From: an uncultured Gammaproteobacteria bacterium
GTDB lineage: Bacteria > Pseudomonadota > Gammaproteobacteria > Eutrophobiales > Eutrophobiaceae
Direction: 5' to 3'
Assembly: GCA_943788815.1 (NCBI GenBank)
Contig: CALSRS010000001.1
Span: 186,001-250,000, forward strand
Length of the DNA stretch: 64,000 nt
The translations under genes and the position numbers were made by a program. The notes beneath the pieces are model-generated. The model did no database searches and had not been told where the DNA came from. It saw only the letters and a list, made by a program, of their open reading frames with translations. Positions 1-64,000 of the stretch are shown piece by piece. Every line of letters starts with the position of its first letter. Within the stretch, counting starts at the first letter, position 1.

Positions 1-234
1 TATTCTATATAGCCAGGTATAAAAAGCACTGTCTCCCCGGAAATTAGGCATAGCCCGGTAAGCCTTAATGAAGGCTTCCTGTGTGACATCCATAGCATCT
101 GCATGGTTCCTTACAAACCGCATAGCCAAATTAATTATTCTGGACTGATACTTGATAACGAGTAAATCAAAAGCTGCCTTATCCCCGTTTTTTACCCTAT
201 TTACCAGTTCTTTATCGGCTTCAAGGTTCCCCAC
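1..234 (-). CDS. rpoE: RNA polymerase sigma factor RpoE, N-terminal 78 residues (cut by window edge)
   Basis: Extracytoplasmic-function sigma factor (sigma-E), which directs RNA polymerase to envelope-stress promoters. The minus strand reads without a stop from a GTG at 234 to the window edge. It contains sigma region 2 signatures such as DVTQEAFIKAYRA followed by NFRGDSAFYTWLYRI, close to Escherichia coli RpoE. I chose GTG 234 because an in-frame stop lies about 8 codons upstream and no ATG lies between; the AGG at about 8 nt upstream is a weak ribosome-binding site. The divergent arrangement with nadB is the classical gammaproteobacterial one, which supports both calls. The anti-sigma genes rseA/rseB would lie outside the window. 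Confidence 0.92.
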   Translation of the reverse strand, partial: MGNLEADKELVNRVKNGDKAAFDLLVIKYQSRIINLAMRFVRNHADAMDVTQEAFIKAYRAMPNFRGDSAFYTWLYRI

Positions 235-450
235 GACAGTAACCTGAATATGTAATTGTTATTATTGTAATATGGGGTAATTTCATGGCTTTTTTACTTA
301 TCATTATTATATATGTGGAATAATCTGGATTTTTGATTCCTAGACCTAGTCATAGACGGTAATATATCTAAAAAATTCCCTATTTATTTAGTTCATTATC
401 TTTTAATTCAAGAGCTTAGATTATCATTTAGTTATATTATATTAGATCAT

Positions 451-2091
451 ATGAGCAACCAATACCTACATGATGTTTTAATTATCGGAAGTGGCGCGTC
501 TGGTTTAAGCCTGGCTTTGCAACTTGCTCAGTCATCTGACAATAATATTGCCGTGATTTCCAAGGCCATCATCAGTGAAGGCGCCACCTTTTACGCTCAA
601 GGCGGGATATCCGCAGTGCTTGATAATCAGGACAGCATAGAATCTCACGTTCAGGATACATTGAAAGTAGGCAATGGGCTATGCGATCCCGAAATCGTAA
701 AATTTGTTGTTGAAAATGGTTTGGAGAGTATTCAATGGCTAATTGACATAGGCGTAAAATTTACACGTTCATCAGCGTCAGATGGGAATGAATATCATTT
801 ACATCAAGAAGGCGGACATAGCCATCGCCGTATATTACATTCTGCCGATTCCACCGGTCAGGCGATCGAAAGCACCCTGGAAAGCCGGGTAAGAAATCAT
901 GCCAATATCGATCTGTTTGAACACCACTCTGCAATTGATCTGATTACCAAACATAAAATGGGTTTAGAAAATAACCGTTGCCATGGCGTTTATGTCCTGG
1001 ACCAACAGTCAGGAAATATAAAAGTATTTCGTGCAAAAACCGTGGTGCTTGCGACAGGTGGAGCGGGGAAAGTCTATCTATATACAAGTAATCCAGATAT
1101 TTGCACCGGAGATGGTATCGCCATGGCCTGGCGAGCTGGATGTGCAATTGCAAATATGGAATTCATTCAATTTCATCCCACCTGTCTTTATCATCCTGAT
1201 GCAAAATCTTTCCTTATTTCTGAAGCCTTACGTGGTGAAGGGGCAAAACTTATACGTCCAGACGGAACGCCTTTTCTTAAACGCTATGATTCACGAGAAG
1301 AACTAGCTCCTAGAGATATTGTTGCTCGGGCAATAGACCATGAAATGAAAAGATTGGGCGCAGACTGCGTCTATCTGGACATCAGTCATCGTGACTGCAA
1401 TTTTATCATTGAACACTTTCCTACCATTTATGCTAAATGTCTGCAATTTGGTTTTGATATTACTAAAGACCCGATCCCTGTCGTACCTGCTGCTCATTAT
1501 ACCTGTGGTGGCGTGATGATAGATAAGCACGGACGAACCGACCTTCCCGGATTATATGCCATAGGTGAGGTTTCATGCTCAGGTCTACATGGTGCCAACC
1601 GCATGGCGAGTAACTCCCTGTTGGAATGTGTGGTATTTGCGCATTCTGCGTACCGAGACATCAAATCTTCTCTAGACTCAACCCCATTGCCACCAGAGTT
1701 AAGCGAATGGGATGAAACTCAGGTCACCAATTCAGATGAAGATGTTGTCGTGTCTCATAACTGGGACGAGATTAGACGTTTTATGTGGGACTATGTTGGC
1801 ATAGTACGTTCAACCAAACGACTAAAACGTGCCCAGAACCGTATACGACTGTTGCAAGCTGAAATTCAAGAATACTATAGTAATTTCAAGGTAACTAACG
1901 ACCTCATTGAGTTACGTAATATCGCTGTTGTCGCGTCGCTGATTATTGACAGTGCCTTATCAAGAAAAGAAAGCCGAGGCCTGCATTATACGATAGATTA
2001 TCCAGTACAACCGGTGATAGATTCCGGCAAGAGCACCATTTTAGAAATCAATAACTCACAAATAAAAATCACTGCAACTGACAATCAATAA
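451..2091 (+). CDS. nadB: L-aspartate oxidase
   Basis: Flavoenzyme that oxidises L-aspartate to iminoaspartate, the first step of de novo NAD synthesis, feeding NadA. The 546 residues match the usual length (about 540). An N-terminal Rossmann FAD motif IIGSGASG is at residues 11-18, the early motif [10 protein letters not shown] follows, and the substrate/FAD-binding stretches RHxxxE-like [28 protein letters not shown] and [18 protein letters not shown] are all present in succinate dehydrogenase/fumarate reductase flavoprotein order. The start ATG has no strong Shine-Dalgarno sequence. It is divergent from rpoE across a 216-bp AT-rich gap that must hold both promoters. Intact and ordinary. 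Confidence 0.97.
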
Positions 2092-2359
2092 TTATCTCCA
2101 GCTTGTGTAGGCACCTATGTATTTTTTCACGAGTTACACCTCAGACATTATGGCATCTCTTGCTCATGTGAATTTTACTGTGCAGTAGGAAAAATCTATG
2201 TAATTAGCCAATGAGTGGTACATCTGGCATCCTGAATTTCTTAATCATGTCCTAACAATAGTCCTATAGAAACAATTAAACACCAATAATTCAAGGGATA
2301 CAAAACAAAGATTATGCTGAGTATAGTTGTATATTTACTCAGTGGCTTCTATGATTTTC

Positions 2360-5189
<2,830 letters not shown>

Positions 5190-5274
5190 TGTATAGATTC
5201 AGAAACTAATAATTAGTAATTTGAGATTTACGGAAATGATTGTAACTACTATTGCAGCCATATTCTGGCGAGTA

Positions 5275-8200
5275 TCAGGCAGATGCTGCCATCTCTATGG
5301 CTTCATCTATATCAACGCTGACCAACCTAGACACACCCGGCTCATGCATAGTGACACCTAGCAGTTGCTGAGCAATTTCCATTGTGATTTTATTATGCGT
5401 TATAACCAAAAATTGCACATCAGTTGACATTTGAGCCACTAATTCACTAAATCGACCAGTATTAGTATCATCCAGTGGCGCATCAACCTCATCAAGAATA
5501 CAAAATGGTGCAGGATTCAATTTAAATATTGCAAATACAAGCGCTACTGCAGTTAGTGCCTTTTCTCCACCAGATAGCAAATGAATGCTACTGTTTTTCT
5601 TTCCGGGAGGTCTTGCCATTATAGTGATACCCGTATCCAAAAGATCATTGCCCGTCATTTCCAAAGAAGCATGCCCACCTCCAAATAATACTGGAAACAT
5701 CTCCTTGAGGTTGGTATTTAATTGGTCAAAAGTCTCTTTAAATCTTGTGCGAGATTCCTTATCAATTTTATGAATTGCATTTTCGAGTGTTGTTAACGCT
5801 TTTTCCAGGTCTTCATTTTGCCGATCAAGATATTCTTTACGTTCACTCAGTTGATTATATTCTTCAATTGCAGCGAGGTTAATTGGCCCAAGTCTCTGAA
5901 TTTTTTGCTCTGCCTTACTAAGGCTTTCCTGCCATTCTTCTTTGTTAGCATTCTCATCCAGATTTGACAGAACTTTTTCTGCCTGCTGATTAGATTCTTG
6001 CAACTGTTCAACAACCGTTTGCAATCTAACTTTCACCTCTTGTGAATCCAGTTTCAATTTCTCAAGATCGGTCCTGTGGTTATCAACATTTTGTTCGGCC
6101 AGTACTCTTGACTGATCTAATTCTCTGATTTTTATTTCAATCTGTTGCACACTTTCTCTGGATTGCGCCAATCGCTTTTCTGTTTCAATACGTAATTCCA
6201 GTTTCGCATCAAGGTTCTTCTTTAGCTCGTCAATTGGCTGACGTGTCGCACTGAGATTTTCATGCAGAACCTTATTTTGGCCTTCAAAGTTTTCAATTTG
6301 AGTGCCCGTTCTTTTTATAGATTGCTCTAATGATGCTTTCTGAGAACTTAATGCTTCTAATTGCAGGGCTATTTCATGACTTTGTTCATGCATGCTTTGC
6401 CAACTATTTCTGGCTGTGTCCAGCAATCCCTGGTGTTTTTGTCGTTGAGACGTAAGGGATTCTTTCCTGGCTTCAAGATCAGACAAGCGTTTATTCGCAT
6501 CTTCGAGCATCGATTGATAATTTGAAATATCTTTATGACTGGACTCTTCTCGCTGCAATGATAATTCCATATCATCATTAATTTGCTCTATACGTGATTC
6601 AGACGTCTGGTTTTTTCCTCGAATCTCGGCATGTTGCGATTGTAATTGATTATATTCATCTTGTATTGCTATCAGTTTTTGTTCTGCAGCATTATGTTTT
6701 TTTTCAGTTTCTTGCAATTCAATTGCAGTTTCATCAAATTGGCTTTGTAAATTTGATATGGTGTTTAATAATGAATCATTCTCAGATTTTAATGACTGAA
6801 TTTTCTGTTCCCTTATCAGAACACTTTCTTCCTCATTTCTTCTATTCACCCGCACCCAGCCATTACCTATCCAAATTCCAGTTTGGGTAATGACTGATTC
6901 ATTTGTTTCTAAAGATGGGTACTGTGTTAATGCCTGAGAAATATTCTCTGCGATATAGACATTGCCAATTATGTGATCAATAGCTGTTTCATTAGACCGC
7001 ACTTTATCGATTAATCGTGGAAGACTATTATTATTAGTCGTTTCAGCCATAGCTTTGGCATTTGAAACCAGGCTCAACTGACCGTTGGTAATTGATTCTA
7101 GTTCACGAACTGTATTTTCAAAATCTTTAACAACGACTGACTGCAGATACTGCCCAAGGACTGTTTCTACCGCATGCGTCCAATTGGGATCTACATCAAT
7201 ATCTTCATATAACCTTTGAGGGTCTTGTATCCCAACTCTCGATAACCAGTCATTTATTTCTTTTCCATCATCATCATTACCATGCTGCAATGATAATAAG
7301 GTAGCCAGAGTGCCTTCTAATATTTGTTGCGCAGTTCTGGTGTCAGATATTTTCTCCTTGATCTGGATTACTTTTTCATTGGAAGTACGAAGATTGTTTA
7401 TCGATGCATCAAGATTCTGCCTGGACTGCTCCATTTCAATTTGCTTGGCATTTAATGTTTCGCCTAATTTACTAAGCTCGCTACTTTCATGACGTAGTTT
7501 TACTTCTTCAAGTTCTTGAGCAAGACTACGTTTGCGTGAGTCTATTTCCTCAAGGCTGTCCTTCACATGATTTATACGAGCATTACATACCTCAATTTTT
7601 TGCTTTAACTCTGCATCTTCTTCTTTAAACGCATCCCATTCACCCTGCCAGATTTGCATGGACTTTTCTGCCTGATTTAAAGAATCATAAGCGAGAGTAC
7701 TTTGCGATCTGGATCCATCCAGTTCAGGCTCAAGAGAGGCTATTTTTTTGACGAGTTCTTGATATTTCCTTTCATCTGTCAAAATTTGATCTTTAGTTTC
7801 TTTGATTGCGGCTTCATTTTTTTCAATGTCATCAGATAATGCCGCAATTTTTTCATTTGAGTATTCAAGTTTTTGCTCAAGTTGGGAAATATCTCCACCT
7901 ACCTGATAGTAGTCAGATTGGACCTGGTTTAATGTATCATTTGCAGCAGATAATCCAGAACGATGTGATTCAATTTCACCCTCTATTTTCCTGACTATAG
8001 CAATGTGTTCTTCAACTCTATTTTTCTGTTCTCTGACCTTTTGCTGGCGTTTTTCAACCTCAGAATTTAAATCTCGATAATTGATTGCGAGTAATTCTGA
8101 TCTTAATTTTCTTTCTTCTTCTTTTAATACCTGAAACTTCTCGGCTGCCTTTGCCTGTCTTTGCAAATGATTTAGCTGTTTATTCAACTCTTCACGTATA

Positions 8201-8787
8201 TCATTCAACCTGCTCAGATTCTCGCGTGTATGTGACATGCGGTTCTCTGTTTCTTTTCTCTTTTCTCGGTATTTTGATATTCCAGCTGCTTCTTCAACAT
8301 ATACTCTTAATTCTTCAGGTTTCGCTTCTATTAAACGGGAGATCATTCCCTGTTCAATTATCGAATATCCTCGTGGACCAAGCCCGGTACCAAGAAATAT
8401 TCCATGAATATCCTTACGCCTGCAGCGGGTACCGTTCAGGTAATAAACCGAGATGCCTTCACGATTCATTTGTCTTTTTATCGAAATTTCATTATAAGAA
8501 CTGTATTGACCGCCGGCTTTTCCTTCGGAATTATCAAATATCAATTCAACTAGGGCCTGACTGACTGGCTGCCTGCTGGTAGACCCATTGAAAATAACAT
8601 CGGTTAGGGATTCACCTCTTAAATGTTTTGCAGAGCTCTCACCCATTACCCAGGTAACAGCGTCGATAATATTAGACTTCCCACAGCCATTAGGCCCGAC
8701 TATACCGATAAGATTTCCGGGTACAGTCAAGGTAGTGGGATCTACGAAAGATTTAAATCCTGAAAGCTTGATTTTGCGTAAGCGCAT
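5275..8787 (-). CDS. smc: Chromosome segregation ATPase SMC
   Basis: Condensin-type ATPase that compacts and segregates chromosomes. The 1170 residues show a Walker A motif GPNGCGKSNI at 31-40, two long coiled coils (about 170-480 and 660-1000, rich in Lys/Glu/Gln heptads), a flexible hinge (about 510-640) and a C-terminal head with ABC signature HLLSGGEKALTA and Walker B FCILDEVDAPLDD. The family is Smc rather than MukB, judged by length, hinge and signature sequence. It is upstream of zipA and ligA on the same strand (85-bp gap) and divergent from queF. Confidence 0.96.
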   Translation of the reverse strand: MRLRKIKLSGFKSFVDPTTLTVPGNLIGIVGPNGCGKSNIIDAVTWVMGESSAKHLRGESLTDVIFNGSTSRQPVSQALVELIFDNSEGKAGGQYSSYNEISIKRQMNREGISVYYLNGTRCRRKDIHGIFLGTGLGPRGYSIIEQGMISRLIEAKPEELRVYVEEAAGISKYREKRKETENRMSHTRENLSRLNDIREELNKQLNHLQRQAKAAEKFQVLKEEERKLRSELLAINYRDLNSEVEKRQQKVREQKNRVEEHIAIVRKIEGEIESHRSGLSAANDTLNQVQSDYYQVGGDISQLEQKLEYSNEKIAALSDDIEKNEAAIKETKDQILTDERKYQELVKKIASLEPELDGSRSQSTLAYDSLNQAEKSMQIWQGEWDAFKEEDAELKQKIEVCNARINHVKDSLEEIDSRKRSLAQELEEVKLRHESSELSKLGETLNAKQIEMEQSRQNLDASINNLRTSNEKVIQIKEKISDTRTAQQILEGTLATLLSLQHGNDDDGKEINDWLSRVGIQDPQRLYEDIDVDPNWTHAVETVLGQYLQSVVVKDFENTVRELESITNGQLSLVSNAKAMAETTNNNSLPRLIDKVRSNETAIDHIIGNVYIAENISQALTQYPSLETNESVITQTGIWIGNGWVRVNRRNEEESVLIREQKIQSLKSENDSLLNTISNLQSQFDETAIELQETEKKHNAAEQKLIAIQDEYNQLQSQHAEIRGKNQTSESRIEQINDDMELSLQREESSHKDISNYQSMLEDANKRLSDLEARKESLTSQRQKHQGLLDTARNSWQSMHEQSHEIALQLEALSSQKASLEQSIKRTGTQIENFEGQNKVLHENLSATRQPIDELKKNLDAKLELRIETEKRLAQSRESVQQIEIKIRELDQSRVLAEQNVDNHRTDLEKLKLDSQEVKVRLQTVVEQLQESNQQAEKVLSNLDENANKEEWQESLSKAEQKIQRLGPINLAAIEEYNQLSERKEYLDRQNEDLEKALTTLENAIHKIDKESRTRFKETFDQLNTNLKEMFPVLFGGGHASLEMTGNDLLDTGITIMARPPGKKNSSIHLLSGGEKALTAVALVFAIFKLNPAPFCILDEVDAPLDDTNTGRFSELVAQMSTDVQFLVITHNKITMEIAQQLLGVTMHEPGVSRLVSVDIDEAIEMAASA

Positions 8788-8970
8788 GAAATGTTACAAT
8801 ACCTATTCGTAATGGTTGGCACAAGCAAGAATTTCCAGCTTGAATATTTTTGTTATGCCAAACATAATTAATTAAATTTAATTCAGTTTTACCGTGATAT
8901 ATATCGTCGGTAAAATAGATTAAGCTATGCTGATACTTCTTCTTGTAATCATATTAATCACAGGATAAAA

Positions 8971-9360
8971 ATGGCCACAAAACCAACTTCTGATCTGGAA
9001 ACCTTCTCTAACCCAAACCCCGATAAAGACTATACAATTCATATAGAAATACCGGAATTTACGTGCCTGTGTCCAAAAACAGGCCAACCTGATTTCGCTA
9101 CTCTGCTAATCGACTATGTCCCAGATAAAGCATGTATCGAGTTAAAATCCTTGAAACTGTATGTCTGGTCTTATCGTAATGAGGGTGCTTTTCATGAAGC
9201 TGTGACCAACACTATTTTAGATGATTTAGTGACTGCGAGTAAACCTCGTTTTATGAGACTAACTTCCCGTTTCAATGTTCGAGGAGGAATATATACATCG
9301 ATAGTAGTAGAACATCGTCAAGAATCTTGGAATCCTCAGGATATTGTCAAGCTTCCCTGA
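8971..9360 (+). CDS. queF: NADPH-dependent 7-cyano-7-deazaguanine reductase QueF (unimodular type)
   Basis: Reduces preQ0 to preQ1 in queuosine biosynthesis. The 129-residue protein carries the nucleophilic cysteine in [13 protein letters not shown] (C34, with D41 as general acid) and the QueF motif [16 protein letters not shown] (about 57-72). It is the short single-T-fold (Bacillus YkvM-like) form rather than the about 280-aa bimodular E. coli form. An AGGA ribosome-binding site lies 6 nt before the ATG. Its stop is followed after 14 nt by a probable start of the next gene, so the two may be cotranscribed. Confidence 0.95.
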
Positions 9361-9374
9361 TAAGGCTCCTGAAA

Positions 9375-10115
9375 TTGAAAGATTTTATCAGTGGTTTCTG
9401 TTATGCCTTCTCCGGCTTTAAACTAATCAATAAAAGGGGAATAAGGAAGTTTATATTGGGTCCCTTAGTTATCAACAGCATTCTGTTTACACTGATAATT
9501 TTCCTGGGATTTAATGAGTTTAAGGAATTAATCGACTGGATTGAATCTCAATGGCAGTGGTTATCATGGATTAGTTGGTTGTTGTGGCCAGTTTTTGTCA
9601 TTATTAATTTAATTGTGGTGTTCTTCTGCTTTTCTATCATTGCTAATCTCATTGCATCTCCATTTAATGGTTTATTGTCCGAAGCGACTGAAAATCACCT
9701 GAAACTGGAAAAAAATAACCAGCATCGTGCTGAAGTCTCAACAAAAATTACGATGGGCTTAATTCTAGGTGCCATATTCAATGAAATACGGAAATTATTA
9801 TATATTTCATGCCGTGCTATCCCATTGCTGATTCTATTTATTATTCCGGTATTTCAACTGGCTGCGCCGTTCATATGGCTGATATTTGCCGCATGGATAA
9901 TGGCAATTGAATATATGGAATATCCGCTGGGAAATCATGAAAAAGAGTTTCATGAAGTCAGGGAATGGGTAAAGGATAATAGAAACTTTTCTCTGGGTTT
10001 TGGCATGGGAGTTACCTTGTTTACTGCAGTCCCAATAGTCAATTTTCTTGCAATGCCAGTTGCCATCACCAGTGCAACCAAAATATATATGGAAAAAGCG
10101 CAGTCAGAAATTTAA
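9375..10115 (+). CDS. CysZ/EI24-family integral membrane protein
   Basis: Predicted inner-membrane protein of the CysZ/EI24 family; E. coli CysZ is a sulfate uptake protein, so sulfate import is possible but not shown. Start FISGFCYAFSGFKLINKRGIRKFILGPLVIN matches the family N-terminus (aligned with GW KLVSQPGIRRFVILPL of CysZ). Four strongly hydrophobic segments are visible (about residues 28-48, 60-90, 140-175, 205-235). The reading frame is open from a TTG at 9327 overlapping queF, but I prefer TTG 9375, which has AAGG 9 nt upstream and removes the overlap. No cys genes are nearby. Confidence 0.8.
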   Translation: MKDFISGFCYAFSGFKLINKRGIRKFILGPLVINSILFTLIIFLGFNEFKELIDWIESQWQWLSWISWLLWPVFVIINLIVVFFCFSIIANLIASPFNGLLSEATENHLKLEKNNQHRAEVSTKITMGLILGAIFNEIRKLLYISCRAIPLLILFIIPVFQLAAPFIWLIFAAWIMAIEYMEYPLGNHEKEFHEVREWVKDNRNFSLGFGMGVTLFTAVPIVNFLAMPVAITSATKIYMEKAQSEI

Positions 10116-10190
10116 ATATGTCAAGATTGCTTATACCTCATCTTCTTGGTATATATATCCGCCTACAAAAGTATGGCATGGGGTCAGGAT

Positions 10191-11201
10191 ATGGCGACAA
10201 ATAAAAAAGCCAAAAAGAAGGCTGCAAAAAAGAAAAAAATAGCAGCGAAAAAGACTATCGCCAAGAAAAAGGCTAAAAAGAAATCTACTAAAAAGAAGAT
10301 AGCTAGTAGATCTCGTCCAGCAAAAAAACAACCTGTTAAGAAAAAGGCTAAAAAGAAAGTAGTGAAAAAGAATATCGTCAAAAAGAAAGTAGCCAAAAAG
10401 AAGGTCGCCAAGAAAAAGGTCAACAAGAAAGTAGCCAAAAAGAAGGTCGCCAAGAAAAAGGTCAACAAGAAAGTAGCCAAAAAGAAGGTCGCTAAAAAAA
10501 AGGTCAATAAGAAAGTAGCCAAAAAGAAGGTCGCTAAAAAAAAGGTCAACAAGAAAGTAGCCAAAAAGAAGGTCGCTAAAAAAAAGGTCAACAAGAAAGT
10601 AGCCAAAAAGAAGGTCGCTAAAAAGAAAACACTGGAAAGCAAATCTTCGACACCAGAAGTTGTCAAAAGACGACCGGGGCGCCCTGGAAGACCACCAAAA
10701 GTAAAAGTGGTAGAGAAAAAGCCACTCGTCACTTCTAAAGGAAAAGAAAACCTTCTGTCTCTTAAAAGCAAGACTTTTAGACGTTCTACTCCTGAACTGC
10801 AAACATTCAAACCCTACCACCCTAGCCAAGGTGAGGAATTTATGAATGCAGATCAAACTGAGCATTTTCGTCACATACTTCTCGACTGGAAGAAGTTATT
10901 GATGGAAGAAGTAGACCGCACCGTTCATCATATGCAGGATGAAGCTGCAAATTTCCCAGATCCCAATGATCGTGCGACCCAGGAAGAAGAGTTTGCGCTT
11001 GAATTACGCACACGTGACAGAGAAAGAAAACTGATACGTAAAATAGACGAAGCAGTGCTACGACTTGAAACAGGTGATTTTGGATTTTGTGAAATATGTG
11101 GTGTTGATATTGGAATTAAACGACTGGAAGCCCGCCCTACGGCAACACTATGTATTGATTGCAAAACTCTGGATGAAATCAAAGAAAAACAACTAGGGTA
11201 G
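10191..11201 (+). CDS. dksA: DksA/TraR-family RNA polymerase-binding protein with a long histone H1-like lysine-rich N-terminal arm
   Basis: The last about 130 residues are a complete DksA: coiled-coil tip motif [12 protein letters not shown] (Asp-x-x-Asp of the secondary-channel binder), [11 protein letters not shown], and a four-cysteine zinc finger CEICG ... CIDCK. DksA binds RNA polymerase and works with ppGpp at stringent promoters. The first about 200 residues are not DksA: they are almost only Lys, Ala, Val and Asn (repeats of [14 protein letters not shown]), ending in an AT-hook-like [11 protein letters not shown]. Total length is 336 aa against 151 in E. coli. I chose ATG 10191 (GGGG 7 nt upstream) over upstream TTG/ATG codons. 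The basic arm resembles AlgP/histone H1 tails that bind DNA, so a DNA-tethered DksA is an inference. gluQ follows, the usual dksA partner. Confidence 0.9.
10383..10627 (+). repeat. 42-bp tandem repeat (5 full units plus a partial sixth) inside the dksA-like gene
   Basis: Units begin at 10383, 10425, 10467, 10509, 10551 and 10593 (partial). Each encodes 14 residues [14 protein letters not shown]. Units differ only at wobble positions (gcc/gct, aag/aaa, aac/aat), so the array is recent or homogenised and is likely to vary in copy number by slippage or unequal recombination in steps that keep the frame. Confidence 0.95.
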
Positions 11202-11433
11202 AATCTACGAGTTTTTTACTACATCAATCCAATCAAAATCAATTATTTATCATTAAGACCAAGCCTTAATCTTAATTAATGTGGATGCCTGCAAATATGC
11301 CACAACAAGAGCGAAACAGGCAAGCAGGAACGCGCTTCAACCTGGCAAGTTAATTCGCGACTGCGCATTTGAGTTCTTCAGACTAAGGCATAGGCTAAAT
11401 AGTCCAATTTTGATAACGATACTCAAAAGTTAA

Positions 11434-12318
11434 ATGACGGTCGAGGATCCATATGTTGGAAGGTTTGCGCCGACTCCCAGCGGCCCCTTACATTTTGGCT
11501 CTATCATAGCCGCACTCTCAAGTTTTCTTGAGTCTCGTAAACATAATGGCAAATGGTTATTACGATTTGATGATATAGATACGCCTCGTATTGATAAAAG
11601 TTCTTATGACAATATATTACGTGCGATGGAGTCCTTAAGTTTGGAATGGGATAATTCGTCAATATATCAACAAAACAATCTCCCCTGTTATCAGAAAGTT
11701 ATAGAGAGATTATCTGAACTAAACTTCCTTTATAAATGTGATTGCCCGAGAAAATTAACAAAAGGCAAGCCATATCCAGGTACATGTCGAGATAAAAATA
11801 CAGATCATAATAAAAATTATGCCTTAAGAGTCAAGGTAGATGATGTACCTGTTTCTTTTTTCGATTTGATACAAGGAGAAGTTGTTCAGAACATTGCTGC
11901 ACACTCTGGTGATTATATAGTTCAACGTTCGGACCGTCTTATTTCCTATAATCTGGCTTCCGCTATTGATGATACCGATGGAATTACCCATGTAATCAGA
12001 GGGGCTGATTTACTAGATACCACACCAAGACAAATATATTTGCAGAAATTGCTAGGGCTAGAATCACCTGTTTATGGTCATGTCCCTGTTGCTGTCAATG
12101 CCTATGGGCAAAAACTTAGCAAACAACATGGTGCCCAAGACGTACTACTGCACTATTCCCCATCAGAAGTTTTGGTTAAGACACTCCAGTTTCTCGGTCA
12201 AAATATTGAAAAGGATATGGTCTTAGCTGATACAAGAACAATTATAGACTGTGCCCTGGAGAATTGGTCACTATCAAGGGTTCCTAAAGTTGCATCCATA
12301 ACTGGCGAATATAAATAA
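11434..12318 (+). CDS. gluQ: Glutamyl-Q tRNA(Asp) synthetase
   Basis: Class I aminoacyl-tRNA synthetase paralogue (YadB) that attaches glutamate to queuosine 34 of tRNA(Asp). The HIGH-like motif is PTPSGPLHFGS (residues 13-23), the zinc ligands are CDC ... Y ... C near residues 101-120, and the KMSKS counterpart is KLSKQHG. There is no anticodon-binding domain, as expected at 294 residues. Its substrate depends on queuosine, so it is functionally linked to queF 2 kb upstream. It lies 232 bp after dksA; the gap holds no recognisable gene. Confidence 0.95.
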   Translation: MTVEDPYVGRFAPTPSGPLHFGSIIAALSSFLESRKHNGKWLLRFDDIDTPRIDKSSYDNILRAMESLSLEWDNSSIYQQNNLPCYQKVIERLSELNFLYKCDCPRKLTKGKPYPGTCRDKNTDHNKNYALRVKVDDVPVSFFDLIQGEVVQNIAAHSGDYIVQRSDRLISYNLASAIDDTDGITHVIRGADLLDTTPRQIYLQKLLGLESPVYGHVPVAVNAYGQKLSKQHGAQDVLLHYSPSEVLVKTLQFLGQNIEKDMVLADTRTIIDCALENWSLSRVPKVASITGEYK

Positions 12319-12495
12319 TATATTATTTTTGACTACTCACTAATTTACACCTTATTAGTTAAGCATCGTGGATGCTATACTTCAATGCGATCCAGCCCAT
12401 CAAGGGACACCATTAATTTTTGGTAATCGGACTCAGACTTACTCACATTTGATTTGAGAACAATTATCTTGGCACATCCCTTACAATTATAATGT

Positions 12496-13200
12496 TCATT
12501 TTTTCACGAGGGCTTTAATCCAAATTGAATACAATTTATCTGCGACTCGATGTAAACCGGATATTTTAACAGGTAATTCAGATAGCATGTCATCAACAGA
12601 TTGAACACTTTTAGATGTATTCAAATTATTTTTATTAATTTCACACCAGGTAGTTACCATTTCTTCTGTCATCTCTATATGGCACTGCAAGGCAAGCGTG
12701 TTACCGTAAACAAACCCTTGATTCTTACAATAATCACTAGCTAGTATTGGAATAGCACCAACAGGCAATTCAAATGTTTCAGCATGCCAGTGATACAAAA
12801 GCATTTCATCATCTAATCCTGACACCCACAAATCTGTATCACTTCCGGGTAATTTCCTGGTGGTATGCCAACCAATTTCTACAACCGGATTTAACTTCAC
12901 ATCTACACCGAGTGCCTTTGCAATAATTTGACCGCCTAAACAATGCCCTAATACTGGCAAATTATTATCAATGGCTAGCCTGACTAAATTGATTTCAGCA
13001 AGTATCCACTCAAGTGGATCATTTACACTCATGGGGCCTCCCATTAATATCAGGCCACTAATATCATGCAAATTAACTGGTATTTTATCTCCTCTATCGA
13101 TATTCACATTGATAACAGGCACTTCAAATCTATTTAAAACTTCCTGTAAATAGCCTGCCCCTTCATGTTCCACATGTCTGACAATCATCACTGGTAACAT
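12496..13200 (-). CDS. Class I glutamine amidotransferase-like protein
   Basis: 234-residue stand-alone GATase1-fold protein. The oxyanion strand GLILMGGPMSVND (49-61), nucleophile elbow LGHCLGGQ (Cys87) and the downstream ALQCHIE (His and Glu of the triad) are present, so the hydrolytic triad is intact. It resembles the GMP-synthase-like amidotransferases of unknown acceptor (related to GuaA N-domain and YfeJ). Divergent from the aspartic protease gene, with 40 bp between starts. The substrate cannot be told from sequence. Confidence 0.85.
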   Translation of the reverse strand: MLPVMIVRHVEHEGAGYLQEVLNRFEVPVINVNIDRGDKIPVNLHDISGLILMGGPMSVNDPLEWILAEINLVRLAIDNNLPVLGHCLGGQIIAKALGVDVKLNPVVEIGWHTTRKLPGSDTDLWVSGLDDEMLLYHWHAETFELPVGAIPILASDYCKNQGFVYGNTLALQCHIEMTEEMVTTWCEINKNNLNTSKSVQSVDDMLSELPVKISGLHRVADKLYSIWIKALVKK

Positions 13201-13240
13201 ACTCTTTATCCTTCAGTCATATTTATACTAAGATAACACT

Positions 13241-13882
13241 ATGCGCGGACTTATTATTTCAATCATATTCGTCATACTGACTTTCTCTTTTGCACAAGCT
13301 GATGAAAATATTGTCATTATTGGCTTGTTTAAAAACAAGGTCATTTTCAAACTAAATAACAAGCAATATGTCCTATCGCCCGGAGAATCTGTAGGCGATG
13401 AAATCATACTTATATCAGCCAATAGTAAAGAAGCGATATTTAATATCAACGGCCAGGAAAACCGATATACACTGGATGGGTCTATAGGCAGTTCATTCAA
13501 TAAAGCCAATCCATCCAATATTGTGACGATAGCCCCAGATAGTAACGGTATGTATATCGTCAATGGTGGAATTAATAAACATCAGACACGATTTCTTGTC
13601 GATACCGGGGCTACCCTGATCTCAATGAATCGACATGAAGCAAATCGCTTTGGCATAGATTATAAATTAATTGGGAAAAAAGCGATGACTACAACCGCTT
13701 CGGGCACAGAGACTGTGTATATAGTGAATTTAAAATCAATACGCATAGGAGATATACAGTTGAACAATATATCTGCTGCAGTACATGATGGAGATTATCC
13801 TGACATTATTCTACTCGGAAACAGTTTTCTGAATAGAGTGTCCATCAGACGCGATGGCCAGTTACTGAAATTGAGTAATTAG
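13241..13882 (+). CDS. Exported retropepsin-like clan AA aspartic protease
   Basis: A signal peptide (residues 1-20, cut after AQA) is followed by an SH3-like or beta-rich region (22-85) and a retropepsin domain with the catalytic loop FLVDTGATLISM (Asp121) and the C-terminal strand DIILLGNSFLNRV. This is the TIGR02281 type of about 200 aa, predicted to act in the periplasm as a homodimer because one Asp loop is present. Its physiological substrate is unknown. Confidence 0.85.
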   Translation: MRGLIISIIFVILTFSFAQADENIVIIGLFKNKVIFKLNNKQYVLSPGESVGDEIILISANSKEAIFNINGQENRYTLDGSIGSSFNKANPSNIVTIAPDSNGMYIVNGGINKHQTRFLVDTGATLISMNRHEANRFGIDYKLIGKKAMTTTASGTETVYIVNLKSIRIGDIQLNNISAAVHDGDYPDIILLGNSFLNRVSIRRDGQLLKLSN

Positions 13883-13998
13883 ATGATTATCACAAGCAAA
13901 ATAGATGTTTATTCAGCCGGGATATTAGCCTTTATAAAAAGCATATACCTACATAATTGCAGGTATAAAAACAGAGTTATTGCACCTGCTTATAGCAA

Positions 13999-15033
13999 CT
14001 AGGAAACCGTCCAGGTTTCTGCCGATCGCATATACTTATTTAGATCACCAGGACCACGTTCTTCGATGGCAGTTTTAACCTGTTTTTCCAATAATTCATC
14101 GTACGAAGGACGGTTTATTTTTCTAAATACACCTAGGGGAACAGGAAACTCAGGTACGTCCATTTGTGCCAATAAATAAGCAAGGGCTGCATTTGGCGAT
14201 TGCTCATCGTGTACCAGTATCGACGATTTATCTACATCTGCGACATTAACGACATAAGGTTCCAAGGCACCATGGTCAGTTCGTATGCAAATTCCTTTTT
14301 CATTATCTTTACCAAATGTTACTGGCTCACCGTGCTGCAGATAGACAGTATTTTCCAACTGATTTTTCTTAGCTGCAAATGCATCGAATGTACCGTCATT
14401 AAAAACATTACAGTTTTGAAAAATTTCAATTATGGCAGACCCTTTATGCTTAGCCGCCTGTAACAGGACATCTCGCATCTGGGTACCTTCGGTAGCAATG
14501 GCCCTGGCAATGAATGTTGCTTCAGATGCTATGGCCAGATGTACTGGGTTTAAGGGCCTTTCGAGTGTCCCTAGTGGACTCGATTTAGTCTTCTTACCCA
14601 CTTTTGATGTAGGTGAATACTGCCCCTTGGTCAGACCATAAATCTGATTATTGAAAAGCAATATCTTAAGATCAACATTACGTCTTAGTGCATGAATCAG
14701 GTGGTTTCCACCGATACTTAGAGCGTCACCATCACCTGTCACAACCCAAACCTGTAAATTTGGCCTTGATAATTTTAGACCCGATGCAATCGTCGGCGCC
14801 CTGCCATGAATAGTATGAAAGCCAAAATTATCCATGTAATAAGGAAATCGACTGGAACAACCTATACCAGAGATAAATACAATATCTTCTTTTTTCTGGT
14901 TTGTTTCTATGCAAATTTCTGGCATCACTCGCTGAACCTGGGCAAGGATGGAATAATCTCCACACCCTGGGCACCATCTGACTTCCTGTTCGGATGCAAA
15001 ATCTTTACGTGTATATTCGGCTACTTCACTCAT
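13999..15033 (-). CDS. korB: 2-oxoglutarate:ferredoxin oxidoreductase, beta subunit
   Basis: Thiamine-diphosphate subunit of a CoA-acylating 2-oxoacid:acceptor oxidoreductase; oxidises 2-oxoglutarate (likely) to succinyl-CoA with reduction of ferredoxin. Motifs: WCPGCGDYSI near the N-terminus and the TPP-binding VVTGDGDALSIGGNH ... LLFNNQIYGLTKGQYSPTS. I start at ATG 15033, preceded by GGAG at a good distance, instead of the TTG nine codons earlier. It starts 28 bp after the end of korA, so the two form a korAB operon. Substrate assignment (2-oxoglutarate rather than pyruvate) rests on general KorB similarity. Confidence 0.9.
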   Translation of the reverse strand: MSEVAEYTRKDFASEQEVRWCPGCGDYSILAQVQRVMPEICIETNQKKEDIVFISGIGCSSRFPYYMDNFGFHTIHGRAPTIASGLKLSRPNLQVWVVTGDGDALSIGGNHLIHALRRNVDLKILLFNNQIYGLTKGQYSPTSKVGKKTKSSPLGTLERPLNPVHLAIASEATFIARAIATEGTQMRDVLLQAAKHKGSAIIEIFQNCNVFNDGTFDAFAAKKNQLENTVYLQHGEPVTFGKDNEKGICIRTDHGALEPYVVNVADVDKSSILVHDEQSPNAALAYLLAQMDVPEFPVPLGVFRKINRPSYDELLEKQVKTAIEERGPGDLNKYMRSAETWTVS

Positions 15034-15061
15034 GTCTGCTCCAGTATTGTAATTATGCAAC

Positions 15062-16972
15062 CTAGCTGGCTACTTTTCTGACCTTTTGTTCCAACATTTC
15101 ATATAACTTGTCTTCTATTTCCGCAGTCTTAAATGGCTGACCTTGCAATTTATTTAATCCTTCAATATCGACCAGGTATTTAGCACGCAAAATCATTCGT
15201 AACTGCCCAAGGTTTAATTCAGGAACCAGCACCTGTTTAAAATTGCGCAATACAGCCTCAGTATTTCCCGGGAACGGATTCAAATAGCGTAAATGAGCAC
15301 TAGAGACCGAATACCCTTTGGCACGGGCATTATCTACCGCATGTCTTATGGCCCCCATGGTACCTCCCCAACCTAATACCAGTAAGTCTCCTTCCTCATC
15401 GCCATGCATTTCAAGATCAGGAATAGAATTAACAGCACCCTCAACCTTACTCACCCTTAATTTGCACATTAATTCATGATTCTCAGAGTCGTAACTCACT
15501 TTGCCTGTTATGTTTTCTTTCTCAAGGCCACCAATTTGATGTTCAAGCCCCGCCACCCCAGGAACTATCCAGGGCCGTGCCTGAGTTTGTGGGTCGCGTG
15601 AATACGGTTGTATATATCCATTTTCACCTGTCGGTGCCTTGACTTCTAATTTGTCCAGTTTATGAAGGTCAGGAATTAACCAGGGTTCTGAACCATTTGC
15701 CAGGTAACCATCAGACAGGAAAAATACAGGGGTCATATACGTGACTGCTAACTTGAATGCTTCAACTGCCATATCAAAACATTCTCCCGGCGTCGCCGGA
15801 GCAACCACAATGACAGGACATTCTCCATTACGCCCATATATAGCCTGAAGTAAATCAGCTTGCTCTGTCTTGGTAGGCAAACCAGTAGAAGGCCCACCAC
15901 GCTGAACGTTAGCTATGACCAAGGGTAACTCTGCCATTACCGCTAATCCGATGGCTTCTGCTTTAAGTGCAACTCCCGGACCACTGGTACCAGTTAAACC
16001 AAGCGCACCACCATATGCTGCGCCTATGGCCATACCCACAGCTGAAATTTCATCCTCTGCCTGTGCTGTCTTAATGCCGAAATGCCTCAACTTGGACAAC
16101 TCATGCAATATGTCACTGGCAGGCGTGATGGGATAGGATGCATAAAATAGTGGTCTGCCACAAACGTGAGCTGCTGCCACAAAACCCAATGCCGTGGCTT
16201 CGTTGCCTGTTATCCTTCGATATTCTCCTGGGGGTAGATCTACCTTTCCAACGCTATATCTGGAGACAAATGCCTCAATAGTATCAGCGAAATTATATCC
16301 TGCATTTAATGCGAGTATATTTGGCGCCGCCAGAGACTCTTTCTTGCCGGTAAAAACCTGTTTAATACGTTTTTCAAAAAGATCCAGCGGCCGATCAAAT
16401 AACCAACAGATGATCCCCAGTGTAAACATGTTCTTTGTCAGCTCAGCCTGGCGTTTTGTCAGGTCGGTATTTTCAACCGCCGCAAGACACACAGATGTAA
16501 TCGGTAAATCATAGACCTGATAGCCAGCCAAACTGCCATCTTCTCTTGGATCTTCTAAATACCCTGCTTTCTTCAAATCCATTTTTTTAAAGCCATCCTT
16601 GTTAAGGATGAGTGTGCCACCAGGTTTAAGATCCCTGAGATTTACCTTTAGTGCTGCAGGATTTAATGCGACTAATACATCAGGTTGATCCCCTGGTGTA
16701 TGAATATCTAATGATGAAAAATTTAACTGGAAACTACTGACACCTGGAAGTGTCCCTGCAGGGGCTCGAATCTCTGCGGGGAAATCCGGTAATGTACTAA
16801 TATCGTGTCCTACAAACGCAGAGTTATCACTAAACATCGCCCCGGTAACCTGCATACCATCCCCGGAATCACCCGCGAAACGAATAATTACATTTTCGAC
16901 TTCAATAAAGCCGTCGCTTCCATTTATATTCGTCTTATCAGAATCTGCGCTGACACTACCATCACTAGACAT
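15062..16972 (-). CDS. korA: 2-oxoglutarate:ferredoxin oxidoreductase, fused gamma-alpha subunit
   Basis: 636-residue 2-oxoacid:acceptor oxidoreductase alpha subunit with the gamma domain fused at the N-terminus (VIRFAGDSGDGMQVTGAMF, about 28-46) followed by the alpha pyrimidine-binding domain (ITGNEATALGFVAAA onward; TGTSGPGVALKAEAIGLA; ANVQRGGPSTGLPTKTEQ) and the C-terminal domain. With korB it provides an oxygen-sensitive or oxygen-adapted alternative to the 2-oxoglutarate dehydrogenase complex in the TCA cycle. No ferredoxin gene is adjacent. ATG start confirmed; only a weak ribosome-binding site. Confidence 0.92.
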   Translation of the reverse strand: MSSDGSVSADSDKTNINGSDGFIEVENVIIRFAGDSGDGMQVTGAMFSDNSAFVGHDISTLPDFPAEIRAPAGTLPGVSSFQLNFSSLDIHTPGDQPDVLVALNPAALKVNLRDLKPGGTLILNKDGFKKMDLKKAGYLEDPREDGSLAGYQVYDLPITSVCLAAVENTDLTKRQAELTKNMFTLGIICWLFDRPLDLFEKRIKQVFTGKKESLAAPNILALNAGYNFADTIEAFVSRYSVGKVDLPPGEYRRITGNEATALGFVAAAHVCGRPLFYASYPITPASDILHELSKLRHFGIKTAQAEDEISAVGMAIGAAYGGALGLTGTSGPGVALKAEAIGLAVMAELPLVIANVQRGGPSTGLPTKTEQADLLQAIYGRNGECPVIVVAPATPGECFDMAVEAFKLAVTYMTPVFFLSDGYLANGSEPWLIPDLHKLDKLEVKAPTGENGYIQPYSRDPQTQARPWIVPGVAGLEHQIGGLEKENITGKVSYDSENHELMCKLRVSKVEGAVNSIPDLEMHGDEEGDLLVLGWGGTMGAIRHAVDNARAKGYSVSSAHLRYLNPFPGNTEAVLRNFKQVLVPELNLGQLRMILRAKYLVDIEGLNKLQGQPFKTAEIEDKLYEMLEQKVRKVAS

Positions 16973-17278
16973 TTTTTATACCACTCTTAAATTGATTAAA
17001 AATAGAAAATTAAAGCATTAGATAAATTCGAGTTATTTTAGCAATAAGTTAAGAATAATTGCTAATTTATTGAATACCTTTCCAATTTTCATTCACCGTT
17101 GTGGGCTCACTCAAAGATATGGCTTACATTCACAAAACCGTGAGTCATCTCTTAATTTGACTTAAGCAATAAATCTACACTTAAAATACTATAATATTTA
17201 ATTATTTTTCAATAGTTTATAGTATATATTTAAAGTATAAACGAGAGTCATATTTATATCCTTTAGTGTCGATTCATG
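16973..17278. other. AT-rich intergenic gap (306 bp) upstream of korA
   Basis: Between korA and the PduO-type gene, both read leftward. Very AT-rich, with no open frame worth reporting. It presumably holds the korAB promoter and the end of the cobalamin-controlled transcript; I could not see a convincing hairpin terminator. Confidence 0.5.
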
Positions 17279-17830
17279 CTATTGCCAGGTCTCTTTCTCC
17301 CAATAAGTCTCGGGAAACATGGCTCGATGATTCATCGTCCTGGCGATAACAAACAGCAGGTCTGACAATCGATTTACAAACATAATGAGCTCATTCTTTA
17401 CTGGCTCATGATTATGTAGGTCTATCAGGCATCTTTCTGCGCGCCTACATATTGCACGCGCCATGTGACTGATAGCTGCCAGTTCATTTCCGCCCGGCAA
17501 TATAAATTTATTAATTGGTGGCAGGCTCTCTTCCAAACTATCGATCATCGATTCAATTTTAAAAACGTAATCTTCTGTTACAAATTGATTTTTACTTATT
17601 GCCAGGTCACTGCCAATATTAAACAGCGCATGTTGAATTAATTCCAGTTGTGTATTGATATCTGCTAGTTCTGATTTAGCAATAAGCACGCCAAGCATGC
17701 AGTTTAACTCATCAATTTCACCAATTGCTGTGATCCTGACTGATGATTTGCTTTCGCGATTACCATTACTCAGCGATGTCATCCCTTTATCACCTGTGCG
17801 TGTATAAATTTTATATCTATGTTTAGGCAT
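17279..17830 (-). CDS. Cob(I)alamin adenosyltransferase, PduO type
   Basis: Transfers the adenosyl group from ATP to cob(I)alamin to form adenosylcobalamin. N-terminal KIYTRTGDKGMTSLSNGNR is the ATP-binding TRTGDxG motif; VRITAIGEIDELNCMLG, ISHMARAICRRAERCL and FVNRLSDLLFVIAR are the helical-bundle signatures of the PduO/MMAB family. 183 residues is normal. GGGGA lies just upstream of the ATG. It follows the TonB-dependent receptor by 28 bp, so it shares the cobalamin-riboswitch transcript: import and activation of B12 in one unit. Confidence 0.93.
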   Translation of the reverse strand: MPKHRYKIYTRTGDKGMTSLSNGNRESKSSVRITAIGEIDELNCMLGVLIAKSELADINTQLELIQHALFNIGSDLAISKNQFVTEDYVFKIESMIDSLEESLPPINKFILPGGNELAAISHMARAICRRAERCLIDLHNHEPVKNELIMFVNRLSDLLFVIARTMNHRAMFPETYWEKETWQ

Positions 17831-17858
17831 TTTTGTCCCCAGAGAAAAATATTAATGT

Positions 17859-19871
17859 TTAGTATTCATAATTTAGTGACAACATAAAATGTCTACCCGG
17901 CGCTGGATAAAAAGTTTCAGACAATGGCGAAGGAAAAGCTTGCCGGAAATCAAAACCAATTACCCCTGCATCGCTATATCTATTGTTTAGGAAGTTATTT
18001 GCTTGCAATGAGAGACCGACTTTGTTTACTCGATATCGAAAATTGATATTAATAACACTATATGCAGATAGAACATTAAAGTCATTCGCGTAGTCTCCAT
18101 CAAACCTTCGTTTCCCCTGCGCTAGCCATTCTAAATACATACCTGCATTCTGAGAAAATTCGTAATTTAATGAAAACCTGCCAGAATTAAACGGAAGAAA
18201 AGTAAGTTCTTTGCCATCAAAATTACCGGTAGTAAATTTTGCACTAAGGTAACTATAACTACCTGAAAGTGACAAGGTCTCTGACAAAGAATATTTGCCT
18301 TCCAAAATAATGCCATTTCTGCGTGTATTACCAAGATTGGTATTCAGGAATGTGACAGGGTCAAATACAATCTCGTCATCAATATCTAATCGATATAATT
18401 GCAAATTAAAATAATCATTGCTTTCATTTTGCCATCCTGCCCCCATCTCAAAAGAATAACCAAGTTGTGTCTGAGGGAGTGGCACGGAAGCTCCAAAACC
18501 AAACAATTGAGAAAAAAAGTTATTATCCGCAATAGCAGAGTATTCATCGGCAGTCACAAAACGATAATTTTTTTCCAATTTTGCAAATACACGCCATGGA
18601 GAAGTAAGCTGATAGCTAAACCCTGCTTCAAATGCATTGGCGGTATCATCAATTTCAGTTCCATCAGGTAATGAACGACCAAATGACAAGGTATCAACGA
18701 GTAAATTATTTTGGACAATACCATGTCTAAAACCACCATATACATTTAATTTACTCGTTATTGTTGTGGTTGTCCGGTAATAATAGCCATATTGTGTTTG
18801 AGTATTATCCGTAAGACCAAATCGGGACTGAATTAGATAATCCGTTTCAAACCAGTCCATGCCGGTGTAAATATTTGTTTCAAAACCCAATAAGTTAAGG
18901 CTAATATTTAAACGTGGTGTCAGTTCAGTGTGTTGGCGTTTTGAACTAAATTTCTCAGGGTTGCCAGCGGAACTTATAATCCCTGAAATATCGTTAAAAC
19001 GATTTGTGTACTCCATTCGAAATTCTGCAATCTCACCTAAAGCCTGCTCAAAGCCAATTCGACCGGCCTGGGTATCAGTATGAATTATATCTTCGTGGTT
19101 CAATGATTGTTTCCGATCTGTCCTTAGCAGATCCTCAAACAGAGCGCCTGGCAAAGCTATATTTTCCTTTGCCTTTTGAAGTTCAAAAAATATTTTTCCA
19201 GCAGAGTATTGATACCCTGCCCTTGCATTCACAGTTGTTAAACTAAGTTCATTATTATCACGAAAATTGTCCGTTAAGTGACGATGTATACTGAGTCGGT
19301 AATCAATTCCACTGTCATGTCTATTTTCCAGTGACCCAAAAAGCACCCGCTTATTGAAACTTCCGTATCTAGCATTTGCCTGTAGCTTTAGCGAATCAGG
19401 TTTTTTGGTAATGATATTTATAACACCACCAACGGCTTTGTCGCCATACACAGTGCTCATGCTACTTTTTACTAGTTCTATTTTTTCTATGTCATTAACC
19501 GAGATTGAATTCAAATCAGGCAAGCCATTGTCGGCATTATTCAAGCGTCTACCATCGATCATAATTAATGAATTCTGACCTGAAGTTGATGAAAATCCAC
19601 GTAGCCCAATATTTGCATCAGTTCCGTCTCCAAAAAGATCTGACACCTGCACGCCGCCGCCATTTCGTAAAATTTTAACCAGATGATCTACGCCACTTAA
19701 ACGGATTTCTTCTTTTGTAATTACCGTAATACTCGAAGGAGTATCTACAACAGTCGAATCAAATCGTTTATCTGATACCACGATGGTTTCTAAAGACCAC
19801 GCATAAAATGAAAATACTAAAAAGAGCAAGATAGCTTTTGAAAAGACCAAATATATTTTTTTAAATTTCAT
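17859..19871 (-). CDS. TonB-dependent outer-membrane receptor, BtuB-like (cobalamin uptake)
   Basis: 670-residue receptor with signal peptide (about 1-25), TonB-box-like ETIVVSDKRFD, plug domain (about 36-150: SSITVITKEEIRLSG ... IEKIELVKSSMSTVYGDKAVGGVINIITKK) and a beta-barrel ending in an aromatic Tyr (SLNYEY). The family alone covers many ligands. The cobalamin riboswitch just upstream and the adenosyltransferase just downstream make cobalamin or a precursor the likely cargo. No btuCDF permease genes are adjacent. Confidence 0.88.
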   Translation of the reverse strand: MKFKKIYLVFSKAILLFLVFSFYAWSLETIVVSDKRFDSTVVDTPSSITVITKEEIRLSGVDHLVKILRNGGGVQVSDLFGDGTDANIGLRGFSSTSGQNSLIMIDGRRLNNADNGLPDLNSISVNDIEKIELVKSSMSTVYGDKAVGGVINIITKKPDSLKLQANARYGSFNKRVLFGSLENRHDSGIDYRLSIHRHLTDNFRDNNELSLTTVNARAGYQYSAGKIFFELQKAKENIALPGALFEDLLRTDRKQSLNHEDIIHTDTQAGRIGFEQALGEIAEFRMEYTNRFNDISGIISSAGNPEKFSSKRQHTELTPRLNISLNLLGFETNIYTGMDWFETDYLIQSRFGLTDNTQTQYGYYYRTTTTITSKLNVYGGFRHGIVQNNLLVDTLSFGRSLPDGTEIDDTANAFEAGFSYQLTSPWRVFAKLEKNYRFVTADEYSAIADNNFFSQLFGFGASVPLPQTQLGYSFEMGAGWQNESNDYFNLQLYRLDIDDEIVFDPVTFLNTNLGNTRRNGIILEGKYSLSETLSLSGSYSYLSAKFTTGNFDGKELTFLPFNSGRFSLNYEFSQNAGMYLEWLAQGKRRFDGDYANDFNVLSAYSVININFRYRVNKVGLSLQANNFLNNRYSDAGVIGFDFRQAFPSPLSETFYPAPGRHFMLSLNYEY

Positions 19872-19983
19872 GTCTGACGCTCCAGTTACTTAATAATTAA
19901 CCGAGAGACGTAACCGACAGGATTAGGCAATAGACAGTATGCTACTGAATATCGACCCATCGCCCACCGCGATACGATCATAT

Positions 19984-20156
19984 ACAGGTAGGGCCTGTCT
20001 CCGGACTCGTGGATAAATTTGGTAGATTACCTTCCCATGCTTAGTGCACAGTGGTTTTTTATCTACCTTTTTCCACATACCGTTGCGGGGGCAGCGCCGG
20101 ACTTGTTTTTTACTAAAACTTACCGGCTTCCAGTTTAACTTTTCATGCAGACCTGC
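19984..20156 (-). promoter_or_regulatory. Cobalamin (B12) riboswitch
   Basis: Read on the minus strand: GCAGGT near 20156, GGAAGCCGGT near 20130, CCGGCGCTGCCCCCGCAACG (the conserved core, about 20102-20083), a B12-box-like CCACTGTG (about 20056-20048), GGGAAGG (about 20037) and AGTCCGGAGACAGGCC (about 20008-19993) closing with ACCTGT at 19989-19984, which pairs with the opening GCAGGT. The order and spacing fit the cobalamin riboswitch family. It lies about 110 nt before the TonB-dependent receptor and should repress it when B12 is plentiful. Confidence 0.95.
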
Positions 20157-20273
20157 AATCCAAGAACCAATACCTCAGGACATACTAATTGAATACATAT
20201 AATTAGTGAATAACTATCGAAACTTATATCGTGACTGGATTGTCTCATCAATGACGATTATAATTAGTCGCTA

Positions 20274-20350
20274 TCCTGTCTGAGGAGCGTTGCGATGGAT
20301 TAATTCCACCAGGCTCAGACATGTCAAATAACATCAAACTGCGCTCGCTT
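20274..20350 (+). promoter_or_regulatory. S-adenosylhomocysteine (SAH) riboswitch
   Basis: GTCTGAG (20278-20284) pairs perfectly with CTCAGAC (20314-20320); between them are GAGGAGCGTTGCGATGGA and CCACCAGGCTC, matching the SAH-riboswitch core (GAGGAGCGNUGCNNCGG ... CCAGGCUC). GCGCTC at 20341-20346 can pair with GAGCGT at 20284-20289 as the expected pseudoknot. A further hairpin with arms GGGAA/TTCCC (about 20364-20400) lies between the aptamer and metH and may be the expression platform. SAH riboswitches switch on SAH/homocysteine recycling genes, so control of metH by SAH is expected. Confidence 0.9.
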
Positions 20351-20434
20351 TATTTACCCTGGAAGGGAAACAAGGCGAGTCGACCAGCCTCTTTTATTCC
20401 CTGCCTGGATATATACAACAACTGGAATTGACGT

Positions 20435-23400
20435 ATGCCCATATCAGCAAACACAGATTTATTATTTGATGCATTATCGAAACGGATTTTGTTACTCGAT
20501 GGTGCAACAGGCACCATGATTCAGAGCTATACCCTGGAAGAGAACGACTTTCGTGGGGAACGTTTTGCTGATCACCCTGTAGACCTTAAAGGTAACAATG
20601 ACCTGCTAAGCATCACTCGACCAGACATCATCAGTTCAATTCATGATGCCTACCTACAGGCGGGTGCAGACATAATTGAGACCAATACATTTAATTCCAA
20701 TTCGGTTGCCCTGGCAGATTATCAAATGGAAGACCTTGCCTTTGAGCTCAACAAAACTGGTGCTGAGCTTGCCAGAAAGAAGGCTGATGAATATCTAAAA
20801 ATAACACCAGACAAACCTCGATTTGTTGCCGGTGTAATAGGACCTACTAATCGGACAGCTTCTATCTCACCTGATGTCAATGACCCCGGGTTTCGTAATA
20901 TTGATTTTATGACGCTGGTCGAGACCTACACCAGTGCACTCGATGGCCTGGTACAGGGTCAAGCAGACATCATCATGCTGGAAACAATCTTTGACACACT
21001 AAATGCCAAAGCAGCCATTTATGCGATCGAAACCTATTTTCATGACCACAAGCTCAACCTGCCATTAATGATTTCTGGCACCATCACCGATGCGTCGGGC
21101 AGAACGCTAACAGGTCAAACGACCGAAGCTTTCTGGTATTCGTTGCGACATGCCAAGCCCTTAAGTATTGGTCTTAACTGCGCACTGGGTCCTTATGAAC
21201 TTCGACAACATGTTGAAGAACTGGCCAGAATTAGTGAAGTACACGTGAGTGCTCATCCCAATGCTGGCTTGCCAAATGAATTTGGTGAATATGATCTGGA
21301 TGCCGAAGAAATGGCTAAAGAAATTCAACAATGGGCCGATGAAGGCATGCTTAATATCATTGGAGGATGCTGCGGCACCACACCACAACATATAAAGGCC
21401 ATCGCAGAGGCTGTAGAAGGCAAAACGCCCAGAAAACTTCCTGAATTCCCAAAACAACTAAAACTCAGTGGTCTGGAAGCTCTAACAGTTATGCCAGAAA
21501 GCAATTTTATCAATGTTGGAGAGCGCGCCAATGTTTCAGGCTCACCTAAGTTTTTAAAATTAATAAAAGAAAATAATTTAGAAGCTGCGTTGGATATCGC
21601 CCGTCAACAGGTAGAAAACGGCGCTCAGATTGTTGATGTCTGTATGGATGAAGGCATGCTGGAATCTGAGGAGCTAATGCACGAATTCTTATGTCTTATT
21701 GCATCAGAACCTGATATATCCAGAGTACCTATCATGATTGACTCATCTAAATGGTCAGTTATTGAAGCTGGCTTACGATGTGTTCAGGGGAAAGGAATTG
21801 TAAACTCAGTCAGTCTTAAAGAAGGCGAAGATGAATTTCTTGAACATGCAAGGCAAATCCGTTTATACGGTGCTGCTGTCGTCGTTATGGGGTTTGATGA
21901 AAATGGCCAGGCTGACTCTACACAAAGGCGATTTGATGTTGCAAAACGCTGCTATGACTTACTGGTTAATAAACTCGATTTCCCACCCGAAGATATTATT
22001 TTTGACCCCAATGTTCTCACTGTGGCAACAGGAATGTCAGAACATAATGACTATGCAATTTCATTTTTTGAAGCCACTCGACTAATTAAACAGCATCTTC
22101 CTCATGCCCTGGTAAGTGGCGGTTTAAGCAACATTTCTTTTTCATTCCGCGGCAATAACGCTGTACGTGAAGCCATGCATACTGCATTTTTATATCACGG
22201 CATACAGGCTGGTATGGACATGGCCATAGTCAATGCTGGTCAACTGGGGATTTATGATGAGATATCGCCCGAACTCCTTAAACGCGTTGAAGATGTCTTA
22301 TTAAACCGTTCAGAATACGCTACGGATAATTTAGTTAGCTTTGCTGAAACTGTGAAACCATCAGGCTTGCGGGCACAAACAAATGATCATAGCTGGCGAA
22401 ATAGTACCAGTATTGAAGAAAGGCTGAGTCATGCCCTGGTGAAAGGGATAGACGATTTTATTATCGCCGACACCCAGGAAGCCATGGAAAAATATCCCGC
22501 TCCTCTTCGCATAATTGAAGGCCCCTTAATGGACGGTATGAATGTTGTAGGTGATTTATTTGGTGCCGGAAAAATGTTTCTGCCTCAGGTAGTCAAAAGC
22601 GCAAGGGTAATGAAAAAGGCGGTAGCCTATCTCGTGCCGTTTATTGAAGAAGCCAATGCAGAAAGTGGCACGCCTAACACCAACGGCAAAATCATTATGG
22701 CAACTGTAAAAGGTGATGTGCATGATATAGGAAAAAATATCGTTGGCGTCGTATTACAATGCAATAATTTTGAAGTCATTGATCTGGGGGTCATGGTTCC
22801 TGCAGACAAAATATTACAAACAGCAAAAGACCAAAACGCGGACATGATTGGATTGAGTGGGCTCATAACGCCTTCACTTGATGAAATGGTCCATGTTGCA
22901 AAAGAAATGCGCCGCCAGGGATTTACATTACCATTATTAATTGGTGGTGCGACCACGTCCAGGGCACATACAGCTGTCAAAATTGACCTTGAATATGATG
23001 AAATTGTTGTGCATGTTAAGGATGCGTCACGTGCAGTAGGTGTTGCACAGAAATTAATCAGTCCGGATCTTAAGCCGGTCTATGTTTCAGAAATAAAATC
23101 CGAATATATAAAAGTCCGTGAACAACACAAAGGCAGACAACAAAAAATTAACTGGTTGACGATACAAGATGCACGCCAAAATCGTTTCAAAGTTGACTGG
23201 GAAGACTACACACCAACAGCGCCTGCGACTAAGACCATACAAATTCTCAATGATTACCCTTTATCCGAACTGGCAGAGTTGATTGACTGGACACCATTTT
23301 TCCTCGCCTGGGAAATGGCGGGCAAATACCCACGTATATTAAAAGATAAAGTCGTAGGAGAAGCAGCATCACGTCTGTTTGATGATGCCAAACAGATGCT

Positions 23401-24142
23401 GGAAAAGATCATTTCTGAAGAATGGTTTAGTGCCAATGGCGTATTTGGCATCTTCCCTGCCAATTCCACAGGCTTTGATGATGTAGAAATTTATTCCAGT
23501 GAAGAAAGAAGTGGATTAAGCGCTACTTTGCATTTTTTAAGACAGCAGACCCGTATGCCACCTGGTGTTCCCAATAATTGTTTAGCCGATTTTGTTGCGC
23601 CAAATGATTCGGGAGTTAAAGATTACGTAGGTGCTTTTGCAGTTGCATGTGGCTTTGGTATGGATGAAAAGATTAAAGATTTTGAGTCACAACATGATGA
23701 CTATAGTGCCATCATGCTAAAAGCACTGGCTGACAGACTGGCAGAAGCCTTCGCTGAACGCCTACATCAACGTGTCAGGGAAGAATTCTGGGGATATGCC
23801 AGCAATGAAAAATTGGACAATGAGGCATTGATAGCTGAAAAGTATAAAGGCATCCGCCCGGCACCGGGTTACCCAGCTTGCCCTGAACACAGTGAAAAAG
23901 AAACCATTTGGCAATTGCTGGATGTATCCAATAATTGCCAAATATCGCTTACCGATTCCTGGGCCATGTCCCCGACTGCAGCAGTGAGTGGATGGTATTT
24001 TTCACATCCACAATCAAAATATTTTGGTGTAGGAAAAATAAACCAAGACCAGGTAAAAGACTATGCAAAACGAAAAGGCCTGGATATTCAAAAAGCAGAA
24101 AAATATCTGTCGCCAGCTCTGGGCTATGACTCGGAAAAGTAA
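20435..24142 (+). CDS. metH: Cobalamin-dependent methionine synthase
   Basis: Transfers a methyl group from 5-methyltetrahydrofolate to homocysteine through methylcobalamin. The 1235 residues contain all four modules in order: homocysteine-binding ([11 protein letters not shown] at about 17; zinc ligands including [11 protein letters not shown] near 310), pterin-binding (about 355-620, [14 protein letters not shown]), cobalamin-binding with [11 protein letters not shown] (His763 is the lower cobalt ligand) and C-terminal AdoMet reactivation domain (RxxxGYxACP-like [15 protein letters not shown]). Full length, intact. Preceded by the SAH riboswitch and divergent from the cobalamin-regulated uptake genes, so cofactor supply and use sit side by side. 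Confidence 0.97.
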
Positions 24143-24263
24143 TACGTCTTTTTTAAGGTATAAATAAGTAAGTTATAGAATTCGTTCCCAATTATGGGTT
24201 CGATATACTATAGTAATCAGTCTGTAATCGTCTTTACTTTTTATTTTCTGGGGAGGGACTGTC

Positions 24264-25118
24264 ATGTCATTTGTCCATAAATGTATATCTATGTTTTTTC
24301 TATTATCTTTTATCTTAAGCATCCCAACGCATGCAGATGAGCATTTCATATCCAAAGAAGTAAAATACGAAACAGAAGATGGCTGGACGATCAGGGGGAC
24401 ATTAAGATTGCCTCCCGGTGCTGGCAAAGGCAATGAATTTCCCGCCATGTTGATGTTACATGAAGAAGGTCATGACAGGCTGGATAGCGGTGACAATGAT
24501 TCTGAAATCGCTCACCGCCTCCCCTTCCAGGCAGGCATTGCTTCCCTTGCGATTGATTGGCGAGGACGCGAAACCAGTATGGGCAACCATCAGCCAGTGC
24601 CTGATGAATTACATGAGTTCTCAACCCGGGTTGAAGAAAATCGCTATCTTGATGTCAAGGCTGGACTCGAATTTCTGGCTGATTACCCAGGTATAGATCG
24701 ACTAAGACTGGGAATTTTTGCCTCACATTTCAGCGCAGAGCCTGCAGTAAGGGCAATGCGAGAAATAGAGATACTACCTCCACGAGCCCTGGTGCTTCTG
24801 GGTGGCTACAATTTGAGCCCAGAATCTAAAGCCTATCTGGCGTCCGTTGACATCCCAATCTATACGGGAGCCAGTATTCTCGACCGCGCTGTATTCCTTG
24901 ATATGGCAGAAGTCTATGCCAAATCAAAGAACCGAAACAGTTTTATGATCGCACCGGTATCTGCTGGAAGAGGAATGAATCTGTTACACCACTCCAATCT
25001 AAACCGAGAAGAGCAAACAGATATTTCCGTCATTGGCCTGTTGGAATGGCTAGGAACAAACGTCAAAAACTTGGGCAGGGTCGAAGCTGTTTCATTTAAG
25101 ACTCGAGACGGCTGGTAA
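24264..25118 (+). CDS. Exported alpha/beta hydrolase-like protein, 5' part of a gene interrupted by an in-frame TAA
   Basis: 284 codons: signal peptide (about 1-24, cleavage after THA), then a DUF-type alpha/beta hydrolase domain (YETEDGWTIRGTLRLPPG ... FPAMLMLHEEGH ... LAIDWRGRETSMG). The expected Gly-x-Ser-x-Gly elbow is replaced by FASHFSAEP, so it may be a non-catalytic repeat. The frame ends at TAA (25116-25118) in the middle of KTRDGW-INGNLRYP, which is clearly the start of a second copy of the same domain, and the same frame continues open to 25793. A strong GGGGAGGGA ribosome-binding site precedes the ATG. Read as a nonsense-interrupted tandem-domain hydrolase. Confidence 0.75.
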   Translation: MSFVHKCISMFFLLSFILSIPTHADEHFISKEVKYETEDGWTIRGTLRLPPGAGKGNEFPAMLMLHEEGHDRLDSGDNDSEIAHRLPFQAGIASLAIDWRGRETSMGNHQPVPDELHEFSTRVEENRYLDVKAGLEFLADYPGIDRLRLGIFASHFSAEPAVRAMREIEILPPRALVLLGGYNLSPESKAYLASVDIPIYTGASILDRAVFLDMAEVYAKSKNRNSFMIAPVSAGRGMNLLHHSNLNREEQTDISVIGLLEWLGTNVKNLGRVEAVSFKTRDGW

Positions 25119-25793
25119 ATTAATGGTAATTTACGATATCCAGACAGTCTCGGAAAAGATGGGCGAAAATTACCTGGTATCATTCAGGTTTCCGGTGCAC
25201 GTTCAAATCGTTACTCCATGCTGACATTTGAGAAAGAATTTTCGCGACGAGGTTATCCAGTATTAAGCATTGAACTTCGAGGGCGCGGTGCCAGCATGCA
25301 GGGAATGTCTTATGATTCTCCGGAAGTCTTCGATGTAAGAGAAAACCTCTTAGATAGTCCTTACGAATTAGATACCATGGCGGCGATTGAATTTCTGGCC
25401 ACTCAACGGGGGATAGACCCCGAGAAAATAGCCCTGGTGGGTGAAGCCAGGGGGTCACGTTCAACACTGATTGCTGCCGCAAGTGATGAGCGAGTGAAGT
25501 CGTTGATCTTAATCTCAGCCTATGACCCGGATGACACCATGATACAAGCGGCAAAAATGCTTAAGATTCCCGTAATGTTAATAGATACTGAAACTAACTG
25601 GGCAACACCAGGAACATTGCAGATACACGAGCTGTTAGAAAGGGGGCAATTAATGATCTACCCCCGGCTAGGTCATTCACATCATATTCCTTATTTTCAT
25701 CCAGAGATGCCAGCGTTTATGGGAGACTATCTAGAAAGAATGTTGCCACCTGGCGAACCAGCCTACCAATACGTAGAGAAACCATTTCAATAG
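25119..25793 (+). pseudogene. 3' part (second hydrolase domain) of the interrupted alpha/beta hydrolase gene
   Basis: Same reading frame as the preceding gene, open for 224 codons after the TAA. It encodes INGNLRYPDSLGKDGRKLPG, IIQVSGARSNRYS, SIELRGRGASMQGM, a nucleophile-region ALVGEARGSRSTL and a final HSHHIPYFHPEMPAF with histidines fit for the catalytic position. An ATG at 25218 could in principle allow re-initiation but has no ribosome-binding site. The absence of any further stop or frameshift suggests either a very recent nonsense mutation or some translation through the stop. Confidence 0.75.
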
Positions 25794-25870
25794 TTTTAAT
25801 TATGAAAAAGCCAAGTCGCACGTTATGAGTGTGACACTAACGAGGTGTTATGCTGGTTCTATTTCAGGAT

Positions 25871-26344
25871 TTATTTGGCTACATCATCAATTAGATCGTC
25901 AGTCCTAATAACACCACCTGATTTTATTTTTGCTCTTAAACCAGCCCGATGAACTAGTGTAGGCAGTACCTCTTGGGTAACAATTTGCGCTAGATGTGAG
26001 CAAGGCTCACATAGTCGTATTCCCTCAAGCAAAACGTCACCGATCTGAAACTGCTTACCCACAAGTGAATTTAAATCCATGTTGCTTGTAATAATATTTC
26101 GTCGAAACAAACCAGGATCCAGGTTTAATCCAGTTTCCTTATTGAAATAATTAATCTGCTCAGACTCAATAAGTGTGACTTCAAAATCTTGAGAGCTTAC
26201 AAGTTTCTCTGAAAATGTTCCCACAGCATGATAATAGCGATCACCAACAATGCCTCGACCGGGCTCTAGATGGACCTCTCTTACAGACTGCATAGGAGCC
26301 TGCGCTTCAGCTGCGATAAATATATCAACTATCTTTCCTCTCAT
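25871..26344 (-). CDS. MOSC domain-containing protein
   Basis: 157-residue MOSC-domain protein (molybdenum cofactor sulfurase C-terminal family). GRGIVGDRYYH, RRNIITSNMDLNSLVGKQFQIGDVLLEGIRLCEPCSHL and VHRAGLRAKIKSGG match the core, including the conserved cysteine region. Such stand-alone proteins are thought to handle sulfur or molybdenum-cofactor ligands, but the reaction is not established. I start at ATG 26344 (AGGTG upstream) rather than the GTG four codons before it. No molybdoenzyme is adjacent. Confidence 0.85.
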   Translation of the reverse strand: MRGKIVDIFIAAEAQAPMQSVREVHLEPGRGIVGDRYYHAVGTFSEKLVSSQDFEVTLIESEQINYFNKETGLNLDPGLFRRNIITSNMDLNSLVGKQFQIGDVLLEGIRLCEPCSHLAQIVTQEVLPTLVHRAGLRAKIKSGGVIRTDDLIDDVAK

Positions 26345-26484
26345 GGTTGATGTCACCTATGGCTTGAATTACACAAAGCTTTACACCTATTACTTGAAAA
26401 ATAGACCAAAATTATTCGAAACATTCCTGATAAATAAGTATAAAACATTGATATGTATGTAATTAAACAACTAATTGATTGTTC

Positions 26485-27981
26485 TTATTTCATCATAATC
26501 TCGGCGCCGGGTCCCAGGGGCAATCCAAGTAATATCCAGGCAATGAGGAGTAAGGACCATGAAATTAGAAATACCAGCGAATAAGGAATCATCAACGAAA
26601 TAATGGTTCCGATGCCTATATTTTTATCATATTTTTGTGCGAAAGCCACAACCACCCCAAAATAAGGCATTAATGGAGTCACAATGTTGGTTGAACTGTC
26701 ACCTATGCGGTAGGCAACCTGCGTGGCTTCAGGCGATATCCCTGAGAGTAATAACATAGGGACAAAGACCGGGGCGATTAATGCCCATTTTGCGCTAGCA
26801 CTGCCAATAAATAAATTGATGAACGCTGAAAGAAAGATAAAAGCGACGAGTAAGACTGATAAATTCGCATCCAGCGACTGTAGTAGCTCAGCACCGGAGA
26901 TAGCAATAATACTGCCAAGATTACTCCATCCAAAATAACTGACAAATTGTGCCGCAAAAAACATCAGTACCAGATATGCAGCCATGGTCTGCATGTGTTG
27001 TTCCATCCCATCGACAAACTCACTGGATTTTTTGTAGTGCCCACTTAACTTGCCGTAAATAATACCGGCCACTACCGCATAAAAGGCAATGATAGTGACA
27101 ATGCCTGAAATAAACGGCGAGCGTAATATGCTACCCGTATTTTGATCTCGCAACACACCTGCTTCGGGCACCAAGCCTACAAGTAACAAACAGATAAATA
27201 ATAAGGTGAAGACACCGACTGCTTTTAAACCCAGTATTTGATTCTCAGTGATCTGTTGCAGGTTAACTTTCGAATGATCTATATCAGGCAGACGAGGTGT
27301 AATAATCTTTTCAGTTACCCACGTGCCCACCAATGCAATTAAGAAGGTCGATACGATAATAAAATAATAATTGCCTGCTGCATTAACTTCATACCTCGGG
27401 TCAATCAATGCCGCAGCTTCAGTTGAGATACCAGCCAGAATTGCATCCACAGGACCGATAAGAAGGTTAGCACTGAACCCACCCGAGACCCCTGCAAATG
27501 CCGCTGCGATACCCACCAATGGATTTCTGCCTACACTGGCAAAAATCAATCCTGCCAAAGGGATCAATATTACATAGCCTGTGTCCAGCGCAATACTTGA
27601 AAAGACCGCCATAAAAATCACCGAAAACGTGATGAATTGTTTTGGCGTCTTTAATACAGTTGCCCGTATTAATGTACCGAGTAATCCAGAATGTTCAGCC
27701 ACACCGATACCCATAATAGCAACCAGAACTGAGCCCACTGGCGCAAAAGAGGTAAAGTTCGTAACAGACTCTGCGAGAATTCTGTGCAAACCTTCCGCAC
27801 TGATCAGATTTATAACAGTAATAATATTACCGTTTACGGGATGCTGAGCCTGTAGTGAGAACAAAGATGCTAGCCATGAAACAAGTAATATCACAGCGCA
27901 AAGGACAACAAACAAAATAGTCGGCTTAGGTAACCTGTTACCTGCCCTTTCTATACCATCCAGCAGTGATTGAATTTTCAT
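26485..27981 (-). CDS. AbgT-family transporter
   Basis: 498-residue integral membrane protein with about 11-13 hydrophobic helices, N-terminal IQSLLDGIERAGNRLPKPTILF, FTSFAPVGSVLVAIMGIGVAEHSGL, VSGGFSANLLIGPVDAILAGIS and the C-terminal AYRIGDSSTNIVTPLMPYF typical of AbgT/MtrF transporters. Known members import p-aminobenzoyl-glutamate or export sulfonamides. Length normal. Nothing nearby indicates folate breakdown, so the substrate is open. Confidence 0.92.
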   Translation of the reverse strand: MKIQSLLDGIERAGNRLPKPTILFVVLCAVILLVSWLASLFSLQAQHPVNGNIITVINLISAEGLHRILAESVTNFTSFAPVGSVLVAIMGIGVAEHSGLLGTLIRATVLKTPKQFITFSVIFMAVFSSIALDTGYVILIPLAGLIFASVGRNPLVGIAAAFAGVSGGFSANLLIGPVDAILAGISTEAAALIDPRYEVNAAGNYYFIIVSTFLIALVGTWVTEKIITPRLPDIDHSKVNLQQITENQILGLKAVGVFTLLFICLLLVGLVPEAGVLRDQNTGSILRSPFISGIVTIIAFYAVVAGIIYGKLSGHYKKSSEFVDGMEQHMQTMAAYLVLMFFAAQFVSYFGWSNLGSIIAISGAELLQSLDANLSVLLVAFIFLSAFINLFIGSASAKWALIAPVFVPMLLLSGISPEATQVAYRIGDSSTNIVTPLMPYFGVVVAFAQKYDKNIGIGTIISLMIPYSLVFLISWSLLLIAWILLGLPLGPGAEIMMK

Positions 27982-28069
27982 TGTGGCTTTCGCTTTTTAT
28001 TCCTGAATATCGTATCTTATCTTATTATTTAATCCATATCGAAGTACGCGATCCAGGGTAACAAACTAA

Positions 28070-29092
28070 ATGAATAGTAATGCATTAATTAATCGGCCTA
28101 TATACGTTGTCGGTGCGGGTGGCATCGGTACAGTTATGGCGTGGTGCCTGATTAAGGTCGGTGAATCCGTGACTGTAGTTGAAACAAACCAGAATAAAAT
28201 CAACCATGGCAATAAGCATGGCTTATTGATTAGTGGTCATGGATCGGTAATGGCTAAACTGATTCAGTTTGACGAGTGGCAGCCTGAAGCAAATTCATTG
28301 ATCTTACTTTGTACAAAAACCTATACCAATGCACAGGTTTTAGAAAAAATACCAGCAGACGCAACATTATTACCTGTACAAAACGGATTTGACCCACTAC
28401 TGGATGCCAGTGATCATACTGCAGAAGGCATAGTCTCTTTTGTCTCTGAATGCGATTTGAATACCACGAAAACACGGATTACCCGGCAAGGTGAATTTCA
28501 TTTAGGTCCCAGGCACAAGGTGACTCACGGGGATATCACTTACCTGTCACAACTAGCAGCGCAGCTCAGAAAAACCAAGCTGTTTCCGGTCAGCCTGGTA
28601 GATGATATTAATCCTTATAAATACAGCAAGCTAATGTATAACGCAGCAATTTCACCACTTGCGGCATCTGCTGGCGTCGACAATAGCGAACTTCTAAACC
28701 ACCCGATAGCAAAAATACTATTTGTTGCACTATTGAAAGAAAATTATTTAATACTAAAACAAGCAGGGCTTGACCTTGAAAAAGTAGGCCCTATACATCC
28801 AGATCTGGTTTATCAAATATTGAAACATCCCATAGTCATCAATTTATTTTCATTATTTTTTAAACCCTCCCTACGGGGTTCCTATTGCTCCATGGCACCT
28901 GATATACACACTGACAAAACCGAGATAGATGCCTATAACGGACATCTAGTCACACTGGCCGGCGATTTCCCCTGCCCGATAAACCGAGCCGCAATCGACA
29001 TGGTAAAAAGCATTGTAGACAATCATAGCGCTCCAGGTATTCAACATTTGATATCACTACACGAAGCACTGCCCAAAGGAGTATTAAATTGA
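28070..29092 (+). CDS. Ketopantoate reductase-like (ApbA/PanE family) NAD(P)-dependent oxidoreductase
   Basis: 340 residues with an N-terminal Rossmann motif VVGAGGIGTVMAWCL (13-27), CTKTYTNAQVLEKI and a helical C-terminal domain with SKLMYNAAISPLAASAGVDN (the conserved Lys/Asn region). Family members reduce ketopantoate in coenzyme A synthesis, but many are paralogues with other 2-oxo substrates. Its stop overlaps the TTG start of the next gene by 4 bp (TTGA), so it is translationally coupled to a sugar-epimerase-like oxidoreductase, which argues against a plain PanE role. Confidence 0.8.
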   Translation: MNSNALINRPIYVVGAGGIGTVMAWCLIKVGESVTVVETNQNKINHGNKHGLLISGHGSVMAKLIQFDEWQPEANSLILLCTKTYTNAQVLEKIPADATLLPVQNGFDPLLDASDHTAEGIVSFVSECDLNTTKTRITRQGEFHLGPRHKVTHGDITYLSQLAAQLRKTKLFPVSLVDDINPYKYSKLMYNAAISPLAASAGVDNSELLNHPIAKILFVALLKENYLILKQAGLDLEKVGPIHPDLVYQILKHPIVINLFSLFFKPSLRGSYCSMAPDIHTDKTEIDAYNGHLVTLAGDFPCPINRAAIDMVKSIVDNHSAPGIQHLISLHEALPKGVLN

Positions 29093-30078
29093 TACTCGTA
29101 ACCGGTGGTGGCGGATTTATTGGCAGCCACCTTCTCAATATCCTTTTAGAGCAAGGTCAAACGGTACGGGTCATGGAAAAACCCGGTGCGAATATTGAAC
29201 ATCTTCCTAAGGAACAAATTGATGTCGTATTTGCAGACTTACGTGATGAAGCCGCTATTAAAAAAGCAACAAAACAATGCAAACAAGTTTATCACCTGGC
29301 AGCTGACCCCAACCTATGGCGGAAAAACCCTGCGGAATTTGATGCAATTAATCACATAGGGACAGCAAATGTCATAAAGCATTCACTGGATAACGGCGCA
29401 GAACGTGTTCTTCATTGCAGTACGGAAAGCATACTCACCTCTGAGTCGTTTCACGGTGGTGCAGTAGAAGATCTGATACTTAAAGAAAAAGACATGTTAG
29501 GACCGTATTGCCTGAGTAAATTCAAGGCCGAGCAAGTTGCATTTGAGTATGCAAAAAAAAGTAATGCGGTCATAGTCGCTAGTCCGACCTTACCTGTAGG
29601 CCCAGGTGACCGATTATTAACTCCTCCCACCCGTATGAACGTGGCATTTTGCCAGGGAAAACTTCCTGCCATTTTAGACTGCAAAATAAACCTGATTGAT
29701 GTGCGCGATGTTGCAGATGGCATGATAGCCGCGATGTCTTCAGGAAAACCTGGCATACGTTATCTATTAGGGAATGAAAATATGCTGTTATCAGACTGGT
29801 TGAGATTGTTAGGAGGTTTCTGTGGACAAACTGTGCCTCGATATAAAGTCCCCTATACTCTGGCAATGACCGCAGCCTGGTTTAGTGAACACTGGGCGAG
29901 CTACATTAGCGGCACTATGCCTATGGCAACTCTCACCGGTGTGCGCTTAACTCAACGAAGCATGCACTTTGATCCTGCGAAGAGCTTGAGTACGCTTGGT
30001 ATCCGCCCCCGTCCTGTGCGTGACTCTGCAAGAGAAGCGGTTAATTGGTATCACGAAAATGGTTGGCTTAAGAAGTAA
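29089..30078 (+). CDS. NAD-dependent epimerase/dehydratase family protein
   Basis: Extended short-chain dehydrogenase: VTGGGGFIGSHLLNILL (residues 4-20) is the GxxGxxG NAD-binding motif, and YCLSKFKAE supplies the YxxxK catalytic pair. 329 residues. Starts at a TTG overlapping the stop of the upstream gene (coupled translation). The reaction cannot be deduced; sterol/flavonoid reductase-like members are similar in size. Convergent with the CDP-alcohol phosphatidyltransferase gene 23 bp away. Confidence 0.8.
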   Translation: MILVTGGGGFIGSHLLNILLEQGQTVRVMEKPGANIEHLPKEQIDVVFADLRDEAAIKKATKQCKQVYHLAADPNLWRKNPAEFDAINHIGTANVIKHSLDNGAERVLHCSTESILTSESFHGGAVEDLILKEKDMLGPYCLSKFKAEQVAFEYAKKSNAVIVASPTLPVGPGDRLLTPPTRMNVAFCQGKLPAILDCKINLIDVRDVADGMIAAMSSGKPGIRYLLGNENMLLSDWLRLLGGFCGQTVPRYKVPYTLAMTAAWFSEHWASYISGTMPMATLTGVRLTQRSMHFDPAKSLSTLGIRPRPVRDSAREAVNWYHENGWLKK

Positions 30079-30101
30079 AGTCTATTAACTTTTATTGAAA
30101 C

Positions 30102-30770
30102 CTACTCTGCGTCCTCTTTAGATTTATATTGCTTGAGTTTCCACGCCTGCCATATTGAAAATATTAAAAATGCAGGGGCAATGGTTGCAGCCAGAATCAA
30201 TAAATAAAGCAAGCCACCAAACCACGCAAATAATGGGATTACGAACATACTGTCATCCAGATCAAAGCCATCCGGGTATTTAAAAACTATTCCTGGATGG
30301 GTCCCGCTCATATGAAATTGAAACACGATTATAAATATTGCACCAATAGAGATTCCTGCGATTGCTCCCAATAAGGTAGTCCAATCGCCTAGCCAGGTAA
30401 GGCCACTTAACCCATAACCGATACCAATAAACAGAACTATATTCACCAACATGTCACAAATCAGATCATACCAGTGTCCCCACTTTGAAGACTGTTTAGT
30501 CATTCTCGCAAGTTCGCCGTCAGCCCTGTCCATTAACATGGAAAAGACAAAAATACTGCCTCCCCAGGCATGCCATGAGGCGGCATCTCGAGAAAAGCAC
30601 CAGGCCGCCAATAGCCCGGACAAAAGTCTGAGGGTCGTAATATGATTTGGTGTGAATCGGGTCCCAACCAGGGGGTACATCAACCAACGTGCGACGCCAT
30701 GTGCATGGGTTTTAGGAGGTGCTAAATTTAATCCTGAATTTGCAGATTGTTTGTCCATTCGGCCCCACAT
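30102..30770 (-). CDS. CDP-alcohol phosphatidyltransferase family protein
   Basis: Membrane phospholipid-synthesis enzyme family. The signature DGx2ARx8Gx3Dx3D is present as DGELARMTKQSSKWGHWYDLICD (split here: DGELAR, then G-H-W-Y-D and D four residues later). Several hydrophobic helices follow. 222 residues. Two start choices: ATG 30770, which sits directly against an AAGGAG sequence, and ATG 30758, better spaced from it; the longer form is given. The alcohol acceptor is unknown. Possible partner of the neighbouring oxidoreductases in making an unusual lipid head group (inference from adjacency only). Confidence 0.85.
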   Translation of the reverse strand: MWGRMDKQSANSGLNLAPPKTHAHGVARWLMYPLVGTRFTPNHITTLRLLSGLLAAWCFSRDAASWHAWGGSIFVFSMLMDRADGELARMTKQSSKWGHWYDLICDMLVNIVLFIGIGYGLSGLTWLGDWTTLLGAIAGISIGAIFIIVFQFHMSGTHPGIVFKYPDGFDLDDSMFVIPLFAWFGGLLYLLILAATIAPAFLIFSIWQAWKLKQYKSKEDAE

Positions 30771-30881
30771 ACTCCTTTATAATACTCACAAACTGAAACT
30801 ACGATTAATTTCACAACACAAATGATAAAAATATTGATTAAATACTACCAGTAGTAATAGGTAAAAGGATATCCTATTAAT

Positions 30882-31199
30882 ATGGAAACATCAGACAAAA
30901 TATTATCACTGTTAGGCACATTTCTTCCTGTGATAGGAACTGTATTAACAGTGATTCTGGCTAGAACATTCGAAGGGAATATAAGGTGGTCGATATTGTT
31001 TGGCTTACCGGCACTCACGATGGCCTTATGCTGGATATGGGCAAGTTTTATCTGGCAGGACGGCAATATGCTTGCTGCTGCCTTATTTTTCATCTACATA
31101 GCGAGTCTGATTATTTATTATCCAGTCCTGATCATATCTGGAGTGATCATAGCCAAAAATAATAAAATGTCCGCTCCATCCACTCATTCTGAAGATTGA
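30882..31199 (+). CDS. Small membrane protein of unknown function
   Basis: 105 residues with three hydrophobic segments (about 8-27, 36-57, 65-93) and a polar C-terminus. AAGGAT lies 12 nt before the ATG. I do not recognise the family. It may use the hairpin just before leuC as its terminator. Confidence 0.6.
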   Translation: METSDKILSLLGTFLPVIGTVLTVILARTFEGNIRWSILFGLPALTMALCWIWASFIWQDGNMLAAALFFIYIASLIIYYPVLIISGVIIAKNNKMSAPSTHSED

Positions 31200-31334
31200 G
31201 CACTGCTTGTTAACAGACAATTAATATCTGGTAGACTGAACTCTTAAGAGATCACCTGTCATACTCACACCCGACAGATAGTTTAAATATCTGGAATATT
31301 GTGTTATTTCAGTTTATCCATAAAATACGGCTAC

Positions 31335-31370
31335 TACCGGGGCCTTTCTATAGAAAAGAGCCGGTATTTT
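31335..31370 (+). terminator. Hairpin with T-run immediately upstream of leuC
   Basis: TACCGG (31335-31340) pairs with CCGGTA (31361-31366), with a further inner pairing CTTTC/GAAAG, followed by TTTTGTT. It can end the transcript of the small membrane protein gene. Because the T-run is only about 25 nt before the leuC start, it could equally be an attenuator for leuCD-leuA; I see no leucine-rich leader peptide in front of it. Confidence 0.6.
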
Positions 31371-31395
31371 GTTGACCACACAGGAATTTAAGGCC

Positions 31396-32799
31396 ATGAA
31401 AAAAACCATGTTTGAAAAGATCTGGGACGCCCACCTGGTCCATGATGAAGCAGGACAGGCACCTATTATATATATAGACAGGCATTTGGTGCATGAAGTT
31501 ACCAGCCCCCAGGCATTTGAAGGACTACGACTTGCGTCTCGCCCGGTACGTAGGACCGAATCCGTTTTGGCAACGCTAGATCATTGTGTACCTACAAAAG
31601 ATCGTGATCTGCCAATCAAAGATCCTATTGCCAGAAAGCAGGTAGAGGTCATGATTGAAAATTGTGACGTAAATGGGCTCACACTTTACGACATGGAAAG
31701 TCCAAATAATGGGATTATCCATATTGTGGTACCTGAACATGGCTTTGTACATCCCGGCATGACAGTTGTATGTGGTGATAGCCATACCGCAACCCATGGC
31801 GCATTCGGTGCCCTGGCTTTTGGTATAGGCACTTCAGAAGTTGAACATGTGCTTGCTACTCAAACATTAAGACAAAAGAAATCCAAATCCATGCTGATTA
31901 ATATTGAAGGGAAACTTTCTCCTTATTGCACAGCAAAGGATATAGCTCTTTCCATTATTGGTCATATAGGAACAGCTGGTGGTACAGGATATGTAATTGA
32001 ATATGCTGGTTCAGCAATCGAAGACCTGAGCATGGAAGGCAGAATGACGCTGTGTAACCTCGCCATTGAAAGTGGCGCCAGAGCAGGTCTGGTCGCACCT
32101 GATCACAAGACCATCGATTTTATAAATGGACGTGAATACGCCCCTAAAGGTGATGATTGGGATAAGGCAGTTGAATATTGGATGAGCCTAAGAAGTGATG
32201 AAGGGGCTAAATTTGATAAAGAAATTACCATTAGTGCTGATGACATAGCACCTCAGGTAACCTGGGGAACGTCACCAGAACAAGTGACGGGCATCAATGG
32301 CAAAGTTCCCTCACCGGAAGACTTCGATGATGAGGGCAAGCGCAAGGCCTGTGAGAGCGCCCTGAATTACATGGGGTTAGATGGAGGAACTGCCATAACC
32401 GATATCCCTATCGATTTTGTATTTATAGGCTCATGCACCAATGGTCGAATTGAAGATTTACGCGCAGCCGCGAAACTGGCGCAAGGTAAAAAAGTAGCTC
32501 AGGGTGTCACCGCCCTCGTCGTTCCTGGCTCTTACCTTGTGAAAAAACAGGCCGAGGAGGAAGGACTTGATAAAATCTTTATAGAAGCGGGTTGGGAATG
32601 GCGAGACCCAGGTTGTTCCATGTGCCTTGCCATGAATGACGACAAACTTGCTGACGGTCAACGTTGTGCTTCTACATCGAATCGTAATTTTGAGGGTCGA
32701 CAGGGTAAAGGAGGCAGGACACATTTGGTCTCGCCTGCCATGGCTGCAGCTGCGGCCTCTGCCGGCAAATTTGTTGATATCAGAAATCTGAAAGATTAA
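31396..32799 (+). CDS. leuC: 3-isopropylmalate dehydratase, large subunit
   Basis: Isomerises 2-isopropylmalate to 3-isopropylmalate in leucine synthesis with LeuD; carries a [4Fe-4S] cluster. From ATG 31396 the N-terminus [14 protein letters not shown] aligns with E. coli LeuC and gives 467 residues (E. coli 466); the frame is open nine codons further upstream from TTG. Aconitase signatures: [32 protein letters not shown] (in pieces), [12 protein letters not shown] and [11 protein letters not shown] (cluster cysteines). First gene of leuC-leuD-leuA. Confidence 0.96.
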
Positions 32800-32815
32800 T
32801 AACGGGATATTTATT

Positions 32816-33427
32816 ATGGAAGCTTACGTAAAACATGAAAGTATTGCTGCACTAATGGATCGCAATAACGTCGATACCGATCAGATCATTCCAAAACAAT
32901 TTCTTAAAGAAGTCCGCCGCACGGGTTTTGGCAAAGATCTCTTTTTTGACTGGCGTTATCTTAATGACGGAAGTGACAACCCTGATTTTGAACTAAACAA
33001 CCCTGCCTTTAGTGGGGCAAAAATACTGGTGACGGGAGATAATTTTGGATGTGGTTCATCACGCGAACATGCCCCCTGGGCGATAGAAGACTATGGGATC
33101 AACACCATAATTTCCACCAGTTATGCGGATATTTTTTATAACAATTGCTTTAAAAACGGCATACTTCCCATTGTGGTTTCAAAACAGGAACTGGATGCAT
33201 TGATGGAAGAGATCTCAAATAATCTAGGCGTTAAGTTTACAGTTGACCTTGAAAATCAGATAGTCAAAACACCAGCTGGTACCATTATAAATTTTGAAAT
33301 TGATACATTTCGAAAGGATGCTCTGTTAAAAGGGCTGGATGATATTGCTCTCACACTGGAACATGTGAACAAAATAGACGCATTCGAAGAAAAGCAAAAA
33401 CAACAACTACATTGGTTATATAACTAA
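32816..33427 (+). CDS. leuD: 3-isopropylmalate dehydratase, small subunit
   Basis: 203 residues; swivelling domain of isopropylmalate isomerase. NVDTDQIIPKQFLKEVRRTG, FGCGSSREHAPWA and SYADIFYNNCFKNG are the LeuD signatures. It starts 16 bp after leuC and is followed 30 bp later by the LeuA-type gene, so it is cotranscribed. Confidence 0.96.
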   Translation: MEAYVKHESIAALMDRNNVDTDQIIPKQFLKEVRRTGFGKDLFFDWRYLNDGSDNPDFELNNPAFSGAKILVTGDNFGCGSSREHAPWAIEDYGINTIISTSYADIFYNNCFKNGILPIVVSKQELDALMEEISNNLGVKFTVDLENQIVKTPAGTIINFEIDTFRKDALLKGLDDIALTLEHVNKIDAFEEKQKQQLHWLYN

Positions 33428-33457
33428 TTAGATATATCTACGTTTATAAATAAGCTG

Positions 33458-35008
33458 ATGTCAAAATCTCCCCCAAGACACATTGAACTACTGGACACTA
33501 CGCTACGAGATGGTGAACAAACCCAGGGAGTCTCTTTTCCTCCTGATGAGAAGGTCAATATTGCCAAGGCACTGCTAGGCAAATTAAATATCGACCGTAT
33601 TGAAATCGCCTCAGCTAATGTTTCAGAAGGTGAAAAATCAGCTGTCAGCACAATCAATGCATGGGCAGCTGATCACGACTTGCTGGAAAGAATAGAAGTC
33701 CTGGGGTTTGTGGACAATAACAGAAGCGTAGACTGGATTAATGAAACTGGCGGAAAGGTGATAAACCTTTTAACCAAGGGCAGTGAAAAGCATTGCCGGA
33801 CGCAACTAAAAAAAACCCTGGATGAACACGTTGCTGACATAAAAGAAACTGTCAGCTATGCGCAGCGCAATGGACTTAAGGTAAATATGTACCTTGAGGA
33901 CTGGTCAAATGGCATCAAGGATAGTCCTGATTACGTGTTCGGACTTATGGACGCCATGAAAGATGCTGGTGTATCACGATTTTTATTACCTGATACCCTG
34001 GGCGTCATGGGACCAGATGACGTTTTTGCATGCATACACCAAATGGTATCGCGATATCCTAATCTCAATTTTGACTTTCATCCGCACAATGATTATGGCC
34101 TGGCAACTGCAAACGTGATGGCGGCGGTTAATGCGGGTGTGAATGCGGTGCATTGCACTGTAAATTGTCTTGGCGAACGTGCGGGCAATGCGTCTCTTGC
34201 AGAAGTAGCCGTTACCTTGAAAGATAAAATGGGAATGCAACTTTCGATCAATGAAGAACACATTTTTGATCTCAGCAAAATGGTGGAAAACTTTTCCGGC
34301 AAATGGGTTGCCGCCAACATGCCTATCGTAGGGGCAGATGTGTTTACCCAAACCGCGGGGATACATGCTGATGGCGACCATAAAGGCAAATTATATGAAA
34401 GTTCCCTGTCTCCTGAACGTTTCGATAGAAAACGTTCATATGCTCTTGGGAAAATGAGCGGCAAGGCATCTTTAATTAAAAACCTGGAAGCACTGGATTT
34501 AAGCCTGAGTGAAGAAAACCTGAATAAGGTACTGAAACGCATCGTTGAACTAGGCGACTCCAAACAGACTATCACCCCGGATGATATCCCATTTATTATT
34601 GCCGACGTTCTTGAAAGCAAAGACTACGATCATATAAAGCTGAATAATTGCTCTATTACCAGTGGCCTTGACCTTGAATCAACGGTCAGTATTCAGATTG
34701 AAGTTGGTGGCAAACAGTACAAAGCTTCTGGGACAGGCAATGGGGGCTTTGATGCCTTCATCGCGGCAACCAACACAGTATTGAAAAAATACGATTACAA
34801 AATCCCCAAGCTGGTCGATTATGAGGTACGTATACCTAAAGGTGGAGAAACCAGCGCCCTGACAGAATGTATCATCACCTGGCAAGGAAACGGAAAAAAT
34901 CTAAAAACTCGGGGGATACATGCAAACCAGGTCTTTGCAGCGATACTGGCGGCATTAAGACTAGTTAATCTGCAGTTTCATGAGCGCGAAACAGGTAACC
35001 TATTCTGA
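33458..35008 (+). CDS. 2-isopropylmalate synthase, LeuA2 type (HMGL-like with C-terminal regulatory domain)
   Basis: Condenses acetyl-CoA with 2-oxoisovalerate, the committed step to leucine. The catalytic TIM barrel shows LLDTTLRDGEQTQGVSF (residues 11-27), HPHNDYGLATAN (metal His), CTVNCLGERAGNASL and QTAGIHADGD; the C-terminal about 120 residues are a LeuA allosteric domain (ITSGLDLESTVSIQIEVGG onward). At 516 residues with this sequence style it resembles the LeuA2 subgroup rather than E. coli LeuA. Citramalate synthase (isoleucine route) is the alternative, but the position directly after leuCD favours leucine. Confidence 0.85.
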   Translation: MSKSPPRHIELLDTTLRDGEQTQGVSFPPDEKVNIAKALLGKLNIDRIEIASANVSEGEKSAVSTINAWAADHDLLERIEVLGFVDNNRSVDWINETGGKVINLLTKGSEKHCRTQLKKTLDEHVADIKETVSYAQRNGLKVNMYLEDWSNGIKDSPDYVFGLMDAMKDAGVSRFLLPDTLGVMGPDDVFACIHQMVSRYPNLNFDFHPHNDYGLATANVMAAVNAGVNAVHCTVNCLGERAGNASLAEVAVTLKDKMGMQLSINEEHIFDLSKMVENFSGKWVAANMPIVGADVFTQTAGIHADGDHKGKLYESSLSPERFDRKRSYALGKMSGKASLIKNLEALDLSLSEENLNKVLKRIVELGDSKQTITPDDIPFIIADVLESKDYDHIKLNNCSITSGLDLESTVSIQIEVGGKQYKASGTGNGGFDAFIAATNTVLKKYDYKIPKLVDYEVRIPKGGETSALTECIITWQGNGKNLKTRGIHANQVFAAILAALRLVNLQFHERETGNLF

Positions 35009-35025
35009 TTACTACAGGTTTATAT

Positions 35026-36126
35026 TTATCCCAGTTTTTTTAATTCGTCCACCACCCTATCACCGAATTCATCCGTCGCTATCATATTCACGCCACTGCC
35101 CTGTTTAGACAGATCAGGCGTGGAATAACCCTGTATAAATACGCTTTGCATTGCCTTCCAGATATTTCTGGACTCATCTGGCATGTTAAAACTCAGCTCC
35201 AACATCATTGCAACAGATCCAATCATGGAATAAGGATTGGCGATATTTTTACCTCCAATATCCGGAGCTGACCCATGAGATGGCTCATAGTAGGCACTTT
35301 CATCACCTATACAGGCCGATGGCATTAAGCCCAGGGATCCAAGTATCCCACCTGCCTGGTCACTGAGGATGTCTCCAAACATATTTTCCATGACCATCAC
35401 ATCAAATTGTCCTGGATTGAGACATAGATAGGTTGCAGCGGCATCAACCAGGATATGTATTACTTCGACTTCTGGAAAATCCTTTGCGACTTCTCCCACA
35501 ATCTCATTCCATAGCACACTGGACTTCAACACATTATTTTTATGAATATTATGCAGAACTTTTTTTCGTGTCATGCATTGTTTAAATGCAACTCGGATTA
35601 TTCTGGCTATCTGTTCCTCATCATACTCAAGTGATTCCTTAACATATCTCAAGCCCTTATCATTGACTCCCACTTCCTTGCTACCAAAATACAACCCACC
35701 GACCAGTTCTCTTATCATAAGGATATCAATACCATCTCCTATAATTTCTGGCTTTAAAGGCGAGAAGTGAGCAAGACCTTTTGGCAGCGAAACTGGCCTG
35801 AAGTTAGCGTAGGTATTTAACCATTTTCTGAGTGGGAGTATCGCGCCACGTTCAGGGCGAAGATCAACCGGTATTTTCTCAGTTTCATCGTAACTCAGAC
35901 CCACAGGTCCTTTTAATGTGGCATCCGCTTCTGCGCATATTGCTTTTGTAGATTCTGGAAATGGATTGCCATGTTCAAAATAGGCACTGGCGCCAAAGGG
36001 AGACTCTTGCAACTCAAAACTAACATCATTGCGCTGTTCTACAATTTTTAACACCTTGATAGCTTCACGCATAATTTCAGGTCCAATACCATCACCTGGC
36101 AAAACTGCAATCTTATATTTATTCAT
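35026..36126 (-). CDS. leuB: 3-isopropylmalate dehydrogenase
   Basis: NAD-dependent oxidative decarboxylase of leucine synthesis. 366 residues with N-terminal IAVLPGDGIGPEIM, ILMIRELVGGLYFG, and C-terminal EPSHGSAPDIGGKNIANP. Unlike the usual leuCDB order it is on the opposite strand, tail to tail with leuA (17-bp gap), so the pathway is split into two transcripts that would collide or share a bidirectional end. Confidence 0.95.
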   Translation of the reverse strand: MNKYKIAVLPGDGIGPEIMREAIKVLKIVEQRNDVSFELQESPFGASAYFEHGNPFPESTKAICAEADATLKGPVGLSYDETEKIPVDLRPERGAILPLRKWLNTYANFRPVSLPKGLAHFSPLKPEIIGDGIDILMIRELVGGLYFGSKEVGVNDKGLRYVKESLEYDEEQIARIIRVAFKQCMTRKKVLHNIHKNNVLKSSVLWNEIVGEVAKDFPEVEVIHILVDAAATYLCLNPGQFDVMVMENMFGDILSDQAGGILGSLGLMPSACIGDESAYYEPSHGSAPDIGGKNIANPYSMIGSVAMMLELSFNMPDESRNIWKAMQSVFIQGYSTPDLSKQGSGVNMIATDEFGDRVVDELKKLG

Positions 36127-36261
36127 TACCGTAATTTTCTAACTAGTTAAGGAAGTGACATTATATATTAATGGTTTAATGTATGTAATTTCTGTTTAAA
36201 TTTGCAATACCAATTCAATGGTTTTTCACTTAAAAATCATATTTACTTCCTAGTCACTGAC

Positions 36262-36328
36262 TTGACGCCCCATCGGGGCGGTGTTAATTTGATTTTTCAA
36301 TTTATTCTGCAGTTATTAGCTGCAGAAT
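36262..36328 (+). promoter_or_regulatory. Promoter candidate with two dyads upstream of the lipoprotein amidohydrolase
   Basis: TTGACG (36262-36267), 17 bp, TAATTT (36285-36290). The spacer contains a perfect dyad CGCCCC-ATC-GGGGCG (36266-36280). A second perfect dyad, ATTCTGCAG (36304-36312) and CTGCAGAAT (36320-36328), lies just before the GGAGGGG ribosome-binding site. These are visible sequence facts; that they are operators is a guess. leuB is divergent on the other side. Confidence 0.35.
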
Positions 36329-36349
36329 TAGCTTATTACGGAGGGGCGC

Positions 36350-37864
36350 ATGAATTCTATTAACAGGCTGATTTCCACAACAATTTTATTATTACTCATT
36401 TTCTCGCTGAGCAGTTGTTCATCAGATCAGCAAGACCAGGTTGAAACCCCGCCTGTGCAATCTCAAGCGGCAGTGGTGGCTGCACCTCCTCCTCAACCAG
36501 TCAACGCCGACCTGGTAATTGAAGGTGGCATTCTTCTTGATATGGTCGCAGATGAAGCAAACCCCACCCGACTTAAAGGTCTGGTGATACGTGATGGGAA
36601 AATTGACCAAATTATTCCTGCTAATTCATCTGATTCCTTGCCGGCATCAGAAAAAACCATCAATGCTGGAAATAATTATATCTTGCCTGGATTGATTGAT
36701 GGTCACGTGCACTTTCGAGTCTGGCTACCTGGTGCTCCCATATGGAAACGAGCCAGCCTGCATTATGGAATCACTACCTTATTTGATACCGGACCGTGTG
36801 GCGAAATATGCGATGAGACCGGACAGGAACCCAATGAATGGATAAAAGCCTATAAGGATTTTATGAATTCTAATCCAGAAAATCCTGACGGTCCCTCGCT
36901 TTATATCACAGGACGTCGAATTCAGGATATGGAAGGCAAACATCCTGTTGGCGAAAGATTAGAGAACCGTGAAGGAATATCAACTTACATGGACAGTCTG
37001 GTTAAGCTTGGGGTTGATGGCATCAAAGTGGAATCCAGTGTCCCCGGTGATATGCGCGCCATTTTGATGGAAGAAGCCAATGCCCGTGGACTGCCAGTAG
37101 TAGGCCATTCCAAAGATGCCTATGAAACTATTAACTCCGGCATGAAATTTATTGAACATATGTGGCCTGTGACCTCTTCAACCCTACTGAGTGAATGTCC
37201 TGAGCCATTGGGTTCACGACGATGTGACTATCTAATTGATCTTGAGAAAGCACCTGCATTAATTAAGACCATGGTAGACAATACTGTCTATCTCAATCCT
37301 ACTTTATTTGGCGGATGGGGTTTTTTCGCTGAAAGCATAGCCAGTGGAGCGCAGGAAGATGAACGTGCCATGCAACCTGGCGAACTTTATGGTGACATGC
37401 CAGAACGTTTCAAGGAAGGTGTGACGAGATGGTGGTCACGTGGCGGAAGTTTAGACGCAGAAATGCTAGCGACTCAAAAAGCAAGCCTTGTCAGAGTCGG
37501 TGAATTTCTCAAAATGTTCAGTGAAGCTGGAGGCAGGATACTTGCTGCTACAGATGCTGGGGACGATAAGCTGGTAGGCGTCAGCTTGCACCGAGAAATG
37601 AAGCTGATGGCTGATGCTGGAATTGCCCCATATAAAGTTCTGCTAGGTGCAACCCGTTGGCCAGCTGAGATGACATACAAGGATGATATTATTGGCACCA
37701 TTGAGGAAGGCAAGAATGCAGATATCTTGATCCTGGGAGCTAATCCGCTAGAGAACATCATCAATACCCGAAATATTCAATACGTAGTTCGTTTGGGTAA
37801 ACTTGTGCAAGCACCAGATGATTGTTCAATTATTATCCCCCCGTTTGCAACCACCTGTAATTAA
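36350..37864 (+). CDS. Amidohydrolase-family lipoprotein
   Basis: 504 residues. Lipoprotein signal peptide with lipobox LSSC (Cys23), Pro/Gln-rich linker, then a metal-dependent amidohydrolase: GLIDGHVHFR (HxH metal pair, about 112-121), GIKVES (bridging Lys region), VVGHSKD and IEHMW (metal His), and LAATDAGDD (metal Asp), ending with NADILILGANPLENI typical of imidazolonepropionase/dipeptidase-like members. Predicted to be anchored in the periplasmic face of a membrane. Substrate unknown. It heads a run with two exported methyltransferase-like genes. Confidence 0.85.
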   Translation: MNSINRLISTTILLLLIFSLSSCSSDQQDQVETPPVQSQAAVVAAPPPQPVNADLVIEGGILLDMVADEANPTRLKGLVIRDGKIDQIIPANSSDSLPASEKTINAGNNYILPGLIDGHVHFRVWLPGAPIWKRASLHYGITTLFDTGPCGEICDETGQEPNEWIKAYKDFMNSNPENPDGPSLYITGRRIQDMEGKHPVGERLENREGISTYMDSLVKLGVDGIKVESSVPGDMRAILMEEANARGLPVVGHSKDAYETINSGMKFIEHMWPVTSSTLLSECPEPLGSRRCDYLIDLEKAPALIKTMVDNTVYLNPTLFGGWGFFAESIASGAQEDERAMQPGELYGDMPERFKEGVTRWWSRGGSLDAEMLATQKASLVRVGEFLKMFSEAGGRILAATDAGDDKLVGVSLHREMKLMADAGIAPYKVLLGATRWPAEMTYKDDIIGTIEEGKNADILILGANPLENIINTRNIQYVVRLGKLVQAPDDCSIIIPPFATTCN

Positions 37865-37891
37865 TATTTATAAAACTATCGAGGAATAAAT

Positions 37892-38656
37892 ATGTTTCGA
37901 AGGATTATCACAGTTTCATTATCAGTATTTTTTGCGTTTATTACGTTGCCGTTAAGCGCACAACAATCAGTCAATATTGAAAACCAGGTTAGGCAGGCAT
38001 TAAACGCCTCATATCGTACAGATAATGACCGTCAAGCTGATAGCTACAGGCTACCGGCAGAAACCCTGGCTTTTTTTGGCTTAAAAAATGATATGCGGGT
38101 TATGGAGCTATTACCAGGTCGCGGCTATTACACAAAAATCCTTGGCCAGATCCTGGCAGATAATGGGAAGTTGTATGTCGCAGCTGATGGTGAACGCGTA
38201 GAACCTGAGTTGCCCAAGTGGGGTCTTAATAATGTCGGAATTCTTAACGATAACTTTGCAACAGAACGACGTAATAATGAGAGACAGTACTCAATAATAA
38301 ATGAGTTTTCATTTGATGTATCAGATCTTGATATGGTCCTGACCTTTCGCAATACACACAATTTCAAAAAGGATGACAGAATCAGGGTTAGCAAAGAAGT
38401 ATTAAAGTCATTAAAATCAGGTGGTATTTACGGTGTGATTGGCCATACGCGCAGGCATATGGAACCCTATGATGAGGTTAGATGGCGCCGTGTTGATCCA
38501 GTTGATCTTATCAAAGAAATGCAGGAAATCGGTTTTGTTTTCAAAGACTACTCTACACTCCATTACCGTGAACATGACGGCCTGGTGCATGATACGACTC
38601 ATGATTCTTTAGGACGTGACAGTGACAGGTTTACCATGATTTTCGTAAAACCTTAG
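37892..38656 (+). CDS. Exported class I SAM-dependent methyltransferase-like protein (copy 1)
   Basis: 254 residues: signal peptide (1-24, after LSA), LNASYRTDNDRQADSYRLPAETLAFFGL, a SAM-binding-like VMELLPGRGYYTKILGQIL, LYVAADGERVEP and a C-terminal YGVIGHTRR ... HDTTHDSLGRDSDRFTMIFVKP. The fold reads as a Rossmann methyltransferase, but the predicted export to a compartment without SAM makes the function unclear. It is 27 bp after the amidohydrolase, with AGGA before the ATG, so probably cotranscribed. A homologous gene follows after a terminator. Confidence 0.75.
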   Translation: MFRRIITVSLSVFFAFITLPLSAQQSVNIENQVRQALNASYRTDNDRQADSYRLPAETLAFFGLKNDMRVMELLPGRGYYTKILGQILADNGKLYVAADGERVEPELPKWGLNNVGILNDNFATERRNNERQYSIINEFSFDVSDLDMVLTFRNTHNFKKDDRIRVSKEVLKSLKSGGIYGVIGHTRRHMEPYDEVRWRRVDPVDLIKEMQEIGFVFKDYSTLHYREHDGLVHDTTHDSLGRDSDRFTMIFVKP

Positions 38657-38697
38657 ATTATCCTGGCGTGATAAACAAAGATTAATCACAATTGTGT

Positions 38698-38728
38698 AAA
38701 GACCGTCTCACTGGCGGTCTTTATTTTC
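38698..38728 (+). terminator. Rho-independent terminator after the first methyltransferase-like gene
   Basis: AAAGACCG (38698-38705) and CGGTCTTT (38715-38722) form an 8-bp stem with a 9-nt loop, followed by ATTTTC. Ends the amidohydrolase-methyltransferase transcript. Confidence 0.8.
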
Positions 38729-38834
38729 TAATTCTAATAAATTTCCCAATCAATAAGCTTACATACTCCTATCTGACTCCTTATATTCACTACTAATATG
38801 GTAGTATCTATAATGTTTTATTTATAAATACGCT

Positions 38835-39605
38835 ATGAAACCTAACTTGCCTATACATCTCTTTTTATTGCTGGCTATCGTTACTATGACGCTTGCTGAC
38901 AGCGCTATGGCGGATCCGCAATTACAGCGGCGAGTGTACTACGCATTGAATTCACCCGATCGACCTGAAGGTGATTGGGAACGTGATTTTGAAAGACGAC
39001 CAATTGAAGTAATGAATTTTTTTGGCATAGATGAAGGGATGACCATATTGGAGATGATGGCGGGCCAGGGATATTACACCGAATTACTTTCTGCTGCGGC
39101 AGGCAATAACGGAAAGGTTTATGCTCATAATGAATTGATGGCGATGCGCATGCGATATGGTGCCTATGAAAAAGCCATGAAGAAACGATTATCAAATAAT
39201 CGATTACCCAATGTCGAACTTTTGATCCAAAAATCTGACAATCTTCAACTCGAAGGTGTGGCTGACGCAGCAACATTGATACTGAACCTACATGATTTAT
39301 ATATTTATGGTGGAGAAGAAAGGGCATTAGCTGTTTTAAGCAGTATATTCATTGCCTTAAAACCTGGTGGCATACTCGGAATAGTCGATCATGTGGGCTC
39401 CCCTGAATTAGACAATACCCATTTACACAGAATCGACCCGGTAATTATTGATGAATTACTTTACCGGGCAGGCTTTATAGTGAATAGCCGCTCAGATGTA
39501 TTATCAAACATGGAAGATGACCACAGCCTTCATGTATTCGAGCCGACGATCAAGGGACAAACGGATCGACTCCTGATACGGGCCTTAAAACCAAATTATC
39601 CATAA
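38835..39605 (+). CDS. Exported class I SAM-dependent methyltransferase-like protein (copy 2)
   Basis: 256 residues: signal peptide (1-26, after AMA), then RRVYYALNSPDRPEGDWERDFERRPIEVMNFFGI, MTILEMMAGQGYYTELLSAAA, VYAHNELMAMRMRYG, ILNLHDLYIYGG and ILGIVDHVGSPELDN. Clearly related to the preceding gene (same EL/EM-x-G-x-GYYT motif and same position of the signal peptide), so the pair arose by duplication or shares an ancestor. Function unknown. Confidence 0.75.
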   Translation: MKPNLPIHLFLLLAIVTMTLADSAMADPQLQRRVYYALNSPDRPEGDWERDFERRPIEVMNFFGIDEGMTILEMMAGQGYYTELLSAAAGNNGKVYAHNELMAMRMRYGAYEKAMKKRLSNNRLPNVELLIQKSDNLQLEGVADAATLILNLHDLYIYGGEERALAVLSSIFIALKPGGILGIVDHVGSPELDNTHLHRIDPVIIDELLYRAGFIVNSRSDVLSNMEDDHSLHVFEPTIKGQTDRLLIRALKPNYP

Positions 39606-39619
39606 CAACGGACTGTCAA

Positions 39620-39805
39620 CTGGACGCCATTCAAACATCTAACATCCACTGTCCTTACTGTGGAGAACGCGTAGAAATTATTGTTGACTGCAGCATAGAG
39701 CAACAGGATTATATTGAAGACTGCTCAGTTTGCTGTAGGCCAATTTCCATATCGGTCTACATTGATGAAACACCTACGATTTCGGTAAAAAGTGAAAATG
39801 AATAA
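39620..39805 (+). CDS. CPXCG motif-containing cysteine-rich small protein
   Basis: 61 codons, too short for usual cutoffs. The translation contains IHCPYCGERVEIIVDCS ... QDYIEDCSVCCRPISISVYID, which matches the small CPXCG family (two Cys pairs, likely a zinc ribbon). No ATG, GTG or TTG is in frame; a CTG at 39620 with GGA 7 nt upstream gives the family-like N-terminus DAIQTSNIHCPYCG, so a CTG start is inferred. It starts 14 bp after the methyltransferase-like gene. Confidence 0.75.
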   Translation: MDAIQTSNIHCPYCGERVEIIVDCSIEQQDYIEDCSVCCRPISISVYIDETPTISVKSENE

Positions 39806-39943
39806 ATGCCAGAACACTATTTGATATCATAAAAACTACGAGTACACCTTGGCATAACTTCATCTAGAAACTATCGTTATTTTGCTGATGTTAGAAAATC
39901 ACGTGATTTTAGACTGATGCATATTGGTTTAATTTAACTTGTA

Positions 39944-40567
39944 TCAGCCTCCTGCATTCCAATACTCATATTTTTGCATGATATCAACAAAATCCTGACT
40001 GGCCTCCCAATTAGCCAACCAGTCAATTAAATATGCATGTTCTGATGTATCAAACCATTCTCGATCCACACCGGCAAACTGACGAATAAATGGAAATATT
40101 GCCACATCTGCAAGTGATGCTCCTTTTGTTACAAGTCCTTCGCCCTGGTTATTACTCAACTGTTCATTTAACTGTTTTAAGAATTGTTTTGCGGTATCAC
40201 GCAATTCTTCCTGGGTGTGTTGAGGATGCCGAACATGGTATTTATATTTATCTAACTGAACTTTAAATTCAAAATCATTTTTGTAAATCAGACTTAATGT
40301 CTCTTCCATATCCGCATTCAACCATTGCTCAGGGTCACATTTATCCAACGCCCACAACATGACATCCAGACTTTCATCAATGACGGTCCCATCAATCAGT
40401 TCCAATACGGGCACCGTGCCTTTGCTCGACAATGAAAGCATTTCACTCGGTTTGTTTTTTAAACTAACTTCACGGTGTTCACATTTAATCTGTGCCTTAG
40501 CCAGAGCCATACGGGCACGGATGGCATAAGGACATCTCCTGAATGAATAGAGAATGGGTAATTTCAT
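39944..40567 (-). CDS. Glutathione S-transferase-like protein
   Basis: 207 residues: thioredoxin-fold N-domain with ILYSFRRCPYAIRARMAL (CPYA motif, Cys12), GTVPVLELIDGTVIDESLDV (cis-Pro and glutathione-binding Glu/Ser), then an all-helical C-domain. The CPxA motif is typical of omega/GrxB-like enzymes using a cysteine. Lies 26 bp after trhO on the same strand. Confidence 0.85.
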   Translation of the reverse strand: MKLPILYSFRRCPYAIRARMALAKAQIKCEHREVSLKNKPSEMLSLSSKGTVPVLELIDGTVIDESLDVMLWALDKCDPEQWLNADMEETLSLIYKNDFEFKVQLDKYKYHVRHPQHTQEELRDTAKQFLKQLNEQLSNNQGEGLVTKGASLADVAIFPFIRQFAGVDREWFDTSEHAYLIDWLANWEASQDFVDIMQKYEYWNAGG

Positions 40568-40593
40568 GAGATGTGTCGAAATAAACTAGAAAA

Positions 40594-41520
40594 CTACTTC
40601 TGTTGTCGCGCACCAATGTGCTGCTGGTTTCTTTCTTCTGCCAGGCGCACTTGCTTTTGCCGCTCTTGTAGCTTTAATTTTCTTTCAGGAGATAATGATT
40701 CATAACAGTTTGGACAAGAAATCCCTTCAATATAAAATTCAGATTTCCTGTCGGCCGCCGAGACAGGTGTTCGACAGGAGTAGCAAGCCTCATACTCTCC
40801 TTTAGCTAATGTCTGATTCACTGCAACCCTGCCATCAAAGACAAAACAGTCACCATCCCAAAGGCTATCCTTATCGGTTGTTTCTTCTAGATAACGTAAT
40901 ATTCCACCATGTAACTGATAGACCTCTTCGAAGCCCTGCTCCAGCATATAGGCACTGGCCTTCTCACATCGTATACCTCCGGTACAAAACATGGCGACTT
41001 TTTTATGTTCTGCGGGATCCAGATTCGTGTTTACATACTCAGGAAAATCACGAAACGTGTCGGTGTTTGGCAATGTGGCATTTTTGAAACTACCTATCTC
41101 ACTTTCATATTTATTTCTGACATCAATAAGCAGTACATCTGGCTCAGAGATTAATTTATTCCATTCACTGCTTGAGACATATTGTCCTGTCATATAATTC
41201 GGATCAGTGCCAGGGCGGCCCAGCGTCACAATTTCTTTTTTTAATTTCACTTTCATTCTGTAAAAGGGACTTATCTCAAACTGTGATTCCTTATACTCCA
41301 TATTCTCAAACCTGCCATCGGCATGTAAAAATGTCATGAGATCATCAATTGCCTGCCTGTCTCCTGACACCGTTGCATTGATTCCCTCACAGGCTAATAA
41401 TATCGTTCCTTTTATATGGTTATTATTGCAAAGGTCATTAAGTACTGGCTGTAATTTGGCATAATCTTCCAGCACAATAAATTTATAAAACGTTGCGACA
41501 ATTATTTCATTATTTTTCAT
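40594..41520 (-). CDS. trhO: tRNA uridine(34) hydroxylase / rhodanese-related protein TrhO
   Basis: 308 residues (YceA family). N-terminal acylphosphatase-like domain ([19 protein letters not shown]), rhodanese domain with catalytic loop [11 protein letters not shown] and upstream [13 protein letters not shown], and a C-terminal cysteine-rich tail [15 protein letters not shown] ... [16 protein letters not shown]. Known members hydroxylate U34 of tRNAs as the first step to 5-(carb)methoxyuridine. Intact. Confidence 0.93.
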
Positions 41521-41605
41521 ATCTAATTCCGTCCGCTGATATCTTTATCAGTTAGCATGTGTATTATACCATTTAACAAAATTTGTAATTAATGAATGTC
41601 AGCAC

Positions 41606-42835
41606 ATGGAAATAATTAACGAAACTATTATTTTTTTACTTGCAGCAGTCATTGTCGTCCCAATCTTTAAAAATCTTGGTTTTGGCGCAGTACTCGGATA
41701 TCTCACTGCAGGTATTTTAATTGGTCCATATGGTTTAAATCTAATAACAGACATTGAGCATATTCTGCATTTTGCTGAACTGGGCGTGGTCTTATTGTTA
41801 TTTATTATAGGCCTGGAATTACAACCAAGTCGTTTGTGGGCCCTTAGAAATTCTATCTTCGTGTGGGGTGGTTTACAGGTAATCGCTTCCACCATAATAT
41901 TCTCCATTATTGGCATGACCCTGGGTTATTCCATCACAATATCCACATTACTGGGATTCACACTGTCATTATCTTCGACTGCTTTTGCACTGCAGATGCT
42001 GGCAGAAAGAAAAGAACTCACAAGACGCCATGGACGTTCTGCTTTTACCATACTGCTATTTCAGGATATTGCCGTCGTCCCTGCCCTGGCAATACTACCC
42101 TTACTGTCCTCCACATCAGTCACTAGCACTGACGATAGTAAGCTGACAAACGTGCTGTTCGGTATATTTATTATACTGTTCATTATTTTTGCGGGTCGCA
42201 TCTTAATGCGTTACTTTTTACAAATCATCGCTCGCACCGATATTAAGGAAATTTTAACTGCTTCTGCCCTGCTGATTGTCATGGGGGTAGCTATCATTAT
42301 TGAGCATATCGGATTATCCATGGCGCTGGGCGCGTTCCTGGCTGGTGTACTACTTGCTGACTCAGAATACCGGCATCAACTAGAAACGGATATTGAGCCA
42401 TTTAAAGGCTTATTGTTGGGCTTGTTTTTTATAGCGGTAGGTATGTCTGTCAATTTAGCACTATTAGGCACAGAACCGATCTCCATCATGGTGTTGGCCC
42501 TGTCCATCATCCTGGTAAAAGGAACAGTCCTATTTTGTATCGGTAGATTACAGGGCATGAACAATACATCTGCCAGACAATTGGCATTTTCAATATCTCA
42601 GGGAGGTGAATTTGCCTTTGTTATCTTTGCCGCAACATTGACCCTGGGAATTCTAAATAATGACATCACCGAAACTCTGATCGTTGCAGTCACAATCACC
42701 ATGATCCTGACACCTTTGATTTTAATGGCAAATGATTATCTATCTGCTAAAAATACAGAAAAAAATCAAGAGTACGATACCCCTGAAGATGAGAATAACC
42801 AGGTGATCATTGCGGGCTTTGGCCGATTTGGATAA
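41606..42835 (+). CDS. KefC-type monovalent cation:proton antiporter (CPA2), membrane part of a gene interrupted by an in-frame TAA
   Basis: 409 codons. Eleven to thirteen hydrophobic segments form the antiporter domain (GFGAVLGYLTAGILIGPYGL, GVVLLLFIIGLELQPSRLW, FLAGVLLADSEYRHQLETDIEPFKGLLLGLFFIAVGM), followed by the beginning of the regulatory TrkA-N domain, VIIAGFGRFG. The frame then meets TAA (42833-42835) exactly where homologues have Gln (GFGRFGQ-IxGRLL), and continues open in the same frame to 43387. A truncated product would keep the transport domain but lose the regulatory NAD-binding domain. Confidence 0.85.
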   Translation: MEIINETIIFLLAAVIVVPIFKNLGFGAVLGYLTAGILIGPYGLNLITDIEHILHFAELGVVLLLFIIGLELQPSRLWALRNSIFVWGGLQVIASTIIFSIIGMTLGYSITISTLLGFTLSLSSTAFALQMLAERKELTRRHGRSAFTILLFQDIAVVPALAILPLLSSTSVTSTDDSKLTNVLFGIFIILFIIFAGRILMRYFLQIIARTDIKEILTASALLIVMGVAIIIEHIGLSMALGAFLAGVLLADSEYRHQLETDIEPFKGLLLGLFFIAVGMSVNLALLGTEPISIMVLALSIILVKGTVLFCIGRLQGMNNTSARQLAFSISQGGEFAFVIFAATLTLGILNNDITETLIVAVTITMILTPLILMANDYLSAKNTEKNQEYDTPEDENNQVIIAGFGRFG

Positions 42836-43387
42836 ATCACCGGCAGATTATTATCTGCGAAAAAAATCCCATTCACTGCGCTAGAAAAAGATCCTGAACA
42901 GGTAAACTTTGTACGAAAGTTTGGAAATAAAATTTTTTATGGCGATGCAAGCCGTCTAGACCTCTTACATGCCGCCAATGCAGGTAAGGCCACACTATTC
43001 GTGCTTGCAATAGACGATATGGAAGAATCTTTAAAAACAGCAAGCATCGTACGAGAACATTTTCCACATCTTAAAATCTTTGCAAGAGCCAGAAACAGGC
43101 AACATTTTTATAAATTAATGGATCTTGGAATTACGCACATCCGACGCGAAACATTTTTTTCAGCACTGGAACTTGCCCGCCTGGTATTAACAGGACTCGG
43201 ACTTCCAAACAAAGAAGTCAAACAATCTATCAATCAATTCAGAGACCATGATATCAAAAGACTATATGATCATCGACAATACAATACGGATGAAGAATTA
43301 ATGATCTCAATGTCCAAAGGTGCTGCCAGGGAACTTGAAGAATTATTTGAAAGCGATAACAAGGACGAAGAAATAAATAATACGTAA
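42836..43387 (+). pseudogene. TrkA-N/RCK regulatory domain fragment of the interrupted KefC-type antiporter
   Basis: In-frame continuation after the TAA: ITGRLLSAKKIPFTALEKDP, FGNKIFYGDASRLDLLHAANAG, LFVLAIDDMEES, FARARNRQHFYKLMDLG and THIRRETFFSALELARLVL are all standard RCK-domain stretches of CPA2 antiporters, with no second stop or frameshift. The Rossmann glycine motif lies on the upstream side, so the fragment alone cannot bind nucleotide. An ATG at 43019 region (DDMEES) could re-initiate but is inside the fold. Confidence 0.8.
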
Positions 43388-43508
43388 GACTAAATTGACC
43401 ATAATCCATCTAATCCAGGCACTTACTTAAAATTTGCTGCCCAAACAGATAGAACAGCAATCCACCGCTTATACAACTTGCACCAATAATAATACTCATG
43501 CCAATTGG

Positions 43509-44291
43509 TTAGTCGTTGAGCACATTCCCAAGCACCAAAGCACATACGGGTGAAATCAAGGTTATCAAAGAGACTTTCCCTACATCCATTCGAATCAAAA
43601 TATAATAATAAAGCGCAAAACCGAAAGTGGATGCAATCAAACCAAGATACAAAATTGCATATAATACCTTGTCGGTCATCTCATCAGGCACAGCAACACC
43701 CATAATCATACATGTCAGTAAAAACATAGGCATGGCGATCAAAAGCCCACCGGCTGATGAGGCAAATCCTGTTAATTTTGCATCATATGATTTTATCAAG
43801 ACCGAACTTAAGGAATGAATTACAGTACTGCCAAGCACAATCAACACCCCTAATAATAGTTTGCTTCCTGAGTAATAACTGTTACCAAAAATGACCATCA
43901 AACCCGCCAATCCCGATAGCATACCTGCCAACTTTGCTGGCGTGAGGGCATTTTCTTTTAAAATAATTGCTGCCATTGCACCAGTCATAATGGGCGAAAG
44001 TCCAAAGATGACAGAAATCCAACCAGAGGGAATATATTGTGCGGCCCAGTACACACCAGACATGGCAAGATAAATACTGACACCACTGGTTAGGTATGTT
44101 TTTAATGCACGTTTATTCAGCGGTAATACCTGTTTCAAAACAAGCAATACCAGGCCAGCGCCCGCCAAGCCCAATGACATCCTGGATGTCACGGCAAACA
44201 AAAAGCCAACGCCCTCACCGCTCCATTTTATAGCCAGCGGTGTCGTGCTCCAAAGTAGTACTACGCCCATATAGGCAATGCGTGTTTTCAT
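43509..44291 (-). CDS. EamA/DMT-family permease, C-terminus cut by an in-frame TAA
   Basis: Drug/metabolite transporter with nine to ten hydrophobic helices in two EamA repeats (AYMGVVLLWSTTPLAIKWS ... ILGSTVIHSLSSVLIKSYDAK). I start at ATG 44291 (AGG upstream) rather than the TTG at 44315. The frame ends VCALVLGNVLND then TAA (43511-43509), where the family has a conserved Glu, and continues in the same frame as PIGMSIIIGASCISGGLLFY to a TAG at 43412-43410, a normal family C-terminus. So the last helix (about 33 residues) is separated by one nonsense codon. Confidence 0.82.
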   Translation of the reverse strand: MKTRIAYMGVVLLWSTTPLAIKWSGEGVGFLFAVTSRMSLGLAGAGLVLLVLKQVLPLNKRALKTYLTSGVSIYLAMSGVYWAAQYIPSGWISVIFGLSPIMTGAMAAIILKENALTPAKLAGMLSGLAGLMVIFGNSYYSGSKLLLGVLIVLGSTVIHSLSSVLIKSYDAKLTGFASSAGGLLIAMPMFLLTCMIMGVAVPDEMTDKVLYAILYLGLIASTFGFALYYYILIRMDVGKVSLITLISPVCALVLGNVLND

Positions 44292-44315
44292 TATATATGC
44301 CTGATTTAACGTCAA

Positions 44316-44353
44316 AAAAAAAAGGCCGCAGGTTAGTTAACCTGCGGCCTTTT
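44316..44353 (-). terminator. Strong Rho-independent terminator (minus direction, possibly bidirectional)
   Basis: Perfect inverted repeat GGCCGCAGGTTA (44324-44335) / TAACCTGCGGCC (44338-44349). On the minus strand it is followed by ten T (44323-44314); on the plus strand by TTTTAT. It lies 25 nt after the stop of the small minus-strand ORF 44378-44521 and stops leftward transcription before the EamA gene. Confidence 0.9.
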
Positions 44354-44377
44354 ATGGAAATCGTTTCTTTTTAAACT

Positions 44378-44521
44378 TTATTTACTTAAATCAATCCTTT
44401 CCTCAGCGCGCAGGCAATACGATGCCACCCAGATAGTCACTGGTAGGCAGACTGAACGCAGATATTTAAAATTAGTATTAAGATTCATGATGGGCGCATT
44501 CTGAATAGTTGTACAGGTCAT
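44378..44521 (-). CDS. Candidate 47-residue small protein followed directly by a terminator
   Basis: An ATG at 44521 opens a 47-codon frame ending in TAA at 44380-44378, 25 nt before the strong terminator. The translation (NAPIMNLNTNFKYLRSV, CLPVTIWVASYCLRAEERI, DLSK) has a short hydrophobic centre and a charged end and looks protein-like. A second in-frame ATG is at residue 12. No good ribosome-binding site is visible. I do not recognise a family; the tight coupling to a terminator makes a monocistronic small gene or a leader peptide plausible. Confidence 0.4.
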   Translation of the reverse strand: MTCTTIQNAPIMNLNTNFKYLRSVCLPVTIWVASYCLRAEERIDLSK

Positions 44522-44587
44522 GTCAATGATAAATATAAGCGTCTCAACGTTTAATAATCCAACATCATTAAATTAGACATCTATTGC

Positions 44588-45205
44588 TCAGGACGCATCC
44601 AAAATAATGTCTATCATCTCTTCAGGATGATTATAATCATGGGGTATCAACTTGGCTTTAATCCCGGTCTGAAGTAACAGGCTGGGAAAACTAGCTATCC
44701 CTAACTGCCGTGACAAATAAATCTCCTGCTTTAACTCTTCATTGGTATTGACGGACATAATGCTTTCAGAAAATTTCTCTTTATCCAGCCCTAACTCACC
44801 CGCAATTCCTACCAAGGTATCGAGATCGGATGGGTTTTTGGCATGTAAATAATATGCCTGCTGAATCGCATGGGTCATGTTCTCATCATATTCCATTCCT
44901 TGTTCCCTGGCGGCGATCACCGCCCGGCAAGCCATATAGGTTGCTCGACGAGGCTGGCATTTTTTCCAGAAATCAAAGTTAAACGTAATATCAGTGACGG
45001 TCTGCTGGATCCTATGCCAATTTGATTGTATTGTCTGACGCATCTCTTCGGGCATATCTTCCTGGGTATCTCTGGCCAGTCCACCCAACAATCGTTTAAT
45101 TACAATATCATCAGGAAGGTTCTGCTTCAGGTAGTTATAGGATCGCGTGAACGCATAGCACCAGCTGCACATAGGATCGTGAACGTAATATAAAATTGCA
45201 GGCAT
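44588..45205 (-). CDS. DsbA-family thioredoxin-fold protein
   Basis: 205 residues without a signal peptide: LYYVHDPMCSWCYAF (active-site CxxC as CSWC, residues 12-15), a long helical insertion (about 60-150) and a C-terminal FPSLLLQTGIKAKLI. It belongs to the cytoplasmic DsbA-like group (FrnE / 2-hydroxychromene-2-carboxylate isomerase-like). Both cysteines are present, so a redox role is more likely than isomerase. It is 29 bp after the TRAP permease gene on the same strand. Confidence 0.82.
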   Translation of the reverse strand: MPAILYYVHDPMCSWCYAFTRSYNYLKQNLPDDIVIKRLLGGLARDTQEDMPEEMRQTIQSNWHRIQQTVTDITFNFDFWKKCQPRRATYMACRAVIAAREQGMEYDENMTHAIQQAYYLHAKNPSDLDTLVGIAGELGLDKEKFSESIMSVNTNEELKQEIYLSRQLGIASFPSLLLQTGIKAKLIPHDYNHPEEMIDIILDAS

Positions 45206-45234
45206 TTTAGAAAATGATATTTAAGGAATTATAG

Positions 45235-46512
45235 TTAAAACAACAAATTCGGCAGCCACAAAGACAGCGCGGGAATATAAGTTACCAACCCCAGAAAAAC
45301 CAGCAATACAGTCAACCAGGGTAATGCCGCCCGAACTACCTGCATAATAGACATATTCGTTATACCTGCGGTAACAAACAAATTTAATCCTACCGGTGGG
45401 GTCACCATACCAATTTCCAGATTGACCACCATAATGATCCCCATGTGGATAGGATCGATACCTAACTGGTTTGCGATGGGTAACAGTATTGGTGCAAGGA
45501 TCAGAATAATCCCTGTTGGTTCCATAAAGTTTCCGGCAATCAGCAATATAATATTCACCACCAGTAAAAACTGCCAGGGCGCCATCCCCATGGAAATGAT
45601 CTGTTCTGCAATCTCCTGAGGAATCCTTTCTGTGGTTAATACATAGGCAAACAGTAATGCATTAGCAATCAGGAACATCAACATAACTGTTACCTTAGCT
45701 GCATCCAACAAGACTTTGGGGACTTGACTAAATTTAACATCGCGGTAGACAAACACTGCAATAAAAAAGGCATACATCGCGGCCACCGCAGCGGCTTCAG
45801 TCGGTGTAAAAATTCCACCATATATACCACCCAGAATAATCCCCAGTAACAACAGACCCCAGAGGGAATTTCTTCCTGCCAGTATAATTTCTTTTATAGT
45901 AGCGCGGGGTTGTTTCGGAAGATCCAGTTTAAGTGCGCGCACGTAGATGGCGATCATTAACATCAAGCCCAGTAAAATTCCAGGGATGACGCCGGCCATA
46001 AATAACCTGCCAACCGAACTCTCTGTAGCAGCGGCATAGACCACGATAACGATGGATGGAGGTATCAATATTCCCAGTGTGCCGGCATTACAGATCACCC
46101 CAGCAGCAAATTCCTTGGTATAACCCGATCTCACCATACCAGCGATAACTATCGAGCCCACAGCCACCACCGTTGCAGGTGAAGAACCTGATACCGCTGC
46201 AAATAACATACATGCCAGCACCGATGCCATACCCAGTCCACCTCGCAGGTGACCGATACAGGCATTGGCAAACAACACCATACGACGTGCCACGCCACCG
46301 GTGGTCATAAACGCACCCGAAAGTATAAAAAACGGAATAGCTAGTAAGGTGTAGTGCTCAGAGGTATTTAATAACTTCAATGACATGGAAGCCAGCGACG
46401 CCTGGCCAAAAAACATAATAGTTAATACAGAAGATAGACCCAGAGCAACCGCTATGGGCATACCCGTCATCATGAATACAAACAGCATAATAAACAGCGC
46501 TATTGTTGTCAT
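45235..46512 (-). CDS. dctM: TRAP transporter large permease (DctM)
   Basis: 425 residues, about 12 transmembrane helices, with FILSGAFMTTGGVARRMV, AAVSGSSPATVVAVGSI, GTLGILIPPSIVIVVYAA and GMVTPPVGLNLFVTAGI, the usual DctM signatures. Ion-coupled importer subunit for organic acids. It overlaps dctQ by 4 bp (ATGA), showing translational coupling within dctP-dctQ-dctM. Confidence 0.93.
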   Translation of the reverse strand: MTTIALFIMLFVFMMTGMPIAVALGLSSVLTIMFFGQASLASMSLKLLNTSEHYTLLAIPFFILSGAFMTTGGVARRMVLFANACIGHLRGGLGMASVLACMLFAAVSGSSPATVVAVGSIVIAGMVRSGYTKEFAAGVICNAGTLGILIPPSIVIVVYAAATESSVGRLFMAGVIPGILLGLMLMIAIYVRALKLDLPKQPRATIKEIILAGRNSLWGLLLLGIILGGIYGGIFTPTEAAAVAAMYAFFIAVFVYRDVKFSQVPKVLLDAAKVTVMLMFLIANALLFAYVLTTERIPQEIAEQIISMGMAPWQFLLVVNIILLIAGNFMEPTGIILILAPILLPIANQLGIDPIHMGIIMVVNLEIGMVTPPVGLNLFVTAGITNMSIMQVVRAALPWLTVLLVFLGLVTYIPALSLWLPNLLF

Positions 46513-47054
46513 GGTCTACCCTGCCCCTTATCATCTGCCTGATTTACGTGAAGCTTAAGGGCCTCTTCTGCCTCATCAACTAGCAGTTTGGTGCTTTCCC
46601 CGGTAATCGTCCGATACAGTACCTGGCTAAAACGAGTAGTGAGTAATGCAAATCCAACAGGGAGTGCCAGGCGAGGCACCCAGACGGGGATGGGTAGATC
46701 CTGTGCATAATTACCCAGATCGTACACCATATTAATATAGCGCCAACTGCCAATAAAAATAATGATGGAATATGCAATGCACAGAATGGTTGCCACGATA
46801 GTGACGAACCGGCCTAATTTCTCACCCAACATTTTCACCACTGCATCCATTCCGATGTGCGAACCTACACGCACACCGTAAGACATGCCGACAAAAATTA
46901 ACCAGGCAAATAGAATTGAAACCAGTTCCAAGGCCCAAACGAAGCTGTAATTAAAAACGTATCGGGCGATGACCTGGGCAAAGGTAATTACTGTCATGGC
47001 GGCAAGTAAAAACGCTACCACGCCCTCTTCCAGTTTTTCCAGGCTGCGCCACAT
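46509..47054 (-). CDS. dctQ: TRAP transporter small permease (DctQ)
   Basis: 181 residues with four hydrophobic helices (EEGVVAFLLAAMTVITFAQVIARYVFNYSFVWALE, ELVSILFAWLIFVGMSYG, and two more) in DctQ arrangement. Lies between dctP (21-bp gap) and dctM (4-bp overlap). Confidence 0.9.
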   Translation of the reverse strand: MWRSLEKLEEGVVAFLLAAMTVITFAQVIARYVFNYSFVWALELVSILFAWLIFVGMSYGVRVGSHIGMDAVVKMLGEKLGRFVTIVATILCIAYSIIIFIGSWRYINMVYDLGNYAQDLPIPVWVPRLALPVGFALLTTRFSQVLYRTITGESTKLLVDEAEEALKLHVNQADDKGQGRP

Positions 47055-47075
47055 GGCGATCGATGACTATACGGA

Positions 47076-48062
47076 CTAGTTGTTTGCGCTTAGGGCAGCA
47101 TCAATAAGGTCTTTACCTATCTCAGACTCATACTCTTGCCATACCGGTGCCATGGCGGAACGCCATGCTGTTATATCCTGTGGTGTGAGAGTCTGAATCC
47201 TGGCCCTGCCTGCTGCTTCGATCTGACCACGGTCACGCAGGTTGATTTCATTGGACAGTTTATTCGCATAATCAGTCGCTTGTGCCATGGCATCTGCAAG
47301 GCCAGTTCTGATATCCTCTGGCAAGCCGTCCCACCAGGTGGCGTTGGTAATGACCATATACAGTATTATTCCATGGTTGGTCTCGGCGATAACATCCTGA
47401 ACTTCGTGGTACTTCTGGGTATAGATATTTGACCAGGTATTTTCCTGACCATCCACAACACCTGTCTGTAAGGCCTGATAGACCTCACTAAATGCCATCT
47501 TTTGTGGATTAGCATCCAGTGCACGAAACTGCGCCTGCAAGACATCAGACTCCTGGATACGGAATTTTAGACCCTCAACGTCTTCGGGTTTTTGTAATTG
47601 AGGTCTGTTGGTTGACAATTGCTTCATACCGTTCAACCAGTAAGCCAGTCCCTGCAAACCTTTTTCCCGCATGGCATCGAGTAGTAACACGCCTGAGGGA
47701 CTGTTTTGAAATTTTATTACTGCATCAGAGTCATTAAATAAAAATGGTAAGTCATATACCTGCAGTTTTTTGGTATATCGATCAAATTTAGACAACGATG
47801 GGGCAAGAAAATGTATGTCGCCTAACAACAGTGCATCCATCCCCTGTTCATCATCAAATAATTGTGAATTGGGAAATATCTGAATTTCAACTCTGCCAGG
47901 AAATTTTTGCTCGGCCAGTTCCTTAAACTTTAAGGCGCCTTGCCCCTTGGGCGTACTGTCAGCGGTAACATGGCTAAATTTAATTGTGATTGGTTGTTCG
48001 CTACATCCCATCAATGTCAGAGTAAAAATAATTAAGCCAAGCAGTTTCACAAATACTCTCAT
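47076..48062 (-). CDS. dctP: TRAP transporter substrate-binding lipoprotein (DctP)
   Basis: Periplasmic binding component that selects the transported acid. From ATG 48062 (GGAG six nt upstream; the frame is open ten codons further) it has 328 residues with lipobox LMGC, so it is a lipoprotein, followed by IKFSHVTADSTPKGQGALKF, EIQIFPNSQLFDDEQ, the conserved EGLKFRIQ (Arg contacting the carboxylate) and NTWSNIYTQKYHEVQ. Close to the C5/C4-acid catabolic genes upstream, suggesting a dicarboxylate such as itaconate as substrate (inference). Confidence 0.92.
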   Translation of the reverse strand: MRVFVKLLGLIIFTLTLMGCSEQPITIKFSHVTADSTPKGQGALKFKELAEQKFPGRVEIQIFPNSQLFDDEQGMDALLLGDIHFLAPSLSKFDRYTKKLQVYDLPFLFNDSDAVIKFQNSPSGVLLLDAMREKGLQGLAYWLNGMKQLSTNRPQLQKPEDVEGLKFRIQESDVLQAQFRALDANPQKMAFSEVYQALQTGVVDGQENTWSNIYTQKYHEVQDVIAETNHGIILYMVITNATWWDGLPEDIRTGLADAMAQATDYANKLSNEINLRDRGQIEAAGRARIQTLTPQDITAWRSAMAPVWQEYESEIGKDLIDAALSANN

Positions 48063-48220
48063 ACTATTCTCCATTAATAAGACTACTGACACGCCTGACC
48101 AGTGTCTAACTCCCCCAAATTGATAATGCCAACGAGGTTAGCAAATACCCTAATAATTCGCAAACCAGTCGTAATTAAAATCCATTTCATTTAAAACAAT
48201 ATACTACGCACTTAAAAATA

Positions 48221-49084
48221 TTATGTTTCTAATTTAAGCGTTCCGGTCATGGCCCGGGCCCCGCTGCAATCTTCCGCCCAGAGAAATACATCGCCATCAT
48301 CATTTTTTTTACCATATAACATGATGGCATCCCCATCGTACAGGGGACTTCTTGCCGTATATTCAAATGCCTTTATTTTAACATTTGGATTTTCATCTTG
48401 ATAAAGATCGACTAACAAGGTTGCCGTTAGTGGTGCATGCACCAATAAGCCGGGGTAACCTTCCTTATTCACATAATCATGGTCAAAATGAATCTTGTGT
48501 GCATTGAAGGTAACGGCAGAATAACGAAACAATAAGGTACTGTCCGGTATGATTTGCCTGGACCAGTTGCAATCTTTATTTTGTATACCCGCATTTGAAG
48601 CCAACTGATTAACTGGACGCTTCGCCGGTTCAGTAGAGCCTTCTCGGTACACAATTTTCTGTTCCTCCTGAAGCAATAATTCATCACCCGCCAGGTATTC
48701 ATGCATTAATGTCACAAAGGTCATGGGGCCTATTTTACCCGTTTTATCTTCAATATTACTGATAGTCGTACGATGTAAAACTTCCTGATTGACACATAAA
48801 GGCGAGTAATACTTAATTTTACCCCCAACCCACATACGCCTTGGATAATTTATAGCTGGAATAAAATTTCCCAACTTCTCATGGCCATCTTCACCTAATT
48901 TTGATTGCATCGTAAATGGAAACATCGCTAGCCAATGGCCTGTTGGTGGGACATGATTATTTGGCCAGGGAGGCTCGGCATAATCCAGTAAGGCTGCAAG
49001 CCCGTTGATACGATCAGATGATATGGCTATCTTTGATGCTATCGACCTGCCTATATATTCACTCCAGTCCCGTTTTGTTTCCAT
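48221..49084 (-). CDS. MaoC/HTD2-type enoyl-CoA hydratase (mesaconyl-C4-CoA / itaconyl-CoA hydratase-like)
   Basis: 287 residues with an N-terminal FAS1-like/MaoC N domain (NGLAALLDYAEPPWPNNHVPPTGHW, INYPRRMWVGGKIKYYSPL) and a C-terminal hot-dog domain with RYSAVTFNAHKIHFDHDYV (hydratase Asp/His motif), LLVHAPLTATLLVDL. The family includes mesaconyl-C4-CoA hydratase and the itaconyl-CoA hydratase of Pseudomonas. With a family III CoA-transferase, acyl-CoA dehydrogenase, CitE-type lyase and TRAP genes around it, hydration of itaconyl-CoA or mesaconyl-CoA to citramalyl-CoA is the best guess. Confidence 0.85.
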   Translation of the reverse strand: METKRDWSEYIGRSIASKIAISSDRINGLAALLDYAEPPWPNNHVPPTGHWLAMFPFTMQSKLGEDGHEKLGNFIPAINYPRRMWVGGKIKYYSPLCVNQEVLHRTTISNIEDKTGKIGPMTFVTLMHEYLAGDELLLQEEQKIVYREGSTEPAKRPVNQLASNAGIQNKDCNWSRQIIPDSTLLFRYSAVTFNAHKIHFDHDYVNKEGYPGLLVHAPLTATLLVDLYQDENPNVKIKAFEYTARSPLYDGDAIMLYGKKNDDGDVFLWAEDCSGARAMTGTLKLET

Positions 49085-49105
49085 CTGCCTAATTCTTTGA
49101 TCAAT

Positions 49106-50233
49106 TCATTTATTTTTTTTAAATTCTGCCTTAACGCTATCGGTATGTTCACCCAATCCCGGCACCGGCAAACTAACTGGCGGATCATTATTGATGACGA
49201 CTCCACTTGCGGTCAGATTAATGGGACCATTCGGCGAATCTACCGTGACTGATCTCCGTTGTGGATGTGACAGCACATCTTCCAGTGAATTCAGGCGGCC
49301 ACAGGCGATATTATTGTTTAACAGTAATTCCATCAGTTCTTTCTGCTCGTGGTTGGAAAATATATTGACTATAATTTCATCCAGTAAAGCACGGTTCTCC
49401 ACACGTTTTGATATACTTACAAAACGTTCATCACTTGCCAGTGACTCATCACCCAAAACACCTTTGCAAAATACTTTCCACTCTCTTTCGTTTTGAATTG
49501 AAAATACGACCCCTTTGCCATCACCTGTCGGATACATCCCATATGGTGCAATGCTTGCATGGTTCATTCCGACCCTGGGGGTATCCACACCTGCATATTC
49601 TTTATGTAACAACGGAACATTCATCCAGTCTGCAATCACATCAAATAATGATACTTTGATATAGGTGCCTGTTTTTGATATTGAACGTTTAATTAATGCC
49701 CTTAAGATTGCACTATAGGCTGTCATACCAGTACTGATATCACACAATGAGATCCCGACTCGTGCCGGGCCATCTGCGGTTCCGGTAACCGATGACAATC
49801 CAGATTCAGCCTGAACCAGTAGATCATAGGCCTTCATCTTTGCATACGGACCGGCCTCACCGTAGCCGGAGATACTACACATAATTAGTTGCGGATTAAG
49901 TGACTTGAGGCTTTCATAATCCAGACCAATGTCACTTACCGCCCCTGCCCTTAAATTTTGTATAAAGACATCGGCTTGCTTGAGCATGGCAAATAACACC
50001 TCTCGATCATCTGGATCTTTTACATCCAGGCATACTGATTCCTTACCTCGGTTCAACCAGACAAAATACGCACTTTCACCATTGACCACATGATCATAGT
50101 TTCGTGCAAAGTCACCTTCTGCGCGTTCAATTTTGATTACCCGAGCACCAGACTCGGCGAGCAAATTACTCGCATATGGTGCGGCCACTGCCTGTTCCAG
50201 AGTAACAACGAGTATGCCTTCGAGATCTTTCAT
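49106..50233 (-). CDS. Family III (CaiB/BaiF) CoA-transferase
   Basis: 375 residues. VVTLEQAVAAPYASNLLAESGARVIKIE, DLLVQAESGLSSVTGTADGPARVG and the catalytic-Asp region GISLCDISTGMTAY place it in family III (formyl-CoA/succinyl-CoA:acid CoA-transferases). Activates a free acid to its CoA ester. Position next to the hydratase (21-bp gap) and 3 bp from the acyl-CoA dehydrogenase shows one operon; a succinyl-CoA:itaconate (or mesaconate) CoA-transferase role is inferred. Confidence 0.9.
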   Translation of the reverse strand: MKDLEGILVVTLEQAVAAPYASNLLAESGARVIKIERAEGDFARNYDHVVNGESAYFVWLNRGKESVCLDVKDPDDREVLFAMLKQADVFIQNLRAGAVSDIGLDYESLKSLNPQLIMCSISGYGEAGPYAKMKAYDLLVQAESGLSSVTGTADGPARVGISLCDISTGMTAYSAILRALIKRSISKTGTYIKVSLFDVIADWMNVPLLHKEYAGVDTPRVGMNHASIAPYGMYPTGDGKGVVFSIQNEREWKVFCKGVLGDESLASDERFVSISKRVENRALLDEIIVNIFSNHEQKELMELLLNNNIACGRLNSLEDVLSHPQRRSVTVDSPNGPINLTASGVVINNDPPVSLPVPGLGEHTDSVKAEFKKNK

Positions 50234-50236
50234 TAC

Positions 50237-51394
50237 TTAATAGGAACGCGGGAGCCCTAAGCGATGTTCACCCAGGTAGGCAAGGATTAGATTGGTTGAT
50301 ATTGGAGCAATCTGATACAAACGGGTTTCCCGAAATTTTCGCTCTATGTCGTATTCTTCTGCCAGGCCATAGCCACCATGGGTTTGCATACACATATCTG
50401 CTGCTGCCCATGAGGCTTCAGATGCCAATAGCTTGGCCATATTGGCTTCAGCACCACAATCGTGTCCGTCATCAAAAAGCTGAGTGGCTTTTTGCACCAT
50501 CAATAATGCCGCCTGTGTTTGCGCATAGGCCCTGGCAATAGGAAACTGTATGCCTTGATTTTGTCCAATAGGTCTACCAAATACCTTGCGCTCATTGGCA
50601 TAATTTTTTGCGGTCTCAATAAACCAGTTGGCATCGCCTATGCATTCTGCCGCAATGAGAATGCGTTCAGCATTCATGCCGGAGAGGATATAGGAAAAAC
50701 CTTTACCTTCTTCGCCTATCCTGTTTTCTACGGGGACTGGTACATTATCAAAAAATATTTCTGTTGTGGCATGATTTATCATGGTTCGGATAGGCCGTAT
50801 CTCCATCCCCGCCTGACACGCCTCATTGATATCAACAATAAAGACAGATAAGCCATGGGTACGTTTTTCAACCTGATCGCGAGGGGTGGTCCTGGCTAGC
50901 AACACCATCAAATCGGAATGTTCAGCCCGCGAGATCCATACCTTCTGACCATTAATTACATAATGGTCCCCCTCTCGTACAGCGGTAGTGCTGATACTGG
51001 TAGTGTCGGTACCTGCAGTAGGTTCTGTGACACCAAATGCCTGTAATCTTAATTTCCCACTGGCAATCTCTGGCAATATCTTCTGCTTTTGCTCCACACT
51101 TCCATGCCTGAGGATAGTTCCCATGGTATACATCTGGGCATGACAGGCAGCGGCATTGGCACCGTTTTCATGTATGGCCATCACAATTTCCATGGCGACG
51201 CGTAATGGCAACCCACTCCCCCCGTATTCTTCAGGGATCAAACACGCCAGAAGGCCTGCCTGCGTTAATGCCTGAACAAATTCTTCCGGGTAGGCTTGCT
51301 CCCGGTCTTTTTCACGCCAGTACTGACCGGGAAAATCAGAACAGATCTTTGTAATGGTGTCGCGTACCTGCGTAATTATTTCATCATGTTCCAT
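50237..51394 (-). CDS. Acyl-CoA dehydrogenase
   Basis: 385 residues from ATG 51394 (frame open two codons earlier from TTG). FAD acyl-CoA dehydrogenase fold: LIPEEYGGSGLPLRVAMEI, AFGVTEPTAGTDTTSISTTAV, YVINGQKVWIS, RKVFGRPIGQNQGIQFPIA, and QTHGGYGLAEEYDIERKFRETR. Electrons would pass through ETF to the ETF-quinone oxidoreductase encoded next. A homologous gene sits in the Pseudomonas itaconate cluster; the substrate could be a methyl-branched or C5 acyl-CoA. Confidence 0.9.
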   Translation of the reverse strand: MEHDEIITQVRDTITKICSDFPGQYWREKDREQAYPEEFVQALTQAGLLACLIPEEYGGSGLPLRVAMEIVMAIHENGANAAACHAQMYTMGTILRHGSVEQKQKILPEIASGKLRLQAFGVTEPTAGTDTTSISTTAVREGDHYVINGQKVWISRAEHSDLMVLLARTTPRDQVEKRTHGLSVFIVDINEACQAGMEIRPIRTMINHATTEIFFDNVPVPVENRIGEEGKGFSYILSGMNAERILIAAECIGDANWFIETAKNYANERKVFGRPIGQNQGIQFPIARAYAQTQAALLMVQKATQLFDDGHDCGAEANMAKLLASEASWAAADMCMQTHGGYGLAEEYDIERKFRETRLYQIAPISTNLILAYLGEHRLGLPRSY

Positions 51395-51463
51395 AGTCAA
51401 TCTTCTAAATCTTTAATATCCCTACTATTATTTTACGATAAAAGTGGTGTTATTTTATTATTG

Positions 51464-51484
51464 GATTCTGGCATTCGCCAGAAT
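51464..51484. repeat. Short dyad ATTCTGGC-N4-GCCAGAAT (repeat element, copy A)
   Basis: Perfect 8-bp inverted repeat with a four-base loop, opening the repeat-rich gap between the acyl-CoA dehydrogenase and ETF-QO genes. The flanking sequence TTGGATTCTGGC...GCCAGAATGACG recurs in inverted orientation at 54686-54713, so it is a small dispersed REP-like element. Confidence 0.6.
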
Positions 51485-51494
51485 GACGATTTGT

Positions 51495-51656
51495 CTTCAT
51501 CGTCAATCTAAAATTTACACAACAAATATCCGGAAGCCAGAAATGCCATAATACTTTTAGCGACATTCTTAATTACTGGATTCCCGCTTTGACATTGTCT
51601 CCATGAGTCGCCCTCGGTCTTCGTACCAGACGCGACTCTACCGATTTCATCCATGG
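51495..51656. repeat. 162-bp direct repeat, copy 1
   Basis: From CTTCATCGTCAATC to CGATTTCATCCATGG. Matches copy 2 (51707-51868) along its whole length at an offset of 212 bp, with scattered substitutions; shared blocks include ATAATACTTTTAG, CCATGAGTC and GCGACTCTACCGATT. The 596-bp gap between genes consists almost entirely of this duplicated intergenic element; it carries no credible gene. Confidence 0.8.
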
Positions 51657-51706
51657 AATCGTAACGCCGACATCCATGGATGCGTTCGCGTGAATAACAA
51701 ATTTTT

Positions 51707-51868
51707 CTTCATCGTCATTCCGGAATTTGCGCAGCAAATATCCGGAATCCAGTAATAGCATAATACTTTTAGAGATATTATTAATTACGGGATTATCGCT
51801 TCGGCTTTGTTTCCATGAGTCACCCTCGATCTTCGTTCCAGTCGCGACTCTACCGATTCCATCCATGA
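51707..51868. repeat. 162-bp direct repeat, copy 2, with a hairpin core
   Basis: Second copy of the element. It contains a near-perfect hairpin: TTCCGGAATTTGC-GCA-GCAAATATCCGGAA (about 51718-51747; shown in two arms), reminiscent of dispersed intergenic palindromes with ATTCCGG ends in other proteobacteria. The matching arm in copy 1 is partly eroded. Confidence 0.8.
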
Positions 51869-51990
51869 AGACGTTCGCGGGGAATGGCGTCAAACTTCAA
51901 AACTATCCAATTTATCGTTGATTCACCATTTTATCTGATATGGGCTTGAAGTCATACCAAATGAAGTAATCATTATCCAACTTACTAATA

Positions 51991-53646
51991 TTACATATTT
52001 GAGTAATTGGGACCAGACCCACCTTCTGGCGGAGTCCAGGTAATATTTTGTGCCGGGTCCTTGATATCACAGACTTTACAATGGATACAGTTTTGGGCAT
52101 TAATCTGAAATGCCTTGCCTTTTTCTCCCTCAATAATTTCATACACGGCCGCCGGACAATAGCGTTGTGCGGGTTCATCATACGAAGCCAAGTTCTTGCT
52201 TATCGGGATATCTGCATCGGCAAGCTTAAGATGTACCGGTTGATCATCTTCATGAATGAGGTTTGTCAGAAAAACGGATGACACTCTATCGAACGTGTTT
52301 TTCCCATTGGGCTTTTCATAGTTAATATTTTTAGATAGATTCGCATTCTTTAATTGAGCGTGGTCCGCTTGCCTATCATGGATATTTATCGCTAACTTGC
52401 CAGCAAATAGATTTTGCTCAATGAAATTCATTGCGCCTCCTGCCAACAGACCAAAACGATGGATTGCTGGTCCAAAATTTCGACTGGCAAATAGTTCATC
52501 AAATAACCAACTGGCTTTAAATCTCTCAGGATAAGAGGTCAACACATTGTTAATATCAACATCCTGACCAATATGATCATTGATGGCCTCTGCCGCCAAC
52601 ATCCCCGATTTCATAGCGGTGTGTATCCCTTTGATTTTGGAAAAATTGAGCGTCCCCAGATCACATCCTATTAATGCCCCGCCTGGAAAAATCATTTTTG
52701 GTAGAGAATGATACCCCCCCTTACTAATGGCCCTGGCACCATAACTCACACGTTTACCCCCGTTTAAGTATTTTTGAATTTGAGGATGGTCTTTAAGACG
52801 CTGAAATTCATTAAATGGGGATAAATGCGGATTACGGTAGTTCAGATCAACTATTAACCCAACGGCAACCAGGTTGTTTTCAAAATGATATAAGAAGGAC
52901 CCTCCAGGATTTTGGTCATCCAGTGGCCAACCGGCACCATGAATGACTAGCCCTGGTTGATGTTTTTCCGGGTCAATTTCCCAGATTTCCTTAAGACCAA
53001 TAGCATAGTGCTGCGGGTCAACCCCTTGAGCTAGTTGAAAGTCCTCAGATAACTTTTTACCCAGATGACCCCGGCTGCCTTCTGCAAACAAGGTGTACTT
53101 CGCCCGCAGTTCCATCCCCGGGATATAACGATTTCCCTTAGGCTCTCCATTACGATCCACGCCTTGATCACCCGTAATGATCCCTTTAACGATATTATCT
53201 TCAATAATCACCTGCTGTGCAGCAAACCCCGGGAAGATTTCAATCCCCAGTGATGCTGCCTGCTCCCCTAACCACCGACAAAAATTACTTAAGGAGATGA
53301 CATAATTTCCTTTATTGTCCATGCTGCGGGGCAATAACAATCCTGGCCATTTAAGAGATGAATGTTCATTGCGAAACAGGTAAAACTCATCTTTTGTCAC
53401 TGGTACTCGCAATGGCGCATCCAATGACTGCCAGTTCGGAAATAATTCAGTTAGAACCCGAGCTTCCAATACCGCCCCTGAAATGATGTGCGCACCAATT
53501 TCAGAGCCCTTTTCAATCAGACAAACATTGATATCGCCACCTGATTCATTGGCCAATTGTTTTAAGCGGCAAGCAGCAGATAAGCCCGCCGGTCCGCCAC
53601 CGACGATCACCACGTCAAATTCCATGCTGTCTCGTACCACTGTCAT
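51991..53646 (-). CDS. Electron-transfer flavoprotein:ubiquinone oxidoreductase
   Basis: 551 residues. Membrane-associated flavoprotein that passes electrons from acyl-CoA dehydrogenases (via ETF) to quinone. FAD motif VVIVGGGPAGLSAACRL (about 11-27), GSEIGAHIISGAVLE, YTLFAEGSRGHLGKKL, and a C-terminal 4Fe-4S ferredoxin domain (RYCPAAVYEI ... NCIHCKVCDIKDPAQNITW). Full length. Next to the acyl-CoA dehydrogenase but separated by the repeat-filled gap, so probably has its own promoter. Confidence 0.95.
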   Translation of the reverse strand: MTVVRDSMEFDVVIVGGGPAGLSAACRLKQLANESGGDINVCLIEKGSEIGAHIISGAVLEARVLTELFPNWQSLDAPLRVPVTKDEFYLFRNEHSSLKWPGLLLPRSMDNKGNYVISLSNFCRWLGEQAASLGIEIFPGFAAQQVIIEDNIVKGIITGDQGVDRNGEPKGNRYIPGMELRAKYTLFAEGSRGHLGKKLSEDFQLAQGVDPQHYAIGLKEIWEIDPEKHQPGLVIHGAGWPLDDQNPGGSFLYHFENNLVAVGLIVDLNYRNPHLSPFNEFQRLKDHPQIQKYLNGGKRVSYGARAISKGGYHSLPKMIFPGGALIGCDLGTLNFSKIKGIHTAMKSGMLAAEAINDHIGQDVDINNVLTSYPERFKASWLFDELFASRNFGPAIHRFGLLAGGAMNFIEQNLFAGKLAINIHDRQADHAQLKNANLSKNINYEKPNGKNTFDRVSSVFLTNLIHEDDQPVHLKLADADIPISKNLASYDEPAQRYCPAAVYEIIEGEKGKAFQINAQNCIHCKVCDIKDPAQNITWTPPEGGSGPNYSNM

Positions 53647-53765
53647 TTCACTATATTATCATGCCAGCAAAATATTACAGGCACAGTCCATTTCATTCAT
53701 AAGCCCTCACTTCATACTTTTAATCCTTTACAACACCCAATGTATTTCATTATCCTGATTTCATC

Positions 53766-54623
53766 ATGACAATCTCAATTAGTCCTCGCCGAAGTCTGTT
53801 ATTTACACCCGCGAACCGTCCGGCCTTATATTCTAAGGCAGTTACTTCTGGTGCAGACATGATTTGTATCGATCTCGAAGACGCCGTTGCCTCCGATCAA
53901 AAACAAGCAGCTCGTGCTGAAGCATTAAATTTTTTATTACACGATAGTCAGGCTACGCCAGAACGTGTCATCAGGATTAACAGTCCCAACACAGCTATCG
54001 GCCAGGAAGAATTTGATGACGCAATTAAAAAGGAACATATTTCTGGCACAATCTTGATTCCGAAAGTTGAATCTTCATATCAAATTCTGGAACTACACAA
54101 ACAACTCTCTAAAAAAGGCTCGCCTTTGAAACTGGCCATCATGATAGAGACCATCGTAGGAGTAGAAAATTGTTTTGATATCCTTGCCAATAACTCTCAC
54201 CTTGATTTCGTAATGTTTGGTGGCGCGGACCTGGCGGCAGAACTGGGTACTGCCGTTGCACCTGAGCCCCTTGCCTATGGTCGTTCACGCTTAATCTACG
54301 CCGCAAAGCATGCCCAGGTTGACGTGCTGGATATGCCGTGCCTGAACTTTAAAGATCTGGATCAGGTAGATAAGGAATCACAAGATGCCAAATGCCTGGG
54401 CTTTACGGGTAAGGCCGTCATACACCCAGGCAACATTAAGAATGTAAATAGCATTTTCACCCCCACAAAAGATGAACTTGATCTTGCACAACGGTTTGTC
54501 GACGCCTATCAAAACAGTACAACCGGCGTTGCCGTCGTAGAAGGAAGACTCGTTGAGAAACCCGTGGTACGGAGCATGGAACTCATTCTTGCCCGAGGAC
54601 GAGCAGCGGGATTAATTCCCTGA
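53766..54623 (+). CDS. CitE-family CoA-ester lyase (citramalyl-CoA/malyl-CoA lyase-like)
   Basis: 285 residues, HpcH/HpaI aldolase fold: RRSLLFTPANRPALYSKA, DMICIDLEDAVASDQK (metal Glu/Asp), LAIMIETIVGVENCFDI, MFGGADLAAELG and GFTGKAVIHPGNI. Family members cleave malyl-CoA, citramalyl-CoA or citryl-ACP. In an itaconate route it would split (S)-citramalyl-CoA to acetyl-CoA and pyruvate. Divergent from ETF-QO (119 bp apart), outside the minus-strand operon. Confidence 0.9.
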   Translation: MTISISPRRSLLFTPANRPALYSKAVTSGADMICIDLEDAVASDQKQAARAEALNFLLHDSQATPERVIRINSPNTAIGQEEFDDAIKKEHISGTILIPKVESSYQILELHKQLSKKGSPLKLAIMIETIVGVENCFDILANNSHLDFVMFGGADLAAELGTAVAPEPLAYGRSRLIYAAKHAQVDVLDMPCLNFKDLDQVDKESQDAKCLGFTGKAVIHPGNIKNVNSIFTPTKDELDLAQRFVDAYQNSTTGVAVVEGRLVEKPVVRSMELILARGRAAGLIP

Positions 54624-54685
54624 ATTAAACATCTGGACTGAAATAATAATTTAACGACTAAAATCTGATTATATATTCATAGTAT

Positions 54686-54713
54686 CGTTATTCTGACAAA
54701 AGCCAGAATCCAA
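54686..54713. repeat. Inverted copy of the short dyad element (copy B)
   Basis: ATTCTG...GCCAGAAT with the flank CCAATC; its reverse complement matches TTGGATTCTGGC...CAGAATGACG at 51462-51489 with a few changes. Located in the 136-bp gap between the CitE-like and asparaginase genes. Confidence 0.55.
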
Positions 54714-54759
54714 TCAAATCAAGAATTCATTAGATATTTATGTCACAGAGAATATCGGC

Positions 54760-55854
<1,095 letters not shown>

Positions 55855-55860
55855 TTATTT

Positions 55861-56847
55861 TCAGTTTTTTGCATTTATAAAATCCAACGGACTTTTAACC
55901 CCACGCCCTCCCCGGTTTAAGACATGAGTATATATCATAGTCGTATTCACATGTTTATGACCCAGTAGTTCCTGAACAGTACGAATATCATAACCATTTT
56001 CCAGCATATGAGTTGCAAAGCTATGTCGAAATGTATGACTTGAAATACGTTTGTGTATTCCTAATTTATTTACTGCAGTTTTAACTGCTCTTCGAAGTCC
56101 CGACTTATCTATATGATAACGACCACGCTTACCAGTTCTAGGATCTATTGACGTCTTTGCAGATGCAAAAACAAAATGCCATTTAAATTCCCTAGCTGCG
56201 TTTGGATATTTTCGAATGAGAGCATAGGGTAATTCAATATAGTTGATACCATTTTGCATATCGTGCTCAAAATGACTATGGGATTTAGAAATGGCTAGCT
56301 TTAGTCCAGCTATTGCTGTCTCCGGCAATACTGTTACGCGGTCACGCCCTCCTTTGCCTCCACGTATAAACAACTCTTTCCTGGAAAAATCGACATCCTG
56401 TATTCTTAACCGTAAACATTCCATCAACCTTAAGCCAGAACCGTACAACAACCTTGCGATTGTGCAGTAAGGCTCATCTAGTAAACTAATTAAATTAAAA
56501 ACCTCTTCTACCGACATCACAACCGGCAACTTTCGTGGACGTTTTGCATACTGAAGCCCATGCAGGGTGTCAATTTCATGTTCTAGCACTTTTCGATATA
56601 AAAAAACAAGTGCATTCAATGCCTGGTTCTGCGTTGAGGCGGCCACATGTTCCTTGTTAGCCAGATGATTTAAAAAGGCTTCGATATCTTTCTCATCAAG
56701 GTTTTGAGGATGCTGCTTATTGTGAAAATAAATATATCGCTTTACCCAATGGACATATGCTCGCTCAGTTTGCAAAGAATAATGCAGATAGCGAATTTTA
56801 TTGCGTAATTGATCTAATAATTTTGGCGGGGTCTTTTTGCTATCCAT
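55861..56847 (-). CDS. intI: Integron integrase IntI
   Basis: Site-specific tyrosine recombinase that inserts and excises gene cassettes at attI/attC. 328 residues: SAM-like N-domain (about 10-105) and catalytic domain with Arg140 (GSGLRLMECLRL), His271-x-x-Arg274 (SHTFRHSFATH), His297 (LLGHKHV) and nucleophile Tyr306 (TTMIYTHVLNRGGRGVKSPLD). Residues about 203-223 (YIELPYALIRKYPNAAREF) are the extra segment found in integron integrases and absent from XerC/XerD and phage integrases. AAGGTG lies just before the ATG. Orientation is opposite to the cassettes, as in other integrons. No LexA box was recognised upstream. Confidence 0.96.
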   Translation of the reverse strand: MDSKKTPPKLLDQLRNKIRYLHYSLQTERAYVHWVKRYIYFHNKQHPQNLDEKDIEAFLNHLANKEHVAASTQNQALNALVFLYRKVLEHEIDTLHGLQYAKRPRKLPVVMSVEEVFNLISLLDEPYCTIARLLYGSGLRLMECLRLRIQDVDFSRKELFIRGGKGGRDRVTVLPETAIAGLKLAISKSHSHFEHDMQNGINYIELPYALIRKYPNAAREFKWHFVFASAKTSIDPRTGKRGRYHIDKSGLRRAVKTAVNKLGIHKRISSHTFRHSFATHMLENGYDIRTVQELLGHKHVNTTMIYTHVLNRGGRGVKSPLDFINAKN

Positions 56848-57160
56848 AGCATCACCTTATTAATTTATCCGTTGTGCTTACTATATTCCCTGATTTTTCT
56901 TCGGTAAAGGTTACATATATATAAAAATATGTCTATTCATAACCTACTGATTTAATTAGCATTAAGGATACTTTAATCACGCAACCATTTACTAAGGGGC
57001 ATTGTCTAAATCTGTTATTGAAAACGCAAAGTAGGAAAGCTGGATATTGAGGACATTATTAGCTATGTTTACATAACATATTGAAATAAGGGGAGTTAAT
57101 TCATGTCTGCTTCGACACACATATATAATACTATCTCTCTCTTTGCCTCCTAGTAACTTG
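56848..57160 (+). other. attI recombination region and leader between intI and cassette 1
   Basis: The core crossover is G57160/T57161 in AACTTG^TTAGGAGGC. The left box GCCTCCTA (57145-57152) is the inverted complement of TAGGAGGC (57162-57169), giving the two-box layout seen at attI1 of class 1 integrons. The upstream 250 bp are AT-rich and must contain the intI promoter and the cassette promoter Pc; I could not pick a convincing -35/-10 pair. Confidence 0.75.
57103..57153 (+). CDS. 16-codon leader ORF overlapping attI (ORF-11-like)
   Basis: ATG at 57103 with a strong GGGGAG 7 nt upstream, 16 codons, TAG at 57151-57153 inside the left attI box, 22 nt before the first cassette start. Class 1 integrons have a comparable short ORF (ORF-11) over attI1 that raises translation of the first cassette by coupling. 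Size, ribosome-binding site and position match; function here is inferred. Confidence 0.55.
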   Translation: MSASTHIYNTISLFAS

Positions 57161-57174
57161 TTAGGAGGCTTGGT

Positions 57175-57708
57175 TTGGAATTTTCTGATGGTATTGCAAC
57201 AATTTCTCTTATCATCAGTTGTTATGTGTTTTATTGGACAAAATTGAGAAAATCGTACTCTTTTCATCTTATTCGAGTTGATGGGGTTATGTCTGGGGCA
57301 GGTATCAAATTTATTCTACTAAATAGTGGCAATTGTCCAATTTTAGTATCTACTTTAGGCATTACATTCAAGCACAAAAACAATCATGGCTGGACATCCC
57401 CACCTTCTTTAAGAAAAATTGATGGGCCAGAAAATGGATTTAAAATTCCTGCAGGTGATAGTGTAATCTTCTGGTTTGATTTGACTCAGAAAGCTATTAC
57501 CTATTTAAAAGAAAACCCTGAAGGCATTAGAAATGAAGAAAGAAGATCATATGATTACCCAGTTTCTGTTATGCTCGAATGGTTTGATAATAGAGCTCAA
57601 GAGCACTCCGCAGATGCAGAGATTATAGAAATATATTTGCTTGATAGCGGAGGCACAATAACTCATCCACTACAGAAAAATCATGATTTATACAAAATTG
57701 CCTCCTAA
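57175..57708 (+). CDS. Cassette 1: membrane-anchored protein of unknown function
   Basis: 177 residues starting at TTG 57175, which has a perfect AGGAGG (57162-57167) supplied by the recombination core GTTAGGAGGC. An N-terminal hydrophobic helix (about 8-24, IATISLIISCYVFYW) is followed by a soluble beta-rich domain (FKHKNNHGWTSPPSLRK, IPAGDSVIFWFDLT, VSVMLEWFDN). No family recognised. Its TAA stop is part of the attC box TAACAA. Confidence 0.7.
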   Translation: MEFSDGIATISLIISCYVFYWTKLRKSYSFHLIRVDGVMSGAGIKFILLNSGNCPILVSTLGITFKHKNNHGWTSPPSLRKIDGPENGFKIPAGDSVIFWFDLTQKAITYLKENPEGIRNEERRSYDYPVSVMLEWFDNRAQEHSADAEIIEIYLLDSGGTITHPLQKNHDLYKIAS

Positions 57709-57795
57709 CAACCCGCTCCAGTTGACGCGGCAACTTACTATACTTATTTTTGACGCAGTGGCGTTACGCCGCGTCCCTGAGCTAAGACGTTATGC
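57700..57795 (+). other. attC site 1
   Basis: Opens with GCCTCCTAAC (57700-57709) and closes with core GTTATGC (57789-57795). The interior folds through GACGCGGC/GCCGCGTC with flanking CGCTCCAGTT and CTGAGCTAAG, the usual imperfect attC palindrome. The opening box is the exact reverse complement of GTTAGGAGGC at the start of cassette 1. Confidence 0.92.
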
Positions 57796-57803
57796 GTAAG
57801 TAA

Positions 57804-58085
57804 ATGGATAATTTTGTAATTGTGATGATTGGTTATTACCCACTAGGGACTTATATTTTATTCATGCACAAAAAAATACTTGATATTGCCTCTACTTCAA
57901 AATTATCTATTTACATATTACTGGTTGTTTTCTTTGGTGCATCCCCAATTACTTATATAAGGATTAGTGATTCACGTACGATTTATGATGTATATCTAGC
58001 TATTTTTGCTGTTATTTGGTTTACAATTATTGGCACCAATACGCTATACGATAAAACCAAAAATAATCGTATAAATGAACCATAA
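57804..58085 (+). CDS. Cassette 2: small integral membrane protein
   Basis: 93 residues with three hydrophobic helices (about 3-20, 34-52, 62-80). No recognisable family and no clear ribosome-binding site. The cassette runs from 57790 to 58141; its opening GTTATGCGTAA is exactly complementary to TTACGCATAAC after the gene. Confidence 0.65.
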   Translation: MDNFVIVMIGYYPLGTYILFMHKKILDIASTSKLSIYILLVVFFGASPITYIRISDSRTIYDVYLAIFAVIWFTIIGTNTLYDKTKNNRINEP

Positions 58086-58086
58086 A

Positions 58087-58147
58087 TTACGCATAACAAC
58101 ACGCTCAAGGGAACCGCTAACGCGGTTCCTTAGCTAAGCCGTTAGGA
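58087..58147 (+). other. attC site 2
   Basis: TTACGCATAAC (58087-58097) to core GTTAGGA (58141-58147). Inner stem AACCGC/GCGGTT (58112 region) with ACGCTCAAG and TAGCTAAGCC flanks. About 60 bp. Confidence 0.9.
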
Positions 58148-58155
58148 GGCATGAT

Positions 58156-58740
58156 GTGACCGATAGAGTCACTCAAATATCAGAATTCCTACTTCAGCTA
58201 GATAAGCTGAAATCCATAAATCGTCGCACCTATATCAATGGAGGCGAGCGTGTAGAAAACTCTGCTGAGCATTCGTGGCACTTGGCGTTCGCGTGCTGGG
58301 CTTTCGCAGAACAGTTTCAAGAAGATTTTGATGTATTGAAACTAATCAAACTTGCACTCATCCATGACCTCGGTGAAATCGATGCGGGAGATACTTATCT
58401 CTACAGCGATAATAGAAATAATGCTCATGAAGCAGAACGCAAATGCGTAGAAAATCTCGCTTCACATCCGGGTAATCCAATTGAAAATTTCGTGGAACTT
58501 TGGGAAGAGCAGGAGGCGGGAGAGACTAAAGAAGCAAAATTGCTAAAAGTCATAGATCGGCTACTACCTTTTCTCCACAATATTACCAGTGAAGGCCAGG
58601 CTTGGAAGGATAATAATATACACAAGAGCCAAGTACTAAAAATGCACCAATTCATAGAAGATGAAAATCCAGAGATCTATACTTGGTTTATATCCAAGGT
58701 TGAGTACGCTGTGGGGAAGGGATGGCTAAAAGCCTCCTAA
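58156..58740 (+). CDS. Cassette 3: HD-domain metal-dependent phosphohydrolase
   Basis: 194 residues from GTG 58156, with AGGAGG (58144-58149) provided by the attC core. HD superfamily motif set: GERVENSAEHSWHLA (first His), LIHDLGEIDAGD (His-Asp), and KVIDRLLPF (last Asp), matching the YfbR/HDDC2-like group of nucleotidases. A nucleotide phosphohydrolase role is likely, exact substrate unknown. The stop codon is within the attC box. Confidence 0.82.
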   Translation: MTDRVTQISEFLLQLDKLKSINRRTYINGGERVENSAEHSWHLAFACWAFAEQFQEDFDVLKLIKLALIHDLGEIDAGDTYLYSDNRNNAHEAERKCVENLASHPGNPIENFVELWEEQEAGETKEAKLLKVIDRLLPFLHNITSEGQAWKDNNIHKSQVLKMHQFIEDENPEIYTWFISKVEYAVGKGWLKAS

Positions 58741-58795
58741 CAATTCACTCAAGAGGGACGCGCAAAAGCGCGCCCCTCAGTTAAAACGGTTATAC
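58732..58795 (+). other. attC site 3
   Basis: GCCTCCTAAC (58732-58741) to core GTTATAC (58789-58795); central hairpin GAGGG-ACGCGC-AAAA-GCGCGC-CCCTC. The opening box is complementary to GTTAGGAGGC at the start of the same cassette. Confidence 0.92.
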
Positions 58796-58878
58796 CTCTT
58801 GAATTTACGAGGTGAATTTATGCCAAAATTAGTACAAAATTCGGGATAAATCCAAATTATATATTGGAGCTAAATACA

Positions 58879-59064
58879 ATGTCTGCAGCAAAAGACCATA
58901 TAAAACAATTAGTCAGTTCATTGCCTGAAGATTCATCCTACGATGAAATTCTTCGTGAAATAGCTTTTGCCCGAATGATTGAGAAAGGATTATCAGATTC
59001 TCGTGCCAAAAAGACCATCTCAAATGAAGAAATGGGGCAACGAATCAAATCATGGCAACAATAA
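58879..59064 (+). CDS. Cassette 4: antitoxin of a RelE/ParE-type toxin-antitoxin pair
   Basis: 61 residues from ATG 58879 (GGAG 9 nt upstream; the frame is open from a TTG five codons earlier). Sequence AAKDHIKQLVSSLPEDSSYD, EILREIAFARMIEKGLSD is the short helical antitoxin type often paired with ParE-like toxins. It overlaps the toxin gene by 13 bp, the standard antitoxin-first coupling. Such pairs carry their own promoter, expected in the 80 bp before it. Confidence 0.8.
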   Translation: MSAAKDHIKQLVSSLPEDSSYDEILREIAFARMIEKGLSDSRAKKTISNEEMGQRIKSWQQ

Positions 59065-59342
59065 ATTGGACTGAAGAATCGCAGCTTTGGTTAAAAGATA
59101 TTTACGAATTTATTGCCCAAGATAATCCGTCAGCTGCAACAGATGTGCTTGACGGCATATATCAAAAAGCACAAATTTTATCAGCGCATCCCGAAATAGG
59201 TTACAAGTACGAAACACCAGATAGTGAAGAGATACGAGTACTATTATATGGGCACTATCGTATCGCATATGCTGTCTATCCAAATCAAGTAGATATATTA
59301 GGAGTGTTTCATGGTGCACTCGACATCGACAGATATCTATAA
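59052..59342 (+). CDS. Cassette 4: RelE/ParE-family toxin
   Basis: 96 residues: INWTEESQLWLKDIYEFIAQDNPSAATDVLDGI, ILSAHPEIGYKYE, EEIRVLLYGHYRIAYAVYP, VDILGVFHGALDI. This is the ParE/RelE fold (plasmid stabilisation family). Acts on gyrase (ParE) or ribosome-bound mRNA (RelE); sequence alone does not decide. Toxin-antitoxin cassettes stabilise cassette arrays against deletion in Vibrio superintegrons, a likely role here. Confidence 0.88.
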   Translation: MATINWTEESQLWLKDIYEFIAQDNPSAATDVLDGIYQKAQILSAHPEIGYKYETPDSEEIRVLLYGHYRIAYAVYPNQVDILGVFHGALDIDRYL

Positions 59343-59389
59343 GAGGTATAACAACTCGTTCGAGGTGCACCTCAACTTAGACGTTAGCT
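59343..59389 (+). other. attC site 4 (short)
   Basis: GAGGTATAAC (59343-59352), exactly complementary to GTTATACCTC that opens cassette 4, to core GTTAGCT (59383-59389). Only 47 bp, with stem CGAGGTG/CACCTC-AACTTAG. Confidence 0.9.
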
Positions 59390-59434
59390 GTACAAATAAC
59401 CATATTAAGCCTTAATCAAAGGAGAAATTATTAA

Positions 59435-59863
59435 ATGAAAAATTCAGTGTTATTAAAGTCTTCAGCGGTTTTATGGATTATCTGGGGTGTAGTCCACGTA
59501 TTTTTCGGTGTAATGATTATTCAAGGCGATACTAATTTTGGGATACAAGCTATTGGCAATGGAGTGGAGCTACCCAAAATAAACTACCCTGATGCACTTG
59601 GTGCCATAATGAATCAGCATGGTTGGAATTTGGTTTGGTTCGGTGTAGTAACGACTGTGGGGGCTACATTCATCTGGCAAGGAAATGATACAGCGATTTG
59701 GATAAACGCCATGGTCGGCGGATTAGCAGATTTAGGTTACTTCATGTTTCTTGATTTAGGTGGCTATGTAAAATTTGTTCCAGGTACTGTAATGACAATT
59801 ATTGCATTGGTAGCAATTTTATTAAGCTTTACCGCTTACTTTAAAAATAAATCAAACAGCTAA
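59435..59863 (+). CDS. Cassette 5: four-helix membrane protein of unknown function
   Basis: 142 residues with four hydrophobic helices (about 8-28, 62-82, 88-106, 114-136). AAAGGAG is 9 nt before the ATG. No family recognised. The stop TAA is part of the attC box AGCTAACAA. Confidence 0.7.
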   Translation: MKNSVLLKSSAVLWIIWGVVHVFFGVMIIQGDTNFGIQAIGNGVELPKINYPDALGAIMNQHGWNLVWFGVVTTVGATFIWQGNDTAIWINAMVGGLADLGYFMFLDLGGYVKFVPGTVMTIIALVAILLSFTAYFKNKSNS

Positions 59864-59944
59864 CAAGGCGCTCCAGTTGACCACCAAAAGCATCGCTCCT
59901 GCCGTCGCTCTGCTTTTGGAGCCAACTGAGCTTAATCGTTAGGC
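59856..59944 (+). other. attC site 5
   Basis: ACAGCTAAC (59856-59864), exactly complementary to GTTAGCTGT at the start of cassette 5, to the canonical core GTTAGGC (59938-59944). The interior CTCCAGTTGACC-ACCAAAAGC ... GCTTTTGGAGCCAACTGAG is a long palindrome. Confidence 0.93.
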
Positions 59945-59950
59945 TACAGA

Positions 59951-60385
59951 ATGATTAAGCGTCTTTTTTTGGCATATCTTATAGCGCCGGCAGTACCTTC
60001 CTTATTGGATGGCCTCTTAAGTATTGCCAGGAGCACTGTAAGTGCCGATGCGCCACTCGAGGCGGTGCACCTTTTCAATCCGTTTCTGACGATCATTTCG
60101 TATATGTGCGCAGGTTTAATTGGCATTCCGCTCTACCTTATCTTGCGCCGGCATCTAGGAAGTACCTGGTGGAAGTACGTTTTGCTCGGTTCTATTATAG
60201 GCTGTGTGCCCGCATTACTGCTCATGATGACAGTTAATAATGAACCTTCCGGACTTGGCACAGGAATCGTTACAATTGCCGCAGTGATCGGGCCCATCTA
60301 TGGTGCTGTAGGAGGTATTGCGTTTTGGATAATTGGCATTGCAGAACAAACAGGCAAAGATGACTATCAAGCGCTTAAAGAATGA
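59951..60385 (+). CDS. Cassette 6: membrane protein of unknown function
   Basis: 144 residues with three to four hydrophobic helices (about 3-20, 34-58, 70-90, 100-130). Seven bases separate the attC core from the ATG; no ribosome-binding site is visible. The expected closing box complementary to GTTAGGCTACAG is missing after the gene, so its original attC is lost or replaced. Confidence 0.65.
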   Translation: MIKRLFLAYLIAPAVPSLLDGLLSIARSTVSADAPLEAVHLFNPFLTIISYMCAGLIGIPLYLILRRHLGSTWWKYVLLGSIIGCVPALLLMMTVNNEPSGLGTGIVTIAAVIGPIYGAVGGIAFWIIGIAEQTGKDDYQALKE

Positions 60386-60430
60386 CGCTTACTGCGTTGC
60401 TCCAAGCGCATCTTAAGCAAGCATTATAGG
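60380..60430 (+). other. Degenerate attC site 6
   Basis: TTGCTCC ... TTAAGCAA around 60396-60420 forms an inner stem, and the next cassette opens with A60423^TTATAGGTC. The left outer box is not recognisable, and the usual core G is an A. Confidence 0.5.
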
Positions 60431-60472
60431 TCAACTATTGCCCAGACCTAATAGAAGGGGTACATTTACAAT

Positions 60473-60691
60473 ATGAATACAGTAAACTTTTCCGAATTAA
60501 TGGATCTACCAGTTCAAGAGCATATCGGCTTAGTTTCTGCAATATTGGACAGCATTGCAGTGCATCCTGAGACTATTGAAATTACTGCTTTGCAAAGACT
60601 GGAACTTGACCGACGCATGGATGCCTATTTGGAAAACCCAACAGATGGCACTCCCTGGCCAGAGGTTAAGAACAAACTCCTCGCTCGCTGA
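60473..60691 (+). CDS. Cassette 7: addiction-module antitoxin-like protein (orphan)
   Basis: 72 residues: FSELMDLPVQEHIGLVSAILDSIA, LQRLELDRRMDAYLENPTDG, TPWPEVKNKLLAR. This is the short addiction-module component family (TIGR02574-like) that normally precedes a RelE/ParE toxin. Its TGA overlaps an ATG that begins a toxin-like frame cut off after 13 codons, so the antitoxin is now without a partner. Confidence 0.82.
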   Translation: MNTVNFSELMDLPVQEHIGLVSAILDSIAVHPETIEITALQRLELDRRMDAYLENPTDGTPWPEVKNKLLAR

Positions 60692-60732
60692 TGGAGCACC
60701 GCGTCATAATCCGACCTAATGTCGACCTATAA
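60691..60732 (+). pseudogene. Remnant (first 13 codons) of a RelE/ParE toxin
   Basis: ATGGAG overlapping the antitoxin stop encodes MEHRVIIRPNVDL then TAA. The MxxRVIIRP start is typical of ParE/RelE toxins, which are about 95-100 aa. The TAA belongs to GACCTATAA, the closing attC box of this cassette, so the toxin was truncated at the cassette boundary. Confidence 0.65.
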
Positions 60733-60786
60733 AAATAATGTTTCGAGGTACGCCAACAACACGCATCTCAACTCAGCCGTTATGTG
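60724..60786 (+). other. attC site 7
   Basis: GACCTATAA (60724-60732) is exactly complementary to TTATAGGTC that opens cassette 7 (60424-60432). It ends at core GTTATGTG (60779-60786). Inner pairing is weak (CGAGG ... CTCAACTCAG). Confidence 0.75.
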
Positions 60787-60807
60787 TTTCGACCTAACTA
60801 GCCTGTG

Positions 60808-61080
60808 ATGGATTGGAAAATATTTTTAACTGTTTTTGTGGCGGTATTTATTGCCGAACTAGGAGACAAAACGCAGCTCGCCACCATGATATTTGCAGCG
60901 GATAAAGAAGTAAGCAAATATACTGTTTTTCTTGCCGCATCTGCTGCATTGATTTTGGCTTCTGCAATAGGAGTTCTAGCAGGGAGCCTGCTATCTGAAT
61001 ATATAAATGAAAAATATTTGCACTATATTGCAGGGATTGGTTTCATAATTATTGGAGCATTTACTCTTTACAATGCATGA
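60808..61080 (+). CDS. Cassette 8: half-size UPF0016 (TMEM165/GDT1) family membrane protein
   Basis: 90 residues from ATG 60808 (a GTG precedes it). FIAELGDKTQLATMIFAA is the ExGDKT motif of the UPF0016 cation transporter family; three hydrophobic helices follow. Full-length family members have two such motifs in about 200 residues, so this is a single-repeat form that would have to dimerise. Possible manganese or calcium transport. Confidence 0.85.
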   Translation: MDWKIFLTVFVAVFIAELGDKTQLATMIFAADKEVSKYTVFLAASAALILASAIGVLAGSLLSEYINEKYLHYIAGIGFIIIGAFTLYNA

Positions 61081-61157
61081 AACTCATAACAATCGCATGC
61101 AGCAGGAATTTGAAAATCTGATATTCGCATCAGCCGCTGATGCGAAGCGTGATAACT
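61080..61157 (+). other. attC site 8
   Basis: GAAACTCATAAC (61080-61091) matches the complement of GTTATGTGTTTC at the start of cassette 8 in 11 of 12 bases. The interior TCGCAT-GCAGC ... GCTGATGCGA forms a stem with one extrahelical base. The right core is degenerate (GTGATAACT, 61149-61157). Confidence 0.75.
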
Positions 61158-61169
61158 AATAGGGAAAAG

Positions 61170-61499
61170 ATGAAGAAAATACACATCCCAATTTCATCAT
61201 GTAACATTACAGATACAGTGAGAGATTATACGGAAAGGCTGATGAGTGAGCCCTGTTTAGTTATAGAGGGCGAGTATGCTTTTTGTAGAACCGAGAGCAT
61301 AAACTTTTCTGTACGACAAGATTCAAAGAGTGAGCCTGGTAGTTTAAGATATTTGGGCTGGGAGGATTCAGTAGCACTAGACTTTACTGAGGAAAAAGAC
61401 GTTAACGGAATAGCTTGGGAAAGATTCAGTGCTAAAAAGCAAGCCGACGAAATAAAAGAACTTTGGCCAGATACAGACTATTTGACCGAGCAGTTCTAA
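61170..61499 (+). CDS. Cassette 9: hypothetical soluble protein
   Basis: 109 residues from ATG 61170 (GGGA a few bases upstream; the frame is open ten codons further but runs through the attC). No recognisable family; acidic, with no signal peptide or membrane segment. The stop TAA is part of AGTTCTAACAA. Confidence 0.65.
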   Translation: MKKIHIPISSCNITDTVRDYTERLMSEPCLVIEGEYAFCRTESINFSVRQDSKSEPGSLRYLGWEDSVALDFTEEKDVNGIAWERFSAKKQADEIKELWPDTDYLTEQF

Positions 61500-61568
61500 C
61501 AAATTTCTGCTCTAGATGGCAAAACACTTCAAGTGTCCCACACCCTTGAGCTCAAGCCATTATTTAAT
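61492..61568 (+). other. attC site 9
   Basis: AGTTCTAACAA (61492-61502) to core A61559^TTATTT. Inner stem CACTTCAAGTG and TTGAGCTCAAG. The left box fits the degenerate start of cassette 9 only partly (GTGATAACT). Confidence 0.6.
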
Positions 61569-61577
61569 GCAAATAAA

Positions 61578-62015
61578 ATGAATATAATTAGCGAAGTAAA
61601 AAAATATTGGGGATGGGTTGGTATTAACCCAGCTGAAATCGTTGCCGAAAATGATTTTGGAAATTTAATCATTAAAGATGCTGATAATAAATTCTGGCGT
61701 CTTTGTCCAGAAGATGTTTATTGCGAGGTAGTAGCGGAATCAATTGACGATTACAACCAACTAATCAATGACGATGACTTTCTTAATGACTGGAATATGA
61801 CGGTAATGGTTGATGAAGCTGTAGAAATGCTAGGTCCACTAAAAGAAGATTATAAATACTACTTGGTAATTCCTGGTGTCCTCAATGGAGAATATAGCGG
61901 AACTAATATTAGCACAGCGCCTTTTATTGAGATTATCAAGCTGTCTGGTGATTTAGGAAAGCGAATTAAAGATCTGCCAGATGGCGCTGAAGTTAAGCTA
62001 AAGGTAATAGAATAA
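61578..62015 (+). CDS. Cassette 10 or flanking gene: DUF1851 / T6SS immunity Tdi1-like protein
   Basis: 145 residues from ATG 61578 (frame open from a GTG-type start 15 codons earlier inside the attC). KKYWGWVGINPAEIVAENDFGNLIIKDADNKFWRL and AVEMLGPLKEDYKYYLVIPGVLNGEY resemble the DUF1851 (Tdi1 C-terminal) family, some of which are immunity proteins against type VI effectors. No effector gene is adjacent. No clear attC follows it, so it may be the last cassette or already outside the array. Confidence 0.6.
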   Translation: MNIISEVKKYWGWVGINPAEIVAENDFGNLIIKDADNKFWRLCPEDVYCEVVAESIDDYNQLINDDDFLNDWNMTVMVDEAVEMLGPLKEDYKYYLVIPGVLNGEYSGTNISTAPFIEIIKLSGDLGKRIKDLPDGAEVKLKVIE

Positions 62016-62077
62016 TTAATACATTTTTTATTATCGACCAAAATAATACTTAGCCTAATTTCAGTGTACCGAAAGTT

Positions 62078-62323
62078 ATGAGTAGTGAACAACCAAAAAA
62101 CCCTTTACATGGCCTGACGCTCGCAACCATTGTATCAAGCTTAGTCGAGCATTATGGTTGGGATGGCATGGCTCATAGAATTGATATAAATTGTTTCAAG
62201 AGTGACCCGTCAGTAAAATCATCACTAAAGTTTTTGCGTAAAACCCAATGGGCCAGAGATAAGGTAGAAGAATTATATATTTCAACATTTGTAAAGCCCT
62301 CCCCCTGGGGCAATTCAAAATAG
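62078..62323 (+). CDS. VF530 family (DUF2132) protein
   Basis: 81 residues: [59 protein letters not shown]. This matches the small VF530 family described from Vibrio, thought to bind DNA. Seven bases before the next start, so probably cotranscribed with it. Confidence 0.85.
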
Positions 62324-62329
62324 ATAGTC

Positions 62330-63097
62330 ATGACCTCCAAACGAAAAGACCAGATTTGCGCATTACTCAAAGGTATTGAAACCGGTGATGCAGCATCGGT
62401 AGCCGTTGTCAATCCTGAAAAATATATCCAGCATAATCCTCAGACTCACGAAGGTGGTGAAGGTTTAGCTGCGCTATTTAAACGACTCTCCTTGACTTCT
62501 CCTCGAGTGAATATTGTTCGAATATTTGAAGATGGTGATTATATATTTGCACATACTGAGTATGATTTTTCCCAGTCAAATATTGGTTTTGAAGTATTCA
62601 GATTTGAAGATGATCTGGCTGTGGAGCATTGGGATAACATCCAGCAAAGACAGGGACCAAACCGATCTGGCCATACCATGGTAGATGGGCCGACCGAAGT
62701 AAGCGATCTCGACAAAACCGAAACTAATCGGGTCATAGTGCGATATTTCGCAGACGAAATTCTCATAAACCGCAAGCTTGATAAACTTAAAGATTATATC
62801 GATGAAGTGCACTTTATAGAGCACAATCCACGTATGAGTGATGGAATATCGGCTTTGCGTTCGGTACTTTCCGACCCCACACCTAAGGATGGCATCACGA
62901 TTAAGTACGATAGAGTACATCGCCTACTGGCAGAGGGTAGTTTTGTACTTTCGGTAAGCGAGGGTTCAATTGATGGAGTCCCCTCCTCATTCTATGATCT
63001 TTTGCGACTTGCCCAAAACATGATTGTGGAACACTGGGATACGACCGAAGCGATCCCTCCACGTATTAAATGGAAGAATGATAATGGCAAGTTCTAA
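62330..63097 (+). CDS. Tandem SnoaL-like (NTF2-fold) protein
   Basis: 255 residues with two similar halves (about 5-115 and 130-250): KYIQHNPQTHEGGEGL ... FRFEDDLAVEHWDNIQ and HFIEHNPRMSDGISALRSVL ... LRLAQNMIVEHWDTTE. Each half has the I-x-HNP and VEHWD marks of predicted SnoaL-like polyketide-cyclase-fold proteins. Function unknown; a duplication-fusion. Starts 7 bp after the VF530-like gene. Confidence 0.8.
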   Translation: MTSKRKDQICALLKGIETGDAASVAVVNPEKYIQHNPQTHEGGEGLAALFKRLSLTSPRVNIVRIFEDGDYIFAHTEYDFSQSNIGFEVFRFEDDLAVEHWDNIQQRQGPNRSGHTMVDGPTEVSDLDKTETNRVIVRYFADEILINRKLDKLKDYIDEVHFIEHNPRMSDGISALRSVLSDPTPKDGITIKYDRVHRLLAEGSFVLSVSEGSIDGVPSSFYDLLRLAQNMIVEHWDTTEAIPPRIKWKNDNGKF

Positions 63098-63175
63098 TTT
63101 GAGATTCAAACCATTGGCACAGTCCCCTTATCCAATAACATCAATAATCTTATAGCAATCTTGTAGGAGAGAATT

Positions 63176-64000
63176 ATGTCTATCCATGTTAAGAAATTTA
63201 TTAATGTGGTTTTAATTAGTTTCCTATTTTCTAATATCGCCATTGCCCAAGATAACTACCGTGCCAGATATGGCCATGCAGAAATGGAAATCAGTTGTGA
63301 TGTCAGTGCCAAAACTGCATTCACCCTTGGACTATTGCAATTACATTCCTTTGCCTGGGAGATAGCACGGGAAAGTTTTCATCAGGCAGCTGACATCGAT
63401 AAGGAATGTGCCATGGCCTACTGGGGAGTTGCCATGAGTTATTATGACAGCTTGCATGAACACCCCAGTGACGGAGAAGTAGAATTGGCCAGGCAAGCAC
63501 TGCAACAAGCCCAGTCTGCAGTCAACAAAAACAACCGCGAGCAGGCCTACATCAATGCCGCTAGTGAGATTTATCGTGACTATCCCGACGTGGAACGAGT
63601 TATCCGCGACCGTTACTACAACCAGGCCATGGCCAGGATAAAACAAGACTTCCCTGATGACGACGAGGCCACCATCTTTCATGCCCTGTCCATGCTGGCG
63701 CTGGCACGACGTGGTGAAGACGATGGCTTGTTGATACAGGCCGCAAATATCCTCGAACCTATGTTTAAACGCCTGCCGGAACATCCCGGTATCGCCCATT
63801 ATCTTATTCATGCCTACGATGATTCCGGGGAACGTGATCTGGGTATCGATGCGGCAAAGCGCTATGCCGGCATCGCACCATTAATGACACACGCCCAACA
63901 TATGCCAGCGCACATATTTGCTGGAATAGGAATGTGGAATGAAAGTAATGTGTCAAACTCAGGGGCATTGGAAGCTAATCCCAACTATTACCATTCCCTG
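63176..64000 (+). CDS. Exported TPR-like protein, C-terminally cut by the window edge
   Basis: At least 275 residues, open to the end of the window. Signal peptide (about 1-23, after IAIA), then ISCDVSAKTAFTLGLLQLHSFAWEIARESFHQAADIDKECAMAYWGVAMSY, a tetratricopeptide-like pair, and later HALSMLALARRGEDDG and YLIHAYDD. The family (TPR-containing secreted proteins with a GLLQLHSF-x-AxxxF motif) is common in marine bacteria but of unknown role. TAGGAGAG precedes the ATG. Confidence 0.75.
   Translation, partial: MSIHVKKFINVVLISFLFSNIAIAQDNYRARYGHAEMEISCDVSAKTAFTLGLLQLHSFAWEIARESFHQAADIDKECAMAYWGVAMSYYDSLHEHPSDGEVELARQALQQAQSAVNKNNREQAYINAASEIYRDYPDVERVIRDRYYNQAMARIKQDFPDDDEATIFHALSMLALARRGEDDGLLIQAANILEPMFKRLPEHPGIAHYLIHAYDDSGERDLGIDAAKRYAGIAPLMTHAQHMPAHIFAGIGMWNESNVSNSGALEANPNYYHSL

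Follow-up and report, generated by a model that had tools for sequence, protein, structure and literature searches.

The chief partner of ppGpp on RNA polymerase is DksA, a protein known largely from arm-less versions such as that of Escherichia coli. The dksA gene described here lies in a stretch of 64,000 nucleotides, referred to as the window, from an uncultured gammaproteobacterium. Its product begins with a long lysine-rich arm, which raises the question of whether this arm is a genuine part of DksA and, if so, what it does there. The features of the locus are collected in Table 1.

Table 1. Features of the armed dksA locus, in positions of the window; G002 is a sister species.
Feature	Position	Strand	Details
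dksA promoter	10127-10155	+	-35-like TTGCTT, 17-nt spacer, extended -10 TGG-TATATA; family conservation
dksA gene with N-terminal arm	10191-11201	+	336 aa; start ATG 10191
Lys/Ala/Val-rich arm, residues 1-156	10191-10658	+	composition; AlphaFold
Tandem array, 42-bp unit (14 codons)	10377-10624	+	TRF: 5.9 copies, 97% match
Conserved linker from arm to core, 61 codons including the hook	10659-10841	+	82% amino acid identity to G002
AT-hook-like segment, including PGRPGRPPK	10668-10706 (11-residue heart 10668-10700)	+	8 of 11 codons silently changed versus G002
DksA core	10842-11201	+	coiled coil, tip D257-x-x-D260, Cys 300/303/321/324, ppGpp site-2 residues

The C-terminal part of the protein appears to be the cell's ordinary, intact DksA. 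In a profile search, residues 218-326 matched the DksA model TIGR02420 with 167.6 bits (cut-off 115.5); the narrower model NF008045 (PRK10778) gave 206.2 bits, below its cut-off of 289. Pfam places DksA_N at residues 222-291 and the C4 zinc finger (PF01258, 44 bits) at residues 295-326, with all four cysteines present. The tip motif DxxDxA is retained, as D257, D260 and A262 align with residues 71, 74 and 76 of E. coli DksA. The ppGpp contacts reported for E. coli DksA are R91, L95, K98, R129 and K139 (PMC7676912). In the alignment to this protein the site-2 residues are present as R277, L281, K284, R315 and K325, and they are invariant across a selected alignment of 40 armed four-Cys DksAs. 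The core is modelled confidently by AlphaFold (block means of 77-95 from residue 211 on; overall pTM 0.45), and comparison of the core with 1tjl by Foldseek gave a TMt of 0.82 and 68% identity over the structural match. The preliminary description of this DNA had recognised a complete DksA, with the Asp-x-x-Asp tip and the four-Cys finger, and the profile match and the aligned residues agree with it. It had also counted about 200 extra N-terminal residues rich in Lys, Ala and Val; the alignment begins with residue 12 of E. coli DksA (1tjl) at residue 198 of the window protein, so the extension comes to approximately 186 residues.

The gene order is queF, cysZ, dksA, gluQRS, and this dksA is the only one in its genome above the TIGR02420 cut-off. 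A distant second ORF of the DksA/TraR zinc-finger type (L002:1354-1836, 47 bits) carries no Lys-rich arm. The genome also encodes a RelA/SpoT protein and the polyphosphate kinase Ppk1.

The arm is strongly basic. Its residues 1-150 comprise 79 Lys, 23 Ala, 21 Val and one acidic residue, and it holds 24 Lys in 40 residues. AlphaFold predicts a helix at residues 4-40 (pLDDT block means of 73-91 for residues 1-40) and has low confidence beyond it, with pLDDT near 50 for residues 41-160. As the modelled helix is confident at residues 11-30, the arm need not be disordered throughout. The 42-bp units, described earlier as nearly identical, were recovered as such: six units differ only synonymously, except for a change of N to K in unit one. 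The histone H1-like family HC2 (PF07382) scored 10.5 bits against a gathering cut-off of 40 (Pfam, E 0.64), and membership of the arm in this family was rejected, as the score is far below the cut-off. Two minus-strand ORFs over the arm (10131-10874 and 10184-10810) are taken to be mirror images of the repeat. A chance low-complexity ORF was likewise rejected, since stretches with at least 14 Lys per 40 residues occur in the dksA frame at 52 of 88 class loci, against 0 of 88 for each other frame.

Arm and core are encoded by one gene, and its promoter lies before the arm. A promoter pattern (TTG-N15-19-TGGTAT) was sought within 110 nt of the start, with the expectation taken from shuffled sequences. 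Of the armed family members, 22 of 24 carry it, 33-51 nt ahead of the start, where shuffles predict 0.10; the armed class loci give 15 of 49 (0.10 by shuffling) and the armed named loci 11 of 20 (0.05 by shuffling). Arm-less genes have it too, namely 0 of 2 in the family, 9 of 23 in the class and 8 of 47 among the named loci; loci with 10-13 Lys per 40 residues were scored as neither armed nor arm-less. A generic sigma-70 scan of positions 9900-11500 found no promoter, and the -35 element is weak. The transcript would probably start near position 10162. Because the conserved promoter is situated upstream of the arm, the arm should be transcribed as part of dksA, to the extent that a promoter can tell. 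Transcripts starting only at the DksA part, a possibility raised in the preliminary description, are the opposite of this in silico picture.

The ATG at 10191 is the more likely translation start than the in-frame ATG at 10173. Exactly MAAKKK opens 24 of the 88 related arms, many more begin with close variants, and an ATG start was assigned in 86 of the 88. Before residue 218, at positions 10830-10844, GGTGAGGAATTTATG resembles a ribosome-binding site, and a short DksA made by an internal start is possible. Of the 63 armed genes (among 88) with a GEE/GED motif, 40 use GAG as its first Glu codon, compared with 583 of 1408 Glu codons in the core (kinship ignored).

The fusion recurs in relatives. 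Several proteins of the family are identical to named Gammaproteobacteria records (L013 and L035 are examples), which points to Gammaproteobacteria as the class. The arm count covers 37 of the 53 family genomes searched, the window's own genome included, and 30 of the 37 have a Lys-rich arm fused to DksA. Two have an arm-less DksA (G029, G035), in two the gene is cut by a contig end (G009, G030), and in three there is no DksA above the cut-off (G008, G011, G016), so that 30 of 32 genomes with a readable gene are armed. In three armed family loci (L003, L016, L238) the contig ends inside the arm. The preliminary description had allowed for relatives in which the arm and the DksA part are separate genes; the family shows the reverse. 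An artificial fusion of two genes by assembly or annotation was rejected on the grounds that the fusion recurs and that the promoter precedes the arm. In five family genomes (L231, L232, L233, L238, L239, L243), the DksA finger is without two or three of its cysteines (CEETGEEIG type). Four of these five are armed, the fifth being cut at a contig end, and hence the arm accompanies both forms of DksA. A further locus, L032, is, very likely in error, labelled Klebsiella pneumoniae (MAG MH-09jul19-253); its dksA ORF is identical to that of the genus mate G001 (L024).

Outside the family, the best 80 of 450 relatives yielded 80 named loci with 79 distinct DksAs, of which 23 reach at least 14 Lys per 40 residues and another 9 lie at 10-13. 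Arm-less DksAs include those of the cultured Halochromatium, Thiohalocapsa, Methylomonas and Methylophaga. As G029, G035 and several cultured Gammaproteobacteria are arm-less, the arm is dispensable somewhere. Nor is there an arm on the DksAs of enterobacterial type that were read from the phylum sample (L253, L258, L262, L264, L273). Long Lys/Ala/Pro arms are also found on reduced-Cys DksAs of some class members (L277, L278, L281), and in the class member L248 approximately 300 residues of Lys/Ala repeats precede DksA, which exceeds the window arm. Seven of the matches listed for other classes of the phylum have an open frame of at least 200; six of these were read and none of the six has a Lys-rich arm, which suggests that the trait belongs to Gammaproteobacteria. 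When the window arm was used as a sequence query, 11 of 36 relatives gave matches with E<=0.001, some of them in other genes, and arm sequences diverge even within the genus. The architecture is not peculiar to the window, but a trait of gammaproteobacterial DksA, frequent but patchy, in which arms are alike by composition and not by sequence.

This composition was followed over 88 distinct arms. The class sample joins a first set of loci with those of the listed matches whose open frame is at least 180 aa, and gives no estimate of prevalence. Loci with a deviant tip or finger stand outside the 88-arm and promoter counts: six in the family (L231, L232, L233, L238, L239, L243) and 18 in the class (L117, L122, L124, L128, L174, L176, L199, L202, L209, L213, L216, L219, L221, L227, L237, L240, L244, L245). 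The six family loci and L176, L221 and L237 were read for arms by eye. A looser pattern recovered twelve further deviant class loci; L124, L174, L199, L219 and L227 among them are armed, and others are arm-less.

The 88 arms measure 57-305 aa (median 111) and contain 34% Lys (22-50%), 2.6% Arg and 1.8% Asp plus Glu. Their net charge is +17 to +107 (median +38.5), against -7 for the core. This composition is held over a wide range of base composition, as GC3 spans 0.23-1.0 and acidic residues are nearly absent throughout. As GC3 rises from its lowest to its highest class, the Lys fraction declines from 0.38 to 0.31 (rho -0.39 across the 88 arms), and Lys/(Lys+Arg) in the arms goes from 0.95 to 0.90, compared with 0.37 in the core. 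Ala tracks GC3 far more strongly, with a rho of 0.72, which means that base composition shifts the filler more than the lysines. AT-driven drift towards AAA and AAG codons was rejected as the whole cause, since the top GC3 class still averages a Lys fraction of 0.31. Of the 88 arms, 23 have a tandem array at the DNA level; the units differ, and every one of the 23 periods is divisible by 3. The earlier proposal that the repeat number can change in frame is in line with these periods, as a comparison between species.

Between arm and core lies the AT-hook-like segment that had been noticed beside the arm. It is here located to the heart given in Table 1, and its PGRPGRPPK contains GRP twice in a basic setting, with P in place of the R of RGRP, the canonical AT-hook core; no Pfam AT-hook model matched at E<=1. 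Among the 88 arms, GRP occurs only in the window's own genome (G000) and in the sister species G002, and the other three genus members are without the hook. Where the two species differ within the hook, every difference is silent. Over hook and linker together, 33 of 61 third positions are changed, versus 17 of 122 first and second positions, and the DksA core of the two species is 96% identical in amino acids. By these counts, linker and hook are under purifying selection. The linker closes with the PY...GEE(F/Y) segment that DksAs share.

The best explanation, to which we give a probability of roughly 0.55, is that this protein is a DksA with a basic, mostly disordered arm that would hold it near DNA non-specifically, the hook adding a preference for AT-rich sequence. 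The core would enter the secondary channel of RNA polymerase and form ppGpp site 2, as is established for E. coli. Emerging from the part of DksA that stays outside the channel, the arm would ride on nearby DNA, and could thereby enrich DksA locally, both in the nucleoid and around polymerase that is transcribing or bound at a promoter. The hook-like segment beside the core, present in this genome and one sister species, may confer a preference for AT-rich minor grooves. In-frame gain and loss of repeats would let the arm length drift. We infer DNA binding, AT preference and an effect on transcription from the features described above, and lysine-rich low-complexity regions are reported to be enriched among prokaryotic DNA-binding proteins (PMC6821194). 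Speaking against DNA holding is a transporter gene headed by the same 42-bp unit, where DNA binding makes little sense. The arm-less relatives, the likeness of arms by composition only, the modest fall of Lys with GC3, the PGRP form of the hook, the confident helix in the arm and the binding of polyphosphate by other Lys-rich stretches count against it as well.

This gene, read from its sequence and its neighbour as a type-I secretion ABC transporter, carries the unit at its 5' end (G000:C3:289840-289916, 91% identity over 77 bp). The copy stands in frame at the gene start (G000:C3:289816-289929; L141, L290). Compared with the dksA unit, 20 of 26 codons are identical, where synonymous recoding would leave 8.9 (P ~1e-5 for the best offset, uncorrected for the choice of offset). 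Of four related transporters found among 36 genomes, 33-45% identical, none has a start of this type. The 42-bp unit was probably copied between genes, so not every Lys-rich stretch in the genome need serve DNA. As the transporter is unrelated, part of the spread of the unit may be the behaviour of repeat DNA. Elsewhere in the genome, a stand-alone ORF of 88 aa (L142:1501-1767, minus strand), almost wholly Lys, Ala, Thr and Val, lies beside an adenylate-kinase-like gene, and similar Lys-rich matches occur in some relatives.

The main rival to DNA holding is a role in polyphosphate binding, which we consider unlikely. Here the arm would be a tail for polyphosphate (or RNA), and under starvation polyphosphate would coat the lysines and recruit or inactivate DksA, which would couple polyphosphate to the stringent response. 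Lys-rich stretches bind polyphosphate (PMC12077175) and reportedly RNA (PMC6821194). Two polyphosphate-binding proteins of Pseudomonas aeruginosa are described with nine Lys per 20 residues (PMC12077175), a density that the window arm exceeds, and AlgP is reported to associate with polyphosphate granules (PMC9239181). The presence of ppk1 and a RelA/SpoT protein in the genome would suit such a role, but E. coli has ppk1 too and an arm-less DksA. Furthermore, polyphosphate binding leaves the conserved AT-hook-like segment unexplained.

It is a little less probable again that the arm has no task of its own and is a nearly neutral expansion of repeats, kept soluble and tolerated at an N-terminus that permits it. 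The patchy presence of arms, their divergence within the genus, the recurrence of arrays with differing units, the copy in the transporter gene, and the dependence of Ala, and weakly of Lys, on GC3 would all fit such an expansion. Neutral drift accounts poorly for a Lys content of 22-50% with nearly no acids across the whole GC3 range, for the retained start and promoter, and for a linker and hook under purifying selection. The same holds for the prevalence in the family, where 30 of 32 readable genomes are armed, the reduced-Cys form included. That the functional DksA is a short product of proteolysis or of an internal start at ATG 10842, with the arm only in a long form or as a pro-region, is improbable: the site-like letters before residue 218, the favoured GAG and a processed DksA variant observed in Xanthomonas euvesicatoria (PMC5559785) agree with it, but the conserved peptide GEE(Y/F)M, which arm-less DksAs such as that of E. 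coli have too, itself dictates those letters, and such a product would lack the conserved PY..GEE segment that lies upstream.

DNA holding by the arm is kept as a plausible mechanism for an armed DksA that is itself real, partly under selection and frequent in the class. A wider proposal is tentative and, in our view, rather doubtful: many non-model Gammaproteobacteria would have a DNA-tethered DksA; in this genus the hook would aim the ppGpp/DksA response at AT-rich DNA in an HMGA-like manner, with the length set by the repeats tuning it, and the arm-less DksA of E. coli, from which current models are drawn, would be the special case. If many relatives are armed, the retention of DksA near polymerase, its competition with other channel factors and the chromosomal sites of its action may vary within the class. 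With the hook-bearing form, it can be tested directly whether a secondary-channel factor can be aimed at DNA.

Several known systems share parts of this architecture. E. coli DksA (1tjl, 5vsw, 7khi) has the whole core in common with the window protein, including the tip aspartates, the four cysteines and the ppGpp site-2 residues, and differs in its short N-terminus without arm or hook. HC2 and other bacterial histone H1-like proteins (PF07382) resemble the arm in their Lys/Ala/Val repeat composition, and we know of no RNA polymerase factor attached to them. AlgP (AlgR3) and PhaF of Pseudomonas also have a histone H1-like low-complexity Lys/Ala tail; in AlgP the repeat number varies, and peptides of the KPAA tail bind DNA (PMC9239181). 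Their tail consists of C-terminal KPAA repeats on another type of domain, whereas the window arm is N-terminal and of the KKKVA type, and the available part of the description mentions no polymerase-binding part (PMC9239181).

Among DksAs themselves, that of X. euvesicatoria likewise starts further upstream, 109 residues beyond the annotation. The long form is translated, as peptides and start-codon mutants give 256 and not 147 aa (PMC5559785). In the accessible part of that report, this is presented as a correction of the start site, with no role assigned. Some homologs of the TraR/DksA family are stated in general terms to be longer than DksA (PMC9239242). Searches of the open-access full-text literature found no description of Lys-rich arms on DksA, and the armed form is apparently undescribed so far.

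The nearest working parallel may be CarD of Myxococcus xanthus, which also combines an RNA polymerase-binding domain with a basic, disordered tail bearing AT-hooks (PMC8156234). CarD has features of its own, namely the unrelated CarD_CdnL_TRCF domain, a C-terminal position of the tail, four RGRP hooks and an acidic region. This domain is absent from the Pfam matches of the window DksA at E<=1, and the likeness concerns the working principle only. In CarD, the disordered HMGA tail binds AT-rich DNA and is reported to be replaceable by histone H1, and the protein without its tail keeps reduced activity (PMC8156234).
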